Shown here one piece after another: positions 1 to 64,000 of a stretch of 64,000 bases of DNA. Both the position numbers and the translations under genes were made by a program. The DNA is from Marinilabilia salmonicolor (lineage in GTDB: Bacteria > Bacteroidota > Bacteroidia > Bacteroidales > Marinilabiliaceae): positions 1-64,000 of the forward strand of contig NZ_PVTS01000007.1 in NCBI RefSeq assembly GCF_003003035.1, read 5' to 3'. The notes under the pieces were generated by a model. It was not told where the DNA came from and did no database searches. It worked only from the letters and a program-made list of their open reading frames with translations. How positions within the stretch are numbered: position 1 is the first letter of the stretch; the number at the start of each line of letters is the position of its first letter.

Positions 1-55
1 TCTTTTGCCACACAATTGGAAAAAATCCAACGATTGCCAGAAATTTCCGGAAAGC

Positions 56-80
56 TCCAACTAATTCCAAGAGATTCCAG
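56..80 (-). repeat. 25-bp repeat shared with 17540-17564
   Basis: Read on the minus strand, these 25 bases match positions 17540-17564 at 23 of 25 positions, including TGGAATTAGTTGGA. The surrounding stretch (1-90) is full of TCCAA/TTCCA/TGGAA words in a loose pattern. It lies just beyond the point where the IS91 transposase reading frame loses family similarity, so it may belong to the sequence that truncated the element. Function unknown. Confidence 0.5.
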
Positions 81-86
81 TAGAAC

Positions 87-959
87 TTAGAAAATCCCAA
101 TTTCCCCGACTGGTGAAACCTCTGGTCGGGAAAAATCTTTACTTTTATACGTGGGAGGCCGATGGCTTACAACCTTTTTAATGCGGCTGTTGGCTATGGC
201 TACACGGTTGACATACCGGCCCAGATATTCCACCACATGATTTGATCCCCTGACCGGCTTCTTGGCATAAACGACCCATTTACGACGGTAAAGTGGATGA
301 AGCTGTTTTTGAGACAAGTCAATAGGTGCATCCTGTTTAATGGTGCCTCTTTCATGCAACTTTTGCAGTCCATCGGTGAACTTTCCCCTGAACATCTTAC
401 TCAGTGCTTTTACCGGGTAGAGATACTTACCTTTGGCTTTGGACCTGCGCCACTTCCCTTGCGGTGTTAATCCTCCGGCCGGCACCAAACAATGAATATG
501 GGGATGCAGACTGATGTTTTGGCCCCATGTATGCAACACAGCAATCATCCCTGTTTGAGCACCAAGGGACTTCTTCCCAAAAGTCTGCATGGTTTTCCAT
601 ACCGACTGAAACAACAAATTATATATCTCCCTCGGATGCTGAAGGCACAATGGATTTAATTCATGGGGCAGGGTAAAAACCACATGAAAATAACCCACCG
701 GTAAGAGATCTTCCTTCCGGCTGAGAATCCATCGCTCTCGTTTGATGTGGGTACATTGGGGACAGTGACTATTGCGACAACTGTACCACATCAGATGGGT
801 ATGCCCACAACAATCACAGGCTTTTAATCGACCACCCAACACAGGTGTGTGGCACTGACTAAGATGGGTCATCACTGTTTTCTGACGACTGGTAAACCCG
901 GTTTCATCCATACGATTCCGAAACCGCGAAATCACCTCTGCAATACCTGACCTTTTCAT
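87..959 (-). CDS. IS91-family rolling-circle transposase, C-terminally truncated
   Basis: A 290-residue protein. The N-terminal zinc-binding region has paired cysteines (Cys48, 50/51, 61, 66, 69). The HUH motif appears as HPHIHCLVP in the middle, and the two catalytic tyrosines sit in YLGRY at about residues 245 and 249, so the Y2 nickase core is intact. Family members usually run to about 380 residues. Here similarity stops just after the RVAIANSRI block, and the last ~27 residues look like read-through into unrelated DNA. The enzyme would nick and transfer single DNA strands during rolling-circle transposition. Its start overlaps the stop of the upstream recombinase (ATGA), implying coupled translation. 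The truncation suggests a non-functional copy. Confidence 0.85.
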   Translation of the reverse strand: MKRSGIAEVISRFRNRMDETGFTSRQKTVMTHLSQCHTPVLGGRLKACDCCGHTHLMWYSCRNSHCPQCTHIKRERWILSRKEDLLPVGYFHVVFTLPHELNPLCLQHPREIYNLLFQSVWKTMQTFGKKSLGAQTGMIAVLHTWGQNISLHPHIHCLVPAGGLTPQGKWRRSKAKGKYLYPVKALSKMFRGKFTDGLQKLHERGTIKQDAPIDLSQKQLHPLYRRKWVVYAKKPVRGSNHVVEYLGRYVNRVAIANSRIKKVVSHRPPTYKSKDFSRPEVSPVGEIGIF

Positions 960-1777
960 ACAACGGGGAACATTTTATCCAAGGGATTTATCACATCACT
1001 CTTCATGCGATAATTGATGTGCAGATAGATCATGGTCGTCAGAATGCTTTGGTGACCCAGCAAATCTCGAATGACCATGAGATTTACTCCCATGCTTAAA
1101 AGATGAGAGGCAAATGAGTGACGAAGAGAATGTACATTAAGTCCTCGTTGCAATCCTTCCCGTTTAAGAGCCTGGCATAAGGCCCAACGGATGCAGGATG
1201 CTGTAATGGGAGTTCCTTTTTTGCGACCATTGAATAAATAATGTCGTGGCCAGAAATTATGGATATAGGAACGCAATTCTACCAACATGTGACGCGATAA
1301 CATCACATAGCGGTCTCGCCGTCCTTTACCACCACGTACGCGTATTTGCATATTCTTGGTGTCAATGTCACTTAAAAGAATGTTACAGGCTTCACCCCGA
1401 CGCAAGCCGGCAGAGTAAATCAGTTTTAAGAGTACGCGGTGCTTTTGATTTTTTATGCCCTGAAACAAACGCTTAAGCTCTGCACCGGTGAAAACTTCAG
1501 GGATATAACGCTCTGCTTTGGGATAGGGAAGCTGCTCGCAGATCTCAGCACGGTTCAAAAAATGTTTGTAGAGATAACGGATGCCGTTCACCGCGATACG
1601 CATGGTGTTGCGCTTTTGCTGCTTCTCTTCCCTTAAATACACCAAATAGGATAAAATCTGATCCGAAGTAATCTCTTCAGGGGGTTTGTTGTAGTAACGG
1701 ATCAGTTGGCGCGGACCATTTAGGTAGGATACGATGGTGCGCGGCGAGAGGTTTTCCAGAACCATGCGTTGCCGCAT
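956..1777 (-). CDS. Tyrosine recombinase (XerC/D- and integron-integrase-like)
   Basis: A 273-residue site-specific recombinase. It has an N-terminal SAM-like core-binding domain (about 1-90) and a C-terminal catalytic domain with the full set of active-site residues: Arg126 in GLRRGE, Lys151, His216 and Arg219 in HSLRH, His242 in LGHQS and nucleophile Tyr251. The C-terminus (TTMIYLHI ... NPLDKM) resembles integron integrases, but the extra alpha-helical insertion typical of IntI before the HxLRH box is absent, so it is better called an IS91-associated Xer-like recombinase. In-frame codons upstream of the ATG still resemble family N-termini (PLLEK before MRQRM), so the true start may be an unusual codon slightly upstream. 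It is translationally coupled to the transposase downstream. Confidence 0.85.
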   Translation of the reverse strand: MRQRMVLENLSPRTIVSYLNGPRQLIRYYNKPPEEITSDQILSYLVYLREEKQQKRNTMRIAVNGIRYLYKHFLNRAEICEQLPYPKAERYIPEVFTGAELKRLFQGIKNQKHRVLLKLIYSAGLRRGEACNILLSDIDTKNMQIRVRGGKGRRDRYVMLSRHMLVELRSYIHNFWPRHYLFNGRKKGTPITASCIRWALCQALKREGLQRGLNVHSLRHSFASHLLSMGVNLMVIRDLLGHQSILTTMIYLHINYRMKSDVINPLDKMFPVV

Positions 1778-1907
1778 CTTCTCCAGTAATGGAGCTGCCT
1801 GATTTAAGGCTGCTTCTTTTTGTTTTTCATGTTATTTACTTTTAGTTAAATTCTGTAAAGTAAACATTTTTAGCTATTTTTATTTCTCCCGACGAAAGGA
1901 GGGTTTA

Positions 1908-1998
1908 GTTCAACAATGTGTATAGCAAATAAGCCAGTCAAGTTATTGTTTCAATTAAAAGTTTCGTGCGTGGCTTACTTGCCATACACTCGTCCGTT
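1908..1998. repeat. attC-like imperfect inverted repeat
   Basis: Arms at 1918-1936 and 1971-1989 are complementary at 17 of 19 positions, separated by a 34-nt loop. The left arm is preceded by GTTCAAC, which fits the RYYYAAC core of integron attC sites. On the right, CCGTT stands where GTTRRRY is expected, but the following bases do not fit. The site lies between the recombinase gene and the first accessory gene. It could be a degenerate attC site, the terminal hairpin of the IS91-type element, or a terminator without a T tract. Confidence 0.4.
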
Positions 1999-2042
1999 CT
2001 CTTGCATTAAAAAAAATGAATCCATCATACTTATAACATAAT

Positions 2043-5027
2043 ATGAAAACATTACAGATAGTACTAATTATCATTGCAATAAGTCAACTAGGATTGGCAC
2101 AAGTTCCTACTCTTAGTGTGCATCGAGAAAGTGGAAGTGAAAGTCTTGAAATCTCTGAGCTTAATATTAATGTTGAAATCTTGGGTAATATAGCCACAAC
2201 AACTTTTGACATTGTTTTCTTCAATCCTTATAATAGAATCTTAGAGGGAGAATTATCAATGCCTCTGAAAAATGGGCAAGAAATCTGTCGCTATGCTTTA
2301 GATATAAATGGAAAACTACGCGAAGGTGTAATTGTTGAAAAAATTAAAGCAAGACAAACATTTGAAGCGGTTGTTCGACAACAGATTGACCCGGGAATAA
2401 TAAATAGAACCAAAGGAAATAGTTTTAAAACAAAGATTTACCCCGTTCCTGCCAAAGGAAGCAAGCGTGTTGTTTTGGCTTTTGTAGAAACTCTTTTTGG
2501 AGATGCAGAAAATCTGCACTACTTACTCCCTTTGGAAAATATGCAAGAGGTAAAACAGTTTTCTCTCAATGTGAAAGCGATAAAAAGCGGTTTGAAGTCT
2601 AAGAAGATAAGTTCTGGTTTTCAAAATATAGAATTTGACAATCAAGATGATGCTTATGTGTTTCATTTAGAACGTGATAATTTTACAACAAACGAACCTT
2701 TAAATTTTACTGTTCCCCGTTTTTCAGAAGATAAGTATCAGCTTTTTACCTGCGATTATGATGGAGAAACATATTTTTATCTGAATATGAAACCCGATGA
2801 ATTAGGAATCAAAAAAAAAGCTTCACCCAAAAATATTGCTATATTCTGGGATAATTCATTTTCAACAACAAAGCGAAAAATTGCAGCAGAGTTAAATCTT
2901 TTACACTCATACTTAAATACATTAAATTCAAAAGTAAATATCTCTGTTACTGTATTTAATCAGAATGTTTCTGAACTTAAAAATTTTACGTCTGCTAATG
3001 AGGTGATAAGTTACATTAAGAGTTTTGAAAATGATGGTGCAACCTTATTTGAAAACATAAAACTACCTAATAATGTAGATGAGATTTTTCTTTTTTCTGA
3101 TGGTGTAAACACAATCGGAAAAGATGAACTGTTATTGACAAAGACACCCATATACGCAATAACATCAAGTGCAGGTAGTAATTACTCCTTTTTGAAACAT
3201 ATATGTGCTGAAACTAATGGAGAATTTATTGATTTAGGTGTGGTGTCAAACGATAGGGCATTGCGACTTTTAATGTATGATGAGGAGAAGTTTTTATCGT
3301 ACGATTATGATTCCGGACTAATCAAAGAAATTTATCCAAAAGTGTCGAAAAGAGTTGATGATTACTTTGAAGTAGCAGGAATACTTATTGGAAATGAGGC
3401 AGAGTTAAAGGTCAATTTTGGGGGTAAAAGCGGTATAACGCAAACAAAATCCTTTACTATAACGAAAAAAACCGGTTCTGAAACCATTGCACGACTGTGG
3501 GCCGCTAAAAAAATCGCTGCATTGAATTCTAATTATGAGCAAAATAAAAATGATATACTTATTTTGAGTCAAAAGCACAACATCATAACAAAGAATACAT
3601 CATTGTTGGTATTAGATAGAGTAGAGGATTATGTATTTCATAAGATTACACCTCCCTCTGAATTGCTGGATGAATACAACAGACTTTTGACATTGAGTAA
3701 AGATAGTGAACCCGAAAAGCCATCAGTTGATGTCATAGAGAAAAGAAATACTAACCGGTTTAAAAAATTAGAACAATGGTATGAAAGACCTTTGCAGCCA
3801 AATACTAAGAAACAGTCTGAAAGTGTATCTGAAGCTTTATCGGGATCAGTATCTGGATTAGCTGAAGAGGAGGAAATCATTCCTGTTACAAGACAAGAAG
3901 CTGTCACACCGCCACCACCACCTCCTCCTCCCAATGTTTCGGAATCGCTTAATATCGTTGACGATGATGTTGAGTTGGAAGAAGAGTTGGTTATCGAAGA
4001 TCCAGAAGCCACGGAAGAAATGGAGCTCGATTTCTCTAATATGGAAAGTGAAGAAGAAGGTGAAGATGTTTTATTTATGGTGACAAGTTCAGCATCTCAT
4101 TATACAACACCAAAATCCTCAATTAAGGTACTATCCTGGATTCCCGATGCTCCTTATATTAAAGAGTTAAGAGTTGCGAAAGATGAAGAACTTCTTCCGC
4201 TTTATTACAAACTGAAAGATGAAAATATAAGCCGTCCTGCGTTTTACATTCAAGTATCCGACCTGTTCTTTTCAAAGGGAAGGAAAAGCGAAGCTATCAG
4301 GATTTTATCAAATGCAATTGAATTGGATTTAGAAAATCCCGAATTACTTAAAGTCGTTGCAAGACGACTTTTAGATGAAGGTGAGTATGAACTTGCTATT
4401 AAAATCTTTTTGGAGATTAAAGATTTACGTCCTGAAGAACCACAATCATTCCGGGATTTAGCAATGGCCTATAATGAAAACAAAGAGTATAACAAGGCAT
4501 TAGACATGTATTTATACATTTTAGATAATGAATGGGGGCGTTTTGAAGAAATTAAGGATGTAGTATTTAATGAATTAAACTGTCTTGTAGCATTATATGG
4601 AGATTATTTGGACTTGACCAAAGTAAGTAAGGATTACATAAAATCAATGCCCCTTGATGTTCGCATCACCATAGATTGGAGCAGTAATGAAAGTGATATT
4701 GATTTATGGGTAATTGACCCCAATGGTGAAAAATGCTTTTACAAAAACACGCACACAAGAATTGGAGGGAAGATAACAACGGATTTTACACAAGGCTATG
4801 GACCCGAGGAATTTTCTTTAAAAAATGCTAAACGTGGTTTTTATACGGTTTATGTAAACTATTATAGTGAATCCCGACAAACAATAACCGGACCAGTGAC
4901 TGTTTATGCTGAGTTAACAACACATTATGGAACAGAGAAACAGGAAACAGAGAGGATAGCCGTTCAATTGGAAAATGACAATTACAAAAAAACAATGCAA
5001 ATAGGACAATTGGAATTTAAAGAATGA
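2043..5027 (+). CDS. Secreted VIT / von Willebrand A / TPR / DUF2135 protein
   Basis: A 994-residue protein with a signal peptide (first ~20 residues ending LGLAQ). Visible domains are a VIT (inter-alpha-trypsin inhibitor N-terminal) domain at about 25-150; a vWA domain at about 262-420 whose metal site starts as DNSFS (270-274), close to the DxSxS MIDAS; a linker with an eight-proline run followed by a very acidic stretch (about 630-690); TPR-like helices at about 720-860; and a C-terminal DUF2135 domain recognised from the SDIDLWVIDPNGE motif. Such proteins are exported and probably anchored in the envelope, with the vWA domain binding protein or matrix ligands. The precise role is unknown. 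A membrane-protein gene follows 7 nt later, suggesting co-transcription. Confidence 0.8.
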   Translation: MKTLQIVLIIIAISQLGLAQVPTLSVHRESGSESLEISELNINVEILGNIATTTFDIVFFNPYNRILEGELSMPLKNGQEICRYALDINGKLREGVIVEKIKARQTFEAVVRQQIDPGIINRTKGNSFKTKIYPVPAKGSKRVVLAFVETLFGDAENLHYLLPLENMQEVKQFSLNVKAIKSGLKSKKISSGFQNIEFDNQDDAYVFHLERDNFTTNEPLNFTVPRFSEDKYQLFTCDYDGETYFYLNMKPDELGIKKKASPKNIAIFWDNSFSTTKRKIAAELNLLHSYLNTLNSKVNISVTVFNQNVSELKNFTSANEVISYIKSFENDGATLFENIKLPNNVDEIFLFSDGVNTIGKDELLLTKTPIYAITSSAGSNYSFLKHICAETNGEFIDLGVVSNDRALRLLMYDEEKFLSYDYDSGLIKEIYPKVSKRVDDYFEVAGILIGNEAELKVNFGGKSGITQTKSFTITKKTGSETIARLWAAKKIAALNSNYEQNKNDILILSQKHNIITKNTSLLVLDRVEDYVFHKITPPSELLDEYNRLLTLSKDSEPEKPSVDVIEKRNTNRFKKLEQWYERPLQPNTKKQSESVSEALSGSVSGLAEEEEIIPVTRQEAVTPPPPPPPPNVSESLNIVDDDVELEEELVIEDPEATEEMELDFSNMESEEEGEDVLFMVTSSASHYTTPKSSIKVLSWIPDAPYIKELRVAKDEELLPLYYKLKDENISRPAFYIQVSDLFFSKGRKSEAIRILSNAIELDLENPELLKVVARRLLDEGEYELAIKIFLEIKDLRPEEPQSFRDLAMAYNENKEYNKALDMYLYILDNEWGRFEEIKDVVFNELNCLVALYGDYLDLTKVSKDYIKSMPLDVRITIDWSSNESDIDLWVIDPNGEKCFYKNTHTRIGGKITTDFTQGYGPEEFSLKNAKRGFYTVYVNYYSESRQTITGPVTVYAELTTHYGTEKQETERIAVQLENDNYKKTMQIGQLEFKE

Positions 5028-5034
5028 AACGAGC

Positions 5035-5616
5035 ATGACAAGAAACCTCAAAGTATCGTTGATTATTTCACTTCTATTTGTCGGATTGATAAGATTCCGA
5101 CCGATTTGGGAAAGGAATCCGGGAGGGTCTTGGAATATTTTATTTTTTTTGGGAATTGCAGTTTTATTCTTCTGGCTGATTGTTAAGATTATTATTGAAT
5201 TTGTCAGACTAATAAAGCAACGAAAAAACATGACTTTTAAGATATTCATCTCAATTATTATAATGATAATTTTACTTTTTGATGGGATGTTTAACCCATT
5301 GAAGATAAATCTGGATAAAATATACGGGCAAGTGGATTTTCGAGCATGTTATGAAGGAACACAGAATCAAGCAACTCTTAAATTAAGAGAAAATGGAAAA
5401 TTTGATATTCATTGGACTGGAGTATTTTTTTCAGATAACTTCTATACAGGAGATTATATAAAATCTGAAGATACGTTATTGTTACATTTTGATACTGAGA
5501 TTCCAAGAAATTTAAATGACACGTTGATTGTGAAAGGAGAATATATATATAGAATACAAGCTGACTCTTTAATTTCAACTCACTTTTATTTAGGACATTG
5601 CAAAGGGTTGAACTGA
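5035..5616 (+). CDS. Hypothetical membrane protein with extracytoplasmic domain
   Basis: A 193-residue protein not assigned to a family. Three hydrophobic segments occupy the first ~95 residues (about 7-20, 35-58 and 68-85), followed by a soluble C-terminal domain of ~100 residues rich in beta-type sequence (LKLRENGKFDIHWTGVFF). The start lies 7 nt after the stop of the VIT/vWA gene, so the two are probably co-transcribed and may act together at the envelope. A few homologue-poor genes of similar AT-rich composition follow, consistent with a horizontally acquired region. Function cannot be inferred. Confidence 0.6.
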   Translation: MTRNLKVSLIISLLFVGLIRFRPIWERNPGGSWNILFFLGIAVLFFWLIVKIIIEFVRLIKQRKNMTFKIFISIIIMIILLFDGMFNPLKINLDKIYGQVDFRACYEGTQNQATLKLRENGKFDIHWTGVFFSDNFYTGDYIKSEDTLLLHFDTEIPRNLNDTLIVKGEYIYRIQADSLISTHFYLGHCKGLN

Positions 5617-5816
5617 TAATTTGAATTATACTTAAAGAATATAAAAAAACAAACGGAGAGATTATTAAATTACCTATAGGTTTAAGTATGTAAATAGAAG
5701 AAACTTCCAATTGTGTATATCAGGTTGATTAATTTGATGCTCAAGGACGAAGTGTTGACAATCATGGAACGGATTTGGTCGAAATTATTGCATAAGCGAT
5801 TCTTAATTTAAACAGG

Positions 5817-6338
5817 ATGAGACGAATTCAAAAAATATTTAAGTGGATAACCTTACTGTTCTTTGGAATTGCAATCTATGCAATGACTATTGGACAAGTA
5901 GTTCCAATTGAGTTCGCTGATTGGCATCATACGCATCTTTTCTATGATATAATTCTTCAAGGACTCCCTATTGCAATTTTGCTGACACTTGGATGGACTT
6001 TGAAAAAGGACAGACCCCAAAAAACAAACATTGTTATTGTAATTTTGACACCAATAATTGCAGGTGGAATGTTTATCGGAACAATCTTCCTGATGTTCTC
6101 ATTTGGGTTTGGAGCCTGGGTGGATGAAGAAATAATTTATGAGAGAAGAGAAAACCCGAAAGTGACCATTAGGCACCAAATGTGGGACATAGGTGCATTT
6201 GGCTACGGCGGACAAAGGACCGTAAAGTTAACTCCGTTTTTAGGATTCTTGAATTTGGTTGAAATTGTAGATACGGCCACGATTGACAAAAAAAATTGGA
6301 CTTTAGTTGAGAAAGAAGGAGAAATTAAATTTCCGTAA
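5817..6338 (+). CDS. Hypothetical small membrane protein
   Basis: A 173-residue protein of unknown family. Hydrophobic segments near residues 10-28, 44-62 and 70-98 predict three membrane helices. The remaining ~70 residues form a hydrophilic tail (VTIRHQMWDIGAFGYGGQRTVKL) that ends in a charged, probably folded segment. It stands alone, with ~200 bp on the left that hold only short frame-interrupted coding-like pieces. No signal or catalytic motif was seen. The reading frame is supported by length and by a coherent membrane topology rather than by family recognition. Confidence 0.5.
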   Translation: MRRIQKIFKWITLLFFGIAIYAMTIGQVVPIEFADWHHTHLFYDIILQGLPIAILLTLGWTLKKDRPQKTNIVIVILTPIIAGGMFIGTIFLMFSFGFGAWVDEEIIYERRENPKVTIRHQMWDIGAFGYGGQRTVKLTPFLGFLNLVEIVDTATIDKKNWTLVEKEGEIKFP

Positions 6339-6500
6339 ATTGAAAAGGAAAAACCAGGTAATTACCTGATAGTAAGTGTAAAAGATGTATTTCAACTATT
6401 TTAGATTTCAGCGTATTAATAATTTTTGCTTTCCTTTTTCAAAATCATTAAATCCAATTGCAGTCATATTTGAAATTTATCAAAAAATATAAGCAAAATT

Positions 6501-6656
6501 ATGAGGTTCTACTTTATTGGTTCTATGACTTTAATAATTGTTATCCTCAGGTTCACAGCTTTTAATATAAAGTTTGAGCCAAGAAGGGAACATGGATTTT
6601 TATCTATATGGGAATATGGATTTATGATGACAAAAATAATCCCCAAAATAGCATAA
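6501..6656 (+). CDS. Small membrane peptide, coupled to next gene
   Basis: A 51-codon frame (MRFYFIGSMTLIIVILRFTA at its start) with one N-terminal hydrophobic segment. Its TAA stop overlaps the ATG of the following signal-peptide protein at 6656 (TAATG), a typical translational-coupling arrangement. That overlap is the main reason to believe both this small frame and the choice of 6656 as the next start. No family is recognised. It could also be a truncated remnant of a larger membrane protein. Confidence 0.4.
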   Translation: MRFYFIGSMTLIIVILRFTAFNIKFEPRREHGFLSIWEYGFMMTKIIPKIA

Positions 6657-7174
6657 TGAAAAGCATGATATTGATAATACTCGGACTGGCTTTTTCTTTA
6701 AATTCTTACTCTCAAGATAAATTATTAACGATTGAGAGAGGGGTTAATGAATATTATGCTGATACACTTTATAATCAAATAGATTTGCATTATTTAAATT
6801 CATCTGACAGTGTTCTGGTCTTATGGATTGAGAAAGAATATGTTGATTCATTATCTAATAGTCAAAAAATTAAAAATCATTTTTTTACCCGGAAAGGCGA
6901 TTCGTCTTTGATGCAGATGATTTGGGACGGGAATGTTGAATGCTTTGTTCCAGGTTTGTTTGATAACTTTATGAAAATTATTAAGCCCAAAGATCGATTT
7001 ACAGTTTCCATTTTAAAAACAGGAAAAGTAAATTCAGAATTGATAAGGTCAATTGAGAAGCATATTGTGATTGTGAAAGCTAATGATATAAAAGGACTTC
7101 AAATTGATGACTCCATTAATATGTTTAATTATAAAGGAAATAATGTAATTTTATTAACTGAGTGGATGAAATGA
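6656..7174 (+). CDS. Hypothetical secreted protein
   Basis: A 172-residue protein. Starting at ATG 6656 gives a clean signal peptide (MKSMILIILGLAFSLNSYSQ), whereas the longer in-frame start at 6608 would bury it behind 16 polar residues. The ATG overlaps the stop of the 51-codon frame upstream, which supports this start. The mature part is ~150 residues without cysteines arranged in motifs or known catalytic signatures. It probably works in the periplasm or outer membrane. The family is not recognised. Confidence 0.55.
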   Translation: MKSMILIILGLAFSLNSYSQDKLLTIERGVNEYYADTLYNQIDLHYLNSSDSVLVLWIEKEYVDSLSNSQKIKNHFFTRKGDSSLMQMIWDGNVECFVPGLFDNFMKIIKPKDRFTVSILKTGKVNSELIRSIEKHIVIVKANDIKGLQIDDSINMFNYKGNNVILLTEWMK

Positions 7175-7203
7175 ACTATCCACAGCATATTGAAGGTTTG
7201 GTT

Positions 7204-7338
7204 TTACTTTTTTAATAGCTCCGGCCCGATAAAACCACAGCTGGTCAAAAAGCCACGCCCAAGCGCATTTTCATCCGGAAAGTTACGGTCATGCAGAGAA
7301 TCCGCAATACGGAGATTAGCAGCAATAATCCAGGCATA
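7204..7338 (-). pseudogene. C-terminal gene remnant, unknown family
   Basis: On the minus strand an open frame without a start codon encodes a well-composed C-terminal segment (ANLRIADSLHDRNFPDE, then GRGFLTSCGFIGPELLKK) and ends at a stop at 7204-7206. Its upstream end runs into the repeated TTGCGGAGAA motif and then a stop. It looks like the tail of a gene left behind by a rearrangement or by insertion of the Fic gene. The family could not be named. Confidence 0.3.
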
Positions 7339-7340
7339 AT

Positions 7341-7402
7341 TTGCGGAGAAAGTTTCATTTGCGGAGAATAAAGACTATATTTATCGCAAAATATGCGGAG
7401 AA
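7341..7402 (+). promoter_or_regulatory. Triple TTGCGGAGAA repeat ahead of Fic gene
   Basis: TTGCGGAGAA occurs at 7341-7350 and 7359-7368, and ATGCGGAGAA at 7393-7402, directly before and across the Fic start. The first two are 18 bp apart, the third 34 bp further on. Such spaced direct repeats are typical of an operator. Because the Fic protein ends in a winged-helix-like domain, autoregulation is possible. The repeats could instead be tandem-duplication debris. Confidence 0.4.
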
Positions 7403-8517
7403 TGAAGATCTATATACACGAAAAAGAGAATTGGACTGACTTCACATGGGACAGTAAAAAAGTGATGCTAAAACTGGGTGAAGCAAGAAATCTACAAGGC
7501 AGGCTGCTTGGGAAAATGGAATCGCTGGGTTTTGATTTGCAAAATGAAGCGATTTTGAACACGCTTACCTTAGACGTTATCAAATCATCTGAAATAGAGG
7601 GTGAATTCTTGGCAATAGAACAAGTCCGTTCTTCTATTGCCCGTCGATTGGGAATTGATATAGCGGGAGCGGTGGAATCGGAACGGCATGTTGACGGAAT
7701 CGTTGAAATGATGCTTGACGCAACTCAAAGATATGATTTGCCTTTGACCAAAGAGAGATTGTTTGGATGGCATGCTGCATTGTTTCCGACAGGTTGGAGT
7801 AATCTGTATAAAATTACAGTTGCAGGCTGGAGAAAAGATACGACTGGTCCAATGCAGGTAGTGTCAGGTCCTATGGGAAAAGAAAAAGTTCATTACCAGG
7901 CTCCGGCTTCAGACAGAATAGAACCGGAAATGAAAAAGTTCCTAAACTGGTTTGAAAACGAGCATGAGCTGGATTTGGTTCTTAAAGCAGCTATTGCTCA
8001 TTTATGGTTCGTTACAATTCATCCGTTTGACGATGGGAACGGACGAATCACAAGAGCCATTACAGATATGACATTGGCACGGTCTGATAAAAGTATCAGG
8101 CGCTTCTACAGTATGTCTGCACAAATCAGAATTGAGCGAAAACAGTATTATGAAAAGCTTGAAAAGACCCAAAAAGGAAATTCAGATATAACAGAGTGGA
8201 TTCTGTGGTTTTTACAATGTTTGATAAATGCTATTCACTCCACTGACGACACTTTATCGAAAATACTTCATAAAGCAGAATTTTGGAAAATCCATTCAAC
8301 CACAATTCTGAATGACAGGCAGCAAAAAATAATAAACAGACTACTTGATGGATTTGACGGGAAGTTAACAACCTCCAAGTGGGGGAAAATTAATAAGTGT
8401 TCACAAGATACAGCTCTTCGGGATATTCAGGATTTGATAAAGAAGGATATCTTACAAAAGGATGCAAGCGGTGGGCGAAGCACAAATTATGAATTGAAGG
8501 AAATTCCGGGTGGGTAA
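7402..8517 (+). CDS. Fic family protein (DUF4172-Fic-winged helix)
   Basis: A 371-residue protein from ATG 7402; the ATG at 7393 lies inside the upstream repeat and is less likely. The order is an N-terminal DUF4172-type domain, the Fic domain with an intact catalytic loop HPFDDGNGR (about residue 207 onward), and a C-terminal helix-turn-helix-like region. An inhibitory motif of class II Fic proteins, S-x3-E-G in SSEIEG near residue 62, precedes the Fic core. Fic enzymes usually transfer AMP to hydroxyl side chains of target proteins, and the inhibitory glutamate keeps them off until displaced. No separate antitoxin gene is adjacent. Catalysis is supported by the motif; the target is unknown. 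Confidence 0.9.
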   Translation: MKIYIHEKENWTDFTWDSKKVMLKLGEARNLQGRLLGKMESLGFDLQNEAILNTLTLDVIKSSEIEGEFLAIEQVRSSIARRLGIDIAGAVESERHVDGIVEMMLDATQRYDLPLTKERLFGWHAALFPTGWSNLYKITVAGWRKDTTGPMQVVSGPMGKEKVHYQAPASDRIEPEMKKFLNWFENEHELDLVLKAAIAHLWFVTIHPFDDGNGRITRAITDMTLARSDKSIRRFYSMSAQIRIERKQYYEKLEKTQKGNSDITEWILWFLQCLINAIHSTDDTLSKILHKAEFWKIHSTTILNDRQQKIINRLLDGFDGKLTTSKWGKINKCSQDTALRDIQDLIKKDILQKDASGGRSTNYELKEIPGG

Positions 8518-8561
8518 CAGGTATTAAAGCAAATAATTATTTTGAATGAGGATTCATTTTA

Positions 8562-8666
8562 TTGGGGCACGTGGTACACAATGTTGAACAGCACAACCTG
8601 GATATAAGCAGCATTGAAGCTTTGGTCAAAGATTTATCACAGAGGTTTAAGGCCAATGTGGAATAA
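8562..8666 (+). pseudogene. Short coding remnant
   Basis: An open frame of about 34 codons ends at TAA 8664-8666 and encodes a hydrophilic helical stretch (EALVKDLSQRFKANVE). No proper ATG start is present and the family is not recognised. It lies between the Fic gene and a doubtful small membrane protein. Most likely it is the tail of a lost gene. Confidence 0.2.
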
Positions 8667-8692
8667 AGGGCTTTTGATGATTTCTACTATGA

Positions 8693-8908
8693 TTGGGATG
8701 TTTTTTCGGGAGCCATCTTATGAATTCTGGCAATTTGGAAAGGTCTATTTTCCCGGATGCAAAGACTTATGTTATTACTCTTCCTTCTGATGAGAGAACA
8801 AGGCAATTAGAACGTAAGGCAAAGAAGAAGATTTTCTTTTCAAAAGTTGGTGCTGCAATTTTGGCTTTAGGTTTTTCATTTCAACTATTGAGCAATTTTG
8901 TGAATTAA
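8693..8908 (+). CDS. Possible small membrane protein, perhaps frameshifted
   Basis: A 71-residue frame whose C-terminal half is convincing: a charged segment (RQLERKAKKKIFFSKVG) followed by one membrane helix (AAILALGFSFQLLSNFV). The N-terminal half is not convincing. In the neighbouring frame from 8679, a hydrophobic N-terminus (MISTMIGMFFREPSYEFWQF) reads well until a stop. Small inner-membrane proteins of this type often have a helix at each end, so a frameshift joining the two frames would restore a typical protein. Either a pseudogene or a shorter real gene. Confidence 0.3.
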   Translation: MGCFFGSHLMNSGNLERSIFPDAKTYVITLPSDERTRQLERKAKKKIFFSKVGAAILALGFSFQLLSNFVN

Positions 8909-9044
8909 TGAAAGCTGTCTTTTCAACGGCAAAACGATTGCATTATTATTTTCTCACCTTCGTTCTTCTTTTAAATACCCGTTTTTGTTACTTTTATGGT
9001 GTAAAAAATAGTGACAAGATAAATAAGTATGATAAATTGGATAT

Positions 9045-9085
9045 TCCGGTGATACTGACCCCCCTCTCCGGTGATATTGACCCCC
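9045..9085. repeat. Tandem repeat resembling an insertion-sequence end
   Basis: Two 19-bp units with 22-bp period (9045-9063 and 9067-9085) differ at one base; the core is GGTGATAYTGACCCCC. Multiple terminal repeats with TGACCCCC are typical of IS21-type element ends. No transposase gene is present, so this would be a leftover end. The short frames crossing it (8908-9108, 9071-9280) are probably not genes. Confidence 0.35.
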
Positions 9086-9334
9086 ATAAAATTGGACTGG
9101 TTCTGTAGACTTACCCGGTGTTTGACAATAGCGGCATCATTTTTTATCTGGAGTTTCTGGAATTTTCCTTTCGATATAATGTTTGTCTTTATTTTTCTGC
9201 CGGCTTTTTTGCCTGAAGTGATATTGAGCCTGTTAATGTTGAAGGTGTTTAGGATTAGGTTGACTTACTTAGCAGGATAAGGCCTTATAAACCAATAATT
9301 TTCTTGAAAACCGGATTTTACTAACCGAAATGCT

Positions 9335-9985
9335 ATGAGCACAATTATGGAATACTCTTTTAGAAATTTAAAGCTAAAACTTTTTTTGGCTTTATTGATA
9401 GCAATCCTATTAACAAGCTGTTCCAAGGATAATACCGAAGCCGTTTATAATCACCTTGATTTAAGAAAAATGGCAAGCTTTATAGGAAAGCCTGTTGAAG
9501 ATTTCGAGAAGCACTATAAACAATTTCGTTTAAACGAGGGAGTTATTCTTGAAAGACCACGATTTGAAATTGAAACTCAAAAGGGCAATTATGAAGTTTC
9601 AATATATGGAAAATCCAACCATATTGATACTGCTTCAGTCCAAAGAATATTAACTACGATTGAAGGAAAGCGGATTGCCAATAATGAATACTCCTCAAGC
9701 ATTGAGTTGTTTGGACAATTGGTAAAGGAAAATTTCAAAGAGTTACCATCTATGACCAAAATTAAATTTGAGTCTTCATCTTTAGGGGAAGAAGTTGTTT
9801 TTGAGGATTATGCCACTTTTTATGCAAACGCTGAAAAAGAAGGTGTAAAATCAATTATGCATTTATGGGTTCTGGAAAATGAAAATGACAATGCTTATAA
9901 CCTCCAATATTGGGACGATAATATATTTTTTTCGATTCGAGGATTGCCATTGATTTATACTGACCTCCTTTGGAAAAATGAATGA
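9335..9985 (+). CDS. Hypothetical lipoprotein
   Basis: A 216-residue protein with an N-terminal hydrophobic segment and lipobox (LLTSC, Cys near residue 30), so it is predicted to be lipidated and anchored in the envelope. ATG 9335 gives a charged n-region, and ATG 9347 is an alternative start. The mature domain of ~185 residues contains alternating charged and aromatic stretches with no known motif. The stop overlaps the first ATG of the next gene at 9982 (ATGA), suggesting coupling, although the downstream protein looks cytoplasmic. The family is not recognised. Confidence 0.6.
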   Translation: MSTIMEYSFRNLKLKLFLALLIAILLTSCSKDNTEAVYNHLDLRKMASFIGKPVEDFEKHYKQFRLNEGVILERPRFEIETQKGNYEVSIYGKSNHIDTASVQRILTTIEGKRIANNEYSSSIELFGQLVKENFKELPSMTKIKFESSSLGEEVVFEDYATFYANAEKEGVKSIMHLWVLENENDNAYNLQYWDDNIFFSIRGLPLIYTDLLWKNE

Positions 9986-10503
9986 TTACATCTGCATCTA
10001 TGAATAAAGAGTTCAGAGGCGTTGTTACCCAATTTGATGTGAGTAAGGAATACGGATTTATTAAGGAAGAGATAACCGGAAAATCTTTCTTTTCCCGATA
10101 TGAAAAAAATGAACAGATTTTGTGGGCCCGGCAAACCAAAGAACTGCCCATGGCTTGTCCCCGCAAGGACGATGTGGTAACCTTTCGTTTAAGGTCTTCC
10201 GATAACAAAGATCATGACTATCAGGCCTGCCGCCTGACTTTTATTAAGAACCCAACCATTGAGTCCATCAAAGAGAGGATGGGAAGGGGAGTAAGATTTT
10301 ATGGGCGGATAACTTTCAGTAATTCCCGTTATTTTATTAACGATACCAAAACAGGAATTGTCTTTCCGGTAAGGATCCTTGTCAGGGAAAAGGAATTTAT
10401 AGATTTTGAACAGTTGGACACCAATCCGGTTATGGAGTATATTCTGGAACAAAGGAGAAATCCTTCAAAGGTTTTTGCAAGGCTAAAGCTCCCGGTTGGG
10501 TAG
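9982..10503 (+). CDS. Cold-shock-domain-like protein
   Basis: A 173-residue protein (167 if ATG 10000 is used). Residues ~10-80 resemble a cold-shock nucleic-acid-binding domain: GVVTQFDVSKEYGFIKEE matches the first strands with an RNP1-like KEYGFI, and a late strand (DDVVTFRLR ... YQACRLTFI) fits the end of the fold. The RNP2 aromatic cluster is poorly conserved. The C-terminal ~90 residues (VRFYGRITFSNSRYFIND) may be a second small beta domain. A single-stranded DNA or RNA binding role is inferred, not certain. It overlaps the lipoprotein gene by 4 bp if the first ATG is used. Confidence 0.45.
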   Translation: MITSASMNKEFRGVVTQFDVSKEYGFIKEEITGKSFFSRYEKNEQILWARQTKELPMACPRKDDVVTFRLRSSDNKDHDYQACRLTFIKNPTIESIKERMGRGVRFYGRITFSNSRYFINDTKTGIVFPVRILVREKEFIDFEQLDTNPVMEYILEQRRNPSKVFARLKLPVG

Positions 10504-10536
10504 GTGATGAAAAAAACAGTTTAAAACCCAAAAACC

Positions 10537-11142
10537 ATGTGTTTCCGAACCAAAAACAACAAAACCTTCAAACAGCTTGAAGACCGTTTCAAAGCCCGGT
10601 TTTTGACACCGGAATGGTACACTCCGGAGATTTTTAATGCTTTTACTTTTCCGGTTACACCGGTAATTGCCAATGACAGGAAAGATGTCATTCAGGGTTT
10701 TTCATGGGGACTCCTTCCACCCTGGGCGAAAGACACCAACATTCGCAAAAGCACGCTCAATGCAAGACTGGAAACACTTGACCAAAAACCGTCGTTCAAA
10801 CCATCACTTTCGAAACGCTGCCTGGTTCTGGCCGATGGGTTCTATGAATGGAAATGGCTTGATCCGAAAGGAAAATCCAAACAGAAGTACCTGCTAACAC
10901 TGCCGGATAACAAGGCTTTTGCTTTTGCAGGACTCTGGAATACCTGGACAAATAGAAATACCGGAGAAACGCTGAATACATACACAATTATCACTACAGC
11001 TGCAAATGAATTAATGAGTGAGATTCATAATACAAAGAAACGAATGCCGGTAATACTGAATCCGGAAGCAGAGAAAAATTGGTTGGATGGGGGAGAGTTT
11101 GTGATGCAGAATGATCTGATACAAGCTGTTCCTTTAGAGTAG
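10537..11142 (+). CDS. SRAP (YedK/HMCES-type) abasic-site protein
   Basis: A 201-residue SOS-response-associated peptidase family protein. Cys2, exposed after removal of Met1, is the residue that forms a thiazolidine crosslink with abasic sites in single-stranded DNA. Also visible are the conserved asparagine in STLNARLET, the glutamate in GFYEW and the histidine in EIHNTKKRMP. In the usual motif the histidine is followed almost directly by RMP; here a few extra residues (NTKK) intervene. The family shields abasic sites during replication. The gene stands alone, followed by the first copy of the candidate small RNA. Confidence 0.9.
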   Translation: MCFRTKNNKTFKQLEDRFKARFLTPEWYTPEIFNAFTFPVTPVIANDRKDVIQGFSWGLLPPWAKDTNIRKSTLNARLETLDQKPSFKPSLSKRCLVLADGFYEWKWLDPKGKSKQKYLLTLPDNKAFAFAGLWNTWTNRNTGETLNTYTIITTAANELMSEIHNTKKRMPVILNPEAEKNWLDGGEFVMQNDLIQAVPLE

Positions 11143-11163
11143 GGAATTTTCTTTTAAAAAATT

Positions 11164-11193
11164 TGTACACCCGAATTTACAGGCTTATATTTG
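11164..11193 (+). promoter_or_regulatory. Bacteroidota-type promoter of small RNA copy 1
   Basis: TTG at 11164-11166, then 19 nt, then TATATTTG at 11186-11193 (consensus TAnnTTTG). The same elements with identical spacing precede the second copy at 32905-32934. Transcription would begin near 11199. Confidence 0.65.
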
Positions 11194-11198
11194 CCCTC

Positions 11199-11251
11199 GG
11201 GTTAGGGTTAAGGTCAAAGGTCTGTCGGAATGCCGGCAGGCCTTTCTTTTT
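11199..11251 (+). ncRNA. Candidate small RNA, copy 1
   Basis: Starts with GGGTTAGGGTTAAGGT. A terminator follows: arms 11216-11228 and 11233-11245 pair over 13 bp (two G-U pairs), with an AATG loop and then TTTCTTTTT. The whole unit, including its promoter, is repeated at 32939-32995 with only a few changes between the G-rich leader and the hairpin. No reading frame fits inside. It is not part of the neighbouring genes, which have their own signals. It could act by base pairing or protein binding; the family is not recognised. Confidence 0.6.
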
Positions 11252-11312
11252 ATTATTCACCTTGTTACTTTTGCTACAGAAAAGAGCTTATTGAAAAGAT
11301 AGGAAGCATATC

Positions 11313-12179
11313 ATGAATAAAAAAAGACAAATATCGATTATTGTTCTTTTGGTTGCCGTCTTGGCTGGCGTTGCGTCTTTTATTGGAATTTTCTTACAAT
11401 TTGGTGACGGTTCATTTATATATCAATCTATACGTGGCCACGACATAGAAATTTATGGCAGAGGTCTATATCAACACATGCCGTCTGATGTTGCAGTTCA
11501 AGGCATTGCTCAGGATTATGTTACACTGTTTATTGCTATACCATTTTTATTGATCTCACTCCTGGGATATCTTAAAAACTCCATCCGGTCATTTTTTCTT
11601 CTAAGCGGAATACTTGGTTATTTTTTTGTAACATACTTGTTTTATACAGCAATGGGTATGTACAATTTTCTGTTTCTTTGCTATGTAACACTTCTCGCTT
11701 TTTCTTTTTTTGGTTTATTTATTTCAATCAGGGTATTAGAGCAAATCAGCCACTATCAATTCTCGGAAAAAACACCTGCAAAAAGTGTCGGAAGTTTTTT
11801 AATGATTAATGCAGTTGCAATTGCATGTCTTTGGCTTGGAATAATAGTGCCTCCTCTATTTGATGGCTCCATATACCCATTGGAGTTGAACCATTTTACA
11901 ACGTTGATTGTACAAGGGTTCGATCTTGGGTTATTATTGCCTGTAAGTTTTGTGGTTGGATTCCTGCTTTTCAGAAAAAAGAAAATTGGATACATCTATT
12001 CAACAATTTATTTAGGGTTTCTATCATTGTTAATGACAGCTTTGACTGCCAAAATTATCGCAATGGCCATTAATGGAGTTAATGTTATTCCAGTTATATT
12101 TATTATCCCTTCATTTAACTTAATAACAGTTCTATGCACATTCTATATGATTAAAAATATTAAAACCAAACCACAATAA
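11313..12179 (+). CDS. Hypothetical polytopic membrane protein
   Basis: A 288-residue integral membrane protein with about seven or eight hydrophobic segments spread from residue 8 to 280 and short loops. The first loop (about 40-75) is longest and probably faces outward. No transporter signature was seen. A possible promoter lies upstream (TACTTTTG at 11266-11273), separate from the small RNA at 11199-11251. The next gene is also a membrane protein ~200 bp away. Function unknown. Confidence 0.6.
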   Translation: MNKKRQISIIVLLVAVLAGVASFIGIFLQFGDGSFIYQSIRGHDIEIYGRGLYQHMPSDVAVQGIAQDYVTLFIAIPFLLISLLGYLKNSIRSFFLLSGILGYFFVTYLFYTAMGMYNFLFLCYVTLLAFSFFGLFISIRVLEQISHYQFSEKTPAKSVGSFLMINAVAIACLWLGIIVPPLFDGSIYPLELNHFTTLIVQGFDLGLLLPVSFVVGFLLFRKKKIGYIYSTIYLGFLSLLMTALTAKIIAMAINGVNVIPVIFIIPSFNLITVLCTFYMIKNIKTKPQ

Positions 12180-12386
12180 TGGGATTTAACGCACATAGGC
12201 GGCAGCGGCATACTCAAAGGATAATTGCCATTTTTTGGGAAAAGGGAACGGGAATCATTACCTCAAAAAATTCAATCAAACCAATAGGGGGGCGATGCTA
12301 AAACGAAAGAAACAATATCCTGTGCAATTATTATACTTATTAGTAAAAGGATCGTTCTTGTATTTAAGTTTAATAACAGCGTTGAC

Positions 12387-13067
12387 ATGAAGAAAAGTGA
12401 AATCAAGCTTGGTTTTTGGTCTGCTATTTTTTCCGCATCCTTTGCAATAATATGGTTTGTAACCTTCAATATGCAAGATGTATTTCAACCTGTACCGGAA
12501 TGGAAAAATTTAAAAGACTATGCAGAGGCCTTTAACATCTCCAGGTTGACATTGATCTATCCTTCTCTATTATTAGCATTAACCTATATCATTATGCTTG
12601 CATGCACACACAGAGTTTTGCCGGAGGATAAAAAGTTATGGAGTTTGATTGCGCTTTCAATTGGGATTCTTTATGCAGTTATGGCCAGTATTAACTACAA
12701 TATACAAGCAGTTTCCGTTAGACAAAGTTTAGCAGCAGGGGAAATAGCCGGAATAGAAATGTTTATTCCTGATAATTCACATTCCATATACAATGCATTA
12801 GCAAATTCTTATGTGTACATGGCTATTTCCATGTTTTTTGCAAGTTTTATCTTTCAAAGTGGCAGACTTGAAAAATGGATTAGGGGCTTGCTTATGGTAC
12901 AGATTATCTCTGCTGTTGGTCAAATTGGTTATAGCATGATGGATATCTCTGAGATAATTTTTATTGCTTCAAGTATGGTTTGGGTTGTTGGAGCTCCTAC
13001 ATCATTTATATTGATCGCAATTTGGTTCAAAAAGCAAATTCCGGAAAGAAAGACTTTACACGATTAG
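12387..13067 (+). CDS. Hypothetical membrane protein (six helices)
   Basis: A 226-residue protein with about six membrane helices (near residues 10-28, 55-75, 85-105, 140-155, 165-180, 190-210). The composition is aromatic and hydrophobic, with a short extracytoplasmic loop after helix one (FNMQDVFQPVPEWKNL). No family is recognised. The 207 bp before it contain no clear gene or regulatory signal. The gene lies at the right edge of the accessory island. Confidence 0.55.
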   Translation: MKKSEIKLGFWSAIFSASFAIIWFVTFNMQDVFQPVPEWKNLKDYAEAFNISRLTLIYPSLLLALTYIIMLACTHRVLPEDKKLWSLIALSIGILYAVMASINYNIQAVSVRQSLAAGEIAGIEMFIPDNSHSIYNALANSYVYMAISMFFASFIFQSGRLEKWIRGLLMVQIISAVGQIGYSMMDISEIIFIASSMVWVVGAPTSFILIAIWFKKQIPERKTLHD

Positions 13068-13122
13068 ATCTAATGAAAACCCTTTCATAACTTTGAAATA
13101 CCCTTTCAACCACTAATCTTTT

Positions 13123-13150
13123 TTGTCGCTATAATCTCGCTATACTTTTG
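13123..13150 (+). promoter_or_regulatory. Putative promoter of outer-membrane protein gene
   Basis: TTG at 13123-13125 and TACTTTTG at 13143-13150 match the Bacteroidota promoter pattern, with a 17-nt spacer that is slightly short. The start codon of the next gene lies 38 nt downstream. Confidence 0.45.
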
Positions 13151-13187
13151 CTCCGTCAATTTTTTTCAGAATTAAAGATAAATAAAA

Positions 13188-13775
13188 ATGAAGACGAGAG
13201 CTTTAGTAAGTATTGTATTTGCAATCATGGTGTCAGTGACTACCATGGCACAGGAAAAGGAAAAACGCTTTGGATTTGAATTCAGCAGCGGGTTGTCAGT
13301 CGCTACAGGGAACCTGGGCGAAACTACCAGGGATACGGGATTGGGTTTTGAAGGAATTTTTCACTACCGCTTTTTGACCCATACAGGTGTTTATCTTGGT
13401 TGGGGCTGGAATCAGTTTGGTGCAAATGATTCTTTTGGAGGAAACGATGTTTGTTTTGAAGAAACCGGCTATGTTTTCGGTTTGCAATACAAACACCCTT
13501 TAGGGGATTCTCCAATACAGTATTATTTGCGCGTCGGAGGATTGTACAATCACATCGAAACAGAAAACAGCGAAGGAGAAATTGTTGACGATACCGGTCA
13601 TGGTCTGGGCTGGCAGCTGGCCGGAGGGGTTGATATTCCATTAGGGAAAAACTGGAACTTTACACCGGGAATTAAATTCAATTCACTTTCAAGAGATGCT
13701 GAGTTTGAAGGTTACAATAGTGAACTCAAATACAATTATATCTCGTTTCGTCTGGGAATTTTAAAACGGTTCTAA
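13188..13775 (+). CDS. Outer-membrane beta-barrel protein
   Basis: A 195-residue protein with a signal peptide ending in TTMAQ (about residue 22). The mature part alternates polar and aromatic residues in strands typical of small eight-stranded barrels (GVYLGWGWNQFG, IQYYLRVGGLYNH, KYNYISFRLGILKRF), and it ends in Phe, as outer-membrane barrels usually do. It belongs with the PF13568/OmpW-like group of Bacteroidota porin-like proteins. Specific function is unknown. A strong terminator follows, so the gene is monocistronic. Confidence 0.75.
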   Translation: MKTRALVSIVFAIMVSVTTMAQEKEKRFGFEFSSGLSVATGNLGETTRDTGLGFEGIFHYRFLTHTGVYLGWGWNQFGANDSFGGNDVCFEETGYVFGLQYKHPLGDSPIQYYLRVGGLYNHIETENSEGEIVDDTGHGLGWQLAGGVDIPLGKNWNFTPGIKFNSLSRDAEFEGYNSELKYNYISFRLGILKRF

Positions 13776-13793
13776 TACAAAAGTTAGTGGAAT

Positions 13794-13828
13794 GAAACCG
13801 GAAGGAGATTCTCTTTTCGGTTTCTTTT
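13794..13828 (+). terminator. Rho-independent terminator
   Basis: A ~14-bp stem from GAAACCG to CGGTTTC with two G-U pairs and a three-base loop, followed by TTTT. It lies 18 bp after the barrel gene. Confidence 0.7.
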
Positions 13829-13862
13829 GAATCTTTAGTCAATTGATTTTAGTGCTTTTTGT

Positions 13863-15146
13863 ATGTTTAGAATAATTTTAATACTTCTGTTTCTGTATTT
13901 TTCCTTTTTAATATCAAATGCGCAGGGCCCGGAAATTTCGTACTATCATAATGATAAAACCAATCTGACCTGGACCTCTGCAAATATCAGTTTTAAAAGT
14001 GGATCAACGCAGAAAACACCTTTTGTGCCGGTTATAAACTCGAATTACTGTCCGTATGGTACGGGCAATTATGCCAAAGATGTTAAAGTCAGCGGTAAGC
14101 TGGTTTTACTTTCCGGTCTAAAAAGTGAGAAAATCGGTTCATCCGGATGCCTTGCCGGAAAAGTAATTCTTATGCCTTATTGCAGGGCCTCGGAAGAACC
14201 AGACTTTTTGGAGCAAATCCGGAGATTATGTCAGATGGATATTGAAGCAGTGGTTCTTTTTTCCGTAACCGGAACAAGGCAAACCTTGAATTTTCAAGAT
14301 AAAGAGCTTACAAGCTCAAATGTTCCGATTATTTTTATTACACATAAAACAGCCTGCGAGATTTTCGCAGCATCCGGAATGTCTTTCCCGAAGATTTCGG
14401 AGAAAAAAAAGGAAGACGTTTTCTTTCGGGAGCTTATTTGCTCCTTTCATTTGAATATGAAAGGGGATTTTGAAGAGGTGCAATCGGAGTTTAGGACTAT
14501 TCGGTTTAATGATAATCTGATAGATTCTTCTTCAATAAAAGAGCTGGGTGTTCTAACCGACAGTGCTATGTCTTTTGTGGCCAGGTTGTTTGCTCCAATT
14601 AATCCGGTTTTGTTTCATCAGACAGTTACCTGTTTTTCGGATTTTGATGAAAAAATATTCTATACCTCTCACTGGGGGCGGGGAATGGCTACTCAGCATG
14701 GAAATTTTTCTGTTTTTGAAGAGAAATTACCGGCCTATGAATTAGCTGTGCACGAAATGACTCACTCGGTATTCTATAAGAACTGGGGAGAAACCATCTC
14801 ATTTTTAGATGAAGGCATTGCTATGTATGCTGAGGCAAAATCCGGAGATCCAGATAAAAATCATAAAAAAACAGCAAAGTATTTGACAAATAAGGAATTG
14901 CTGCCGCTGGAGGAACTTCTTAAAATAGATATAGGAGCGGACAAGAGGTTTACGGAAATGGGCTATGCGGCCGCCGGTTCATTTACCGGGTTTTTAATTG
15001 AATCCTATGGTATGAAAAAATTCCTGAACCTCTGGGTTTTGGGAATTAACTGGGAGGGGGTATATCACAAAACGACGTTTCAATTGGAGAGGGACTGGCA
15101 CCAATGGCTGGCCAGCCAAAATCCAAAACAGCAAATGATTCATTAA
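13863..15146 (+). CDS. Secreted zinc metallopeptidase with PA-like domain
   Basis: A 427-residue protein with a signal peptide (ending ISNAQ). Residues ~75-175 look like a protease-associated domain (GKVILMPYCRAS, then VVLFSVTG and NVPIIFIT). The catalytic part has HEMTH at 297-301 and a downstream glutamate in FLDEGIAMYAE (Glu317), the arrangement of gluzincins of the peptidase MA clan. It would act outside the cytoplasm on peptides or proteins; the substrate is unknown. It sits just upstream of a LytS/LytTR pair, but a ~20-nt gap and different roles make an operon likely rather than proven. Confidence 0.75.
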   Translation: MFRIILILLFLYFSFLISNAQGPEISYYHNDKTNLTWTSANISFKSGSTQKTPFVPVINSNYCPYGTGNYAKDVKVSGKLVLLSGLKSEKIGSSGCLAGKVILMPYCRASEEPDFLEQIRRLCQMDIEAVVLFSVTGTRQTLNFQDKELTSSNVPIIFITHKTACEIFAASGMSFPKISEKKKEDVFFRELICSFHLNMKGDFEEVQSEFRTIRFNDNLIDSSSIKELGVLTDSAMSFVARLFAPINPVLFHQTVTCFSDFDEKIFYTSHWGRGMATQHGNFSVFEEKLPAYELAVHEMTHSVFYKNWGETISFLDEGIAMYAEAKSGDPDKNHKKTAKYLTNKELLPLEELLKIDIGADKRFTEMGYAAAGSFTGFLIESYGMKKFLNLWVLGINWEGVYHKTTFQLERDWHQWLASQNPKQQMIH

Positions 15147-15164
15147 AACATTTTATCTTTGAAT

Positions 15165-16268
15165 ATGAGTTCGAAAATAAAAATAGGTTTTCAATCAATT
15201 CACCAGCTGTTATCTTTTGGAAGACTTTTGCGGTTTTTAATTGGGTTTGTTCTGGCTGTTCAGTTGATTGTGATTTTATATAATCATTTATCGGGCTATC
15301 ATGTTCTTACCAGTTTTGACTATTTTCTTTATCGATTATTTCGTGGAGTTACATTAAGCCTTTTTGCCGGCTTTCTTTTAGCCTATCCTAATCTTTTGAT
15401 GATCCGCATTCTTAATAGGGTGGCACCCTGGAACTTTAAAATCCTCAAAAGAATTTTTATCCAGATCATCTTTTCCGTTACGCTGGCAATTCTGGTATCA
15501 CTAATATTCACTTTGATAGCCAATGCGATTAAACCTTACAGTGAGGATTTTAAGCGGGTTGTGATAAGTAATATGTTGATTTTTAGCATGGTGAATGTGT
15601 TTGTCATGGCTATTCTTGAAGGATGGATTTTCTATATTGAAAGTAAACGCTCAGAGAAAAAAGCAAGGAACTTGCAGGAAGAACTATCGCAAATAAAATA
15701 TGAGGTGTTGAAAAGTCAGATCAACCCTCATTTTATGTTCAATAGCCTGAATGTTTTATCCGGTATGATCAACAAAGACACAGGGAAAGCTCAGCAATTT
15801 ATTGATGAGTTTTCGCATATATACAGGTATGTGCTGGAAACCATTGAACAGCCGGTAGCCACGCTTGAAAAGGAGATTGATTTTATGCGCTCGTATTTGT
15901 TTCTTCAACAAATTCGTTATGGAAATGATTTGTCGTATTCGGTCAATATTCAGGCCCATTTGCTGAAAATGTTCTTACCACCTCTTTCGTTGCAGGTGGT
16001 GCTGGAAAATGCAATCAAACATAATGTTATTAATGAGGCCAAACCATTAAGGATTGAAGTGTTTGGTCAGCGTGATTTTCTGGTTATACGGAATAATCTT
16101 CAGCCCAAACTGTCAATGAGTCCTACAACAGGCCTGGGGCTGAAGAATCTGACAAAGCGATATGCGATGATCAGCCATGAAGAACCAGTTTTTTTCATCG
16201 ATGCGAATTATTACATTGCAAAACTTCCATTAATTGATATTGAGAAAGATGAAAGTTCTAATAATTGA
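15165..16268 (+). CDS. LytS/YehU-type sensor histidine kinase
   Basis: 367 residues from ATG 15165. Four hydrophobic segments occupy the first ~150 residues, followed by a short coiled coil and the His_kinase domain. The phospho-acceptor sits in the family motif SQINPHFMFNSLN, and the ATP-binding lid region shows VVLENAIKHN and GLGLKNL. It autophosphorylates in response to a membrane-sensed signal and passes the phosphate to the LytTR regulator, whose gene overlaps its 3' end by 20 bp. No extracytoplasmic sensor domain is visible, so the signal may be sensed within the membrane. Confidence 0.85.
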   Translation: MSSKIKIGFQSIHQLLSFGRLLRFLIGFVLAVQLIVILYNHLSGYHVLTSFDYFLYRLFRGVTLSLFAGFLLAYPNLLMIRILNRVAPWNFKILKRIFIQIIFSVTLAILVSLIFTLIANAIKPYSEDFKRVVISNMLIFSMVNVFVMAILEGWIFYIESKRSEKKARNLQEELSQIKYEVLKSQINPHFMFNSLNVLSGMINKDTGKAQQFIDEFSHIYRYVLETIEQPVATLEKEIDFMRSYLFLQQIRYGNDLSYSVNIQAHLLKMFLPPLSLQVVLENAIKHNVINEAKPLRIEVFGQRDFLVIRNNLQPKLSMSPTTGLGLKNLTKRYAMISHEEPVFFIDANYYIAKLPLIDIEKDESSNN

Positions 16269-17004
16269 AGATGAAAAGTGGGCAGCTGATAAATTGGAAT
16301 CAATGCTGAGAATAGCTGACCCGGGAATAGAAATTTTGGCGAAATTAGGATCAGTCAATGAATCGGTAAAATGGTTTCTTCAAAATAAAGCTGATCTTAT
16401 TTTTCTTGATATACAGCTGTCTGATGGCAGTAGTTTCAGTATTTTTGAGCAGGTGTCTGTTTCTACTCCTGTGATTTTCACCACCGCTTACGATCAATAT
16501 GCAATTAAAGCTTTTCAGGTAAACAGTATTTCCTATCTTTTAAAACCTGTGCGACAGAGTGATCTTAACCAGAGCCTGCAGAAGTTCCGAAATCTGAAAT
16601 CGGCATTCAGTATTGATTTCGATGCACTTCTTTCTCAAATTAAAGGTAAACAACCCGATTATAAAAAACGATTTCTCATTCAAATTGGTGAAAAAATCAG
16701 GAAGGTGGAGGTTGCTGAAATAGCTTATTTTTACATTTTTGATAAAGGGGTTTACCTGCGGACTTTTCAGGGCAACAATTACCCGCTGGATTATTCTCTT
16801 GACAGGCTCGAAAACCTTATTAATCCTGATAATTTCTTTAGGATTAACCGTAAGTATATGGTGAGTATGGATGCGATATCAAATATGACAGCCTACTCCA
16901 GAGGTAGGGTAAAGCTGGAACTTACACCTTCTCCGGTTGCTGATTCTGAAACAATTGTAAGTGTTGATCGTTCCTTATCTTTTAAAAAATGGTTGAATAA
17001 ATAA
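16249..17004 (+). CDS. LytTR-family response regulator
   Basis: 251 residues from ATG 16249, which restores the canonical N-terminus MKVLIIEDE. The receiver domain (1-120) has the acidic pair in IIEDE and phospho-acceptor Asp54 in LIFLDIQLSDG. The C-terminal LytTR DNA-binding domain spans about 140-245 (NFFRINRKYMVS is a typical core). It overlaps the kinase gene upstream, so the pair is translated together. LytTR regulators bind direct repeats in target promoters; the targets are not apparent here. Confidence 0.9.
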   Translation: MKVLIIEDEKWAADKLESMLRIADPGIEILAKLGSVNESVKWFLQNKADLIFLDIQLSDGSSFSIFEQVSVSTPVIFTTAYDQYAIKAFQVNSISYLLKPVRQSDLNQSLQKFRNLKSAFSIDFDALLSQIKGKQPDYKKRFLIQIGEKIRKVEVAEIAYFYIFDKGVYLRTFQGNNYPLDYSLDRLENLINPDNFFRINRKYMVSMDAISNMTAYSRGRVKLELTPSPVADSETIVSVDRSLSFKKWLNK

Positions 17005-17009
17005 ATAGA

Positions 17010-17471
17010 ATGAAATTCAATATTTTAGAGGTGTCCAGGCAAAACGGCCTGATAGATAAAGCAGTTGATTATTTTTGGAATTGCTGGGGAAACGATAATA
17101 ACTTCAACTTTTACAAAGATTGTATTGCTCATTCATTGGATGCAGAAAAAGGATTGCCCGGTTTTTATGTTGTACTCAATCATTCTGAAATAATTGCTTC
17201 TTATGCATTACTGGTCAATGACCTTATTAGTCGTCAGGATTTATTGCCCTGGCTTGCTTGTTTGTATGTAGATGAAAAATACAGGAATAAAGGAATTGCA
17301 GAACAATTGCTCAAACACGGGCTTAAGGAAGCAAGAGGTAAAGGGTACGATAAATTGTATCTTTCTACCGACCTTGAAGGGTTCTATGAAAAATATGGTT
17401 GGAGCCATTTTGCAGATGGATTCAATATCGTTAACGTAAAGATGAAAATCTATGCAAAATCTACACTTTAA
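17010..17471 (+). CDS. GNAT-family N-acetyltransferase
   Basis: A 153-residue protein with the acetyl-CoA-binding core of GNAT enzymes: strand beta4 (DLLPWLACLYVDEKYR) followed by the pyrophosphate-binding turn RNKGIAEQLL, then strand beta5 (YDKLYLSTD) and FYEKYGW. It transfers an acetyl group from acetyl-CoA to an amine of unknown identity. The start is 5 nt after the LytTR regulator, so it is the third gene of that operon and may be co-regulated with it. Confidence 0.85.
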   Translation: MKFNILEVSRQNGLIDKAVDYFWNCWGNDNNFNFYKDCIAHSLDAEKGLPGFYVVLNHSEIIASYALLVNDLISRQDLLPWLACLYVDEKYRNKGIAEQLLKHGLKEARGKGYDKLYLSTDLEGFYEKYGWSHFADGFNIVNVKMKIYAKSTL

Positions 17472-17525
17472 CGCAAGAAGGGTATTCTCATGCCGGAATA
17501 TCCTATATGACCTGATGTGTTGAAA

Positions 17526-17567
17526 TATTCCAACTTTCGCTGGAATCTTCTGGAATTAGTTGGAATA
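17526..17567. repeat. Inverted repeat with copy of the 25-bp IS91-end repeat
   Basis: A perfect 10-bp inverted repeat, TATTCCAACT (17526-17535) and AGTTGGAATA (17558-17567), encloses a segment that matches 56-80 of the window in reverse orientation (23 of 25 bases). It lies between the GNAT and DUF502 genes. It may be a terminator without a T tract or a small repeated element. Confidence 0.5.
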
Positions 17568-17632
17568 CCTCAGAAATGATTAAAAGGAAATATCGTAATT
17601 TTGGTTATTATTGATGCGGTAAATTTTGTCTT

Positions 17633-18199
17633 ATGAAGAAAATTTTGACTTATTTCCTTCAGGGTTTGCTTTATATAGCTCCCTTTGGAATAACGGCTTA
17701 CATTATCTATGTGCTTTTCAGTTTTACTGATAATATCCTGGAGGATCTCCTGAAGAAATATCTTGGGTCAGATATTCCGGGGCTGGGTTTAGTATTTATT
17801 TTCTTTTTTTTGGTGTTGGTGGGAATTATTGGTAGCAGCATTCTTGCCAGACCATTCAAAATTTTCTTTAACAGGCTCATTGAAAAGGCCCCTCTGTTAA
17901 AGTTTATTTATTCCGCTTTGAATGACCTTTTTTCTGCCTTTGTTGGAAAAGAAAGAAAATTTAAAAAGCCTGTCATTGTTCTGGTGAATCCTATTTCCAA
18001 TTTGGAGAAATTGGGTTTTATTACAGAAGAGGATCTGAGCAAGCTTGATGAAAAAGAGAAGGTTGCTGTTTACTTTCCTCATTCCTATAATTTTTCAGGC
18101 GAGTTGTTTATTGTTCCTAAGAACCAGGTAAGGTCTATTGATGTAAATCCGGCCGATTTGATGAAATTTATCGTGTCGGGTGGTGCTACAGGGATTTGA
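17633..18199 (+). CDS. DUF502 family membrane protein
   Basis: A 188-residue protein with the family layout: two N-terminal membrane helices (about 7-30 and 52-75), a basic linker (FKIFFNRLIEKAPLLKFIYSA), and a C-terminal domain with KKPVIVLVNP and the PHSYNFSGELFIVP segment that defines DUF502. The family is widespread in bacteria and plants; its biochemical role is not established. It is not obviously in an operon, since ~160 bp with a repeat precede it and ~330 bp follow. Confidence 0.85.
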   Translation: MKKILTYFLQGLLYIAPFGITAYIIYVLFSFTDNILEDLLKKYLGSDIPGLGLVFIFFFLVLVGIIGSSILARPFKIFFNRLIEKAPLLKFIYSALNDLFSAFVGKERKFKKPVIVLVNPISNLEKLGFITEEDLSKLDEKEKVAVYFPHSYNFSGELFIVPKNQVRSIDVNPADLMKFIVSGGATGI

Positions 18200-18525
18200 A
18201 TTACATATACTTATTAAGTTGTGATTAGAGATTATTGACGACTGGTTGTATCCGGCTGGTTTTTATTGAAATAAATACAGTAATTACCTGATATTCATAT
18301 GGGTTGGCGTGTTTTCTTGTTTTACAATAAAGTCAGGATATTTTCTTGTTCATTCAGTTCTTATCGGGAATGAAATACTTGGCAAGTAAGTCTCTGGAGG
18401 TTTGATGTTAACGTTTCTATATTTGGTATGCAGATTGTGGGAAATATTACTTATTTTTGAAACAATGAAAAATTGTTCTTCGTAAAAACAGAATAAGTCA
18501 ATATATTTTAAGGAGGAGGGAAGAT
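18200..18525. other. 326-bp intergenic region
   Basis: No gene or known RNA was seen. It contains TAATTACCTGATA, also present at 6359-6371 next to a 14-bp palindrome, which may be chance. The last bases form a strong Shine-Dalgarno-like GGAGGAGGG 6 nt before the next start, unusual for this phylum. Confidence 0.4.
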
Positions 18526-19248
18526 ATGCAGGGCACAATTGACAAAAGATTAATCTTCGTTGTTGTTATTTTTTTTCTGAATTTGGGACAAATTAGTTTA
18601 GGAAAAGAATCTGAAAAGCACAATAATCCTTCCAACAACATACTTACTGCTTATAATTCGCTTACTCCCGGGAAACAAAGACCATCTTTTGAAGCCTTTC
18701 GATTGGGCATGAAAGGGAAACAAAATTTAATGGAGGAGGGGAAGCTGAAAAACAAAAGATACCTGACTTTGATTGATTTTTCTCTTTCCTCTACACAAAA
18801 AAGACTTTGGGTTATTGATTGTGATAGTTTAAAAATTGTACAGCATACTCTGGTGGCTCATGGCAAAAATACGGGAGAAAATAAAGCTGAAAGGTTTTCC
18901 AATGTTCCGCAATCGAACATGAGCAGTTTGGGCTTTTTTATTGCGGGTGAAACTTACTATGGCAAACATGGTTTTTCCCTTCGTCTTGATGGTGTTGAAC
19001 CCGGAATTAATGATAAAGCCAGGGAAAGAGCAATTGTTATTCATGCTGCTGAGTATGCTACGATGCAGTTTGTAAATAAGCATGGACGCCTGGGACGAAG
19101 CTTTGGTTGCCCCGCATTGCCCCCTGAAAAAAATAAAACGATTATTCAGTCCATTAAAAACAAGTCTTGTGTTTTTATCTATTATCCTGAAGAAAGCTAT
19201 TTCAGCCTTTCAGAATATGCTTCTCAATCTAACCTGAATAATTCATAA
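18526..19248 (+). CDS. Murein L,D-transpeptidase catalytic domain protein
   Basis: A 240-residue exported protein (hydrophobic segment about 8-25). Its C-terminal half matches the PF13645 group of L,D-transpeptidase-like catalytic domains: IVIHAAEYA supplies the conserved histidine, and GRLGRSFGCPALP supplies the catalytic cysteine. These enzymes make or trim 3-3 or protein crosslinks in peptidoglycan in the periplasm. A clear GGAGG site precedes the start. It is convergent with a second, structurally different L,D-transpeptidase (19402-21033). Confidence 0.85.
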   Translation: MQGTIDKRLIFVVVIFFLNLGQISLGKESEKHNNPSNNILTAYNSLTPGKQRPSFEAFRLGMKGKQNLMEEGKLKNKRYLTLIDFSLSSTQKRLWVIDCDSLKIVQHTLVAHGKNTGENKAERFSNVPQSNMSSLGFFIAGETYYGKHGFSLRLDGVEPGINDKARERAIVIHAAEYATMQFVNKHGRLGRSFGCPALPPEKNKTIIQSIKNKSCVFIYYPEESYFSLSEYASQSNLNNS

Positions 19249-19401
19249 ATAATTTATTACGATGATCAACCAACTGCGAAATATGAACGTCCTCGACAAA
19301 ATTGATTTGAAAATAGTTCACTATTTCCTTCATCAATTTCATCTGCGGTTGTCCATATTTCCTGCTGTTTGACCATCTCATCACAAAAATTCATGAATTA
19401 A

Positions 19402-21033
19402 TCAGGCTAAATCATAAACTGGCCTGGAGTTAAGAGCGATGTAAATTGAATGATCGCGGTCATATATGTCTTTAGAAAAGTGATGATTCCCTTCCTGATC
19501 GATCCAGGCAGTCCAGTAAAGTAGATAAACCTCCGGCTTTCGTGTTAAACGAATAGTTTGAGTTTTATTTGTTTCAATAGCTTTCTTAATTGAAGTCTGT
19601 GACCATTTCCCTTGATCCGCGAGAAGTAGTTCTGCCAACTCAATAGGCTTTTCAACCCTGATACATCCTGAACTGAAGGCTCTTTCTGTTCTGTTGAAGA
19701 GCTCACGTGTCGGTGTGTCATGCAAATAGACATTGTAAGTATTGGGAAACATAAATTTTATCCTTCCCAAAGCGTTGCTTTTTCCTGGTTTTTGTCTATA
19801 GGTATAAGAGAATACACTATTGCTGTTCCAGTTAACTGAATCGGGATTAAGCATTTTTCCATCCGGGCTAAAAACAGTTATGTTTTTATCGGTTAGATAA
19901 CGAACATTTTTTTGAATCTCGGGAACTAAATCATTTCTGAGAATGGTGGGTGGAACGGTCCATGTCGGATTAATATCCAGGTACTCCATAACGCTTTTGA
20001 ATACCGGAGTTTTTCTGTAAGCTCGGCCCACAATAACCTTTTGATGGTTGATTTGCTGCTTGTTGTCTATTATTTCCAATTCAAAATTAGCAATATTAAC
20101 CAAAACATAATATTGGCTAAACTCAGCCGGAAGCCAACGCCAGCGCTCCAGATTCACCTCAAGTGTTTTTATTCGTTCTTTCACCGGTGTATTCATTGCT
20201 ATGGTTGTTTCGGGGCCTATATTGCCAAGTGCCTCAATTCCATGTTTTTTTTGAAACTTCACAACGGATTTTTGTAATTCATCATCATAAGTATTGTTTT
20301 CCTGGTCAACATAGGAATTATACTCACCTGTTACTCGTAGTCTTGCCTTTATTTGGGGAATACGCGGATCTGACATTCCTGGTTTTAACATAGCACCTAA
20401 GCTAATCTCCGGCCAGCCACCTTCCGCTTCTATTTTTCTGTATTTTTCAAGTTGTTGCTTCAACAAATCATAGTTTATATGCATTGGATATAGTCTTTCG
20501 AGTACAGGCAGTAATGGTTCTTTGCTGATATCATCTATGTAGGTTATGGGATTTCTTTCAGATTTAACCACATGCCATTGCGCATTCCTTGTTTTTGGAT
20601 CTGTCTTTCCTGAGATGATGTGTGAAGTCAGAAGTAAAAAAGCATCTGTCAAAATAATATCTCTTAATACCTTCTCTTCAGCAGTGCGTGCAATCGACAT
20701 TTGTTCGAGAATAGAAATGTGATAATCGGATGGTGAAAGTCCATGATCGTAACTTTGCTTAATGGCGGTAATGAGATCATCAATATCCTGTCTTCTTTCC
20801 CAAACAGGGTTGTAGTTTCGATTCCTGTAAGTTTTTATTACTGATGGGATCGCATAAATTTCAATTCCCTGATCAAGGGACAGGTACTGTTCCAGATGAT
20901 CAATCTTTTCATGAAGAAGATTTTTTATACTTCCTGAATCAGGAGAAGGGATAGCCCCGGTAATAAAGACTTTCCATGGAATTATAATTAGAAGGCCTAT
21001 CGCTAAAGATTTTAAGTAGGGGGAAATATTCAT
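19402..21033 (-). CDS. YcbB/LdtD-type L,D-transpeptidase
   Basis: 543 residues from the ATG at 21033, which directly precedes a membrane/signal segment; a longer frame begins at 21075. Domains in order: the N-terminal scaffold typical of YcbB, a peptidoglycan-binding helical repeat at about 215-290 (LQKSVVKFQKKHGIEALGNI), and a YkuD catalytic domain at about 305-470 with HDTPTRELF and SSGCIRVE carrying the active Cys. It forms 3-3 crosslinks between meso-DAP residues and is generally resistant to penicillins. It is oriented head-to-head with the CDF transporter gene. Confidence 0.9.
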   Translation of the reverse strand: MNISPYLKSLAIGLLIIIPWKVFITGAIPSPDSGSIKNLLHEKIDHLEQYLSLDQGIEIYAIPSVIKTYRNRNYNPVWERRQDIDDLITAIKQSYDHGLSPSDYHISILEQMSIARTAEEKVLRDIILTDAFLLLTSHIISGKTDPKTRNAQWHVVKSERNPITYIDDISKEPLLPVLERLYPMHINYDLLKQQLEKYRKIEAEGGWPEISLGAMLKPGMSDPRIPQIKARLRVTGEYNSYVDQENNTYDDELQKSVVKFQKKHGIEALGNIGPETTIAMNTPVKERIKTLEVNLERWRWLPAEFSQYYVLVNIANFELEIIDNKQQINHQKVIVGRAYRKTPVFKSVMEYLDINPTWTVPPTILRNDLVPEIQKNVRYLTDKNITVFSPDGKMLNPDSVNWNSNSVFSYTYRQKPGKSNALGRIKFMFPNTYNVYLHDTPTRELFNRTERAFSSGCIRVEKPIELAELLLADQGKWSQTSIKKAIETNKTQTIRLTRKPEVYLLYWTAWIDQEGNHHFSKDIYDRDHSIYIALNSRPVYDLA

Positions 21034-21160
21034 AAAACAGTTGTTTGTCATTAAAAAAAGACTTGCTTGGGGCATGAATTTACAAACCTTTAGCTTAACT
21101 TACAACCGACGAAACCTGGGTTTATATCATTTGGCAACATGTTTTTTAATATTATCGGAT

Positions 21161-22066
21161 ATGAAAAAGGAGCCGGAAAGAATAAAACTCATTAAGAGAG
21201 TAACCGTTACAGGGTCAATTGTAAATCTGATTTTGTCTTTTGGGAAAATTATCGCAGGCATTACCGGCAAAAGTTCTGCTATGTTGGCTGATGGGATTCA
21301 TTCCCTTTCAGATTTAGTCACTGATTTCATTGTATTAATTTTTATCGGGGCTTCAGGGAAGGAGAGAGATAAAAGCCACCACTATGGACATGGTAAGTTT
21401 GAAACTTTTGCTACCATGCTAATCGGCTTTGCACTGGGACTTGTTGGAATCGGTATATTGTGGTCAGGAACAGCGAAAATTATAAGGTTTGCATCCGGAG
21501 AAACTATTCTTAAACCCGGAATAATAGCATTATATGCAGCCTTGATTTCTATTGCGGCAAAAGAAATTCTGTTTTGGTACACATTTTTAGCAGGCAAAAA
21601 AACGAAGAGTAGTGCATTAAAGGCTAATGCATGGCATCATCGTTCAGATGCATTTTCCTCGGTGGCAACAGCTTTAGGAATCTCCGGAGCTCTTTTTCTG
21701 GGGGAATCCTGGAGGATTCTTGACCCGCTGGCAGGTGTAATTGTGAGCATTTTTATCTTAAAAATAGGGTGGGACGCAGCTATTCCAAGCATCAAAGAGT
21801 TATTAGAAAGCTCTTTACCATCGGAGGTGGAGAACGCTATTTCGGATGAGATTGAAAGCACGGAAGGTGTCTTGGGGTTTCATAATTTAAGAACAAGACG
21901 GATTGGAGAAATTATAGCAGTTGACGTCCATATAAAGGTTGATAAAAATCTTACAGTTGAGGTTTCGCATAATATAGCTACAGAAATAGAAAATAAACTG
22001 AAAAGGAAATTTGGCGAAAATTCCCATATTGGAATTCATATTGAACCTTTTGCTGGGTTTAATTAG
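21161..22066 (+). CDS. Cation diffusion facilitator metal exporter
   Basis: 301 residues from ATG 21161 (MKKEPERIKL); the longer in-frame start would overlap the divergent transpeptidase gene. Six membrane helices. The metal-site signatures are present in helices 2 and 5, DGIHSLSDLVTD and HHRSDAFSS, and the C-terminal cytoplasmic domain has the usual alpha-beta fold (VLGFHNLRTRRIGE). CDF proteins exchange Zn2+, Fe2+ or Mn2+ for protons across the inner membrane; the metal cannot be told from the sequence. The following ~260 bp hold no gene. Confidence 0.9.
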   Translation: MKKEPERIKLIKRVTVTGSIVNLILSFGKIIAGITGKSSAMLADGIHSLSDLVTDFIVLIFIGASGKERDKSHHYGHGKFETFATMLIGFALGLVGIGILWSGTAKIIRFASGETILKPGIIALYAALISIAAKEILFWYTFLAGKKTKSSALKANAWHHRSDAFSSVATALGISGALFLGESWRILDPLAGVIVSIFILKIGWDAAIPSIKELLESSLPSEVENAISDEIESTEGVLGFHNLRTRRIGEIIAVDVHIKVDKNLTVEVSHNIATEIENKLKRKFGENSHIGIHIEPFAGFN

Positions 22067-22329
22067 AAAAAAGAATATGCTGTCATTTTATATCTTATTA
22101 ATGCTGGGATTTGCCCTTCTAAGATTGTATAATTTCGATATGAATAAAGACAAAATATAATTTTTCCTTTTCATCCTCGATAGATACCCGGTGTATAATA
22201 GTAATTTAACTTCATGGCCCTTGATTCTATTAACTTATATCCTCCGGGTGTCTTTTTCTATTTTATGAATATCCAGTTTTTACGATATAATTCATAGACT
22301 TTATTATAGCCACCGTTACGTTTTTTTGT

Positions 22330-23520
22330 TTAATACAAAAAACCAAACAACCACAACGGTATCTTATGTAAATGCCCCACCTCAATTCCATCAGCAACCA
22401 CGTATGAGTTGTTAAGATGTTTAACCTGCTTGTTGGTTTTTCCACGTCCACCAATCTCAAATACTGAATCCTTAAAGGCAAAATCCCCTTCAGGAGTATA
22501 TTTCATTGGTCCCAATACTCCCAGCTGATTGATAAAGAAGCTTTCTCTCACATTTCCGATATTGGGATTCTCAGAAGCTAATGCATATTGGAGGTTGGGA
22601 TGATGCATATAAATCTTCTCAGGCTTTTGTAACGCACCGATCCCTTTGGTATCTGCATACAGGCATTTTATTACGCGGATGTCCTCCAGGTAACGAATAA
22701 ACTGTATCAGACTGTTACGACTGATACCAATGCGCTCACTTAGTTTAGAAATATTAGGTTTAAACGGTACGGATTCTGAAATAACATGCAGAAGCAATCT
22801 TATCTTTTCCACACTACCAAAACTGATATCGTGAGAGGATGGTAAATCAATACTCAAGGCCAGTGAAATGGTTTCTGACAGTTTTTGGTGGTATAGCTTG
22901 GGCGCCTCTTTAAAATAAGGGTAATAACCATATTCCAAAAAATCAGAAAAATGAGCAAGTGGACGTATGTTTTCTGATATTTGTAGTGCGTGGTTGGTGT
23001 GATTTTCTATTATTTGGTCAAAGCTGACCGGTTTAAAGTCTTTTCCCTTGGTGAAGTTCAGGAATTCCCGGAATGATAATCCGGCCAGTTCATATATAAC
23101 AGCTCTCCGGCTTAAATCGCCTTTTGCCTGATTCAGATTTATCAAAGAAGAGCCTGTGAAAACAATTTTAAGATCCGGCTGATCATCATAAATGTTTTTT
23201 AATTCCTGAGACCAGTTCTGATAACGGTGAACTTCATCAAGTAAGAGATATTTGCCGCCTTGAATGACAAATTGTTCAGCGAAATCGATAAGGGTATTTT
23301 CTGTAAAATACAGATCATCCAGACTTGCATATAGCGTCTGATTATCCTGTGGCAGAAATTCCTTTGCATACTGGAGCAAAAGAGTTGTTTTACCGGCACC
23401 GCGAGCTCCTTTAATTCCAATCAGGCGACTGTTCCAGTCAATTTTGTCTTCCAGATATCTCTTAAACTGATTTGGTACCCGGTATAGTTTCTGATATGAT
23501 TTCTGAAAAATCTTCTCCAT
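22330..23520 (-). CDS. AAA+ ATPase with DUF4143 domain
   Basis: 396 residues from ATG 23520; the frame extends upstream but without family similarity. The N-terminal AAA+ domain has Walker A GARGAGKTT (about 40) and Walker B LLLDEVHRY. The C-terminal part has the DUF4143 winged-helix region (NISKLSERIGISRNSLIQFI) and a nuclease-like tail (FEIGGRGKTNKQVK). This family is abundant in Bacteroidota and archaea, often in many copies. Roles proposed for relatives are in DNA or defence biology, but none is established. A promoter with an inverted repeat lies immediately upstream. Confidence 0.85.
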   Translation of the reverse strand: MEKIFQKSYQKLYRVPNQFKRYLEDKIDWNSRLIGIKGARGAGKTTLLLQYAKEFLPQDNQTLYASLDDLYFTENTLIDFAEQFVIQGGKYLLLDEVHRYQNWSQELKNIYDDQPDLKIVFTGSSLINLNQAKGDLSRRAVIYELAGLSFREFLNFTKGKDFKPVSFDQIIENHTNHALQISENIRPLAHFSDFLEYGYYPYFKEAPKLYHQKLSETISLALSIDLPSSHDISFGSVEKIRLLLHVISESVPFKPNISKLSERIGISRNSLIQFIRYLEDIRVIKCLYADTKGIGALQKPEKIYMHHPNLQYALASENPNIGNVRESFFINQLGVLGPMKYTPEGDFAFKDSVFEIGGRGKTNKQVKHLNNSYVVADGIEVGHLHKIPLWLFGFLY

Positions 23521-23538
23521 ATTGTTTCGGTTATTAAA

Positions 23539-23574
23539 CAAATATATAAAAAATTGCTTTCTGCAAAAAGCAAT
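23539..23574 (-). promoter_or_regulatory. Promoter with inverted repeat ahead of DUF4143 ATPase
   Basis: On the minus strand TATATTTG (23539-23546) fits the Bacteroidota -7 element 18 nt before the start codon. Just upstream is a perfect 8-bp inverted repeat, ATTGCTTT and AAAGCAAT, with a 6-nt spacer (23553-23574), covering the -33 region. It could be an operator for a repressor. Confidence 0.45.
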
Positions 23575-23590
23575 ATGCAGCAATTCATCT

Positions 23591-23620
23591 AAAAAAAAGC
23601 CGGCCCCTTCCGGAACCGAC
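23591..23620 (-). terminator. Rho-independent terminator on minus strand
   Basis: Arms 23599-23607 and 23612-23620 pair over 9 bp (with G-U pairs) around a 4-nt loop. On the minus strand the hairpin is followed by eight T residues. It would end a short minus-strand transcript coming from 23600-23920, upstream of the ATPase promoter. Confidence 0.55.
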
Positions 23621-23693
23621 TCCCTTGCACGGTGGAGGCAAAGCCCCCTCCGCAATTCAAAATTAATTAAAAACGGAGATTAAATCAATATCG

Positions 23694-23904
23694 CTATCGC
23701 CCGTATCCCGGATCTGCTAAATACTTTCCGCTGTTGCAAGCACCGGAAGCCAGTTGATCTATATGACAAATCCGGGGTTTTTGAGAATATCCCTTTATCA
23801 GTGACCTGAGACCTTGTGCTTTTGCATTATTATTCCAATTCCTGTCTGGCAGATTAAATTATATAAGATTTGTCAGGAAAAGTCAAACCTTTTATTTTCT
23901 GCAT
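23694..23904 (-). pseudogene. Frameshifted small peptide gene or remnant
   Basis: ATG at 23904 starts MQKIKGLTFPDKSYI, which then stops. In the +1 frame the reading continues without a start and ends in GACNSGKYLADPGYGR before a stop at 23694-23696. Joined, they would give a ~68-residue peptide with two cysteines and a Gly/Tyr-rich tail. A terminator follows at 23591-23620. It may be a decayed gene or a small secreted peptide needing a frameshift. The family is unknown. Confidence 0.25.
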
Positions 23905-23971
23905 CGTACTCTTGCTTATAACAACTAAACCTAATCCCAAATGAGTTTTAAAATTTTTAAAGCAGTCTGAT

Positions 23972-24619
23972 ATGCACATCAAAACGTCTGATCAGGAGAA
24001 ATTAAAACTCGGTTTGGGTAATTACACTTGCAACTGGGGAGTACATATTTGTGGTTTGTACGAAACTGAAAAGGAACGCGATGAAATAATTATCGGTTTC
24101 TTAAGTCAGGGGGTGCATGATAAGGATATTCAGATATATTGTCCGGTTGAGCAATCTCCTGAAACATTTAAGGAAAAATTCCAGAATGCCAATCCCGAAT
24201 GTAATTGTGGCGCAGACGGATGTGAAGATTTTCATATCCTTAGTGCCAAAGAAATGTATTATCCCGATGGTCATTTTTCTCCAAAAGCAATGGATAAATA
24301 TCTCAATGATTTTTTCATTGAATCACAGAAAAACGGCAAAAGAAATGTCAGAGCCACAGCAGAAATGGTCTGGGCCCTGGATGCTATTCCCGGAGTGGAA
24401 GATCTGATGGTTTATGAGTCTCGATTGAACTATTTTATTCCCGGTAAACCATGGATTAGTATTTGCCTCTATAATGTGAATAAGTTCTCTGGTTCTACGA
24501 TAATGAATGTGCTTAAAACACACCCCTATACAATTAGTGGCGGCGTGATCACCCAAAATCCCTTTTTTGTTCATCCGGATAAATGGCTGGCAGAGAATGC
24601 GCCTGAATATCTTTATTAA
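23972..24619 (+). CDS. MEDS-domain sensory protein
   Basis: A 215-residue protein made entirely of a MEDS (methanogen/methylotroph, DcmR sensory) domain. The hallmark start WGVHICGLYETEKERDEIIIGFL is followed by repeated charged segments and a Cys-rich loop (CNCGADGC at about 76-83). MEDS domains are thought to bind small ligands and usually sit next to or within histidine kinases. Here the next gene downstream is a hybrid histidine kinase, so this protein probably feeds a signal into it. The Cys cluster could bind metal, but this is a guess. A conserved 36-bp hairpin follows the stop. Confidence 0.8.
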   Translation: MHIKTSDQEKLKLGLGNYTCNWGVHICGLYETEKERDEIIIGFLSQGVHDKDIQIYCPVEQSPETFKEKFQNANPECNCGADGCEDFHILSAKEMYYPDGHFSPKAMDKYLNDFFIESQKNGKRNVRATAEMVWALDAIPGVEDLMVYESRLNYFIPGKPWISICLYNVNKFSGSTIMNVLKTHPYTISGGVITQNPFFVHPDKWLAENAPEYLY

Positions 24620-24657
24620 AGTGATTTGTTAGTATAAAATTTAATTATAAAGGTCTA

Positions 24658-24693
24658 ATGGAACTCGCCCCGAAAATTCGGGGCTCGTTTCAT
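24658..24693. repeat. 36-bp palindromic repeat, copy 1
   Basis: A hairpin running from ATGGAAC to GTTTCAT with inner arms GCCCCGAA and TTCGGGGC. Copy 2 at 41638-41673 has GTCCCGAA and TTCGGGAC, so the C-to-T and G-to-A changes keep the pairing. It may end the MEDS transcript, although it has no long T run. Confidence 0.6.
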
Positions 24694-24796
24694 TTAAAGA
24701 AAATTCTGACCTATTGTTTTTCCTCCTGGGTTTTGAGTATATTTCAATTGTAATCCGGTTTCAGTTGTTTTGCTGCAACTGCCTTATTTGATTTTT

Positions 24797-26380
24797 ATGC
24801 CAGACAAGACTTATGACCTTTTTCTTTTAATGGTCAACCTCTCACAATATAAAAACAAGGTTTTAATTATCAGTCTTTTTATTGAAGGACTGAATGCCTC
24901 ATTTCAGCCGGTCTCATTTCAATGGAAAAACAAAAATGCTGATAATACATCCGGTTCCATTGAAGTTTGCACCCGGAATAATCGTTTTGGTTATATTGAG
25001 CCATCTTCCTTTGGGAATCTCTCTGTTGAGAATACTCAATTTCTCTTGAATGCCATTCAAATGCTGGCTATTATTCTTGAAAAAAACGACCAGGAAAAGG
25101 CTTTAAACACTCATAAAAATAACCTCACCAAATTGGTTGATAATAAGACCAAGGAGCTTAGGGATGTTAATGAAACGCTCAATAATCAGATAGCTGATTA
25201 CCAAAAACTGACAACCATTCTGAACGAATCCAATAAGCAACTAATTGTTGCAAAAGAAAAGGCAGAAGAGAGTAGCCGGTTAAAAACATCGTTTCTACGA
25301 AACATCAGCCATGAAATCAGAACCCCGCTCAATTCTATTATTGGATTCTCTGAGCTCATGAATATGCTCGACATTGAAGATGATGTACTAAAAAATTACA
25401 CACAGATTATATCAAAAAGCGGTACACAGCTGCTTTCCATTATTACGGATATTTTAACCATCTCATCGATTGATGCGGGGCAGGAGAAGTTAAAAAAAGA
25501 GATCTTTTCCTTAAATCAACTGATGGAAGAATTGCTTGAGGTGTTTAAGCTAAAAGCAACAAACAAGGATGTTTTTTTTAAAATAATCAGAGAAATACCC
25601 TCTGAACGAGATTTTATTATTCTTGACAAGACAAAACTTACCCAAATACTTTCAAGTCTTTTGTCCAATGCTGTTAAGTTCACAGAAAGGGGGCAAATCC
25701 AAATTGGATGTACCTATGAGAATCAACAACTCTCTTTTTTTGTTAAGGATACAGGCATTGGGATCCCTGAAAATAGAAGAAACGTGATTTTTGAACGATT
25801 TGCACAGGCCAGTGAAGCAATATCCGTGGATTATGGGGGGACGGGGCTTGGACTTTCAATAGCCAAAGGTTTTGTTGAACTGATGAATGGTCGAATATGG
25901 GTAGAATCAAAACCTGGTGTGGGATCTGTCTTTCACTTTACCATCCCGTTATCGGAAGATCAGATTTTTCCCAATCTGCAGACTATGTCGGGGCATATGA
26001 AATCTTTAATCAGTGGTTCGTCTTCTCACACAATTCTGATTGCCGAAGATTACATTTACAATTTTATGTACCTGAAAGCTGTTCTCGAACCATATAAAGT
26101 AAAAGTTATTCATGCTGAAAACGGTAAGGAGGCTGTTGATATCTGTCTGAAAGATGGGAGCATCGATCTGGTCTTTATGGATCTTAAAATGCCGGTGATG
26201 GACGGTAAGACCGCCGCATCTCTGATAAAAAGGGAGAAACCGGACCTTAAAATTATTGCACAGACGGCTTATGTAACTGACATATCAAAGGAGGAATCTG
26301 CCAATATATTCGATGATTATCTTACCAAACCCTTTTCCCCGCAGAAGATAATCTCCATCCTGGCCGAATATCTTTCATGA
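24797..26380 (+). CDS. Hybrid histidine kinase with receiver domain
   Basis: 527 residues from ATG 24797 (a TTG lies 27 nt upstream). An N-terminal region of ~100 residues may be a degenerate GAF-like sensor. After it come a coiled coil (100-170), HisKA with the phospho-acceptor in NISHEIRTPLNSIIGF, HATPase ([20 protein letters not shown]) and a C-terminal receiver domain with the acceptor aspartate in LVFMDLKMPVMDG and the conserved lysine in YLTKPFSP. No membrane helix is present, so it is cytoplasmic, and it probably receives its signal from the MEDS protein upstream. Its TGA stop abuts an inverted-repeat element. Confidence 0.9.
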   Translation: MPDKTYDLFLLMVNLSQYKNKVLIISLFIEGLNASFQPVSFQWKNKNADNTSGSIEVCTRNNRFGYIEPSSFGNLSVENTQFLLNAIQMLAIILEKNDQEKALNTHKNNLTKLVDNKTKELRDVNETLNNQIADYQKLTTILNESNKQLIVAKEKAEESSRLKTSFLRNISHEIRTPLNSIIGFSELMNMLDIEDDVLKNYTQIISKSGTQLLSIITDILTISSIDAGQEKLKKEIFSLNQLMEELLEVFKLKATNKDVFFKIIREIPSERDFIILDKTKLTQILSSLLSNAVKFTERGQIQIGCTYENQQLSFFVKDTGIGIPENRRNVIFERFAQASEAISVDYGGTGLGLSIAKGFVELMNGRIWVESKPGVGSVFHFTIPLSEDQIFPNLQTMSGHMKSLISGSSSHTILIAEDYIYNFMYLKAVLEPYKVKVIHAENGKEAVDICLKDGSIDLVFMDLKMPVMDGKTAASLIKREKPDLKIIAQTAYVTDISKEESANIFDDYLTKPFSPQKIISILAEYLS

Positions 26381-26444
26381 GTGTCCGTCTATAAAGTAGA
26401 GGAAAATTGTGATTGGAACTGTGTTGGTTCATATGGACAGACTA
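26380..26444. mobile_element. Short inverted-repeat element (MITE-like)
   Basis: Begins AGTGTCCGTCTATAAAG, with the first A shared with the TGA stop of the kinase gene, and ends ATATGGACAGACT. It is a ~65-bp relative of the longer family members at 26448, 42848 and 62675 and of the 57-bp copy at 33086. No coding capacity. Confidence 0.55.
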
Positions 26445-26447
26445 ATG

Positions 26448-26635
26448 AGAGTCCGTCTATAAACTCAGCAAAATTTGGTTCTGGTCATGTGTTTGTCAAG
26501 AAAGTGCCAGTTACAAAGCCTGCCCCGATTTTTCTTCGGGGGCTTTCGAAGTCCGAAAATACGCAGTTTACTTGAGTAAATGAGTAATTTTCGGGCAAGC
26601 GTAACGCAGTAAATGGTACTTTATGGACAAACACT
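26448..26635. mobile_element. Long inverted-repeat element (MITE-like), copy 1
   Basis: A 188-bp element with ends like GTCCGTCTATAAAC and TTTATGGACAAACACT. Inside are nested stems: AAAGTGCCA with TGGTACTTT, a GGCTTTCGAAGTC hairpin, CGAAAAT with ATTTTCG, and an apical GTTTAC/GTAAA. The same layout with different but still complementary stems occurs at 42848-43011 and 62675-62839. Confidence 0.65.
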
Positions 26636-26860
26636 AATGAGAATTGAAATCTTAAGTTTTAGGCATAACTTAAATTTTCCTTTTGCGTATTAAAAAAAAT
26701 TATCCCTTTCCCCACAGAAAAACGTTTAGCTTATCAAACCCAACCCCACAGGTTCTGTTGTATTTTGTAGCGCATCTACTAGCAGGCGATTGACCGCTGA
26801 CCCCAAAGATTGCAATCACTTGATTAACCATTAGATTTAAACGGTAATTAATCTTCATAT

Positions 26861-27493
26861 ATGACAATTGACAACCAGCAATTTTTAGATGCTTTGCTGC
26901 ATGGAGACAGGACTTTAGCTTCAGATATCCTGAAGAAAGTTCATCGGGAGGGGTACTCGGTTGAGGATATTTATGAGTTGTTAATAAAACCGGCACTTTA
27001 TCAGGCAGGGGTACTCTGGGAAACCGGAAAGATCAGTGTGGCTACAGAACACCTGGCTTCTGCAGTGGTGGAAGCGTTGCTTAATGAAATGTATTATCAC
27101 ATTCTTTCTCTGAATCAAAAAAAGAATAAGGTGGTAGTTTCCTGTGTGGAAAACGAATTTCATCAGATTGGTAGTAGAATGGTAGCTGACATATTTGAAC
27201 TGAATGGATGGAATACCTCTTTTCTGGGGGCAAATACCCCCACATCCGAGCTTATTCATTTTATTAAAGATAAGGAACCCCATATATTGGCTTTATCTCT
27301 AACATTGAGCCAAAACCTTTCTTTATTGGACAAAATGATCAATTCAATTCGTAAAGAATTACCTGATATCTCGATTATTATCGGGGGACAGGCATTCAAC
27401 CATGGTGGTCACGATTTGGTTGACAAGTATGAGGATGTCAGACTTTTTGAAAACCTTAAATCACTGAACAGCTGCATTATAAATAATTGTTAA
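26861..27493 (+). CDS. Stand-alone cobalamin-binding sensor (CarH-type)
   Basis: A 210-residue protein with a helical cap domain (1-85) followed by a Rossmann-type B12-binding domain. The cap carries Trp53, then nine residues, then Glu63-His64: the Wx9EH signature of the adenosylcobalamin photoreceptors CarH/LitR. The B12 domain has E-F-H-Q-I-G at 99-104, placing His101 as the probable lower cobalt ligand, then FLGANTP and the IIIGGQAF turn. The MerR DNA-binding domain of CarH is absent. The gene ends 2 nt before a PAS histidine kinase, so it probably controls that kinase in response to light or cobalamin. Confidence 0.85.
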   Translation: MTIDNQQFLDALLHGDRTLASDILKKVHREGYSVEDIYELLIKPALYQAGVLWETGKISVATEHLASAVVEALLNEMYYHILSLNQKKNKVVVSCVENEFHQIGSRMVADIFELNGWNTSFLGANTPTSELIHFIKDKEPHILALSLTLSQNLSLLDKMINSIRKELPDISIIIGGQAFNHGGHDLVDKYEDVRLFENLKSLNSCIINNC

Positions 27494-27495
27494 AC

Positions 27496-28668
27496 ATGAT
27501 CAGCGGGGATTCTTCACTTTTTCTTTCTGAATGGACGGAAGAAATCAACCATTCAATTCATAACAACAAGTCTTTGTGTATTGCGGTTTTCTCGTGCAAC
27601 AGAGAACTCCTGTATGCAAATGCTCCAATGCATTTTTTGCTGCAGGATGCTCCTTTTGACCAGTTACTGAATCCATCATTCGACCAATTGGTAAGTGCAA
27701 AATCAGAATCGGATGAAATTTTTGAGGGACATATTACTTTTGGTACCATTTCTTCATTAAATACCTCTATCGTTGCTAAAGTTTTTCGAAAAAACAATAA
27801 AATACTAATTGTTGGTGGCGCTGATATGAACCAACTGATGGAACAAAATGAGCAGCTTGTTTTGTTGAACAGAGAAGTGAATGACCTGCAAAGACAATTA
27901 ATCAAAGAGAAGGTAGTCCTGGAAAATACATTGAATCAACTGCATGAAGTAAACAATAAATTGAATGAAGTCGTTGCAACCAAGGACAAATTTTTTTCCA
28001 TCATAGCCCACGACCTCAAGAATCCGTTCAACACAATATTGGGATTAAGTGAATTGCTTGGCCACAGTTCTGATTCTTTCACATCGGGGCAGATAAAAAC
28101 TTATGCTCAAAATATAAATCAAGGTGCAGATCAGGCATATCGGTTGCTGGAAAACCTTCTTAGATGGGCCCGGGTACAAAGAGGTTTGCTTAAGCCAATG
28201 TTCACCCGGATCACTGTTTCTGCCTTAGTTAATGAGGTGTTTGAGTTGTTGAAGGAAAATGCTGAAGCCAAAAAAATAGATCTCATTCTTGATCTTCAAT
28301 TTACCGGATTTGTCACAACCGACAGGGAAATGCTGCTTACCATCCTGAGGAATCTAATTTCCAATGCCTTGAAATTTACACATACAGGGGGGAAAGTAAT
28401 TCTGACTACTCAAAAAGAACAAGATCGTATTGTCTTCAAAGTTTCAGATACAGGGGTGGGGATGACCAGGGAGGTCATGGATAAAATTTTCCGCATTGAC
28501 AGTGATGTAACACAAAAAGGGACTGCTCAGGAGACAGGGAGCGGACTTGGGTTAATACTCTCTAAAGAGTTTGTGCAAAAGCTTGGGGGAAAAATAACGG
28601 TGCAAAGCACTCCTGACGAAGGTACAATTTTTCGTGTATTCCTGCCATTGCCTCCTTACATTAGATAA
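27496..28668 (+). CDS. PAS histidine kinase, partner of B12 sensor
   Basis: 390 residues from ATG 27496, 2 nt after the stop of the cobalamin-binding gene; a TTG at 27487 would overlap it. An N-terminal PAS-like domain (about 20-110) is followed by a coiled coil, HisKA with the acceptor in FFSIIAHDLKNPFNTILG, and HATPase with DTGVGMTREV and GSGLGLILSK. It has no membrane segment and no receiver domain, so it needs a separate regulator, not identified here. The tight spacing with a Wx9EH cobalamin protein implies co-translation and a shared signalling role. Confidence 0.9.
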   Translation: MISGDSSLFLSEWTEEINHSIHNNKSLCIAVFSCNRELLYANAPMHFLLQDAPFDQLLNPSFDQLVSAKSESDEIFEGHITFGTISSLNTSIVAKVFRKNNKILIVGGADMNQLMEQNEQLVLLNREVNDLQRQLIKEKVVLENTLNQLHEVNNKLNEVVATKDKFFSIIAHDLKNPFNTILGLSELLGHSSDSFTSGQIKTYAQNINQGADQAYRLLENLLRWARVQRGLLKPMFTRITVSALVNEVFELLKENAEAKKIDLILDLQFTGFVTTDREMLLTILRNLISNALKFTHTGGKVILTTQKEQDRIVFKVSDTGVGMTREVMDKIFRIDSDVTQKGTAQETGSGLGLILSKEFVQKLGGKITVQSTPDEGTIFRVFLPLPPYIR

Positions 28669-28802
28669 TGAAGCCATAAATAAGTTATCAGTTTCCTGTG
28701 TATTATTTTTAACTTTTCATGCAAAAATTAAAACCCTCGAAGAGGTTCTTCGTATTCTTTAATACCAAGCAACTTTTTTTGACACACAAAGATTGACACT
28801 TT

Positions 28803-31031
28803 ATGCCTCAGGTTTTCATCCTTTCACGAGATACCGGCCTGTCCCAAAACATAGCTCAAATACTATCTAAAAGAGGAATCTCCTGTGATTATGCCAATGA
28901 CCTCAATGAAAAAAAACTACCTTCCGGATGTAAGCATCGCGTTATTGTATTAGAAGAAACTCTTCACAGATCCTCATTGGACATCGTTCTCCAAAAAAAC
29001 AATAAAGCAACCTGCCCATACCACATTATTGCTTTTGCCAGGTCAATGTCAACCTCGGGGGTGGTGGCCGCGATGAAAAAAGGGGTAGATGACTACATTA
29101 CCTTAGATGAAACTCCCGGACATGAAGCTCAAACACTTGCTAATTCAATTACAGAAGCCTTAAATCGGGATATTCACGATTTTCTGGACAGTCCAAATAT
29201 ATATCATTCGGTTTTTGAAAACATCCGGGATGCGGTGTATGTTTTTTCGATTGATCCGAAAACTGGAAAGCCCGGAAAATTTCTTCGGTTCAATAAGGTT
29301 GCTCTTCACCGTCTGGGATACTCCGAAAAGGAACTTTTAAATATGAATCCGGAACAAATTGTTGCTCGGGACACAAAACATCTCACCAAAGTTTTCCACC
29401 GCGTAATAGAGCATGGTTTTGCCGTTTATCAGTCAGCGCACATCACAAAATACGGTAAAGTGATTCCTGTAGAAATTAGTGCCAGAATTGTCAGTGTCAG
29501 GAATACTCCTCTAATGATTTCGGTGGCGCGAAACATCACTTCCCAGAAAAAATTGCTGGAAAATCTGAAAACAAGTAATAAACGTTTTAAGTCAATTACC
29601 GAAAAATCACTAACAGGAATTTGTATTCTGAGTGAGGATGGGATTTTTGAATATGTAAATCCCTCTTATTGTGACATTTATGGATATAAAAAAAAGGAAC
29701 TTCTCAATAATCATTTTTCCATTATTCTCCCGGAAGGAAAACACAGCTCCATTTATGATTTACCCAAACGTTTTTTGAATAATGATTTTGATGTTCCGGG
29801 GTATTATGATGTATTGGATAAATATGGAAATAAAAAATATGTTTATGCCGATGCTGCTGATATCAAAAACTTCCGGGGCATAAAGAAAGTGGTCATTTTT
29901 GTCAATGATTTCACCTCCACTGTAAAGCACGAAAAAGAATTGAAATTCAGTGAGATGAGACACAGGGCAATGATGGAGGCATTGCATGACCCTGTTTTCA
30001 TTACCAATAAGAACTACGAAATTGTTTTTGCCAACAAAGCTTTTAATATCCGGTTTGGTGAGGTGAAACCGGGAAAAGCTCTTTGTCACCAAAAAGTTTT
30101 TGGCTTTGATGAACAGTGTCCATGGTGCAGGAAAGCAGATCATGGCCCTGAAAGAGCACAGCGGATTCAACGAGATGTAAAGAATCGGATTTATCATATT
30201 TCTGAGCAAAATATTACATTGGACAACGATCATCAGATGCGAATGACGATCATGCGTGATGTGACCAAAGTCGTTAAAGCCCGTAACAAAGCCATTGAAA
30301 GTGACAAACTCAAATCGGCTTTTCTGGCCAACATCAGTCATGAAATCCGCACCCCCCTGAATGCTATTCTTGGCTTTTCATCTCTGATGCAACAAGTAGA
30401 AATACCACGTGAAGAGCAATCCAAATACATCAATCAAATACATGAAGCCGGAAACGACCTTTTAAATGTCATTGACGACATCATGGATTTTTCATTTCTG
30501 GATTCGGGTCTTACACCAGTTACACTTGAAGAATTTAACCCAAAAGATATAGTTTCCAGAGTTAAACAAGAGATCTCCTCACTCAAACGAAAGGCAGGAA
30601 CCAAAACCATCAACACCATAGTTCAGGATAATATTCATCCGGATTTGACTTTCAAATCCGACGCAGATAAAATTCTGAAAATCATTGTTCAGTTGTTACG
30701 CAATGCTTTCAAATTCACTAAGAAGGGGGAGATAAAGATTACTTTTAACACCGACCCAAAAGGATGGTTTCACATCGAAGTCAGCGATACCGGCATTGGA
30801 ATCCCAAAAGACAAACAAAAAATTATTTTTACCCGGTTCCGTCAGGGAGATGAGAGAATTACCCGGGAATTTGGAGGTAATGGTCTGGGCCTTGCCCTTA
30901 CCAAACACCTCTCTTTAATGCTGGGGGGCAAAATAACTGTAGCGTCAGAGGTTGGTCAGGGGAGTTCCTTTAAAGTTTCTTTACCTGTAAAACTGGACGA
31001 TGACATTGTTAAAGCTGCTAATGAGGGGTAG
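28803..31031 (+). CDS. Multi-PAS sensor histidine kinase
   Basis: A 742-residue cytoplasmic kinase. The N-terminal ~115 residues resemble a receiver fold (VFILSRDTG, then VIVLEETL and MKKGVDDYITLD), but the usual phospho-acceptor aspartate is a glutamate, so it is a pseudo-receiver. Three PAS domains follow (about 130-245, 260-375 and 385-485). The third contains a CHQKVFGFDEQCPWC segment like cysteine-bearing PAS domains that bind metal or haem-type cofactors. HisKA (NISHEIRTPLNAILGF) and HATPase (DTGIGIPKDK, GGNGLGLALT) close the protein. It is the last intact kinase of the cluster. Confidence 0.9.
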   Translation: MPQVFILSRDTGLSQNIAQILSKRGISCDYANDLNEKKLPSGCKHRVIVLEETLHRSSLDIVLQKNNKATCPYHIIAFARSMSTSGVVAAMKKGVDDYITLDETPGHEAQTLANSITEALNRDIHDFLDSPNIYHSVFENIRDAVYVFSIDPKTGKPGKFLRFNKVALHRLGYSEKELLNMNPEQIVARDTKHLTKVFHRVIEHGFAVYQSAHITKYGKVIPVEISARIVSVRNTPLMISVARNITSQKKLLENLKTSNKRFKSITEKSLTGICILSEDGIFEYVNPSYCDIYGYKKKELLNNHFSIILPEGKHSSIYDLPKRFLNNDFDVPGYYDVLDKYGNKKYVYADAADIKNFRGIKKVVIFVNDFTSTVKHEKELKFSEMRHRAMMEALHDPVFITNKNYEIVFANKAFNIRFGEVKPGKALCHQKVFGFDEQCPWCRKADHGPERAQRIQRDVKNRIYHISEQNITLDNDHQMRMTIMRDVTKVVKARNKAIESDKLKSAFLANISHEIRTPLNAILGFSSLMQQVEIPREEQSKYINQIHEAGNDLLNVIDDIMDFSFLDSGLTPVTLEEFNPKDIVSRVKQEISSLKRKAGTKTINTIVQDNIHPDLTFKSDADKILKIIVQLLRNAFKFTKKGEIKITFNTDPKGWFHIEVSDTGIGIPKDKQKIIFTRFRQGDERITREFGGNGLGLALTKHLSLMLGGKITVASEVGQGSSFKVSLPVKLDDDIVKAANEG

Positions 31032-31043
31032 GATGCAATGGAT

Positions 31044-31232
31044 CTAACATCTCTTCAATGCCACATAAAATGCACTTCCTTTGCCTTCCTCACTCTCAAC
31101 CCGGATCTCGCCATTCAGGAGGTCAACCAACTCTTTGACAATGCTTAGTCCCAATCCTGTGCCTGTATCTGTTCTGTTATTTCTTGCAAAGGAGTGAGCA
31201 ACGTTTAGCAATTTCTTTGCTATAGAAGACAA
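31044..31232 (-). pseudogene. Histidine kinase C-terminal fragment
   Basis: A 62-codon frame encodes only the end of a HATPase domain: [17 protein letters not shown] (G2 box) and [17 protein letters not shown]. The remaining kinase is absent and the first ~15 residues do not fit. It is opposite in orientation to the intact kinase ending 13 bp away. It is the remnant of another kinase gene, presumably removed by rearrangement. Confidence 0.7.
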
Positions 31233-31318
31233 ATAACCATAATTGTCTTGTGCTCAGACTCTTTTTGTGTTAAATTAAGCTAGTTGTAAAAGAATCAGGT
31301 CGAAAGTTGTTTTTTCAA

Positions 31319-31369
31319 GGTTGGTAGGGGTTGATTTTCGGCTTTGCTGAAAATCAACCCCTACCGACC
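31319..31369. repeat. 51-bp near-perfect palindrome
   Basis: Arms 31319-31339 and 31349-31369 are complementary over all 21 positions, with a single G-T wobble, around a 9-nt loop that can itself form GC/GC. No T run follows. It lies between the kinase fragment and a lipoprotein gene. It could be a terminator of unusual length, a hairpin left by a mobile element, or a protein-binding site. Confidence 0.6.
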
Positions 31370-31521
31370 ATCAGTGTCCTGCAAAGGCCAGTTCATTGCA
31401 AACGTTTTGAAGCAATCACAGGTTTTCAACCGGACACCAAAGGTAAATTTCAACCGGATAAAAGGAGTCCCGAATTTTGGGGAAGAGTTCCATTAGACCT
31501 TTATATTCAAATTTTATACGG

Positions 31522-32793
31522 ATGAAAAAATCAATTGTACTTATCATGTTCACCGTTTTTGTCGTCTCTGGTTGTGATTTTATCGACAAAATTAAAGAGT
31601 TTCTGGGAATGACGGTGCCCAATGCCACGGAAGAAGCAGTTGCTGTAATAGACCGGGGTATTAGTGAATTGAGCGTAGCATCGGCCGACTGGCAGGATGT
31701 ATTGACCGGAGTTTTGGAAGATTTACCGGAGGATGTTCAAAGTACCATTAGAACTGAGGTTTCAGAATTGATGCAACGCGGTATTGCTACCACGGGTACG
31801 GAACTCAGGTGTAATGTTGATTTTCTGCGTATTAGGATGAGGCAGGGGCTGGAGAGAATTAAAGCCCGGATTCTGGGAACCGAGCTGCCCCCGCTTGAAC
31901 CACAGCTTTGTCAGGTGGTTCCGTCTGCCATTGATATGTCTTTGAACCAGAACAGACGGAATAAAATCGAATTTTTCGGATACGACTTTGATCGCACGGA
32001 AATTACTGTATTGTTGATTGAAGGAAATCGTCAAATTGATATTTCCCGAAATCTTGACCGTCCGTCTCATTACCATATGACCCTGAATCTTGGTTCATCA
32101 GGAGCCAATCTTACCGCCCAGAGTAGTAGAATTATTTTGAAATGGGGAGGGAGAGAAATCTCCTCCATCGGGATAATTCAGCCTGAGCCCAATATCTGCC
32201 AAACCCGGATGGATAACTTCCGGCCTGCAAATGTATCTTTAATGCCGGCTCATGCTACAAAACCCGGAAAGAGCAGAGGTGATAAAGAATTTGATGGCCA
32301 TGGGCCTTATATGTATTGCCATGTAAAATTAATTAATGAGCGCACACGGTTAAGAGCTAAGGTCTATGTAACAGCCAGTGAAACCAGGCGTGACTGGACT
32401 TATGGAAAAGCTGAACGGATTTTCACCATTTATACTCCAGATCCCGGATATGAGATTGAGGAAGTTATTTCTTCTGTAGTGGCTTCATATTCTTATACCG
32501 ATAACGATCATGCTGAGGATGTTTTTGCAGGTAGCGGACCTGTTCAGAAGTTTAAATTCAATGGTGATGGTGGTGGATCCGACATCGGAAGAAATACCAA
32601 AGTGGAGATACAATTCAATGCTTTGCGTGTTCAGTTAAAGGAAACCGGAAATTGTGTTTCCAGTGCAATGATACGTAGCATTCAACTGCAGGATGCCATA
32701 AGTCCTGTTTTAATTCGAAAAATGGAGCGTACCCCGCAAATCCGATTCCTGGCTCCATCTGAATACCAACTGAGAGATTCATTAATTCAGTAA
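31522..32793 (+). CDS. Hypothetical lipoprotein
   Basis: 423 residues from ATG 31522, which gives a lipoprotein signal peptide with lipobox VSGC (Cys ~18). The frame could begin at 31477, but that would place the signal segment internally. The mature protein has an N-terminal helical region (about 25-130) and a C-terminal half rich in beta-type sequence with two conserved-looking blocks (YHMTLNLGSSGANLTAQSS, DGGGSDIGRNTKVEIQF). No family is recognised. It probably sits on the outer membrane. The 5' region holds the 51-bp palindrome. Confidence 0.6.
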   Translation: MKKSIVLIMFTVFVVSGCDFIDKIKEFLGMTVPNATEEAVAVIDRGISELSVASADWQDVLTGVLEDLPEDVQSTIRTEVSELMQRGIATTGTELRCNVDFLRIRMRQGLERIKARILGTELPPLEPQLCQVVPSAIDMSLNQNRRNKIEFFGYDFDRTEITVLLIEGNRQIDISRNLDRPSHYHMTLNLGSSGANLTAQSSRIILKWGGREISSIGIIQPEPNICQTRMDNFRPANVSLMPAHATKPGKSRGDKEFDGHGPYMYCHVKLINERTRLRAKVYVTASETRRDWTYGKAERIFTIYTPDPGYEIEEVISSVVASYSYTDNDHAEDVFAGSGPVQKFKFNGDGGGSDIGRNTKVEIQFNALRVQLKETGNCVSSAMIRSIQLQDAISPVLIRKMERTPQIRFLAPSEYQLRDSLIQ

Positions 32794-32904
32794 GGATGCT
32801 GATAATTAATTGTTTGGGCAATAAAGTCAGTGAATGCATAGATGTATTATGAATGTAATACAATATTTAACTATCGGATAAGTAGGAAAAGTGTAAAAAA
32901 TATT

Positions 32905-32934
32905 TTGCCATTTCCATTTACTCCATTATATTTG
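32905..32934 (+). promoter_or_regulatory. Promoter of small RNA copy 2
   Basis: TTG at 32905-32907, 19 nt, TATATTTG at 32927-32934: the same elements and spacing as at 11164-11193, although the spacer sequence differs. Confidence 0.65.
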
Positions 32935-32938
32935 CATC

Positions 32939-32995
32939 GGGTTAGGGTTAAGGTTTGAAAGGTCTGTCGGAATGCCGGCAGGCCTTTCTTTTTTT
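32939..32995 (+). ncRNA. Candidate small RNA, copy 2
   Basis: Begins GGGTTAGGGTTAAGGTTTG and ends in the same terminator as copy 1: arms 32958-32970 and 32975-32987, AATG loop, then a T-rich tail. It is nearly identical to 11199-11251 across the body, with three extra bases between leader and hairpin. It lies in an intergenic region and does not read into the SulP gene, because the terminator precedes it. Confidence 0.6.
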
Positions 32996-33085
32996 ATAAA
33001 CATCCATCCTGTTTGGTTTTTAAAGATAATTAAGAGTAAAAATATCCTTCTGAACAAAAGTTCATTTAAATTTGCGCTTCATTTT

Positions 33086-33142
33086 AGTGCCCGTCTATAG
33101 ACTAAGCGTTTTTCACCTGTTTGAGCTTTATAGACAAACACT
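33086..33142. mobile_element. Short inverted-repeat element in SulP leader
   Basis: A 57-bp hairpin from AGTGCCCGTCTATAGAC to GTCTATA-complementary TATAGACAAACACT, with an inner GC/GC stem. It is a short member of the family at 26380, 26448, 42848 and 62675. It lies between a possible -7 element (TAAATTTG, 33067-33074) and the SulP start, so it would be in the leader of that mRNA. Confidence 0.5.
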
Positions 33143-33218
33143 ATTCACATGGAACCGGTATCAGATGTTTTCCTTTTGTCAGGTATCCGGGATCTCCACT
33201 TAATTATTTTTTAAGGAC

Positions 33219-34874
33219 ATGAAGTACATTTTTAAGCCCAAGCTTATCAGTTTGTGGCAGCACAAGCTCATTGACAAAAACACCATTACAAAAGATGTGC
33301 TGGCCGGTTTAGTTGTGGGGATTGTGGCGCTTCCATTGGCTATTGCCTTTGCGGTGGCCTCTGGAGTATCACCCGAAAAAGGGCTGATTACAGCCGTAAT
33401 TGCCGGATTTATCATTTCATTACTTGGAGGAAGCAGGGTTCAGATCGGAGGCCCCACCGGAGCTTTTGTAATTATTGTTTATGCAATTGTTGAAGCACAT
33501 GGTTTGGAGGGATTGATGATCTCTACCATCATGGCAGGCATTTTCCTTATTGCATTCGGTTTACTGAAATTGGGAACCTTGCTAAAGTTTATTCCCCATC
33601 CTCTGGTGGTTGGTTTTACAAGTGGAATAGCCCTGGTCATTTTTTCCATCCAGGTAAAAGATGCTATGGGAATTGTTTCTTCCGGGGTGCCATCCGCTTT
33701 TATTGATAAATGGTTGTTCTATTTTAGGCATATACCGGCTGTCAATCTAAATGCTCTCTGGATAACTCTTGTTACGATTCTTATTACAGTAGGCTTTAAA
33801 AAGATAACTACCAGAATCCCGGGGTCATTTATTGCTATTATTGCTGTTTCAGCGGTGGTTGCTATTGCAAATATTGAAGTGGCCACCATTGGCTCGGTGT
33901 TTGGAGAAATTCCGGCAAAATTTCATTTTGATATGCCTGCTGTCAGTTGGGAGAAAATCCATATCTATCTTGGTCCGGCTCTTACCATTGCGCTACTAGG
34001 AGGAATAGAATCTTTGCTTTCTGCCGTTGTGTCGGATGGTATGATCGGTAGCAATCATCGTTCAAATACTGAACTGATCAGCCAGGGAATTGCCAATGTT
34101 GTAACTCCTTTTTTTGGTGGTATTCCGGCAACTGGTGCCATTGCACGAACAGCCACCAATGTGAAAAACGGAGGTCGCACTCCCATTGCTGGCATGGTTC
34201 ATTCGGTTACCTTATTGCTGATAATGCTGTTTTTTGGGAAGTATGCGGCCTTGATTCCGTTGTCGTGTCTTGCCGGAATATTGATGGTGGTGGCCTACAA
34301 CATGAGTGAATGGAAATCGTTCGTTTCCATTCTCAAAGGGTCTGTTTTCGATATTATTGTCTTGTTAACCACTTTCTTCCTGACTGTCCTGGTTGATCTT
34401 ACCGTGGCAATCGAAGTAGGCATTGTATTGGCATCTCTGTTGTTTATGAAACGAATGGCTGATGTGGCAAAATATTCTGACAATGAGATTGATGTGGATG
34501 TGATTGAGAATTATTCTCATATTCCTCGTGAAGTGGGTATCTTCGAAATCAGTGGACCGTTTTTCTTTGGTTCAGCCAAGCAGTATGGAGAATGGCTGAA
34601 GTCGTCAGGACAAAAGTATGATGTTCTTATCATACGTATGCGTCATGTTCCTTTTATTGATTCTACCGGGGTTCACAATCTGAAGGAGGCCATCAGGAAT
34701 ATTCAGAAAAGAAATACAAGAGTAATGCTTTCGGGAATAAAGCCTGAAGTTGGAAAGGTGCTGGTAAAAGGTGGTGTGCTTGAACTAATTGGTGAGAAAA
34801 GTGTTTTTCTGAATTTCGGAGAAGCTCTGGATGAAGCCAGGGGTGTTCAAAATGATAAGAGTATAGACCATTAA
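33219..34874 (+). CDS. SulP-family anion transporter with STAS domain
   Basis: A 551-residue protein. An N-terminal transport domain of 10-14 membrane segments spans residues ~25-420, including the family signatures AVASGVSPEKGLITAVIAGF and GGIPATGAIARTATNVK. A C-terminal cytoplasmic STAS domain follows (about 430-545) with VLIIRMRHVPFIDSTGVHNL. SulP proteins carry sulfate, bicarbonate or related anions; the substrate cannot be set from the sequence. The next gene, 11 nt downstream, is a DsrE-family sulfur protein, favouring a sulfur compound. A short inverted-repeat element sits in the leader. Confidence 0.9.
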   Translation: MKYIFKPKLISLWQHKLIDKNTITKDVLAGLVVGIVALPLAIAFAVASGVSPEKGLITAVIAGFIISLLGGSRVQIGGPTGAFVIIVYAIVEAHGLEGLMISTIMAGIFLIAFGLLKLGTLLKFIPHPLVVGFTSGIALVIFSIQVKDAMGIVSSGVPSAFIDKWLFYFRHIPAVNLNALWITLVTILITVGFKKITTRIPGSFIAIIAVSAVVAIANIEVATIGSVFGEIPAKFHFDMPAVSWEKIHIYLGPALTIALLGGIESLLSAVVSDGMIGSNHRSNTELISQGIANVVTPFFGGIPATGAIARTATNVKNGGRTPIAGMVHSVTLLLIMLFFGKYAALIPLSCLAGILMVVAYNMSEWKSFVSILKGSVFDIIVLLTTFFLTVLVDLTVAIEVGIVLASLLFMKRMADVAKYSDNEIDVDVIENYSHIPREVGIFEISGPFFFGSAKQYGEWLKSSGQKYDVLIIRMRHVPFIDSTGVHNLKEAIRNIQKRNTRVMLSGIKPEVGKVLVKGGVLELIGEKSVFLNFGEALDEARGVQNDKSIDH

Positions 34875-34885
34875 GTTTTGTAATC

Positions 34886-35245
34886 ATGCAGAAAATTTTA
34901 ATTATTTTTAATCGGGAACCCTATGACAACACAGATGTAACCTGGAACGGACTGCGTTTGGCAGATACACTCCGCAAGCAGGGCCATGAAGTTCGTATCT
35001 TTCTTATGAATGACGCGGTGGATATGGCACGTGATGTTTGCAAACCTCCGGAGGGATATGATCAGGATTTGTCTCAAATGCTCAAAGGTTTAATCCATGA
35101 AGGGGTGCCTGTTGAAGTTTGTGGTACCTGCATGGCGCGCTGTGGCATTTATAAAAATCATCCTTATTTTGAAGGAGCCAACAGTTCTACAATGGGATTT
35201 CTTGCTGAGTGGGTGGCAGATAGTGATAAGGTTCTTACTTTTTAA
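34886..35245 (+). CDS. DsrE-family sulfurtransferase-like protein
   Basis: A 119-residue protein of the DsrE/YchN group: N-terminal KILIIFNREPYDNTDVTWN, then VDMARDVCKPPE, and the C-terminal cysteine motif VCGTCMARCGI. Family members are small homomultimeric proteins that accept or relay sulfane sulfur through conserved cysteines. It starts 11 nt after the SulP transporter and is probably in its operon. The exact partner is unknown. Confidence 0.8.
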   Translation: MQKILIIFNREPYDNTDVTWNGLRLADTLRKQGHEVRIFLMNDAVDMARDVCKPPEGYDQDLSQMLKGLIHEGVPVEVCGTCMARCGIYKNHPYFEGANSSTMGFLAEWVADSDKVLTF

Positions 35246-35348
35246 GTTTTTTTTCTTCTTTTCCTCTAATCTCAGAGCATCAGGACTGTTCTAATTTCCT
35301 AAAATGTTGTTTCTTTGCATTACACGGAAAAAGAACTTTGATTTTTTT

Positions 35349-36281
35349 ATGATCGAAAAACTTATTTATCTCGAATCTGTTGATTTGGTGGAGTTCATGG
35401 GAGTGAAAAATGCCAAACTGGATTTGATAAAAGCAAATTTTCCAAAACTGAAAATTGTAGCTCGTGGCAACTGGCTGAAAGCCATGGGCGATGCAGAAGA
35501 GGTGGCAGATTTTGAGGAAAAAATTAATCAACTCCTGGAACACTATGAGCGTTTTAATGTTCTGAAAGAAGATGTCATTAACGACATCATGAAGGGACAT
35601 ACGGTGGTTCAGCAGGAAAGCGCTGAAGATACCATTCTTTTTGGTGTAAACGGTAAGCCTATAAAAGCACGGACAGAGAATCAGCGGAAACTGGTAGAGG
35701 CCTATTCCAAAAATGATTTGATGTTTGCAGTGGGACCGGCCGGATCCGGAAAAACCTATACTGCCATTGCATTGGCGGTGAAGGCTTTGAAAAGCAGGGT
35801 GGTTCGCAGAATAATTCTGAGTCGTCCGGCGGTGGAAGCAGGAGAGAAGTTGGGGTTTCTGCCCGGAGATATGAAGGAGAAAATTGATCCTTATCTGCAG
35901 CCGCTCTATGATGCACTTCAGGATATGATTCCTGCAGTGAAGCTGAAAGAGTATATGGAAAACGGAACCATTCAGATTGCCCCGTTGGCATATATGCGTG
36001 GGCGGACACTGAACAATGCTTTTGTGATTTTGGATGAGGCTCAGAATACTACTACCAATCAGTTGAAGATGTTTCTGACCCGAATGGGGACCAGCGCTAA
36101 GTTTGTGGTAACCGGTGATATTACGCAGATTGACTTACCAAATCCCATGACTTCGGGACTTGTGCAGGCCATGCGCATACTGAAAGGCATAAAAGGGATA
36201 GAAAGGGTGAAGTTTTCTGTGAAAGATATTGTTCGTCATCGATTGGTCCAGGATATTGTGGAAGCTTACGAAAAAGAATAA
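35349..36281 (+). CDS. PhoH family ATPase
   Basis: 310 residues from ATG 35349 ([13 protein letters not shown]); an earlier frame start at 35304 is less likely. The N-terminal KH-like region precedes the PhoH ATPase domain with Walker [12 protein letters not shown] (about 127), [20 protein letters not shown], Walker [11 protein letters not shown], and [10 protein letters not shown]. PhoH proteins are RNA-helicase-like ATPases of uncertain substrate. The purC gene begins 20 nt downstream, suggesting one transcript. Confidence 0.9.
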
Positions 36282-36300
36282 CTCTATATTTTACAGACCT

Positions 36301-37254
36301 ATGCAAAACGCTATTGTAGAAACCAATTTCAATTTTCCTCGTCAAAAAGACGTTTACAAAGGGAAAGTCCGTGATGTATATAACATCGACGACAATTTTC
36401 TGGTAATGGTGGTCTCTGACCGCATCTCTGCCTTTGATGTGGTGCTGCCTAAAGGAATCCCGTTCAAAGGACAGGTGCTGAATCAGATTGCTGCCGGTTT
36501 TTTGGATGCTACCTCGGATATTGTTCCCAATTGGAAAGTAGCTACTCCGGATCCTATGGTTACTGTGGGACATTTTTGTGAGCCTTTTAAGGTAGAGATG
36601 GTGATTCGTGGTTATCTGACAGGCCATGCCTGGCGCGAATACAAATCCGGAAAACGTGAGCTGTGTGGAAATCCCTTACCCGATGGAATGGTAGAAAATC
36701 AGAAGTTTGAGAAACCACTCATTACGCCTACCACCAAAGCTGATGTTGGCCATGACGAAGACATCTCCCGTGAAGAGATTCTGAAACAAGGACTCGTGAG
36801 TGAGGAAGATTATGCCTTGCTCGAGAAATATACCATGGAGCTGTTTCAGCGTGGCACAGAGATGGCTGCCGAGAAAGGACTGATATTGGTGGATACCAAG
36901 TACGAGTTTGGCAAGAAAGACGGGAAAATTTACCTGATTGATGAGATTCATACGCCCGATTCATCAAGATATTTTTATGCCGATGGGTATGAAGAGCGCC
37001 TGAAAAAGGGAGAAGCCCAGCGTCAGCTCTCCAAGGAGTTTGTTCGTCAATGGTTGATTGAGAATGGTTTTCAGGGTCGTGAAGGGCAACAGATTCCTGA
37101 TATGAATGAGGAGTACATTAATGAAGTATCAGAGCGATACATTGAGTTGTTTGAAAAAATCACCGGGGACTCCTTCCAGAAGGCAAAAGCGGAAGATGTG
37201 GCCGGTCGCATTGAGAAGAATGTGACAAGTTATCTGAAAGACTTGTTGAAATAA
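36301..37254 (+). CDS. purC: Phosphoribosylaminoimidazole-succinocarboxamide synthase
   Basis: 317 residues from ATG 36301. It catalyses ATP-dependent condensation of CAIR with aspartate to SAICAR in purine synthesis. The sequence carries [50 protein letters not shown] and [14 protein letters not shown], all diagnostic for SAICAR synthetase of the longer (~310-residue) type common in Bacteroidota. It follows phoH by 20 nt. A strong hairpin follows the stop. Confidence 0.95.
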
Positions 37255-37271
37255 TGAATTGTGAACATCAG

Positions 37272-37313
37272 CAAAGGCACCGTAGCTTCCTAATTGGAGG
37301 TATGGTGTCTTTG
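37272..37313 (+). terminator. Long hairpin after purC
   Basis: CAAAGGCACC pairs with GGTGTCTTTG, and inner bases also pair (TTCC/GGAG), giving arms of about 18 nt with some G-U pairs and a ~5-nt loop. ATTTT follows a few bases later. It probably ends the phoH-purC transcript. A TTG start at 37294 for the next gene would lie inside it. Confidence 0.55.
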
Positions 37314-37332
37314 TGATTTTAAACAGAAACGA

Positions 37333-38427
37333 TTGAGACTTTCTACCAGTAAACCATTGTCTCTGGCAGGCAAACTGCTGCCGGGCATGTTACCACTATT
37401 GATATTTGTCGGAGTTGAACTCGTCTGGGGCACCACCATCGGCCTGGTGGCTGCTTTGTCATTAGGATTGGTTCAATTTGTGTGGTTTTGGTTCCGGGAA
37501 CACCGGTTGGATAAATTTATTCTGTTCGACATTGGCTTTTTGATGGTGCTGGGAGGGCTTGCCATTCTCTTTGACAATGCTTTGTTGTTTAAGCTGAAGC
37601 CGGTATTCATTGGTGCGGCATTATTATTAATAATCGGGTATTCTGCTTTTTCCAATGTCCGGTTGGTTATGCTGATGATGCAACGGTATTTTAAAGGACT
37701 GGTGGCCGGTCCTTTTGAGTCCTGGCTGATGCAGGATGTACTCAGAGTTTTCTTCTGGTTACTGTTGGCGCATACCTTGCTGACCTTTGGTGCAGCACTC
37801 TGGATGCCTCATGCATGGTGGGCTGCTATTAGTGGACCCGGTTTTTATGTTTTGGTTGGCGGACTGGTACTCTATTCCTGGCTTCTTAACAAGAAACGAA
37901 AAAGGAACTGGAGCCTGGAAGAGTGGCTTCCACTGGTAGATGAAGAGGGAAAAGTTCTTGGACATGCCCCGAGAAGTCTTGTACACAATGGTAAAAACCG
38001 TTGGCTTCATCCGGTGGTTCACCTTCAGGTGGTAACAAGGGAAGGACTTTGGCTTCAGAAACGTCCGATGCATAAAACAGTGCAACCGGGCAAGTGGGAT
38101 ACTGCTGTTGGTGGTCATGTATCAAAGGAGGAAACCATTGAGACCGCTCTTTTGCGGGAAGCTGCCGAAGAAATTGGTGTCAATTCGGGAGAGGCTGTTT
38201 CATTGGGACGTTACTTGTGGCGAAGTGGCGTGGAAAATGAACTCGTATTTGTATTCGCACTTTTTTATGAAGGAGAAATAATCCCCCATCCCGAAGAACT
38301 GGATGGAGGAAAAATTTGGTCATTTTCTGAGCTGGAGGTAGCCAACGGAACAGGCCTGCTTACTCCAAACTTCGAGGAGGAGTACCGCCGATATGGAGAA
38401 GTATTGAGAAAAATGAAGGAGAGATAG
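37333..38427 (+). CDS. YciB-like membrane domain fused to Nudix hydrolase
   Basis: About 364 residues if TTG 37333 is the start (ATG 37387 is an alternative). Residues ~10-190 are six hydrophobic segments resembling the YciB/IspZ septation-associated membrane family (LPLLIFVGVELVWGTTIGLV, FGGL-like FDIGFLMVLGGLA, KPVFIGAAL). The C-terminal ~160 residues are a Nudix hydrolase with a complete box: G-x5-E-x7-REAAEEIGV in GGHVSKEETIETALLREAA. Nudix enzymes cleave nucleoside diphosphate derivatives. Membrane anchoring suggests a lipid- or cell-wall-linked pyrophosphate substrate, which is inference. It may be cotranscribed with little else. Confidence 0.75.
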   Translation: MRLSTSKPLSLAGKLLPGMLPLLIFVGVELVWGTTIGLVAALSLGLVQFVWFWFREHRLDKFILFDIGFLMVLGGLAILFDNALLFKLKPVFIGAALLLIIGYSAFSNVRLVMLMMQRYFKGLVAGPFESWLMQDVLRVFFWLLLAHTLLTFGAALWMPHAWWAAISGPGFYVLVGGLVLYSWLLNKKRKRNWSLEEWLPLVDEEGKVLGHAPRSLVHNGKNRWLHPVVHLQVVTREGLWLQKRPMHKTVQPGKWDTAVGGHVSKEETIETALLREAAEEIGVNSGEAVSLGRYLWRSGVENELVFVFALFYEGEIIPHPEELDGGKIWSFSELEVANGTGLLTPNFEEEYRRYGEVLRKMKER

Positions 38428-38571
38428 TTTTTTTGATTTGAATGACACTTGAACGGGGAAAGAGCGTTGATTTAAAAGCCTTTTAGGTTAAAAAAGCAAT
38501 GGGCTGCTACAGAATTGGATGGTAATTCTTTAACAGCTCCACAGCTTTATATCCTCTCTACCCTTCCCTTG

Positions 38572-39885
38572 TTAGTTTTTCCCACTCTCTTCCCAGAATT
38601 TTTGCTCTTCCAGCTTTTCAATTCGCTGGTTCAGATATTTTATCATTCGACCTTTATTTTGGGTATTTGTGGTATCCTCTTCAATCATCGCAAGCGTGTT
38701 TTTATATCCATTAATGGCCTTTTCGGCATCTTTTAGCTGGTAATCCAGAATCATTAATATGTCCATACGGACGGACATATTTGTAGGATCCGATTCCAGA
38801 ATTTCATTGTAAATTTTGAGAGCTTTATGCCACTGTGTTGCCCTTTTGTAGTTTTCAGCCAGTTCTTTGATAATCATGTTTCTGATGGCAGGTGGGGTGG
38901 TAATGATATCGAGTGCAGTGTGGAAATACCGCTCGCTCTCATCGGTTTGTCCGATATTTCTGCAACATATTCCCAGGTTGTAATACACCAGAAAATCATT
39001 GGGGTTTTGGAATACTGCCTGTTTTAAGGGTATTTCGGCTTCGAGATATTCGCCGTTTTTGCGGTAACTCATCCCCAGAAACTTAGTGGTGATAAACGAG
39101 GAATCGCCTTTTTGGTAGAGGTCATCAAATACTTTGATAGATTCTTCATACTCATTGAGCAGAAAGAATGTCTGACCATACAACCGACGCAAAGGTTTAG
39201 AGTCGTGAATTTCAGGATTGTAGTATTGATCAAAAAAAGAGAGGGCTTCTCCGGGCTTTTCCAGATCCAGAAACAATTGTCCTGCCTTGAAAAGAGTGAT
39301 GTTTTTGGGGGAGACTTCAACGCTTTTCGTGTAATAGATCAGCGCACTGTCCAGTTTTCGAACCATATTGAAAATGTCTCCCAGTTGGTTTAGAAAGAAG
39401 GTGTTGGCAGAGTCTTTGCGAATCAGATCTCTGAAGATATGCAATGCTTCCGGCAGATTGCCTTCTTTTTTCATCACCAGTGCTTTGCGGGGAAGGTAAA
39501 CAGCGCTGTCGATTCCCTGATCCAGTAACAGGTTAACAAATTCCAATGCCTTGGTGTTTTCAGAAGTGCTGTAGTAAATTTCTTCCAGCTCTTTGACCAA
39601 TTCGATGGAGGAAGAGTCACGGGCATAAGCCTTTTCCAGTGTAACAATCGCGACGTCGATTTTGTATTCTTTCATCAATCTTCGTGCGTGTGCAATATGC
39701 AGGGCAATAGTATCCGGCGAAAGCCGATGGGATGTGGATGTCTGAAGTGTTGAATCCGAAATGATGATTTGGGTACTGTCTGATTTAGATATGGCAACCT
39801 GAAGGCTGTCATTTTTTGTGAAATTTCCTGCAACGATTCGGATTGTCAGGGTTAGGAGGATAATGATTAAGGATAAACGATGCAT
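38572..39885 (-). CDS. Exported tetratricopeptide-repeat protein
   Basis: A 437-residue protein with an N-terminal signal segment (MHRLSLIIILLTLTIRIVAG). From residue ~60 to the C-terminus it is built of about ten TPR-type helix pairs, e.g. ALIYYTKSVEVSPKNI and AEIPLKQAVFQNPNDFLVYYNLG. A short charged coiled tail ends it. TPR arrays bind partner proteins or peptides; this one would do so in the periplasm. It lies 82 bp downstream of the blaI/M56 pair on the same strand and may belong to that operon. Confidence 0.75.
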   Translation of the reverse strand: MHRLSLIIILLTLTIRIVAGNFTKNDSLQVAISKSDSTQIIISDSTLQTSTSHRLSPDTIALHIAHARRLMKEYKIDVAIVTLEKAYARDSSSIELVKELEEIYYSTSENTKALEFVNLLLDQGIDSAVYLPRKALVMKKEGNLPEALHIFRDLIRKDSANTFFLNQLGDIFNMVRKLDSALIYYTKSVEVSPKNITLFKAGQLFLDLEKPGEALSFFDQYYNPEIHDSKPLRRLYGQTFFLLNEYEESIKVFDDLYQKGDSSFITTKFLGMSYRKNGEYLEAEIPLKQAVFQNPNDFLVYYNLGICCRNIGQTDESERYFHTALDIITTPPAIRNMIIKELAENYKRATQWHKALKIYNEILESDPTNMSVRMDILMILDYQLKDAEKAINGYKNTLAMIEEDTTNTQNKGRMIKYLNQRIEKLEEQKFWEESGKN

Positions 39886-39967
39886 AGTTAGAATTTTGTG
39901 GGTTAGAAAAAATCCCCTGGCCCGTATTATGAAAACAGACCGGGGGAATGTTTAAGAATTAAAATGC

Positions 39968-41227
39968 CTATTTCGGTGATGGGTCGTTTCCCGAAGATAA
40001 CTGAAAATTAATGGGTACTGTAAAATTAACCTTTACAGTTTTTCCATCCAGTATGCCCGGATTCCAGTCAGGTAAAACTGAAATGACCCTGAGAGCTTCT
40101 TCATCCAGTATAGGGTGGCCGGAGCTACGCACTATTTCCGGTTCGGTCACTTTTCCCTTTTCATCAATAATAAATTTGATAAAAACTCGCCCTTCCAAAT
40201 TGTTTTGAACGGCTTCATCAGGATAATTTGTGTTGCTGATAAGGAACATACTTAATGCCTTATCTCCACCCGGGAACTCAGGCATTTCATCCACTATATC
40301 GTAAACGCCTGTTCCTGAATCCGATTTTAGCACTTCTCCGGATTCAGCAACCCGGGCATTTTCTTCTGTCTGATTACAAGCCATAAAACCGATGAAAAAG
40401 GTCAGTAAAGCGATGGTTGCAAAAAAAGTTGTTTGCTTTGAGGTATTATTATTTTTAGACATCATAATAAATCGTTTTTTAATGAATGATTTGTGAAAAC
40501 TGTTTACCAGTTCCAGGCGGGCACCTGTGCGTTGGTAAAGCAGCAACTTTTTGTAGTTGACCAGTGCAATACCCTGATGCAAGACTTCCCTGTCGGCCTG
40601 AAATTCATGAATTTCTTTCAGGTTTCGGCGCAAAAGCCATACGACAGGATTGAACCACTGGAAAATAAGAACTGATTCAAGCAAAATTACATCGGCAGAA
40701 TGCCAGTTTGCCGAATGGGAAATTTCATGGGAAATGATTTGGCTGATCTCCTCTTCGGTATAGTCGTTCTGTCCGATAAAAACCAGGTTGAAAAATGAAA
40801 ACGGGCTGAAACTCCCTGGCAGATGTGCCACTTTGAAACGACCATGTCGGGCAAACACAATCTTTCGTGACCAGAAACCAAGTTTTATCAATCCTTGAAA
40901 TAATCTTATCAGAAAAAGCATGACTCCAATGCCATAAATAATCCTGGCGGTTGGCCATTCAACGGCCGGGGTGGTAAAAAGGGTTTTTACTTCACCGGAG
41001 ACAATGGTTACCGGAGCCATTAGAACTGCAAAGCCATCGTTACTGCCACCTGTGCCGAACAGGTTCAGGGGGAAAAAGGGCAGGAGCAGAGAAAAAATTA
41101 ATCCACTCAAAAGGAAAAACCGGTTGAAGGTAAATGTTGTCTTCCTTTTGAGAAATAACTGATAAATGAAAACTGTCCCGGTAATGAATACCGAAGACTC
41201 GTACAGCCAGTTTACATAATTAATCAT
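39968..41227 (-). CDS. BlaR1-type M56 metallopeptidase fused to TonB C-terminus
   Basis: A 419-residue protein. Its N-terminal ~280 residues have four or so membrane helices and the M56 zinc site HEISH at 167-171, followed by HEFQADREVL. A central membrane segment with a lipobox-like ACN (about 285) precedes a C-terminal TonB-type domain (about 325-415; PEFPGGDKALSMFL, GRVFIKFIIDEKGKV, WNPGILDGKTVKVNFTVPI). The M56 part is expected to cleave the partner repressor, encoded 4 bp upstream by the overlapping blaI-type gene. The TonB domain may couple it to an outer-membrane process. M56-TonB fusions are common in Bacteroidota. Confidence 0.9.
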   Translation of the reverse strand: MINYVNWLYESSVFITGTVFIYQLFLKRKTTFTFNRFFLLSGLIFSLLLPFFPLNLFGTGGSNDGFAVLMAPVTIVSGEVKTLFTTPAVEWPTARIIYGIGVMLFLIRLFQGLIKLGFWSRKIVFARHGRFKVAHLPGSFSPFSFFNLVFIGQNDYTEEEISQIISHEISHSANWHSADVILLESVLIFQWFNPVVWLLRRNLKEIHEFQADREVLHQGIALVNYKKLLLYQRTGARLELVNSFHKSFIKKRFIMMSKNNNTSKQTTFFATIALLTFFIGFMACNQTEENARVAESGEVLKSDSGTGVYDIVDEMPEFPGGDKALSMFLISNTNYPDEAVQNNLEGRVFIKFIIDEKGKVTEPEIVRSSGHPILDEEALRVISVLPDWNPGILDGKTVKVNFTVPINFQLSSGNDPSPK

Positions 41228-41607
41228 TTTTCTTTGCTTTTCTTGTTCTCCAATTCTTTCCGTACATCAGCCATGAGCTCATCAAATTCTTTTAGATCCA
41301 TCTTGTCATTTTTTGCAAAAAAGGAGACAAGATTTTTGAATGAATCTTCAAAATAATTACTGATAAAGCGTTTCATGAATTTTCTGGTGTATTCCTGCTT
41401 GGAAATGATCGGAAAGTAAATGTGTCCTTTTCCTTCTGCGACATGGTCCACAAAACCTTTCTTCTCTAAAATGCGCACGAGGGTAGATACGGTGTTGTAG
41501 GCCGGTGTCGGCTCAGGTAGATGATCGATGATTTGCTTCACGGTGGCGTTGCCCATTTGCCACAGCGGGTGCATCACTTGTTCTTCTGCTTTGGTCAGTT
41601 CTTTCAT
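41224..41607 (-). CDS. BlaI/MecI-family repressor
   Basis: A 127-residue winged-helix repressor: LTKAEEQVMHPLWQMGNATVKQI, YNTVSTLVRILEKKGFVDHVAEGK and a C-terminal dimerisation part. It is usually inactivated by proteolysis triggered by the membrane M56 sensor, whose gene overlaps its stop by 4 bp (ATGA). Two palindromic operators of the AACTAA...TTAGTT type lie upstream over the promoter, consistent with autoregulation. The inducing signal is unknown and no beta-lactamase gene is nearby, so general envelope stress is as likely as beta-lactams. Confidence 0.9.
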   Translation of the reverse strand: MKELTKAEEQVMHPLWQMGNATVKQIIDHLPEPTPAYNTVSTLVRILEKKGFVDHVAEGKGHIYFPIISKQEYTRKFMKRFISNYFEDSFKNLVSFFAKNDKMDLKEFDELMADVRKELENKKSKEK

Positions 41608-41637
41608 CAGTAAGCAATTAATCTAAATGATTGTCTG

Positions 41638-41673
41638 ATGGAACTCGTCCCGAACATTCGGGACTTGTTTCAT
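41638..41673. repeat. 36-bp palindromic repeat, copy 2
   Basis: Same hairpin as 24658-24693, with GTCCCGAA and TTCGGGAC arms. It lies in the predicted 5' leader of the blaI-type transcript, 30 bp before the start codon, so here it cannot serve simply as a terminator of that gene. Confidence 0.6.
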
Positions 41674-41678
41674 TTTTC

Positions 41679-41725
41679 AACTAAAAGTTTAGTTCAAATC
41701 TATAACTAAAAACTTAGTTGATCAA
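41679..41725 (-). promoter_or_regulatory. Promoter with two BlaI-type operators
   Basis: Minus strand: TTG (41723-41725), 20 nt, TAGATTTG (41695-41702). Operators are AACTAAAAGTTTAGTT (41679-41694), just after the -7 element, and AACTAAAAACTTAGTT (41704-41719), inside the spacer; centres are 25 bp apart. Both would block RNA polymerase. Confidence 0.75.
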
Positions 41726-41860
41726 TGGTTTTGTTGTTAAAAAAGCTTAAAACGCTGTATGAGGGTAAAAAAGAACCACAAGATCGTGTAAAGTCCGGTC
41801 ATTGAGAGTGCCTTCCCCAAAAAAGCTTGGGGAATAATGTGTAAATGACAGAATTGGCTC

Positions 41861-41909
41861 GTCCCTGAAAGGGGCAAATTTTAATAACCCCGGGTCGATA
41901 ACCCGGGGT
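41861..41909. repeat. REP-like GC-rich hairpin pair
   Basis: Two hairpins, a short one around CCCTGAAAGGG and a strong CCCCGGG/CCCGGGG, sit in an otherwise AT-rich gap (41726-42045). This pair resembles repeats dispersed in many Bacteroidota genomes. The reading frame crossing it on the minus strand (41747-41950) is not credible as a gene. Confidence 0.45.
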
Positions 41910-42045
41910 AAGGCTGAACGATTGGAATCAGGTCCGCAAATGGGGGCCAACTATTAATTGTTTGTCTGTTACAAAAATCTGTCATTGGTAACGTAGTGAA
42001 GCAATCTCAATTTTTTAGGGCACCAATAAAAATGAGTGGATATTT

Positions 42046-42789
42046 CTACTTATTCCAGATATCCCAGGCTGCTTCTGCCTGAAGATGCAACATCTCCAAA
42101 CCATTCTTTACAACAGCACCTTTTTGGCTACATTTCTGCATAAAAAGAGTCGTTTCGGGATTGTAAATTAAATCAAAAGCGAGATGTTGCGAGGAGATTC
42201 CGTTGTAGGGAATGGAAGGACACTGATCGGTTTTAGGAGCCATTCCCATGGGAGTGGTGTTTACAATGACAGTATATTCTTTGAGAATTTCCTCGTTGAG
42301 CGACTCATAAGAAACATGTGATGGATGCTGGGGAGTTCGAGAGACATAACGGTAGAGTAATCCCAATTCTTTCAATGCATAGGCAACTGCTTTTGATGCT
42401 CCTCCTGTTCCCAGAATCAGTGCTTTGTTATGATGAGAGCGTAAAAGTGGTTCTATGGAACGCGAAAAACCAATAATATCACTGTTGAAACCCTTTAAAC
42501 GGGGTTTTTTATCATCCCAGGCGATTTTTACAACATTAACCGCCCCGACTTCCCGGGCTATGATATCAATTTCGTCCAGGTAATCTATGACCTGCTGCTT
42601 GTAAGGAATGGTCACATTGAGACCGGCAAGATAGGGATGCTTTTCAAGTAAACTGGGAAACTCCCCAATGGTTTCAATGGGAAAATTGAGATACCGGGCT
42701 TCTATATTTTCAGCTTTGAATTTCTCTGTGAAATATTTTTGGGAAAAGGAGTGTCCCAGCGGATATCCGATCAGTCCGAAGGTTTTCAT
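42046..42789 (-). CDS. aroE: Shikimate dehydrogenase
   Basis: A 247-residue enzyme that reduces 3-dehydroshikimate to shikimate with NADPH in aromatic amino-acid synthesis. Seen are the substrate site YPLGHSFSQ, the catalytic lysine in NVTIPYKQ (Lys64), FNSDIIGF, the dinucleotide fold GTGGASKAVAYAL, and TTPMGMAP near the C-terminus. The length is typical of the short Bacteroidota AroE. The gene is monocistronic and is followed by AT-rich sequence. Confidence 0.95.
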   Translation of the reverse strand: MKTFGLIGYPLGHSFSQKYFTEKFKAENIEARYLNFPIETIGEFPSLLEKHPYLAGLNVTIPYKQQVIDYLDEIDIIAREVGAVNVVKIAWDDKKPRLKGFNSDIIGFSRSIEPLLRSHHNKALILGTGGASKAVAYALKELGLLYRYVSRTPQHPSHVSYESLNEEILKEYTVIVNTTPMGMAPKTDQCPSIPYNGISSQHLAFDLIYNPETTLFMQKCSQKGAVVKNGLEMLHLQAEAAWDIWNK

Positions 42790-42847
42790 ATAACAAGGTT
42801 TTTAGCAAAAACATCAAGAGCAAGGAGCTAACAGCTTCGAGCCAATT

Positions 42848-43011
42848 AGAGCCCTTTTATAGAATAAGAAAAGTTTGTTATTCGTTATGTGTCTGATCAG
42901 AAAGTGCTAATTGCAAGGCTTGCGAAGCCGCCAAAAGCGCAGTTTAATTACGTAAATGAGTACTTTGGCGGTGAGCGTAACGCAGCAAGTGGTCCTTTAT
43001 GGATAGACACT
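42848..43011. mobile_element. Inverted-repeat element (MITE-like), copy 2
   Basis: 164 bp homologous to 26448-26635 and 62675-62839. The left end is decayed and the right end is GGATAGACACT. The central stem is CCGCCAAA with TTTGGCGG, plus GGCTTGCGAAGCC and GCGTAACGC hairpins. The end of the element supplies the TAG stop of the DUF368 gene on the minus strand. Confidence 0.65.
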
Positions 43012-43921
43012 AATTTTCTTCTGTTTGCGTTTTATCAGCCCAAATCTCAGTAATGGCAATACTTAAAACCCCTAAGATAATAAAAACAAGAGCAAGCGCA
43101 AATTCAGTGTTAACTTCCGGCAGATGCCAGTCATAAGCAATTACTTTCACTTTGTCGCCAAATGCTTGGGTAATTTCGGTTTTCCAGGGCCAGAGTATTC
43201 CCAGGGATCCTAAAATAAAACCTGAAAGCAGGGCAATGGTGGAGTCTGGAAAACGTTTCATCAGCCATGAAAGAAAGCGGCTGAAGACAATGAGTCCAAC
43301 TACGGCTCCAATACCTACAGGCAAAAGGATCGAGAGATCGAAGTTGTTGATGGCATCAATCATAACCAGCTGATAGTTGCCCATGAGTACCAGTACAAAA
43401 GAGCCGCTTAGTCCGGGAAGAATCATGCTACAGATGGCTACAACGCCACACAGGAATAAATAATAAAAAGAGCGATCTTCTCCAGCAGGGGTAAGGACAG
43501 AGATGCTAATGGCAATGGTGGCTCCCACCAAAAAGGAAATAACGGCTGCAGCATGCCATTTTCGGACCGTACGCGCTACAAACCATACGGAAGCCAGCAC
43601 CAATCCGAAGAAAAAAGCCCATACATAGATGGGATGATTTTCGAAAAGATATTCCAGTAATCTGGCCAGTGAAAGGATGGCTGCAAAAACTCCGGCAAAC
43701 AAATAGAGAAGGAAAAACAAATCTGTATATGCTGCAAATTCTTTGAGCTGTCCCTTGATTAGTAATTTTAAAGCGGTTCCGTCAAATGATTTGATGGCAT
43801 TGATCAATCGCTCAAAAATGCCGGTTATCAGAGCAATGGTTCCGCCCGAAACGCCGGGAATTACGTTGGCTGCTCCCATGGCAGCACCCTTTAGAAAAGG
43901 AAAAACAACTTTGTTAAGCAT
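43010..43921 (-). CDS. DUF368 (PopT-type) polyprenyl-phosphate transporter
   Basis: A 303-residue integral membrane protein with about eight helices and the DUF368 signatures KGAAMGAANVIPGVSGGTIALITG and MILPGLSGSFVLVLMG, related inverted repeats. DUF368 proteins have been identified as undecaprenyl-phosphate translocases that return the lipid carrier to the cytoplasmic face for wall and polysaccharide synthesis. The last ~10 residues end in a TAG formed by the adjacent inverted-repeat element, so the natural C-terminus may have been altered slightly. It follows the TPR gene 43931-45367 by 9 bp and shares its transcript. Confidence 0.9.
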   Translation of the reverse strand: MLNKVVFPFLKGAAMGAANVIPGVSGGTIALITGIFERLINAIKSFDGTALKLLIKGQLKEFAAYTDLFFLLYLFAGVFAAILSLARLLEYLFENHPIYVWAFFFGLVLASVWFVARTVRKWHAAAVISFLVGATIAISISVLTPAGEDRSFYYLFLCGVVAICSMILPGLSGSFVLVLMGNYQLVMIDAINNFDLSILLPVGIGAVVGLIVFSRFLSWLMKRFPDSTIALLSGFILGSLGILWPWKTEITQAFGDKVKVIAYDWHLPEVNTEFALALVFIILGVLSIAITEIWADKTQTEEN

Positions 43922-43930
43922 CTGAATCTT

Positions 43931-45367
43931 CTATTTGTTCTGCTCTATAAAATCATTTAACTCCGGACTTTCTTTGATGACAGGATTTAATCCCGGAAAT
44001 GCTTCTAACAAATCATCGAGGTAACCCGGAGCTGAGCTTATGGCACCATTTAACAATTCTGTTGCCTGCTCGAGATCTTCGGTGATAAGAATATGGTAGG
44101 CTGCCAGAATGTATTGAAAAGAGACTGTTTCGATAAATTTGTCGCCATATTCATCCACAAACAGCTCTATGTTGTAAGCCGGGTTGAGTGCTTTGTTGAG
44201 TTTGAACAAGGCGATAATGTGACGCAAATCCCGACGGTTGCTAAGGATGGCTTTTACGAAAAATTTCTTCGACAATTCCCACTCTTCTTCCAATACATAA
44301 GATTGGGCTTTGATGTGATGAAACATTCCCAATTCGGAATCATGCATCATCTCTTTCTCCCTCATGGCCATAGCAATAACCGCCCGGCAGTTTTCGGGAT
44401 CTTGTTGCTCCATATAGAATCGGGCAAAGCTTTCCCATGCATCTATATCCATAGGATCTATGCGGGTTGCCAGATCGAAATATTTCCCGGCCATAGTGGA
44501 GTTCCCCAACTGATTCCAGCAGTCGGCAATGTAATGATGGCAACGGGATTGAAAAATGTCGTATGAAATGCATTCCAGATAACTGTCCAGCGCTTCCTGA
44601 TAGCGGTTTTGCTGTGCCAGACTGTTTCCCTTGTTAAAATATGCCTGAGAATGCTCGGGATTAATGGCCAGACAAAAGTCAAAGGCTTCATCTGCACCTC
44701 TGAGGTCACCCATTTTTACAAGTGTGATTCCCGAATTGTACCAGGCATTGTCCGACCATGGATTGATATCCAGCACCTGCTGGTAGGTGTTGAATGCTTT
44801 CTGATCTTCTTCTACTTTATCGTAGGCATAAGCCAATTCGAACAGGAGATTTTCGTTGGACCAAAAAAGATTTTTTCGTTTCTCCAGAATATCAATGGCT
44901 GCCTGATATTCGTGAAACTGGTTGAGGTACAGGATTACATCCAGCAAAACTTCGGTATCATTTCCAAATGCATATTTGAAACCTTCATTAAAAACAGCTT
45001 TGGCCTTTTCGTTCTGATCGTTTCGCAAATATACATAGCCCAGATTCAGGTAAACCTCGGAGTTGGATTTTTCAATCTGAAGCAGGTTTTCCAGCAAAGC
45101 AGTAGCTTTACTGAGCTTCCCGTTTTCGATGAAGATAATGGCCTGCTTAACCCTCAATACTGAAGCTTCGGGATGTTGACGTAAGCCAATCTCTATGATG
45201 CGCTCCGCTTTGTTAAACTGAAGCTTATCTATATAAAAGTCAAAGATATTTTCTATGCTGTGGACATCAAAAAAGAATTCCTGTCCCCTGTATTCCATTT
45301 TTTCAAACCGCTCAACAGCTTCCCTCACTTCATTAAAATGGCCAGACCATGAATCATACATACACAC
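43931..45367 (-). CDS. Cytoplasmic tetratricopeptide-repeat protein
   Basis: A 478-residue protein (or 476 from the second ATG). It has no signal peptide. It is a continuous array of ~11 TPR-type units, e.g. SEVYLNLGYVYLRNDQNEKA, NAWYNSGITLVKMGDLRGAD and QAYFNKGNSLAQQNRYQEAL. It is expected to be a scaffold. A good Bacteroidota promoter lies just upstream (TTG 45410-45412, TACTTTTG 45383-45390, spacer 19), and the DUF368 gene follows 9 bp after it in an operon. Confidence 0.8.
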   Translation of the reverse strand: MCMYDSWSGHFNEVREAVERFEKMEYRGQEFFFDVHSIENIFDFYIDKLQFNKAERIIEIGLRQHPEASVLRVKQAIIFIENGKLSKATALLENLLQIEKSNSEVYLNLGYVYLRNDQNEKAKAVFNEGFKYAFGNDTEVLLDVILYLNQFHEYQAAIDILEKRKNLFWSNENLLFELAYAYDKVEEDQKAFNTYQQVLDINPWSDNAWYNSGITLVKMGDLRGADEAFDFCLAINPEHSQAYFNKGNSLAQQNRYQEALDSYLECISYDIFQSRCHHYIADCWNQLGNSTMAGKYFDLATRIDPMDIDAWESFARFYMEQQDPENCRAVIAMAMREKEMMHDSELGMFHHIKAQSYVLEEEWELSKKFFVKAILSNRRDLRHIIALFKLNKALNPAYNIELFVDEYGDKFIETVSFQYILAAYHILITEDLEQATELLNGAISSAPGYLDDLLEAFPGLNPVIKESPELNDFIEQNK

Positions 45368-45382
45368 TTGTTTTTAATGGTG

Positions 45383-45412
45383 CAAAAGTACGCAATCTTT
45401 ATGTAATGCCAA
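45383..45412 (-). promoter_or_regulatory. Promoter of TPR-DUF368 operon
   Basis: Minus strand TTG at 45410-45412, 19-nt spacer and TACTTTTG at 45383-45390, an excellent match to the phylum consensus, 15 nt before the start codon. The 264 bp beyond it (45413-45676) hold only weak hairpins and no gene. Confidence 0.7.
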
Positions 45413-45676
45413 TGCATCTGATTTATTTTAGTCTGTATGCTTGATTTGTTTTGATAATGTGCTGTTTATGTTTGTGTGACGATCGATGTTTAATGTTGAA
45501 AGTGAATTTAAGGAGATTGTCCGGGTGAAGTGTCTCATATCGATCGAATTCAGCCATGAAAAGGAGAGTCTGAAAGGAAAAAGCCGGAAGCGACCAACCG
45601 GCCAAATCCGACTTTCATGTTCAGAATTATTTCATACTTCTGCCTATCTGCCTTCTGCCTTTCAACTAACTTTTAA

Positions 45677-47206
45677 TCATTCAGGCTGATGTGCTTTTCG
45701 CAACAAATCATTGACCGTTTTTACCGGATTAAAAGTGTCCACGGGAACTTCCACGAAAATGGTCAGCCAGTTGGCCATGGCACCGTTCCAAAGTCCCGGT
45801 CTTTCCAATGCTTTGATGGATTTGCCGTTGATGGATTTTTCGGAAATAAACCCGGTGTTTTCATCAATATATTGGAGCAGGTCAAACTTATTTCCTTCAA
45901 AATCGCGGGTTATGCAAACCAAATCCACCGGATTAAAGTGGGTACTTCCTTCAAATATTTTCTTTTGTTCCGGATCGGTCAGATTAAGCTGAGAACTTTC
46001 TACGATTTGCAGGGTTTCCTGTCCATCAGTGTTGCGCACCCAGAAAGGCCCCCCGCCGGGTTCTCCTTCATTTTTAACCATTCCGCAGACTCTGATGGGA
46101 CGATTCAGGAAATGTAACAGATATGCCCCCTGCTCACCCAGAGAGCCATCTGCCAAATGCCCCGGGATATCGGTGTGAAGTGTCTCCTTCAGGAATTGTC
46201 GGATGGAGGTTATCAGGTCGATGGAAAGTTCATCTTCCAGTTGCCGGATGAAATCAAATACCTTGTTTCGAATATCAAGAGCCAGACCTCCCAGCGCTTG
46301 TTTATAGTCAGATACCTGTCCTATTTTTTCCGACGGCAGTACATTGTCAATGTTCTTTATAAAGATGATTCCCGCGTCGCAGTCGTTCAGGTTTTCGATG
46401 AGAGAACCATGTCCGCCCGGACGGAATACCAAATTTCCCTTCTCATCGCGGAACGGTTCATTGTCAGGCAATACAGCAACGGTATCGGTATGTGCTTTTT
46501 GGAAACTGTAGGTTACTTGAAAGGTGGTACCTGTCTGTTTCTGTATCGATTCAATATTTTCAGCAAATTCCTTTTTGAACATCTCCAGATGTTCGGGACT
46601 TACGGTAAAGTGAACTTGGGCATTATCTTCCCTGCTTTTTGCATAGCTGGCTGCTTCGGCCAGGTGCTCCAGCATTGCTGTGTGACTACCATCCTGATAG
46701 TGATGGAACTGAATCAGTCCTTTAGGTAGAAACCCGTAATTCAAACCTTCTTCATTTAATGCCTTCGCAATAATTTCAGTGGCCAGAGATTGACGCTCTT
46801 CAATATTATCAAGATTTTTTCCTGGAAAGAGCTCTTTTAGGGCATTAAAGAATGCAAACCGGGGGAGGTGGTTAATAAATTCTTTTGCCGGATGCTGATC
46901 ATCCAATTGCTTCAAATCTTCCGGATTTTCCAGAAATTGATAAAGTGCCTTAAACATCCGGGTTGCTGCGCCGGATGCCGGAACAAATTTGAGAGGAGTC
47001 AGCCCCTGATTGATCTCTTTCCGGTAAAGTTCTTTCAGGGTGTGAAGAGAATCTTCCGATAATCCAATAATCCCGTTGGTAAGTGTGGCGGGACGCTCTG
47101 CTTTTAGCGGTGGAAAGCCCTCTTTAAAACGGTTGATCTGGTCTTCCAATACATCAACGGAAATTCCTTTCTCTTTAAGTTGCTTCAAATCTGTTTCTTG
47201 GATCAT
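45677..47206 (-). CDS. DUF4301 family protein
   Basis: A 509-residue cytoplasmic protein recognised as DUF4301, a family largely confined to Bacteroidota. Conserved blocks include FVPASGAATRMFKALYQFL, GSHTAMLEHLAEA, FRPGGHGSLIENLNDCDAGI and CGMVKNEGEPGGGPFWV. The ASGAATRMFK and GGHGSL motifs resemble nucleotidyltransferase/sugar-phosphate folds, so a nucleotide-sugar enzyme is possible. That is inference and no activity is established here. The gene stands alone. Confidence 0.85.
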   Translation of the reverse strand: MIQETDLKQLKEKGISVDVLEDQINRFKEGFPPLKAERPATLTNGIIGLSEDSLHTLKELYRKEINQGLTPLKFVPASGAATRMFKALYQFLENPEDLKQLDDQHPAKEFINHLPRFAFFNALKELFPGKNLDNIEERQSLATEIIAKALNEEGLNYGFLPKGLIQFHHYQDGSHTAMLEHLAEAASYAKSREDNAQVHFTVSPEHLEMFKKEFAENIESIQKQTGTTFQVTYSFQKAHTDTVAVLPDNEPFRDEKGNLVFRPGGHGSLIENLNDCDAGIIFIKNIDNVLPSEKIGQVSDYKQALGGLALDIRNKVFDFIRQLEDELSIDLITSIRQFLKETLHTDIPGHLADGSLGEQGAYLLHFLNRPIRVCGMVKNEGEPGGGPFWVRNTDGQETLQIVESSQLNLTDPEQKKIFEGSTHFNPVDLVCITRDFEGNKFDLLQYIDENTGFISEKSINGKSIKALERPGLWNGAMANWLTIFVEVPVDTFNPVKTVNDLLRKAHQPE

Positions 47207-47724
47207 TTTCGTCGTTTTTTATTTGTCTGAAAATAGTGATTTTTCCTGTTTTTTTCAAATTTATAGAGGGATAGTAGCCATTCTGCCAAGGTCGGGCCCT
47301 TTCAAACCAGCCCGAAGTGTGAAATATTCCTTTAGGACAAAATTGGTTTTGCATTTAAACTAGAATATCATCCAAAATCATGCTTCATACGAAGAATGAT
47401 TTTAAATTAAAGAAATTTTGCAGGAATTGTTCATAAATAATTTTATAGGTAAATAGTTACCGAAATCTTTTATATTTGAACGATGTTTATTGTAACTCTC
47501 TGCACCCCAGTAAAATCCTGCAATGAAGAATCGACCAAAAAGGACGAAAACTGTAATTGTTTGAAATTCAAATTACAACATCATTCCGGGTGAGGATTAA
47601 ATTTCTATTTTCGCCAAGTTTTCCAATGGGATAAACTGTTCAAACAAATAAAGTAATCATTAATAGCTGAATGCTTTCGTTGGTTGTTATTCAAAGGGAG
47701 CATTTTTAATATCAACTGTTTATT
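47207..47724. other. 518-bp intergenic region
   Basis: No gene or repeat shared with other parts of the window was seen. It presumably carries promoters for the divergent DUF4301 and FadL-type genes. A TATTTTCG near 47610 is a weak -7-like element for the latter. Confidence 0.35.
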
Positions 47725-48954
47725 ATGAAGCAATTATTATTAAGTTTAGTAGGCTTAATATTGTCGCTGACGCCTGTATTGGCCGAAGGCTATCAGGTAA
47801 ATGCGCAGGGACAAAAGCAAATTGGAATGGGACATACAGGAACAGCATTGTTGCTGGGGCCATCGTCCATTCATTTTAACCCCGGTGCCTTATCTTTCCT
47901 GGAAGGGAAATATATGTTTTCGGGAGGTGTAAGTGGCGTAATTTCGCAAAATACTTTTGTGAAAAGGCAACCATCGCTTTACAGTGCCGAAAGTGATAAC
48001 CCTGTGGGAACTCCCTTTTCTGTTTATGGGGCCATGCGTATAAATGAAAAACTGGTGGTGGGAATCGGTGCCAATTCTCCTTACGGAAACAGTTTGGTTT
48101 GGGGCGATGATTGGGACGGACGCTATCTGATTCAGGATCTTGCGTTGCAGGCCATCTTTGTTCAGCCTACTGTTTCGTATGCCATCACTCCTAAAATAAG
48201 TGTGGGGGGCGGACCTGTTGCTGTTTTTGGAGCTGTTGAGCTCAATAAAGCACTTCCTTTGCAGTCGGAAAGCGGAGATGGGCAGGTTACTCTGGAGGGA
48301 AGTACCGTTGCCTATGGTTATAATGTTGGATTGTTTCTAAAACTGACTCCGGAGTTGTCTTTTGGAGTAAATTATCGCTCCGAGGTAAACGTGGAGATGG
48401 AAGAAGGTGATGCCACTTTCTCGGTGCCTGAAAGTATGCGGGGAAATTTCCCGGAAGGAAATACTTTCTCTGCGGCTTTACCCATGCCGGCAAACCTTAC
48501 TTTCGGACTGGGATGGCAGGCCAGTGACAAGCTGCTTTTGGCTTTTGATTTGCAGCATGTTGGATGGTCGGCTTATAAAGAGCTGAACTTCGATTTTGAG
48601 CAAAATACTGCGGCTCTTCAGGATTCAGAAAATCCCCGCAATTTTGAAAATTCCATGATTTATCGGATTGGGGCCGAATACAAAGCCCTGGAAAGTTTGA
48701 AAGTTCGTGCCGGTGTTTATTACGATGAAACACCAATTCCTGCTGATTATCTGACACCGGAAACTCCCGGTACCAACAAAACGGGTATTTCTACCGGTTT
48801 ATCGTATGCTCTGAATTCAAAGTTGTCACTCGATGCTTCACTGCTCTATATTACTGGTGAAGAGCGGGAAGACGGATATGCTCCATTGGATTTCTATGGA
48901 ACATACAACACATCTGCATGGCTTCCGGGACTGGGAATCAGCTATACATTTTAA
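47725..48954 (+). CDS. FadL/OmpP1-family outer-membrane transporter
   Basis: A 409-residue outer-membrane protein with signal peptide (ending VLAEG). The family start YQVNAQGQKQIGMGHTGTAL is the N-terminal hatch seen in FadL, followed by the GPSSIHFNPGAL loop and alternating beta strands to the C-terminal Phe (GISYTF). FadL-type barrels import long-chain fatty acids or other hydrophobic compounds. The gene is followed 16 bp later by an SGNH-hydrolase lipoprotein, a frequent pairing in this phylum that suggests uptake coupled to ester cleavage. Confidence 0.9.
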   Translation: MKQLLLSLVGLILSLTPVLAEGYQVNAQGQKQIGMGHTGTALLLGPSSIHFNPGALSFLEGKYMFSGGVSGVISQNTFVKRQPSLYSAESDNPVGTPFSVYGAMRINEKLVVGIGANSPYGNSLVWGDDWDGRYLIQDLALQAIFVQPTVSYAITPKISVGGGPVAVFGAVELNKALPLQSESGDGQVTLEGSTVAYGYNVGLFLKLTPELSFGVNYRSEVNVEMEEGDATFSVPESMRGNFPEGNTFSAALPMPANLTFGLGWQASDKLLLAFDLQHVGWSAYKELNFDFEQNTAALQDSENPRNFENSMIYRIGAEYKALESLKVRAGVYYDETPIPADYLTPETPGTNKTGISTGLSYALNSKLSLDASLLYITGEEREDGYAPLDFYGTYNTSAWLPGLGISYTF

Positions 48955-48969
48955 AAAACATTAAAACGA

Positions 48970-50331
48970 ATGAAGATGATCAATAAGCTATTATATTTTG
49001 CCTTAGCAATTACATTTCTGAGTTCCTGCGATCAGGAGGCAGATGTTCCAACGCCAAAAAGTGGAGAAGCCGATTTTTCTGTGTTTGTATCGTTGGGTGA
49101 TTCTTATTCTGCCGGATATACTGATGGTGCATTGAGCAGGGATGGTCAGGAGAGTGCCTTTACAACTTTGATGGCTGCGAATCTGTCCGGCCTGGGAAAT
49201 GAGGGTTTTTCCGTGCCGTTTTTGCCCGCAGAAACCAGTGTTGGTTCATCCCTCGAAGGAAAAATGGAACTTCAGGTTACACAATCCGGTCTTGCCCCTG
49301 TTACCACAGAAGGAAACCCTGAGCTTTTGACAGATCCTTCAACCTGGATCAATGACGGGGCACCATACCATAACGTGGGAATACCGGGGGCCAGAAGTTA
49401 TCATCTGGTCGCTCCCCAATATGGAGATTACACATTAGGTGCAGGCAATTTTAATCCTTTTTATGCGCGGTTTGCAACAGCACCGGGTGTTTCCACAGCT
49501 TTATCAGATGCTCTGTCATTAAATCCCACTTTTTTCAGCCTTTGGATTGGCGGAAATGATGTGTTGGGTTATGCTCTTGCCGGTGGAGAAGGCGAAAGTG
49601 CCGGAATGGGCGGAGATGATATTACTCCTGCCGGAGTTTTTGGTCAAAGTTATGATTTGATGTTATCGAGCCTGACAGGACAGGGAGCCAAAGGGGTGAT
49701 TGCCACTGTTCCCGATATTGACCGTATTCCTTTTTTTAATACAGTATTGCCCGGCATGTTGGAATTGACCGCAGAGCAGGCTGCTGCACTGAATGCAGGT
49801 TATCAACAGTACAATGATGCTGAAGTGCAATATAACCTGGAAAAAATCACTTTTACCGAAGGTGCCAATTATTTTGTAGTGGAAGATGAAGATCATCCGC
49901 TGGGCATGCGACAGATAGAGACTGATGAAAAAATATTGCTTACTGCCCGGACCAATATCACTGCGGCAGGATGGGGTTCTCAAAGTCCGGTTCCTCAGGA
50001 ATATGTGCTGGATAAAGCTGAGTTGACTGCTATTTCGGAGGCTACTGAAGCTTTTAATGGCGTTATCAGGGATCGGGCCGGTCAGTTTGATCTGGCTCTG
50101 GTGGAGACCAATGATTTACTGGGGGCTACTGCCGAAGGTCTGATGGTAAATGGCATATCCTACAATAATGCTTACATTACCGGAGGAGTATTTTCTCTGG
50201 ATGGAATCCATGTTACCGCGCGTGGTTCGGCCATTTTGGCCAATGAGTTTATTGATGCGGTGAATGAGAAGTACGGAAGTACGATTCCTCATGTGGTTGT
50301 AAACAATCAGGACGGGATTATTTTCCCGTAA
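48970..50331 (+). CDS. SGNH/GDSL-type lipoprotein hydrolase
   Basis: A 453-residue lipoprotein (lipobox LSSC, Cys20). The GDSL motif is present as FVSLGDSYSAG with nucleophile Ser45; GGNDVLGYAL supplies the Gly/Asn oxyanion block, and DGIHVTARG (Asp411, His414) completes the triad. The likely activity is esterase or lipase on the cell surface. It is cotranscribed with the FadL-like barrel, and a strong terminator follows the stop. A long central insertion (about 110-170 and 230-350) makes it larger than simple SGNH enzymes. Confidence 0.85.
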   Translation: MKMINKLLYFALAITFLSSCDQEADVPTPKSGEADFSVFVSLGDSYSAGYTDGALSRDGQESAFTTLMAANLSGLGNEGFSVPFLPAETSVGSSLEGKMELQVTQSGLAPVTTEGNPELLTDPSTWINDGAPYHNVGIPGARSYHLVAPQYGDYTLGAGNFNPFYARFATAPGVSTALSDALSLNPTFFSLWIGGNDVLGYALAGGEGESAGMGGDDITPAGVFGQSYDLMLSSLTGQGAKGVIATVPDIDRIPFFNTVLPGMLELTAEQAAALNAGYQQYNDAEVQYNLEKITFTEGANYFVVEDEDHPLGMRQIETDEKILLTARTNITAAGWGSQSPVPQEYVLDKAELTAISEATEAFNGVIRDRAGQFDLALVETNDLLGATAEGLMVNGISYNNAYITGGVFSLDGIHVTARGSAILANEFIDAVNEKYGSTIPHVVVNNQDGIIFP

Positions 50332-50361
50332 TTATTTCCCAAAATACACTTCTGATTAATG

Positions 50362-50392
50362 AAAAATGCCGGTTTTTTGCCGGCATTTTTTT
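50362..50392 (+). terminator. Rho-independent terminator
   Basis: AATGCCGG and CCGGCATT arms with a T-rich loop, followed by seven T. It closes the FadL-SGNH operon. Confidence 0.85.
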
Positions 50393-50530
50393 GATTCTTT
50401 GATAAAAAAATAACAACTCTACCACTTTTGCCTTATTGTCCTTGTTTTTCTACCATGACACAACATATTCCAATAAAGCAAACAGATGGTAAAATTGTTA
50501 TTTGTAATGATCGTTTAAGTGGTTAAATTT

Positions 50531-50824
50531 TTATTCTTTGTTAAACTTGTCCATTGCTGTTTTCCAGCTGTTTTTCAAGTCGTCAAAAGCTTTTTCGGCA
50601 CCTGATTTCAATTCTTCCCAGGCATCGTCCGAAGCATTCTTTATCTCGGTCAGTCGCCCTTTTAACTGATCCCTTTTGCCCCGGAGTTGTTCCAGTTCAT
50701 CCTGGTATTTAATTTTCATGTCCGCTTCGCTCTGTTTGGCTTTTGCATCCAGCTTGTCGATGTCGGCCTGTAACTCCTTAATTTGGGCTTCAAATTTTTC
50801 AATATAAGCATCCTTGTTTTTCAT
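50531..50824 (-). CDS. Small coiled-coil protein (sll1863-type)
   Basis: 97 residues from ATG 50824 (MKNKDAYIEKFEAQIKEL); the upstream extension lacks coherence. Almost the whole protein is a charged amphipathic coiled coil with periodic Leu/Ile/Ala. The C-terminal AWEELKSGAEKAFDDLKNSW block is typical of small stress-associated proteins of the sll1863 group. No enzymatic role is expected; it may help under stress or bind membranes. It is divergent from the M23 peptidase gene. Confidence 0.65.
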   Translation of the reverse strand: MKNKDAYIEKFEAQIKELQADIDKLDAKAKQSEADMKIKYQDELEQLRGKRDQLKGRLTEIKNASDDAWEELKSGAEKAFDDLKNSWKTAMDKFNKE

Positions 50825-50947
50825 GACTTTTAGGTTTTTGAAGTTTATTAATACAACATCCAATTGAGGCATATTGTTTGATAGCTTTGTTCTGATATGA
50901 AAATTCTTTAAACCCCTCAAAATTTTCTATTTTTAAGGCCTCAAATA

Positions 50948-52681
50948 ATGAATCGGATGCTAAAACAATATATTTTTTCAATTCAACTATTTATTTTATT
51001 GCTGATTGCGGGACTTGCAGGGGCGCAGAGCATCAATGGCGAATGGAATTATCGTTTTCCGCTGGAGATAAAGCCAAAGGTGAGTGGTAGTTTCGGGGAG
51101 ATCAGGAGCAATCATTTTCACTCTGGTCTGGATATTACCACGTATGGCAAAACCGGATTGCCTGTTTTTGCAGCCGATGATGGATATGTTTCCAGAATCG
51201 CCGTTTCTTCAGGTGGCTTTGGAAAGGCGCTCTACATTGATCATCCTTCAGGATATACCACAGTTTATGCTCATCTGGAATCGTTTTCTCCGGTTTTGGA
51301 TTCTCTGGTTCTTGCCTTGCAATATCAGGAAGAGTCTTTTGATATTAATGAATATCTGAAATCCGGTGAATTCACAGTGGAAAGGGGAGATGTAGTGGCC
51401 TACTCAGGCAATTCAGGAAGTTCCGGAGGTCCTCATCTTCATTTTGAAGTGCGAATCACGGAGGGACAAAAACCCGTTGATCCGCTTGCATTTCCAACTC
51501 CGGTAAAAGACAATGTTCGACCCCATATCGCAGGTGTCAAAATCTATCCGCTTGACCCCGGAGCTACCATTAACGGTGAAAAGGAGCCGGTATATTACCC
51601 CGCAGTGTTTTATGATGGTGCTTTTCACCTGAAACACAGTCCCGATATTAAAGCTACCGGTACCATCGGCGTGGGAATTGAGGTGCTCGATTATTACACG
51701 GGTTCATGGCGCAAGTGCGGGGTACACAGCATAGGACTTAAAGTAAATGAGGATCTTGCTTTTTCAAGCGTGATGGATGGTTTCTTTTTTCATGACACCC
51801 GTTTTGTGAACAGCCATATAGATTATTCCGATAAAATGACCTCCGGACGTACCATTCAGAAAAGTTTTGTGGATCCATACAATCAAATAGATCTGTATGA
51901 ATTTAATGCCCAGCGTGGGAAAATAGACCTTGAGCCCGGAAAAGATTTTCAGTTTGATTATCTTGTGAAAGATATTTCCGGGAACAGTTCCTCACTTCGT
52001 TTTTCGGTGGAGGGAGATCAATTTCTGGCTTCCGGAACGGGGGCAGAGGCGTCCCCGGTTTTTATTGATGCCGGAGCTCCCTTTTCGTATGAAGAGGCAA
52101 ATCATTCGGTTTCCATGGAAAAGGGGACATTTTATGAGGATGTTAGGGGTGCAATAGGTGTGAGAGAATCGTTTATTTCGGAATCGGGTACCGTTTTTTC
52201 GATTTTTGATAAAACCATCCCCGTTCATAATGGTTTTGAAATAAGATTCCCATTGCCTGACTCAATAGAAACAAAAGGGTTGTGCGGAGCTGTATTGGAT
52301 GGAAATCTGAAGCCTCAGTATGCCGGTGGCAGTGTCGATGGTTCAGAATTTGTGATAAACAGCAGGCTTTGCGGAGATTTTCTTTTGGTCAGGGATAGCG
52401 TTGCCCCGTTGTTGTATTTGAAGAATCCCCCGGTGGATAATAATTATTCCAACCGGGATAAAATGGTTGTCCGGATGGAGGATGATTTTTCCGGAGTGAC
52501 ACAGTTTGCGGGATACATCAATGATCAGTGGGCTCTTTTTGAGTATGATGCAAAAAATAATGAATTGATTTGTGTTTTTGACAGAGTGCCATTTCTGGAG
52601 AGGGGAGTTCATCAATTGAAAATTGAAGTGACCGACAATGCCGGAAATGAAGAATTGCTGGAAACCGGCTTCACTTACTAA
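50948..52681 (+). CDS. M23-family metallopeptidase
   Basis: A 577-residue exported protein (signal ending AGAQ). The LytM/M23 peptidase domain (about 45-185) shows HFHSGLDI (His58, Asp62), GGFGKALYIDH and HLHFEVR with the metal ligands, so it should cleave peptidoglycan crosslinks or other peptides. The remaining ~390 residues form beta-rich domains not recognised as a known family. Its stop overlaps the ATG of the next TPR gene (TAATG), and that gene overlaps a helicase gene, so three proteins are produced from one operon. Confidence 0.85.
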   Translation: MNRMLKQYIFSIQLFILLLIAGLAGAQSINGEWNYRFPLEIKPKVSGSFGEIRSNHFHSGLDITTYGKTGLPVFAADDGYVSRIAVSSGGFGKALYIDHPSGYTTVYAHLESFSPVLDSLVLALQYQEESFDINEYLKSGEFTVERGDVVAYSGNSGSSGGPHLHFEVRITEGQKPVDPLAFPTPVKDNVRPHIAGVKIYPLDPGATINGEKEPVYYPAVFYDGAFHLKHSPDIKATGTIGVGIEVLDYYTGSWRKCGVHSIGLKVNEDLAFSSVMDGFFFHDTRFVNSHIDYSDKMTSGRTIQKSFVDPYNQIDLYEFNAQRGKIDLEPGKDFQFDYLVKDISGNSSSLRFSVEGDQFLASGTGAEASPVFIDAGAPFSYEEANHSVSMEKGTFYEDVRGAIGVRESFISESGTVFSIFDKTIPVHNGFEIRFPLPDSIETKGLCGAVLDGNLKPQYAGGSVDGSEFVINSRLCGDFLLVRDSVAPLLYLKNPPVDNNYSNRDKMVVRMEDDFSGVTQFAGYINDQWALFEYDAKNNELICVFDRVPFLERGVHQLKIEVTDNAGNEELLETGFTY

Positions 52682-54825
52682 TGCTTATGCGGAAAATTAT
52701 CTATATATTATTGGTTTTGACGGCTTTTGGAGGTGGAAGTGCGAAAGCGCAAATTGATACCGACCGCATGACCATTATTGGTCGTAATGCCCTCTATTTC
52801 GAGGATTACATTCTGGCCATTCAGTATTTTAACCAAATCATTAAGGTCAAACCTTATCTTGCCGATCCTTATTATTACAGGGCAGTGGGTAAATATCACC
52901 TTGAAGACTATCCCGGAGCATTGGAGGACTGTGATAAAGCGCTGGAAATAAATCCTTATATGATTGATGCATATAATTTGCGCGGAATTCTGCATCAAAA
53001 ACTCGAAAATCCGGAAGCTTCCATCGATGATTATAATCGGGGACTGGAGGTGGATCCGTTGAATATGAACCTGATGATTAACTTGGGAATAGCCTACATC
53101 CAGACCAAAGATTTCGATGAAGCCATTCATGTTTATTCTGATATTTTGGATGAATCACCCAATTTGGTCACTGCTTATCTGAACCGCGGACTTGCCAGAT
53201 TTTCAGCCAAAGATACGATTGGGGCATTGCAGGATTTTTCAGAGGCGGTGGAACGTAATCCATATATTCCGGATGGTTTTGTGAACCGGTCGATGATTTA
53301 TTATCATCAGGGAGCATTTGAAAAAGCGCTCAAGGATGTGGATGCGGCAGTGAAACTAAGGCCCGAAGAGGCATCGCTTTATATGAATCGCGGAATTATC
53401 CGTTATCAGCTGGATAATTTGCGCGGAACGATGGCTGATTTCAATAAATTTGTTGAGTTGGATCCCCGAAATGCCATGGGGTACAACAACCGGGGGATCT
53501 TGCGGGCTGAAATCGGTGATTTGGATGGCGCCATTGATGATTTTTCAAGAGTGCTGGCACTTCGTGGCGAAGATCTTCCCACTTTGTTTTACAGAGGAAT
53601 GCTTTATCAGGAAAAAGGAGAATACCGCAAGGCATTGTCTGATTACAATATTGTGGCGGATGCTTATCCCGATTATTCTCCGGTTTATTACAACAGGGCC
53701 GAGGTCAGGCTTGCTTTGGGACAAAAAGATGCTGCTCAATTGGATTACAATACCGCGATGAAACTCGAGATGGATCGAAGAGAAAAAATCGGCAAGGAGG
53801 AGGATCAATTGGCATCAGCAAATAAAGAAGAAGATGAACCTGCCGACAAGAAGAAGAGAAAAGAGACACGCGGCGAAAACGACCGAAACATCCGGAATTA
53901 CGACAAAATGGCTGTTCTGGATGATTTTGGAACCGATCAACCTGAGGAACTCACCAGTTCGTCGTTGAGGGGGAAAATTCAGAATCGCAATATCATGGTG
54001 GATCTTCAGGGACCATACGGGCTGACCTTTTTCCCGGGAGATACACTGGTACACAGAGTACGCTATTTTGATCGGGATGTGGAAGAATTGGCAGAGCATT
54101 TCCACTCCGGACGATCTGTGGAAATAGCCAATGTTACAGGTGAAATAAGCCGGGAGGCATCAGCCATTTTGTTTGAGAATATTGCCCGTTTAAGTGCGCG
54201 ATTGGAAAATGCTGATGATACTGAAAGCAGTGTGAACCTTTTGATGGAGCGTGGAATGCATTATCTGGCTGTTCAGAATCTAAATAATGCCATCGAAGAT
54301 TTCAGCAGTGCGGTGTCGCTGGACAGTACTTGTTATTTGGCTTATTTCCAGAGGGCGTTTGCCCGGTATAAGATGGTGGAGACCGTGAAATCCTTTGAAG
54401 CAGAGGAGGCACCATCCATAGAAGAGCTCAAGCTTTCCGGTTCCGGAGATCCGTTGGGGGCTGGAGGAGCAGATCAGTCATCTATTCTGGATTATAACTT
54501 AATTATTGACGACCTGAATAAAGTCATTGAACTGGCACCCGAATTTGAGTTTGCATGGTTCAACAGAGCATTTATGAAAAGTCTTTTGCGCGATTTTGAG
54601 GCTTCGGTGGAGGATTACTCCAAAGCAATCGCGCTCAACCCTGACTTTGCTGAAGCCTATTTTAACCGTGGTTTGAACAGGATTTATCTTGAACAAACGA
54701 CCGAGGGCACAATGGATTTAAGTAAAGCCGGTGAATTGGGTGTTTTTGAAGCTTACAGCATTATTAAACGATATGGCGCATTTGAAACTGAAAAGAAATT
54801 AGAAGAGGAGTCCGCGTATGAGTAG
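52681..54825 (+). CDS. Exported TPR protein
   Basis: A 714-residue protein with a signal segment (ending GSAKAQ) and about 14 TPR units in two blocks (about 25-370 and 510-690), such as ALEDCDKALEINPYMIDAYN and AIDDFSRVLALRGEDLPTLF. The middle part (about 375-500) is charged and low in structure. It is probably periplasmic or surface-exposed and may hold wall enzymes together. Its start overlaps the M23 gene and its end overlaps the helicase gene by 8 bp, so translation is coupled in both directions. Confidence 0.8.
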   Translation: MLMRKIIYILLVLTAFGGGSAKAQIDTDRMTIIGRNALYFEDYILAIQYFNQIIKVKPYLADPYYYRAVGKYHLEDYPGALEDCDKALEINPYMIDAYNLRGILHQKLENPEASIDDYNRGLEVDPLNMNLMINLGIAYIQTKDFDEAIHVYSDILDESPNLVTAYLNRGLARFSAKDTIGALQDFSEAVERNPYIPDGFVNRSMIYYHQGAFEKALKDVDAAVKLRPEEASLYMNRGIIRYQLDNLRGTMADFNKFVELDPRNAMGYNNRGILRAEIGDLDGAIDDFSRVLALRGEDLPTLFYRGMLYQEKGEYRKALSDYNIVADAYPDYSPVYYNRAEVRLALGQKDAAQLDYNTAMKLEMDRREKIGKEEDQLASANKEEDEPADKKKRKETRGENDRNIRNYDKMAVLDDFGTDQPEELTSSSLRGKIQNRNIMVDLQGPYGLTFFPGDTLVHRVRYFDRDVEELAEHFHSGRSVEIANVTGEISREASAILFENIARLSARLENADDTESSVNLLMERGMHYLAVQNLNNAIEDFSSAVSLDSTCYLAYFQRAFARYKMVETVKSFEAEEAPSIEELKLSGSGDPLGAGGADQSSILDYNLIIDDLNKVIELAPEFEFAWFNRAFMKSLLRDFEASVEDYSKAIALNPDFAEAYFNRGLNRIYLEQTTEGTMDLSKAGELGVFEAYSIIKRYGAFETEKKLEEESAYE

Positions 54826-56827
54826 TGAATTGCCTGAAAATATGGATCTTGATAATGCGGAGTTTCGAAATGCGCTTCAGTTAATCCAATACACCAACTC
54901 TTCCGTGTTTTTAACGGGGCGTGCCGGAACGGGGAAATCTACCTTTCTGAAATATATTTGTGAGAATACGCACAAAAAACATATTGTGGTGGCGCCCACA
55001 GGTATTGCGGCTATTAATGCCGGCGGGGTAACCATGCACTCCTTTTTCAAGATTCCGTTCCGACCCATATTGCCCGATGATCCGGATCTGTCAACCAAAG
55101 ATGGTCGCATTTTTGATTTTCTAAAGTACAATAAGGAGAAAATTAAGCTTATCCGTGAGACCGATTTGTTAATTATTGACGAGGTCTCAATGGTGCGGGT
55201 GGACGTGCTGGACTTTATTGACCAGGTTTTGCGGGTATATACCAAAAATAAAACGTTGCCTTTCGGCGGGAAACAGATTCTGATGGTGGGGGATGCTTTT
55301 CAGTTAGAGCCGGTGGTTCGTTCCGATGACTGGAAGATTCTCAGCCGGTTTTACAAGTCTCCATTTTTCTTTTCTGCCAGAGTGTTTTCACGAATCCCGT
55401 TGGTTCAGATTGAATTGAAGAAGGTATATCGGCAAAACGATAAGGCTTTTGTGCAGATGCTGGATAAAATACGGGTAAATGCTGCTGCTCCAACCGATAT
55501 ATCCAATATCAACAAGCGTCTTGACAGGTCTTTTGAACCTCCTGTGAGTGAGCTTTTTATTACTCTTGCGACTCGTCGTGATACGGTGAACTATATCAAC
55601 GACAAGAAACTAGATGAATTGGAAGGTGATGCCGAGACTTTTACCGGTGAGATACAGGGTGAGTTTTCCGAATCGAGTCTGCCAACACTTAAAGAATTGG
55701 TGTTGAAGGAGAATGCTCAGGTGATGTTTGTGAAGAACGATTCTCAAAAACGCTGGTACAACGGAACGCTGGGATTGGTTGATGAAATTGGTGAAGACGG
55801 AATTTATGTGCGAACAGAGGATGATCAGACTCATTTGATAACCCGGGAAAAATGGCTTAATCTCAGGTACCGTTACGATGAAGAAAACAACCGGATCATA
55901 GAAGAGGAGATTGGGTCATTTACTCAGTTTCCGCTGCGTCTGGCCTGGGCCATCACCGTGCATAAAAGCCAGGGGCTTACATTCGACAAGGTAGTAATTG
56001 ATTTTAGTGGTGGTGCCTTCGCAGGTGGTCAGTTGTATGTGGCTCTCAGCCGTTGCCGGTCGCTGGAGGGCATTGTGCTGAAAACTCCTGTTACCTCGCG
56101 CGATGTCATTGTCAACCCACAGGTGACACAGTTTGCCCAATCGGCCAATGACCAGCGGTTGATTCAGGAAGAGCTGAATAAAGCCAAGGCTGACGGGGCT
56201 TATATTTCGGCATTAAAAAGTTTTCGACAGGGAAACTGGCAAGAGTCGGTGAAATATTTGGCAGAAGCTGTAAAATATCGGAAAGATGATTTGGAAAGCC
56301 CCATCATTCAGCGATTTATGGCCAATGAAATGGTTTTTGCCACCAGATTAAAAAAGAAAATTGATGATTTGGAAGAAGAGCTGGCCCTTCAACAGAAGAA
56401 TGTGGAGGAATTTGCTCGTGAGTACTTCCTGATGGCCAACGAATGTGAGGTGAAATTTAAGGACAAAAGAAGTGCTTTGGCCAATCTGAATAAAGCACTG
56501 AGTCTGAATCCCAGATTTATTGATGCCCTGCTTCGACGTGGAAATATCCTTGCCGAAACCGGTGACCTGGAAAATGCGGAAAGGGATTTTTCGTCGGTAC
56601 TCAAATTGCGTCAACGCAATTTTGCTGCATTATTTGGCAGGGGAAAAGCCCGTTTTCAGCTGCGTCACTTTTCGGGGGCTTATCAGGATTTTCTGGAAGC
56701 TTCCAATTTGCAGCAGTCCGATCCGGAAGTTTATAAAAATCTGGGGGATGTTTGTGCCCGCCTCGGGGAAATGGACAAAGCTCAAACTTATTGGAACATG
56801 GCTTCCAGTCTGGATGATGATGATTAA
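54818..56827 (+). CDS. PIF1-like helicase with C-terminal TPR
   Basis: A 669-residue protein. The N-terminal helicase core (about 15-440) has Walker A GRAGTGKST, APTGIAAINAGGVTMHSFF, LIIDEVSMVRVD, and the C-terminal helicase motifs (AITVHKSQGLTFDKVVIDF, YVALSRCRSLEGI) of the PIF1/RecD-like superfamily 1B. The C-terminal ~170 residues contain a coiled coil and TPR units (ALANLNKALSLNPRFIDALL), an uncommon addition. It unwinds DNA 5'-3' by family. Its place behind a wall peptidase and a TPR protein is unexpected. Confidence 0.9.
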   Translation: MSSELPENMDLDNAEFRNALQLIQYTNSSVFLTGRAGTGKSTFLKYICENTHKKHIVVAPTGIAAINAGGVTMHSFFKIPFRPILPDDPDLSTKDGRIFDFLKYNKEKIKLIRETDLLIIDEVSMVRVDVLDFIDQVLRVYTKNKTLPFGGKQILMVGDAFQLEPVVRSDDWKILSRFYKSPFFFSARVFSRIPLVQIELKKVYRQNDKAFVQMLDKIRVNAAAPTDISNINKRLDRSFEPPVSELFITLATRRDTVNYINDKKLDELEGDAETFTGEIQGEFSESSLPTLKELVLKENAQVMFVKNDSQKRWYNGTLGLVDEIGEDGIYVRTEDDQTHLITREKWLNLRYRYDEENNRIIEEEIGSFTQFPLRLAWAITVHKSQGLTFDKVVIDFSGGAFAGGQLYVALSRCRSLEGIVLKTPVTSRDVIVNPQVTQFAQSANDQRLIQEELNKAKADGAYISALKSFRQGNWQESVKYLAEAVKYRKDDLESPIIQRFMANEMVFATRLKKKIDDLEEELALQQKNVEEFAREYFLMANECEVKFKDKRSALANLNKALSLNPRFIDALLRRGNILAETGDLENAERDFSSVLKLRQRNFAALFGRGKARFQLRHFSGAYQDFLEASNLQQSDPEVYKNLGDVCARLGEMDKAQTYWNMASSLDDDD

Positions 56828-56832
56828 CCGGG

Positions 56833-57453
56833 TTAAGATTCAGGGGTTTTAAATACCGGAATAACCAGATTGAATTTGATAGACAGAAGCCTGATGGCAA
56901 TGATGATACCCACGGTCAACAGTTCGTTGAGTGCCGGAGGAAAATTCAACCAGTTGAAGAACAGATAAAACAAGGCTCCCGTGATACATGCGGTGGCATA
57001 AATCTCTTTGTGAAATATCAACGGAAGATCATTGGTCAAAGTATCTCTGATAACTCCTCCCACAACGGCTGAAGTCATGCCCATTATTACCGCTACAGCC
57101 GGGTTAACTCCCAGGTTTAAAGCTTTTTCGAGACCAATAATGGTAAATACCCCTATTCCAATGGTATCAAATAGAAATAAAGTCCGGCGCATGCGGGCCA
57201 CAAACTTTTTGAAAATGAGTGTGACAGCAAATCCACTGAAAATGGCAATGAGGTATCCGTAGCCCTGAAGCCAGGTGACCGGGGTGACCCCCAGCAGCAA
57301 ATCTCTCGTTGTTCCACCTCCAATGGCGGTAACCACCCCGATGAACATGGCCCCAAAAAGATCCAGCCGCTTTGTTCCGGCTGTCAGTACTCCACTGATG
57401 GCAAAAACCATAGTTCCTAAATAATCGAGCCAGATGATGATGTCTATTTCCAT
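56833..57453 (-). CDS. TRIC-family (UPF0126) cation channel protein
   Basis: A 206-residue membrane protein with seven helices arranged as two related halves, each with a glycine-rich, conserved motif: GGGTTRDLLLG and GGVIRDTLTNDLP. This is the bacterial trimeric intracellular cation channel family (YicG-like), which forms homotrimeric potassium-permeable channels. Its start is divergent from the CoA-disulfide-reductase gene and it ends 5 bp from the helicase gene's stop on the opposite strand. Confidence 0.9.
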   Translation of the reverse strand: MEIDIIIWLDYLGTMVFAISGVLTAGTKRLDLFGAMFIGVVTAIGGGTTRDLLLGVTPVTWLQGYGYLIAIFSGFAVTLIFKKFVARMRRTLFLFDTIGIGVFTIIGLEKALNLGVNPAVAVIMGMTSAVVGGVIRDTLTNDLPLIFHKEIYATACITGALFYLFFNWLNFPPALNELLTVGIIIAIRLLSIKFNLVIPVFKTPES

Positions 57454-57636
57454 TTCCTTTGACGGTTGTTATGGTGATGGTTGGTTTTATTTCCGATTTT
57501 GGCCGGCAAAAGTAATCAAAAACTCTGTTGGGAAAACGAGTTTGATTTTTTTCTTCAATTTTTATCAACTATTCAAGCGGACTAAACTGATTTCAGAGCA
57601 TTAACAACTTTTAAAGAAGTTTTTCTTTAAATGAGA

Positions 57637-57676
57637 TATATGAACATATAAAAATGTATATGTTTTTATACTTTTG
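57637..57676 (+). promoter_or_regulatory. Putative operator and promoter of CoADR fusion gene
   Basis: Perfect palindrome TATATGAACATATA (57637-57650) and an imperfect second unit TATATGTTTTTATA (57657-57670), 20 bp apart, followed by a -7-like TACTTTTG (57669-57676). The spacing of two helical turns suits a dimeric repressor, perhaps ArsR-type. No regulator gene is adjacent. Confidence 0.5.
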
Positions 57677-57696
57677 CATCAAATTAATCAGAAGCT

Positions 57697-60195
57697 ATGC
57701 AAAAAAAGTATGTAATCATTGGCGGAGTGGCAGGCGGAGCCACCACTGCTGCACGTTTGAGGCGAATTGACGAGAATGCAGAAATCATTATGCTCGAGAG
57801 AGGTGAGCATATTTCCTACGCCAACTGCGGATTGCCCTACTATATTGGGGGGGTGATCAAGGAGCGCGAAAAATTGTTGGTTCAGACACCTGAAAGTTTC
57901 GGTGGCCGTTTCAATATTGATGTGAGGATTTTTTCAGAGGTAACAGATATTGATGCCGAAAATCAGACGGTGAGTGTGCGTGATTTGAAAAGCGGAAAAG
58001 AGTATTCCGAGAAGTACGACAAATTGGTCTTGTCTCCCGGTGCTCAGCCGGTTAAGCCTCCCATTCCGGGCATCGATCATAAGAATATTTTTACCCTCAG
58101 AAACGTAGATGATACCGACCGCATAAAGGCTTTTGTGGACGATGAAAAACCTCGATCAGCCATTGTGGTGGGAGCCGGTTTTATTGGTCTGGAAATGGCC
58201 GAAAACCTCCATCACAGAGGGATTAATGTAACAGTGGTTGAGGCTGCTCCTCAGGTGATGAATATGATGGATCCTGAAATTGCCGCTTTATTGCATCAGC
58301 ATTTTAAGGAAAAGGAGGTAGGTCTGTATTTGCAGGATGCCGTTCAGGAGTTCCGGGACAACGGAAACGAATTGACCGTCCGTTTGGCAAGCGGAAATTT
58401 GCTGAAAGCTGATTTTGTGGTGTTGTCTATTGGTGTGAAACCTGATACTTCGCTTGCACAGAAGGCAAATCTGAAGCTGGGACAGCGTGGTGGAATTGTG
58501 GTGGATGATTACTTGCAAACATCACAGGAAAATATATATGCGGTAGGAGATGCCATTGAGTTTCCACATCCTCTTACCGGTCAGTCGTCCCTGGCATTTC
58601 TGGCAGGCCCGGCCAATAAGCAGGGACGCATTCTTGCCGACAATATGGTTTATGGACATCAGAGAAAATACCGTGGATCTATTGGTACTGCTATTGCCAA
58701 GGTATTTGATCTGACTGCCGGAACCACCGGATTGAGCGATAAAGCACTGGCTCAGGCGGGTATCCCTCATCAGTCAACCATTGTAAATGCCGGAAGCCAC
58801 GCGGGTTATTATCCAGGTTCCACAAACATGGTGCTAAAGCTGACCTTTAGTCCTGAAAACGGTAAAGTGCTGGGTGCCCAGATTGTTGGATATGGCGGTG
58901 TGGATAAGCGCATCGACATTATCGCTGCTGTTATTAAAGAAAATGGAGATATTTATGATCTTCAGGAGATAGAGCATGCTTATGCGCCTCCCTTTAGCTC
59001 CGCTAAGGACCCTGTTAGTCAGGCTGGTTACAATGCCGAGAACATTATGAAAGGTCTGTTTCTGCCCCTGTCGCCTTACAAGTTTCATGAATGGTCACAC
59101 TCCGACAGTTGCCTTATCGATGTTCGAACTTCTGATGAATACAGCCTGAATGCCATTGAGGGATCGGTGAACATAGAACTTGATCAGCTTCGGGAGCGTT
59201 TGGATGAAATACCCCGCGACAAAAATCTTTACATCTTCTGCGGTGTCGGTCTGCGTGGGTATGTAGCTACCCGCATCCTTAAGCAGCATGGATTTGAAAA
59301 GGTGTATAATCTTTCCGGAGGCTTGAAAGTTTATCAGTCGGCTATGGCAGAACAAAACAATCCCTTGAAATTCAGTAAATCGGAAGAGGCAATGCCGGTA
59401 AGTGAAGAGGAGATGGGACAATTACCGCTGATAAAAGCAGATACGCTCCAGGTGGACGCTTGTGGATTGCAGTGTCCCGGTCCGGTTTTAAAACTGAAGG
59501 AAGAGATGGCCAAAATTGAACCCGGGCAGGAGATGCAGGTCAAAGCTACCGACCCGGGATTTTACAATGATGTGGCCTCCTGGTGTAAGGTTACCGGGCA
59601 CACCCTTGTGGGTCGCTCTAAGAAAGGAGCTGAAATAACAGCTGTTATCCGTAAGAAAAGCGAAAAATCATCAGAAATGAACGGTATGGAGCGGTTGTCG
59701 GAAGGTATCAGAACCATTGACAAAGGGGACAATAAAACCATTATTGTTTTCAGCGATGATTTGGATCGTGCCTTGGCTTCTTTTGTGATTGCTAACGGGG
59801 CGGCTTCCATGGGAAAAAAAGTAACAATGTTCTTTACTTTCTGGGGTCTTAATGTGATTAAAAAGCAGGATAAGCCCAGAACCCGAAAAGGGATGATGGA
59901 TCGCATGTTTGGTCTGATGATGCCCGGACATGCCGGTAAATTACCTCTGTCGAATATGAATATGGGTGGAATTGGCCGTGGCATGATGAAACAGCGGATG
60001 AAAAGTAAAAATGTGGATGCACTGGAGGTGATGATTGACAATGCTGTTCGTTCTGAAGTGCAGATGATTGCCTGCCAGATGAGTATGGATGTGATGGGGG
60101 TTCGCAGTGAAGAGTTGATTGATGGTGTTCGTGTAGGTGGTGTCGCCAACTACCTTGAGGAGGCGGAATCATCTAATCTTAATCTGTTTATTTGA
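57697..60195 (+). CDS. CoA-disulfide reductase-rhodanese-TusA-DsrE fusion
   Basis: An 832-residue protein with four domains. Residues 1-450 are an FAD/NAD(P) reductase of the CoADR group (GGVAGGATTAAR; single redox Cys44 in YANCGLPYYIGG). Residues ~465-550 are a rhodanese with active cysteine in IFCGVGLRGY. Residues ~580-655 are a TusA-type domain with CPGP. Residues ~678-832 are a DsrE-like domain (IIVFSDDLDRALASFVIANGA) with a late cysteine. CoADR enzymes reduce coenzyme-A or other per/disulfides; the attached carriers would pass sulfane sulfur. It is preceded by palindromes that could be an operator and followed by a strong terminator. Confidence 0.9.
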   Translation: MQKKYVIIGGVAGGATTAARLRRIDENAEIIMLERGEHISYANCGLPYYIGGVIKEREKLLVQTPESFGGRFNIDVRIFSEVTDIDAENQTVSVRDLKSGKEYSEKYDKLVLSPGAQPVKPPIPGIDHKNIFTLRNVDDTDRIKAFVDDEKPRSAIVVGAGFIGLEMAENLHHRGINVTVVEAAPQVMNMMDPEIAALLHQHFKEKEVGLYLQDAVQEFRDNGNELTVRLASGNLLKADFVVLSIGVKPDTSLAQKANLKLGQRGGIVVDDYLQTSQENIYAVGDAIEFPHPLTGQSSLAFLAGPANKQGRILADNMVYGHQRKYRGSIGTAIAKVFDLTAGTTGLSDKALAQAGIPHQSTIVNAGSHAGYYPGSTNMVLKLTFSPENGKVLGAQIVGYGGVDKRIDIIAAVIKENGDIYDLQEIEHAYAPPFSSAKDPVSQAGYNAENIMKGLFLPLSPYKFHEWSHSDSCLIDVRTSDEYSLNAIEGSVNIELDQLRERLDEIPRDKNLYIFCGVGLRGYVATRILKQHGFEKVYNLSGGLKVYQSAMAEQNNPLKFSKSEEAMPVSEEEMGQLPLIKADTLQVDACGLQCPGPVLKLKEEMAKIEPGQEMQVKATDPGFYNDVASWCKVTGHTLVGRSKKGAEITAVIRKKSEKSSEMNGMERLSEGIRTIDKGDNKTIIVFSDDLDRALASFVIANGAASMGKKVTMFFTFWGLNVIKKQDKPRTRKGMMDRMFGLMMPGHAGKLPLSNMNMGGIGRGMMKQRMKSKNVDALEVMIDNAVRSEVQMIACQMSMDVMGVRSEELIDGVRVGGVANYLEEAESSNLNLFI

Positions 60196-60219
60196 TAAAT
60201 GATCTTCTGATTAAAAATA

Positions 60220-60252
60220 AAAAGGCCGTCCCTTGCAGGATGGCCTTTTTTT
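60220..60252 (+). terminator. Rho-independent terminator
   Basis: Stem AAAGGCCGTCC with GGATGGCCTTT, six-base loop, then a T run. It lies 24 bp after the CoADR fusion gene. Confidence 0.85.
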
Positions 60253-60344
60253 ATTCAGTTATGTTGTTGTTTTTTTGTAAGGCCTTCAGCCTGTTAATAT
60301 CTTTCCTGCCTTATATAGTGCTAGCAAAAAAACTAATATTTTTC

Positions 60345-60472
60345 AAGTCTTTGATAAGAAAGCACCAAATACAAGGCTTTCGAAGTTTTTGAATCCAAGG
60401 AGTTTACTTTTTGTAAAGGATTGATTCAAAAACAAGAATAACGAAGTAGCTGGTGTTTTCTTGCAAAGACTT
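60345..60472. repeat. Divergent hairpin element related to MITE-like family
   Basis: 128 bp with arms AAGTCTTTG/CAAAGACTT, AAGAAAGCACCA/TGGTGTTTTCTT, GTTTTTGAATC/GATTCAAAAAC and an apical GAGTTTAC/GTAAA. It has the same order of nested stems and a GGCTTTCGAAG hairpin like the elements at 26448, 42848 and 62675, but outer sequences differ. Confidence 0.55.
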
Positions 60473-60494
60473 TATATGAGGTAGGTCAAATTTT

Positions 60495-62528
60495 CTACCA
60501 AATAGAGGCTCTCTTTTCAGGCGCAAGATACATCGCTTCCTCAAAAGCTTCAACAAATGCCTGCATATTGGGCAGAGGACCATTTACACGCCATTTTCCC
60601 AGTGAATGAACGTCTTCTTTTGTGCGACGCAGGATTTCTTCATTCCTTATGTTTTGCGCCCACACACGGGCATACGCCAGAAAGAAGCGCTGATCGTCGG
60701 TGAAGCCATCCAGGTTTGCGGGCTCATCTTTACCCTCCAGGCTCATTTTATAGGCCTGATAAGCAATGTTTAAACCTCCAAGGTCGGCGATATTCTCTCC
60801 CAAGGTCAGTTCTCCGTCCGCTTTAACGGTGTCAAGCACTGTAAAATTGTCATACCTGTCAATCAAGACCTGTGCGCGATTTTCAAAATTTTCTGCATCG
60901 GCAGGTTGCCACCAGTCGTTCATGTTTCCATCCATATCGTATTGGCGACCTTTATCATCGAACCCATGTGTCATTTCATGACCGATAACCATACCAATTG
61001 CTCCGTAATTCACTGCATCATCGCCATAGGGATAGAAGAAAGGAGGTTGAAGAATTGCAGCCGGGAAAACAATCTCGTTGGCAAGCGGGCTGTAATAAGC
61101 ATTTACTGTTTGAGGAGTCATGTGCCATTCATCCTCATCCACTGGTTTTCCAATCTTATTGATATCGTAAATGAAATCAAAGCGGTTGGATCTCAATACA
61201 TTTTCAGCATAGCTTTCTTCGGATACCTCCAGTCCACTGTAATCTCTCCACTTATCGGGATATCCGATTTTTACTTTGATGGCTTCCAGTTTTTTGTGGG
61301 CTTCTTTCTTTGTGTCGTCGCTCATCCATTCCAGCTGGTCAATGCGACGGGCAAATGATTTTCTCAGGTTACCTGTCAACTCCAGCATCCGTTCCTTTGC
61401 TTCGGGAGGGAAAAATTTTTCTACATAAAGCTGTCCCACAGCTTCTCCCAGGGCACCGCTGGTGGTATTTAAAACTCGTTTCCAGCGGGGTTCCATGCTT
61501 GGTTGTCCCGACAGGGTTCGGCCGTACATTTCAAAGGAGGCTTCCACGAAGTCCTGGGTCAGATAAGGAGCCATGCTTCTCATTGCAACAGCAGAGAAAT
61601 AGTCTCTCCACATTTCCGGACTAACCTCATTGGCCATTTGTGCAATTTCGGCCATAAATTTGGGTTGTCCCACATTTATTTTTCCGGGTTCGGGAAGTCC
61701 TGCCTCACTGAAATAAAGGCTCCAGTCAAATCCGGCAGCCATTTGGGGAAGTTCTTCAAGAGTTGTCGGGTTGTAGGTTGTTTGCGGATCTCTGTTTTCC
61801 AGGCGGGTATTGGATGCTTTTGCCATCCGTGTTTCCAACTCCATTATGTTAGCAGTCTTTTGGGAGGCAGCTTCCTCTGTTTCTCCCTTCAGTACAAAGA
61901 GTGTGGTCAGATATTTTATGTATGCGTCTCTTAGTTTTTTTCCGCGTTCGCTTTCATCGAAATAATAATCCCGGTCTGGAAGTCCCAATCCGCCCTGATA
62001 AAAATTGGCAATTACCATATCGCTGTTTTTCCGGTCGGGTGAACTGTAGAGGTAGAAGAAAGGATAAATTTGTTGCTGATGAAGTGCAGCAGTGGTTTTT
62101 ACCAAAGATTCCGGGTTTTCGATGGTTTCGATTAAGGCAAAAATCTCTGAAAGCGGTTTTAGACCGGCTTTATCTATTGCAACTGTGTCCATGCCTGAGG
62201 CAAAGAAATCACCGATTTGCTGAGCTACAGTTCCTTCTTCAGCTTCGGTTTGGGCAGCTTCCTCAATGATTGTTTTTACTTTCTCCCGGTTCTCTTCAGC
62301 CAGCATATCAAAAGCACCGAATCGGCTTTTATCATCAGGCAGCGGATGATTCTTTATCCAGCCGCCATTGGCATATAAATAAAAATTCTCTCCCGGAGCT
62401 ACTGTGGTGTCCATGTTTTCGGGTGAGAAAACGGCACGCCTGGTTGTTTCGGACGAATCGCCTGTGGTGCAGGCAGGAATAATCATCAGTCCTGTTGCAG
62501 CAAAAATTAATGGTTTTAATAAATTCAT
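60495..62528 (-). CDS. M13-family (neprilysin-like) lipoprotein endopeptidase
   Basis: A 677-residue lipoprotein (lipobox IPAC, Cys20). The N-terminal M13 domain covers about 45-420. The catalytic domain has the zinc motif HEMTH (near residue 520) in GMVIGHEMTHGFDDKGRQYD and the third ligand in ENIADLGGLN. Length and order match bacterial PepO-like oligopeptidases. It probably cleaves short peptides at the cell surface. The gene is monocistronic. The hairpin element at 60345-60472 lies just beyond its stop, and the MITE-like copy at 62675-62839 lies upstream. Confidence 0.95.
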   Translation of the reverse strand: MNLLKPLIFAATGLMIIPACTTGDSSETTRRAVFSPENMDTTVAPGENFYLYANGGWIKNHPLPDDKSRFGAFDMLAEENREKVKTIIEEAAQTEAEEGTVAQQIGDFFASGMDTVAIDKAGLKPLSEIFALIETIENPESLVKTTAALHQQQIYPFFYLYSSPDRKNSDMVIANFYQGGLGLPDRDYYFDESERGKKLRDAYIKYLTTLFVLKGETEEAASQKTANIMELETRMAKASNTRLENRDPQTTYNPTTLEELPQMAAGFDWSLYFSEAGLPEPGKINVGQPKFMAEIAQMANEVSPEMWRDYFSAVAMRSMAPYLTQDFVEASFEMYGRTLSGQPSMEPRWKRVLNTTSGALGEAVGQLYVEKFFPPEAKERMLELTGNLRKSFARRIDQLEWMSDDTKKEAHKKLEAIKVKIGYPDKWRDYSGLEVSEESYAENVLRSNRFDFIYDINKIGKPVDEDEWHMTPQTVNAYYSPLANEIVFPAAILQPPFFYPYGDDAVNYGAIGMVIGHEMTHGFDDKGRQYDMDGNMNDWWQPADAENFENRAQVLIDRYDNFTVLDTVKADGELTLGENIADLGGLNIAYQAYKMSLEGKDEPANLDGFTDDQRFFLAYARVWAQNIRNEEILRRTKEDVHSLGKWRVNGPLPNMQAFVEAFEEAMYLAPEKRASIW

Positions 62529-62674
62529 TTGATGTTCATTTATGATTAATATTTGATACGGTTTATTGCGGTTGTTCTATGTTGAGTATTTTTTACCGGA
62601 TACTAATAATTAATTTTTTGGATGATACCCCACTGTCGGCAGGTTATTCCGAATAACGGTTAAGACTTTTGAGT

Positions 62675-62839
62675 CGTGTCCGCCTATAAACTAAGCAAAA
62701 TTTGTTTTTAGTCATGTTTCTGGTCAGAAAGTGCCAATTGCCAGGCTTGCGAAGCCGCCAAAAACGGAGTTTACTAATCGTAAATGAGTATTTTGTCGGC
62801 AAGCGCAACAACGCAAGTGGTACTTTATGGACAGAAACT
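62675..62839. mobile_element. Inverted-repeat element (MITE-like), copy 3
   Basis: 165 bp from GTGTCCGCCTATAAACTAAG to CTTTATGGACAGAAACT, homologous over its length to 26448-26635 and 42848-43011. Stems: AGAAAGTGCCA/TGGTACTTT, GGCTTGCGAAGCC, GCCGCCAAAA/TTTTGTCGGC (one mismatch) and GTTTAC/GTAAA. Confidence 0.65.
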
Positions 62840-62928
62840 AAGTAGATTTTGTAAAAATAGAATAACAAATCTTTTTCACCAATTGAATGAAGAAAAATTA
62901 TTTCCCTAAAAAATCAGGATGTCCGGGT

Positions 62929-62956
62929 TTGTAGTGAAAAATATTGTCTAAATTTG
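62929..62956 (+). promoter_or_regulatory. Putative promoter of beta-galactosidase gene
   Basis: TTG (62929-62931) and TAAATTTG (62949-62956), spacer 17 nt, ~120 nt before the start codon. The match is fair. Confidence 0.4.
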
Positions 62957-63013
62957 TTTTTTAGAGATGCCCCGTTGTGTTAATTAGCTGATTGTCAAAA
63001 CACTTTTGACTGA

Positions 63014-64000
<987 letters not shown>

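Follow-up and report, generated by a model that had tools for sequence, protein, structure and literature searches.

Structure of the two copies

A stretch of 64,000 nucleotides from Marinilabilia salmonicolor, referred to here as the window, carries two short units of the same build, and the question arises whether they are genes for a small RNA and, if so, to which kind of RNA they belong. A sequence-only reading had described both as a promoter followed by a common leader, a 13-bp hairpin with an AATG loop and a T tract. Comparison of the two copies (Table 1) bears this out: the 15-nt leader is identical in both, and a 30-nt hairpin is found without a single change at 11216-11245 and 32958-32987, its shared stem comprising 13 bp, including two G.U pairs, and its loop being AATG. 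In dinucleotide-shuffled versions of the window, the leader with up to two mismatches was matched 0.07 times on average, with two matches in 1 of 100 shuffles, and the hairpin with up to three mismatches 0.00 times. The leader can be read as three near-identical hexamers in tandem (GGGTTA-GGGTTA-AGGTT), and the inferred RNAs would measure about 54 nt for copy 1 and about 57 nt for copy 2. Sigma-A-type boxes, TTTG and TATATTTG, are kept in both copies while the promoter spacers and flanks differ, just as had been stated; only the "identical 19-nt" promoter spacing has to be corrected, since the boxes are 20 nt apart in copy 1 but 19 nt apart in copy 2. The distance from TATATTTG to the GGG of the leader is 5 nt and 4 nt, respectively. 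A search of the window for tRNAs revealed none, and a scan with Rfam at gathering cut-offs reached no family.

Table 1. Coordinates in the window of the two units, their parts and the gene in front of copy 1.
Feature	Position	Strand	Basis or remark
SRAP (SOS response associated peptidase) gene, Pfam PF02586	10537..11142	+	directly upstream of copy 1
Copy 1, whole unit	11162-11251	+	read in sequence
Copy 1, -33 box TTTG	11162..11165	+	sequence and promoter test
Copy 1, -7 box TATATTTG	11186..11193	+	sequence and promoter test
Copy 1, leader GGGTTAGGGTTAAGG	11199..11213	+	inferred RNA 5' end at 11199 or 1 nt before
Copy 1, terminator hairpin	11216..11245	+	arms 11216-11228 / 11233-11245, loop AATG
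Copy 1, T tract	11247..11251	+	sequence
Copy 2, whole unit	32904-32995	+	read in sequence
Copy 2, -33 box TTTG	32904..32907	+	sequence and promoter test
Copy 2, -7 box TATATTTG	32927..32934	+	sequence and promoter test
Copy 2, leader GGGTTAGGGTTAAGG	32939..32953	+	inferred RNA 5' end 32939
Copy 2, terminator hairpin, 14 bp, loop AATG	32957..32988	+	fold and pair counts
Copy 2, T tract	32989..32995	+	sequence

Copies in the genome and in Marinilabiliaceae

Further copies elsewhere in the genome, for which a search had been proposed, do exist: the window's genome (G000) holds eight exact leaders, seven of them followed by a hairpin (the exception is L007), while the reversed-pattern control gave none. 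Allowing up to two mismatches, we obtained 19 matches against 15 for the reversed-pattern controls; it is thus the exact copies that make up the excess. Of the 11 inexact matches, L016 coincides in part with an exact copy, L011 and L014 have the appearance of good additional copies, and L012 looks decayed. A structural model built from 17 sequences with 14 pairs (R2) has 11 matches in this genome.

Exact leaders were present at 62 places in 14 of the 61 genomes searched, all of them Marinilabiliaceae (the window's family) and spanning 7 of its 21 genera, with a reversed control of 0 in every genome; the Marinilabilia genome G004 has nine exact copies. They were absent from the 24 genomes of the order's other families among these 61. 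A scan of a named genome collection with GGGTTAGGGTTAAGGTTNRAA yielded 34 stretches, 30 of which came from Marinilabilia, Geofilum, Alkaliflexus, Alkalitalea, Natronoflexus and unclassified Marinilabiliaceae, the named genera being assigned to this family. Three others belong to one Bacteroidales MAG and the last (L088) to a Desulfobacteraceae MAG, where the promoter was missing by eye. The search for relatives with a covariance model, likewise proposed earlier, extended the range: within the family, R2 had matches in 51 of 71 genomes, spread over 18 of 21 genera. The invariance of the leader is partly a product of the exact search; in the five Marinilabilia genomes R2 found 49 matches, 33 of them with the exact leader, though R2 itself was made mostly from exact leaders. 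The 12-mer TTAACCCTAACC occurs at 43 places in these five genomes, and 36 of them are copies of the unit (33 exact with hairpin, three R2 matches); the remaining seven compare with nine in the reversed control. Viral contigs gave no match to the leader pattern. Literature searches returned no match to the exact leader string and nothing on topic for Marinilabilia and small RNA, neither of which proves absence from print.

Two side observations concern particular copies. The eighth exact 15-mer, L007 (C14:147789-147803 of G000), sits between two genes that look phage-like by eye, and its opposite strand presents the exact leader complement 38 nt ahead of the start (ATG) of a gene for 176 aa; it is possibly a target site, or a chance match. 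A further class of copies is represented in all five Marinilabilia genomes (L014, L303, L305, L308, L310) by GGGTTAGG[GT]TTAAGTT, with TTTTGAACTTTT upstream and, in some, direct repeats of the ATGAATTAGATTTAC type.

Evidence for functional small RNA genes

Conservation of the promoter was assessed with the pattern TTG-N18..20-TAnnTTTG, lying 3-6 nt before the leader and scoring at least 8/9. It was kept in 50 of 54 distinct window-type copies with hairpin (L088 among the 54); shuffled upstream sequences averaged 0.455 and never exceeded 3. In the R2 stem, 98.7% of the cells are paired and both sides have changed in 9 of the 14 pairs, which none of 500 shuffles equalled. Neighbouring genes and their orientations vary, the next ORF lying on the opposite strand in 21 of 61 cases by crude ORF calls, and such changing contexts make the units look like free-standing small RNAs. 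Promoter, leader and hairpin conserved across genera, covariation in the stem and changing neighbours together speak for the earlier view of two copies of a functional small RNA gene, and we predict with great confidence that the units are real small RNA genes, presumably transcribed and functional.

The changing neighbourhood also bears on the idea that the unit serves the following gene as an attenuator or as part of its 5' UTR. Some copies, copy 1 included, lie 75-200 nt upstream of an ORF on the same strand; since that ORF is so often on the other strand and changes its identity, the idea is largely refuted and appears highly improbable. An inert dispersed repeat or a fragment of a mobile element would account for the multiple copies, for the one decayed-looking copy (L012) and for two copies of the genome (L002 and L008) each standing behind a gene of the SRAP cluster. 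Copy 1 follows its SRAP gene at 56 nt, members of the cluster precede five copies by 42-57 nt in three Marinilabilia genomes (G000, G003, G004), and copy 2 is followed by a sulfate permease/STAS gene. A repeat lacking promoter conservation had been named as a finding that would overturn the small RNA reading; instead, the promoter is conserved with freely changed spacers, the stem changes are compensatory and neighbours recur across species, which leaves an inert element with next to no credibility.

Relation to FopS and GibS

The sequence-only reading had not recognised the family. At the cut-offs of Rfam this holds; followed through its leader, the family nevertheless points to the FopS and GibS small RNAs. 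FopS (RF04319) is described from Bacteroides thetaiotaomicron as a 14-member family with a single-stranded 5' seed and a terminator, sigma-ABfr promoters and the RRM protein RbpB as partner, highly conserved within Bacteroidaceae (PMC11697453). Like FopS, the window units are multi-copy and, by predicted folds and pair counts, consist of a single-stranded 5' stretch passing directly into an intrinsic terminator; the sigma-ABfr promoter TTTG / TAnnTTTG is that of the 50 copies above, the leader ends in UUAAGGUU as in FopS, and the genome encodes two RRM-1 (Rbp-type) proteins, at C6:240861 and C20:69742. In FopS the same TTTG stands 4 nt before GUG, where the Rfam model begins, and by analogy the window RNA would start at or beside the GGG. 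Unlike FopS, the window leader begins at this GGG, without UUUUUCAUGG and with UUAGGGUUAAGG in place of UUAGAUUUAAGG, and lacks the R1 seed with UUUUUCAU that is complementary to the start codon. The gathering score of 56 bits is not reached by the window copies either: for copy 2, FopS comes first by bits with 20.0 (E 0.27 for 111 bases), the alignment covering UUAG..UUAAGGUU, and McaS has the better E value, 0.091, being aligned to the hairpin.

GibS (RF04182) is reported to pair at mRNA start codons by a conserved, single-stranded 5' seed (PMC7366714), and the window units are likewise single-stranded at the 5' end, though GibS comprises about 145 nt with middle hairpins versus about 55 nt here. 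Its 142-nt model (gathering 115 bits) matched nothing in the window at gathering and, with the limit relaxed to E 10, still did not match copy 2; matches were confined to the other loci L180, L181 and L162, all under the cut-off. By description, paralogs sharing targets and maybe differing in control also recall Qrr, LhrC and the Cia-dependent sRNAs (PMC11697453), which belong to other phyla and have other partners.

A profile built only from sequence, using 25 CATA-type leaders of Marinilabiliaceae and no FopS sequence (R3), carried the comparison beyond the family. At E 0.001 it matched 68 of 393 genomes of the order, 6 inside and 62 outside Marinilabiliaceae. The order is, as we infer, Bacteroidales in the GTDB sense; NCBI places the taxon in Marinilabiliales. 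For the 25 loci listed from the order outside the family, the 70 nt from the leader start fold at <=-15.9 kcal/mol in all 22 with enough flank. Among 395 genomes of the class, some of the order included, nine matched genomes lay outside the order, and only two of the nine loci fold at <=-15.9 kcal/mol, the other seven having no comparable hairpin; taken alone, R3 is therefore not clean. Where R3 places its match, RF04319 identifies L181 as FopS with 60.7 bits (cut-off 56) and L180 falls just under the cut-off with 55.7 bits; ten more FopS matches fall on units with 28.5-35.2 bits (E 0.14-2.8) and singly prove nothing. The RF04319 model itself matched 87 of the 393 genomes, 75 above the cut-off. 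Of the six Marinilabiliaceae genomes searched with it, it detected only G005 (three matches, best E 6.5e-4; best unit 38.6 bits in a smaller search), and not the window's genome. A leader type ATTTTTTCATAGTTAAGGTTTAGGTTAA with terminator is also frequent in the order (L184, L187, L190-L194, L197, L198, L201); the five of these loci that were scanned (L184, L187, L191, L192, L193) stayed below every Rfam cut-off.

Judged by leader sequence and general plan, the window units are likely relatives of FopS and GibS, probably a G-rich, shortened branch of this kind without the start-codon-pairing part. Homology to FopS rests on about 30 nt of leader, over which convergence on start-codon complementarity is possible. 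A separate family that is not FopS by descent and has converged on a similar leader would agree with the mere 20.0 bits of copy 2 and with the ease with which short leaders complementary to start regions can arise repeatedly, as in the seven of nine R3 loci outside the order without comparable hairpin. Against it stands a graded chain of leader sequences that joins the window type through class A2 and the tandem arrays to FopS; we consider such a convergence unlikely and infer common descent with FopS.

Longer siblings and their promoters

Those divergent R2 matches that were read share one plan, a leader with TTCATA or CTCATA, a GGTTA-rich stretch and a terminator. CATAA/CATAG is complementary to a start codon embedded in TTATG/CTATG; FopS leaders read GTGTTTTTCATGGTATTAGATTTAAGGTTAA. 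In class A2, found at one locus in each of the five Marinilabilia genomes, the window leader follows TTTTCATAATTTT, and in the four genomes read further upstream a class A1 unit, TTCTTCATAAGTAAGGGTTTAGGTTAGG, precedes it by about 140 nt. Two more CATA-type units stand as a pair at C6:297009 of the window's genome, and this genome has the stretch UUUUCAUAA or CUCAUAG in L001 and L337, loci other than the window copies. In some genera the units form tandem arrays, L153 having five within 0.9 kb.

For 110 CATA-type units, picked by pattern and fold from all loci collected, Rfam FopS matches included, the promoter classes differed. The strict sigma-A pattern was found in 23 (shuffled mean 0.71), an ECF-like TGAAAC/TGTAAC/CGTAAC-N15..18-CG in 9 (0.055), two of which, L167 and L177, lie at odd places and are probably chance, and a sigma-54-like pattern in 7 (0.045); 71 matched none of the three. 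None of 13 class A2 copies has a sigma-A promoter at the window position. Near-perfect sigma-54 -24/-12 elements (TGGCAC-N5-TTGC) lie about 30-45 nt upstream of the leader in L149, L162, L182, L183 and L185, and L152, L153 and L161 are arrays of FopS-like units, some with an ECF-like TGAAAC/TGTAAC/CGTAAC-N16..17-CGTTA. The promoter classes hint at alternative sigma factors driving such sRNAs in Bacteroidota, for which the sigma-E sRNAs of enterobacteria offer a parallel. Sigma-54 -24/-12 and ECF CGT-box promoters have been described for Flavobacterium psychrophilum (PMC9723704).

Possible function of the leader

The reading that we favour somewhat is that of free-standing genes for trans-acting sRNAs of about 54-57 nt, a shortened G-rich FopS/GibS branch whose leader would act on mRNA starts. 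Each unit would give an RNA consisting of the single-stranded 5' leader (GGGUUAGGGUUAAGGUU) and the intrinsic terminator, made from a primary-sigma promoter (TTTG / TAnnTTTG). The leader, as the interaction element common to the paralogs, would contact C-rich or TAACC-type mRNA sequences close to where translation starts, one of the two RRM-1 proteins being the probable partner, and paralogs with different promoters would feed different signals into one output. Like FopS, the longer siblings with CAUAA in the same genome could cover start codons; the window type is without this part and would have to meet an mRNA, if it does so at all, at some other site.

Duplex energies of four leaders were compared between 30 susC and 296 background start regions of the window's genome, using those 30 of 56 susC matches for which the sequenced locus was retrieved; a matched control was limited to genes starting with ATG plus Lys/Arg (27 susC, 67 background). 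All p values are uncorrected and come from one genome with start codons picked by rule. Class A2, at first in the form of other genera, gave p 4e-7 unmatched and 0.00075 in the matched control, where A1 reached 0.046 and FopS 0.089; the window leader displayed no susC preference there (z 0.01 vs 0.30, p 0.13; repeat p 0.14). Repeated with the genome's own strings under the matched control, A2 still paired better with susC starts than with background (p 0.006) and A1 did not (p 0.146). For the 5' UTR alone, with A2 again in the form of other genera, p was 0.054 for the window leader, 0.088 for A2, 0.58 for A1 and 0.54 for FopS. Pairing with susC is thus weakly supported for one longer sibling, A2, and unsupported for the window type. 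Nor was TTAACCCT-N0..30-ATG enriched over its reversed control in G000 (70 vs 76), G001 (80 vs 104), G002 (48 vs 67) or G004 (77 vs 84), G003 (93 vs 81) being the sole genome above it.

This lack of signal for the window leader, together with its three near-identical tandem hexamers, the absent start-codon-pairing part and the two RRM-1 proteins, would also suit an RNA that pairs with no mRNA at all. Its GGGUUA-GGGUUA-AGGUU(A) repeats would bind an RRM-1 protein and, as a decoy, withdraw it by titration from mRNAs or from the longer CAUA-type sRNAs. In eukaryotes, RRM proteins classically bind UUAGGG. RbpB of B. thetaiotaomicron, on the other hand, is reported to prefer AU-rich RNA (PMC11697453), and the missing target signal rests on 326 start regions, a weak basis, so that we regard the decoy as rather doubtful. 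A still broader proposal, tentative at best, combines it with the longer siblings: an order-wide superfamily of "anti-start-codon" sRNAs, with FopS as one branch, promoters of three kinds or more (primary sigma, ECF-like TGAAAC-N16-CGTT, sigma-54-like TGGCAC-N5-TTGC) and tandem arrays in some genera, of which a beheaded form in Marinilabiliaceae would keep only the G-rich hexamers and act as an RRM decoy rather than antisense.

The comparisons suggest a wider distribution of the FopS kind across the GTDB order, in forms below every Rfam cut-off and under promoters of different classes, and a lineage in which a form lacking the start-codon seed has multiplied. Between them, the two forms offer a natural experiment that could tell the part of the leader serving the mRNA from the part serving the RRM protein.

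The best start-region matches, L290, L284 and L286, were read individually. L290 lies within an inverted repeat. At position 11974 of L286, on the minus strand, several TTAACC repeats that are complementary to the sRNA leader lie in the 5' region of a gene for a sigma-54 regulator, NtrC-like by eye.
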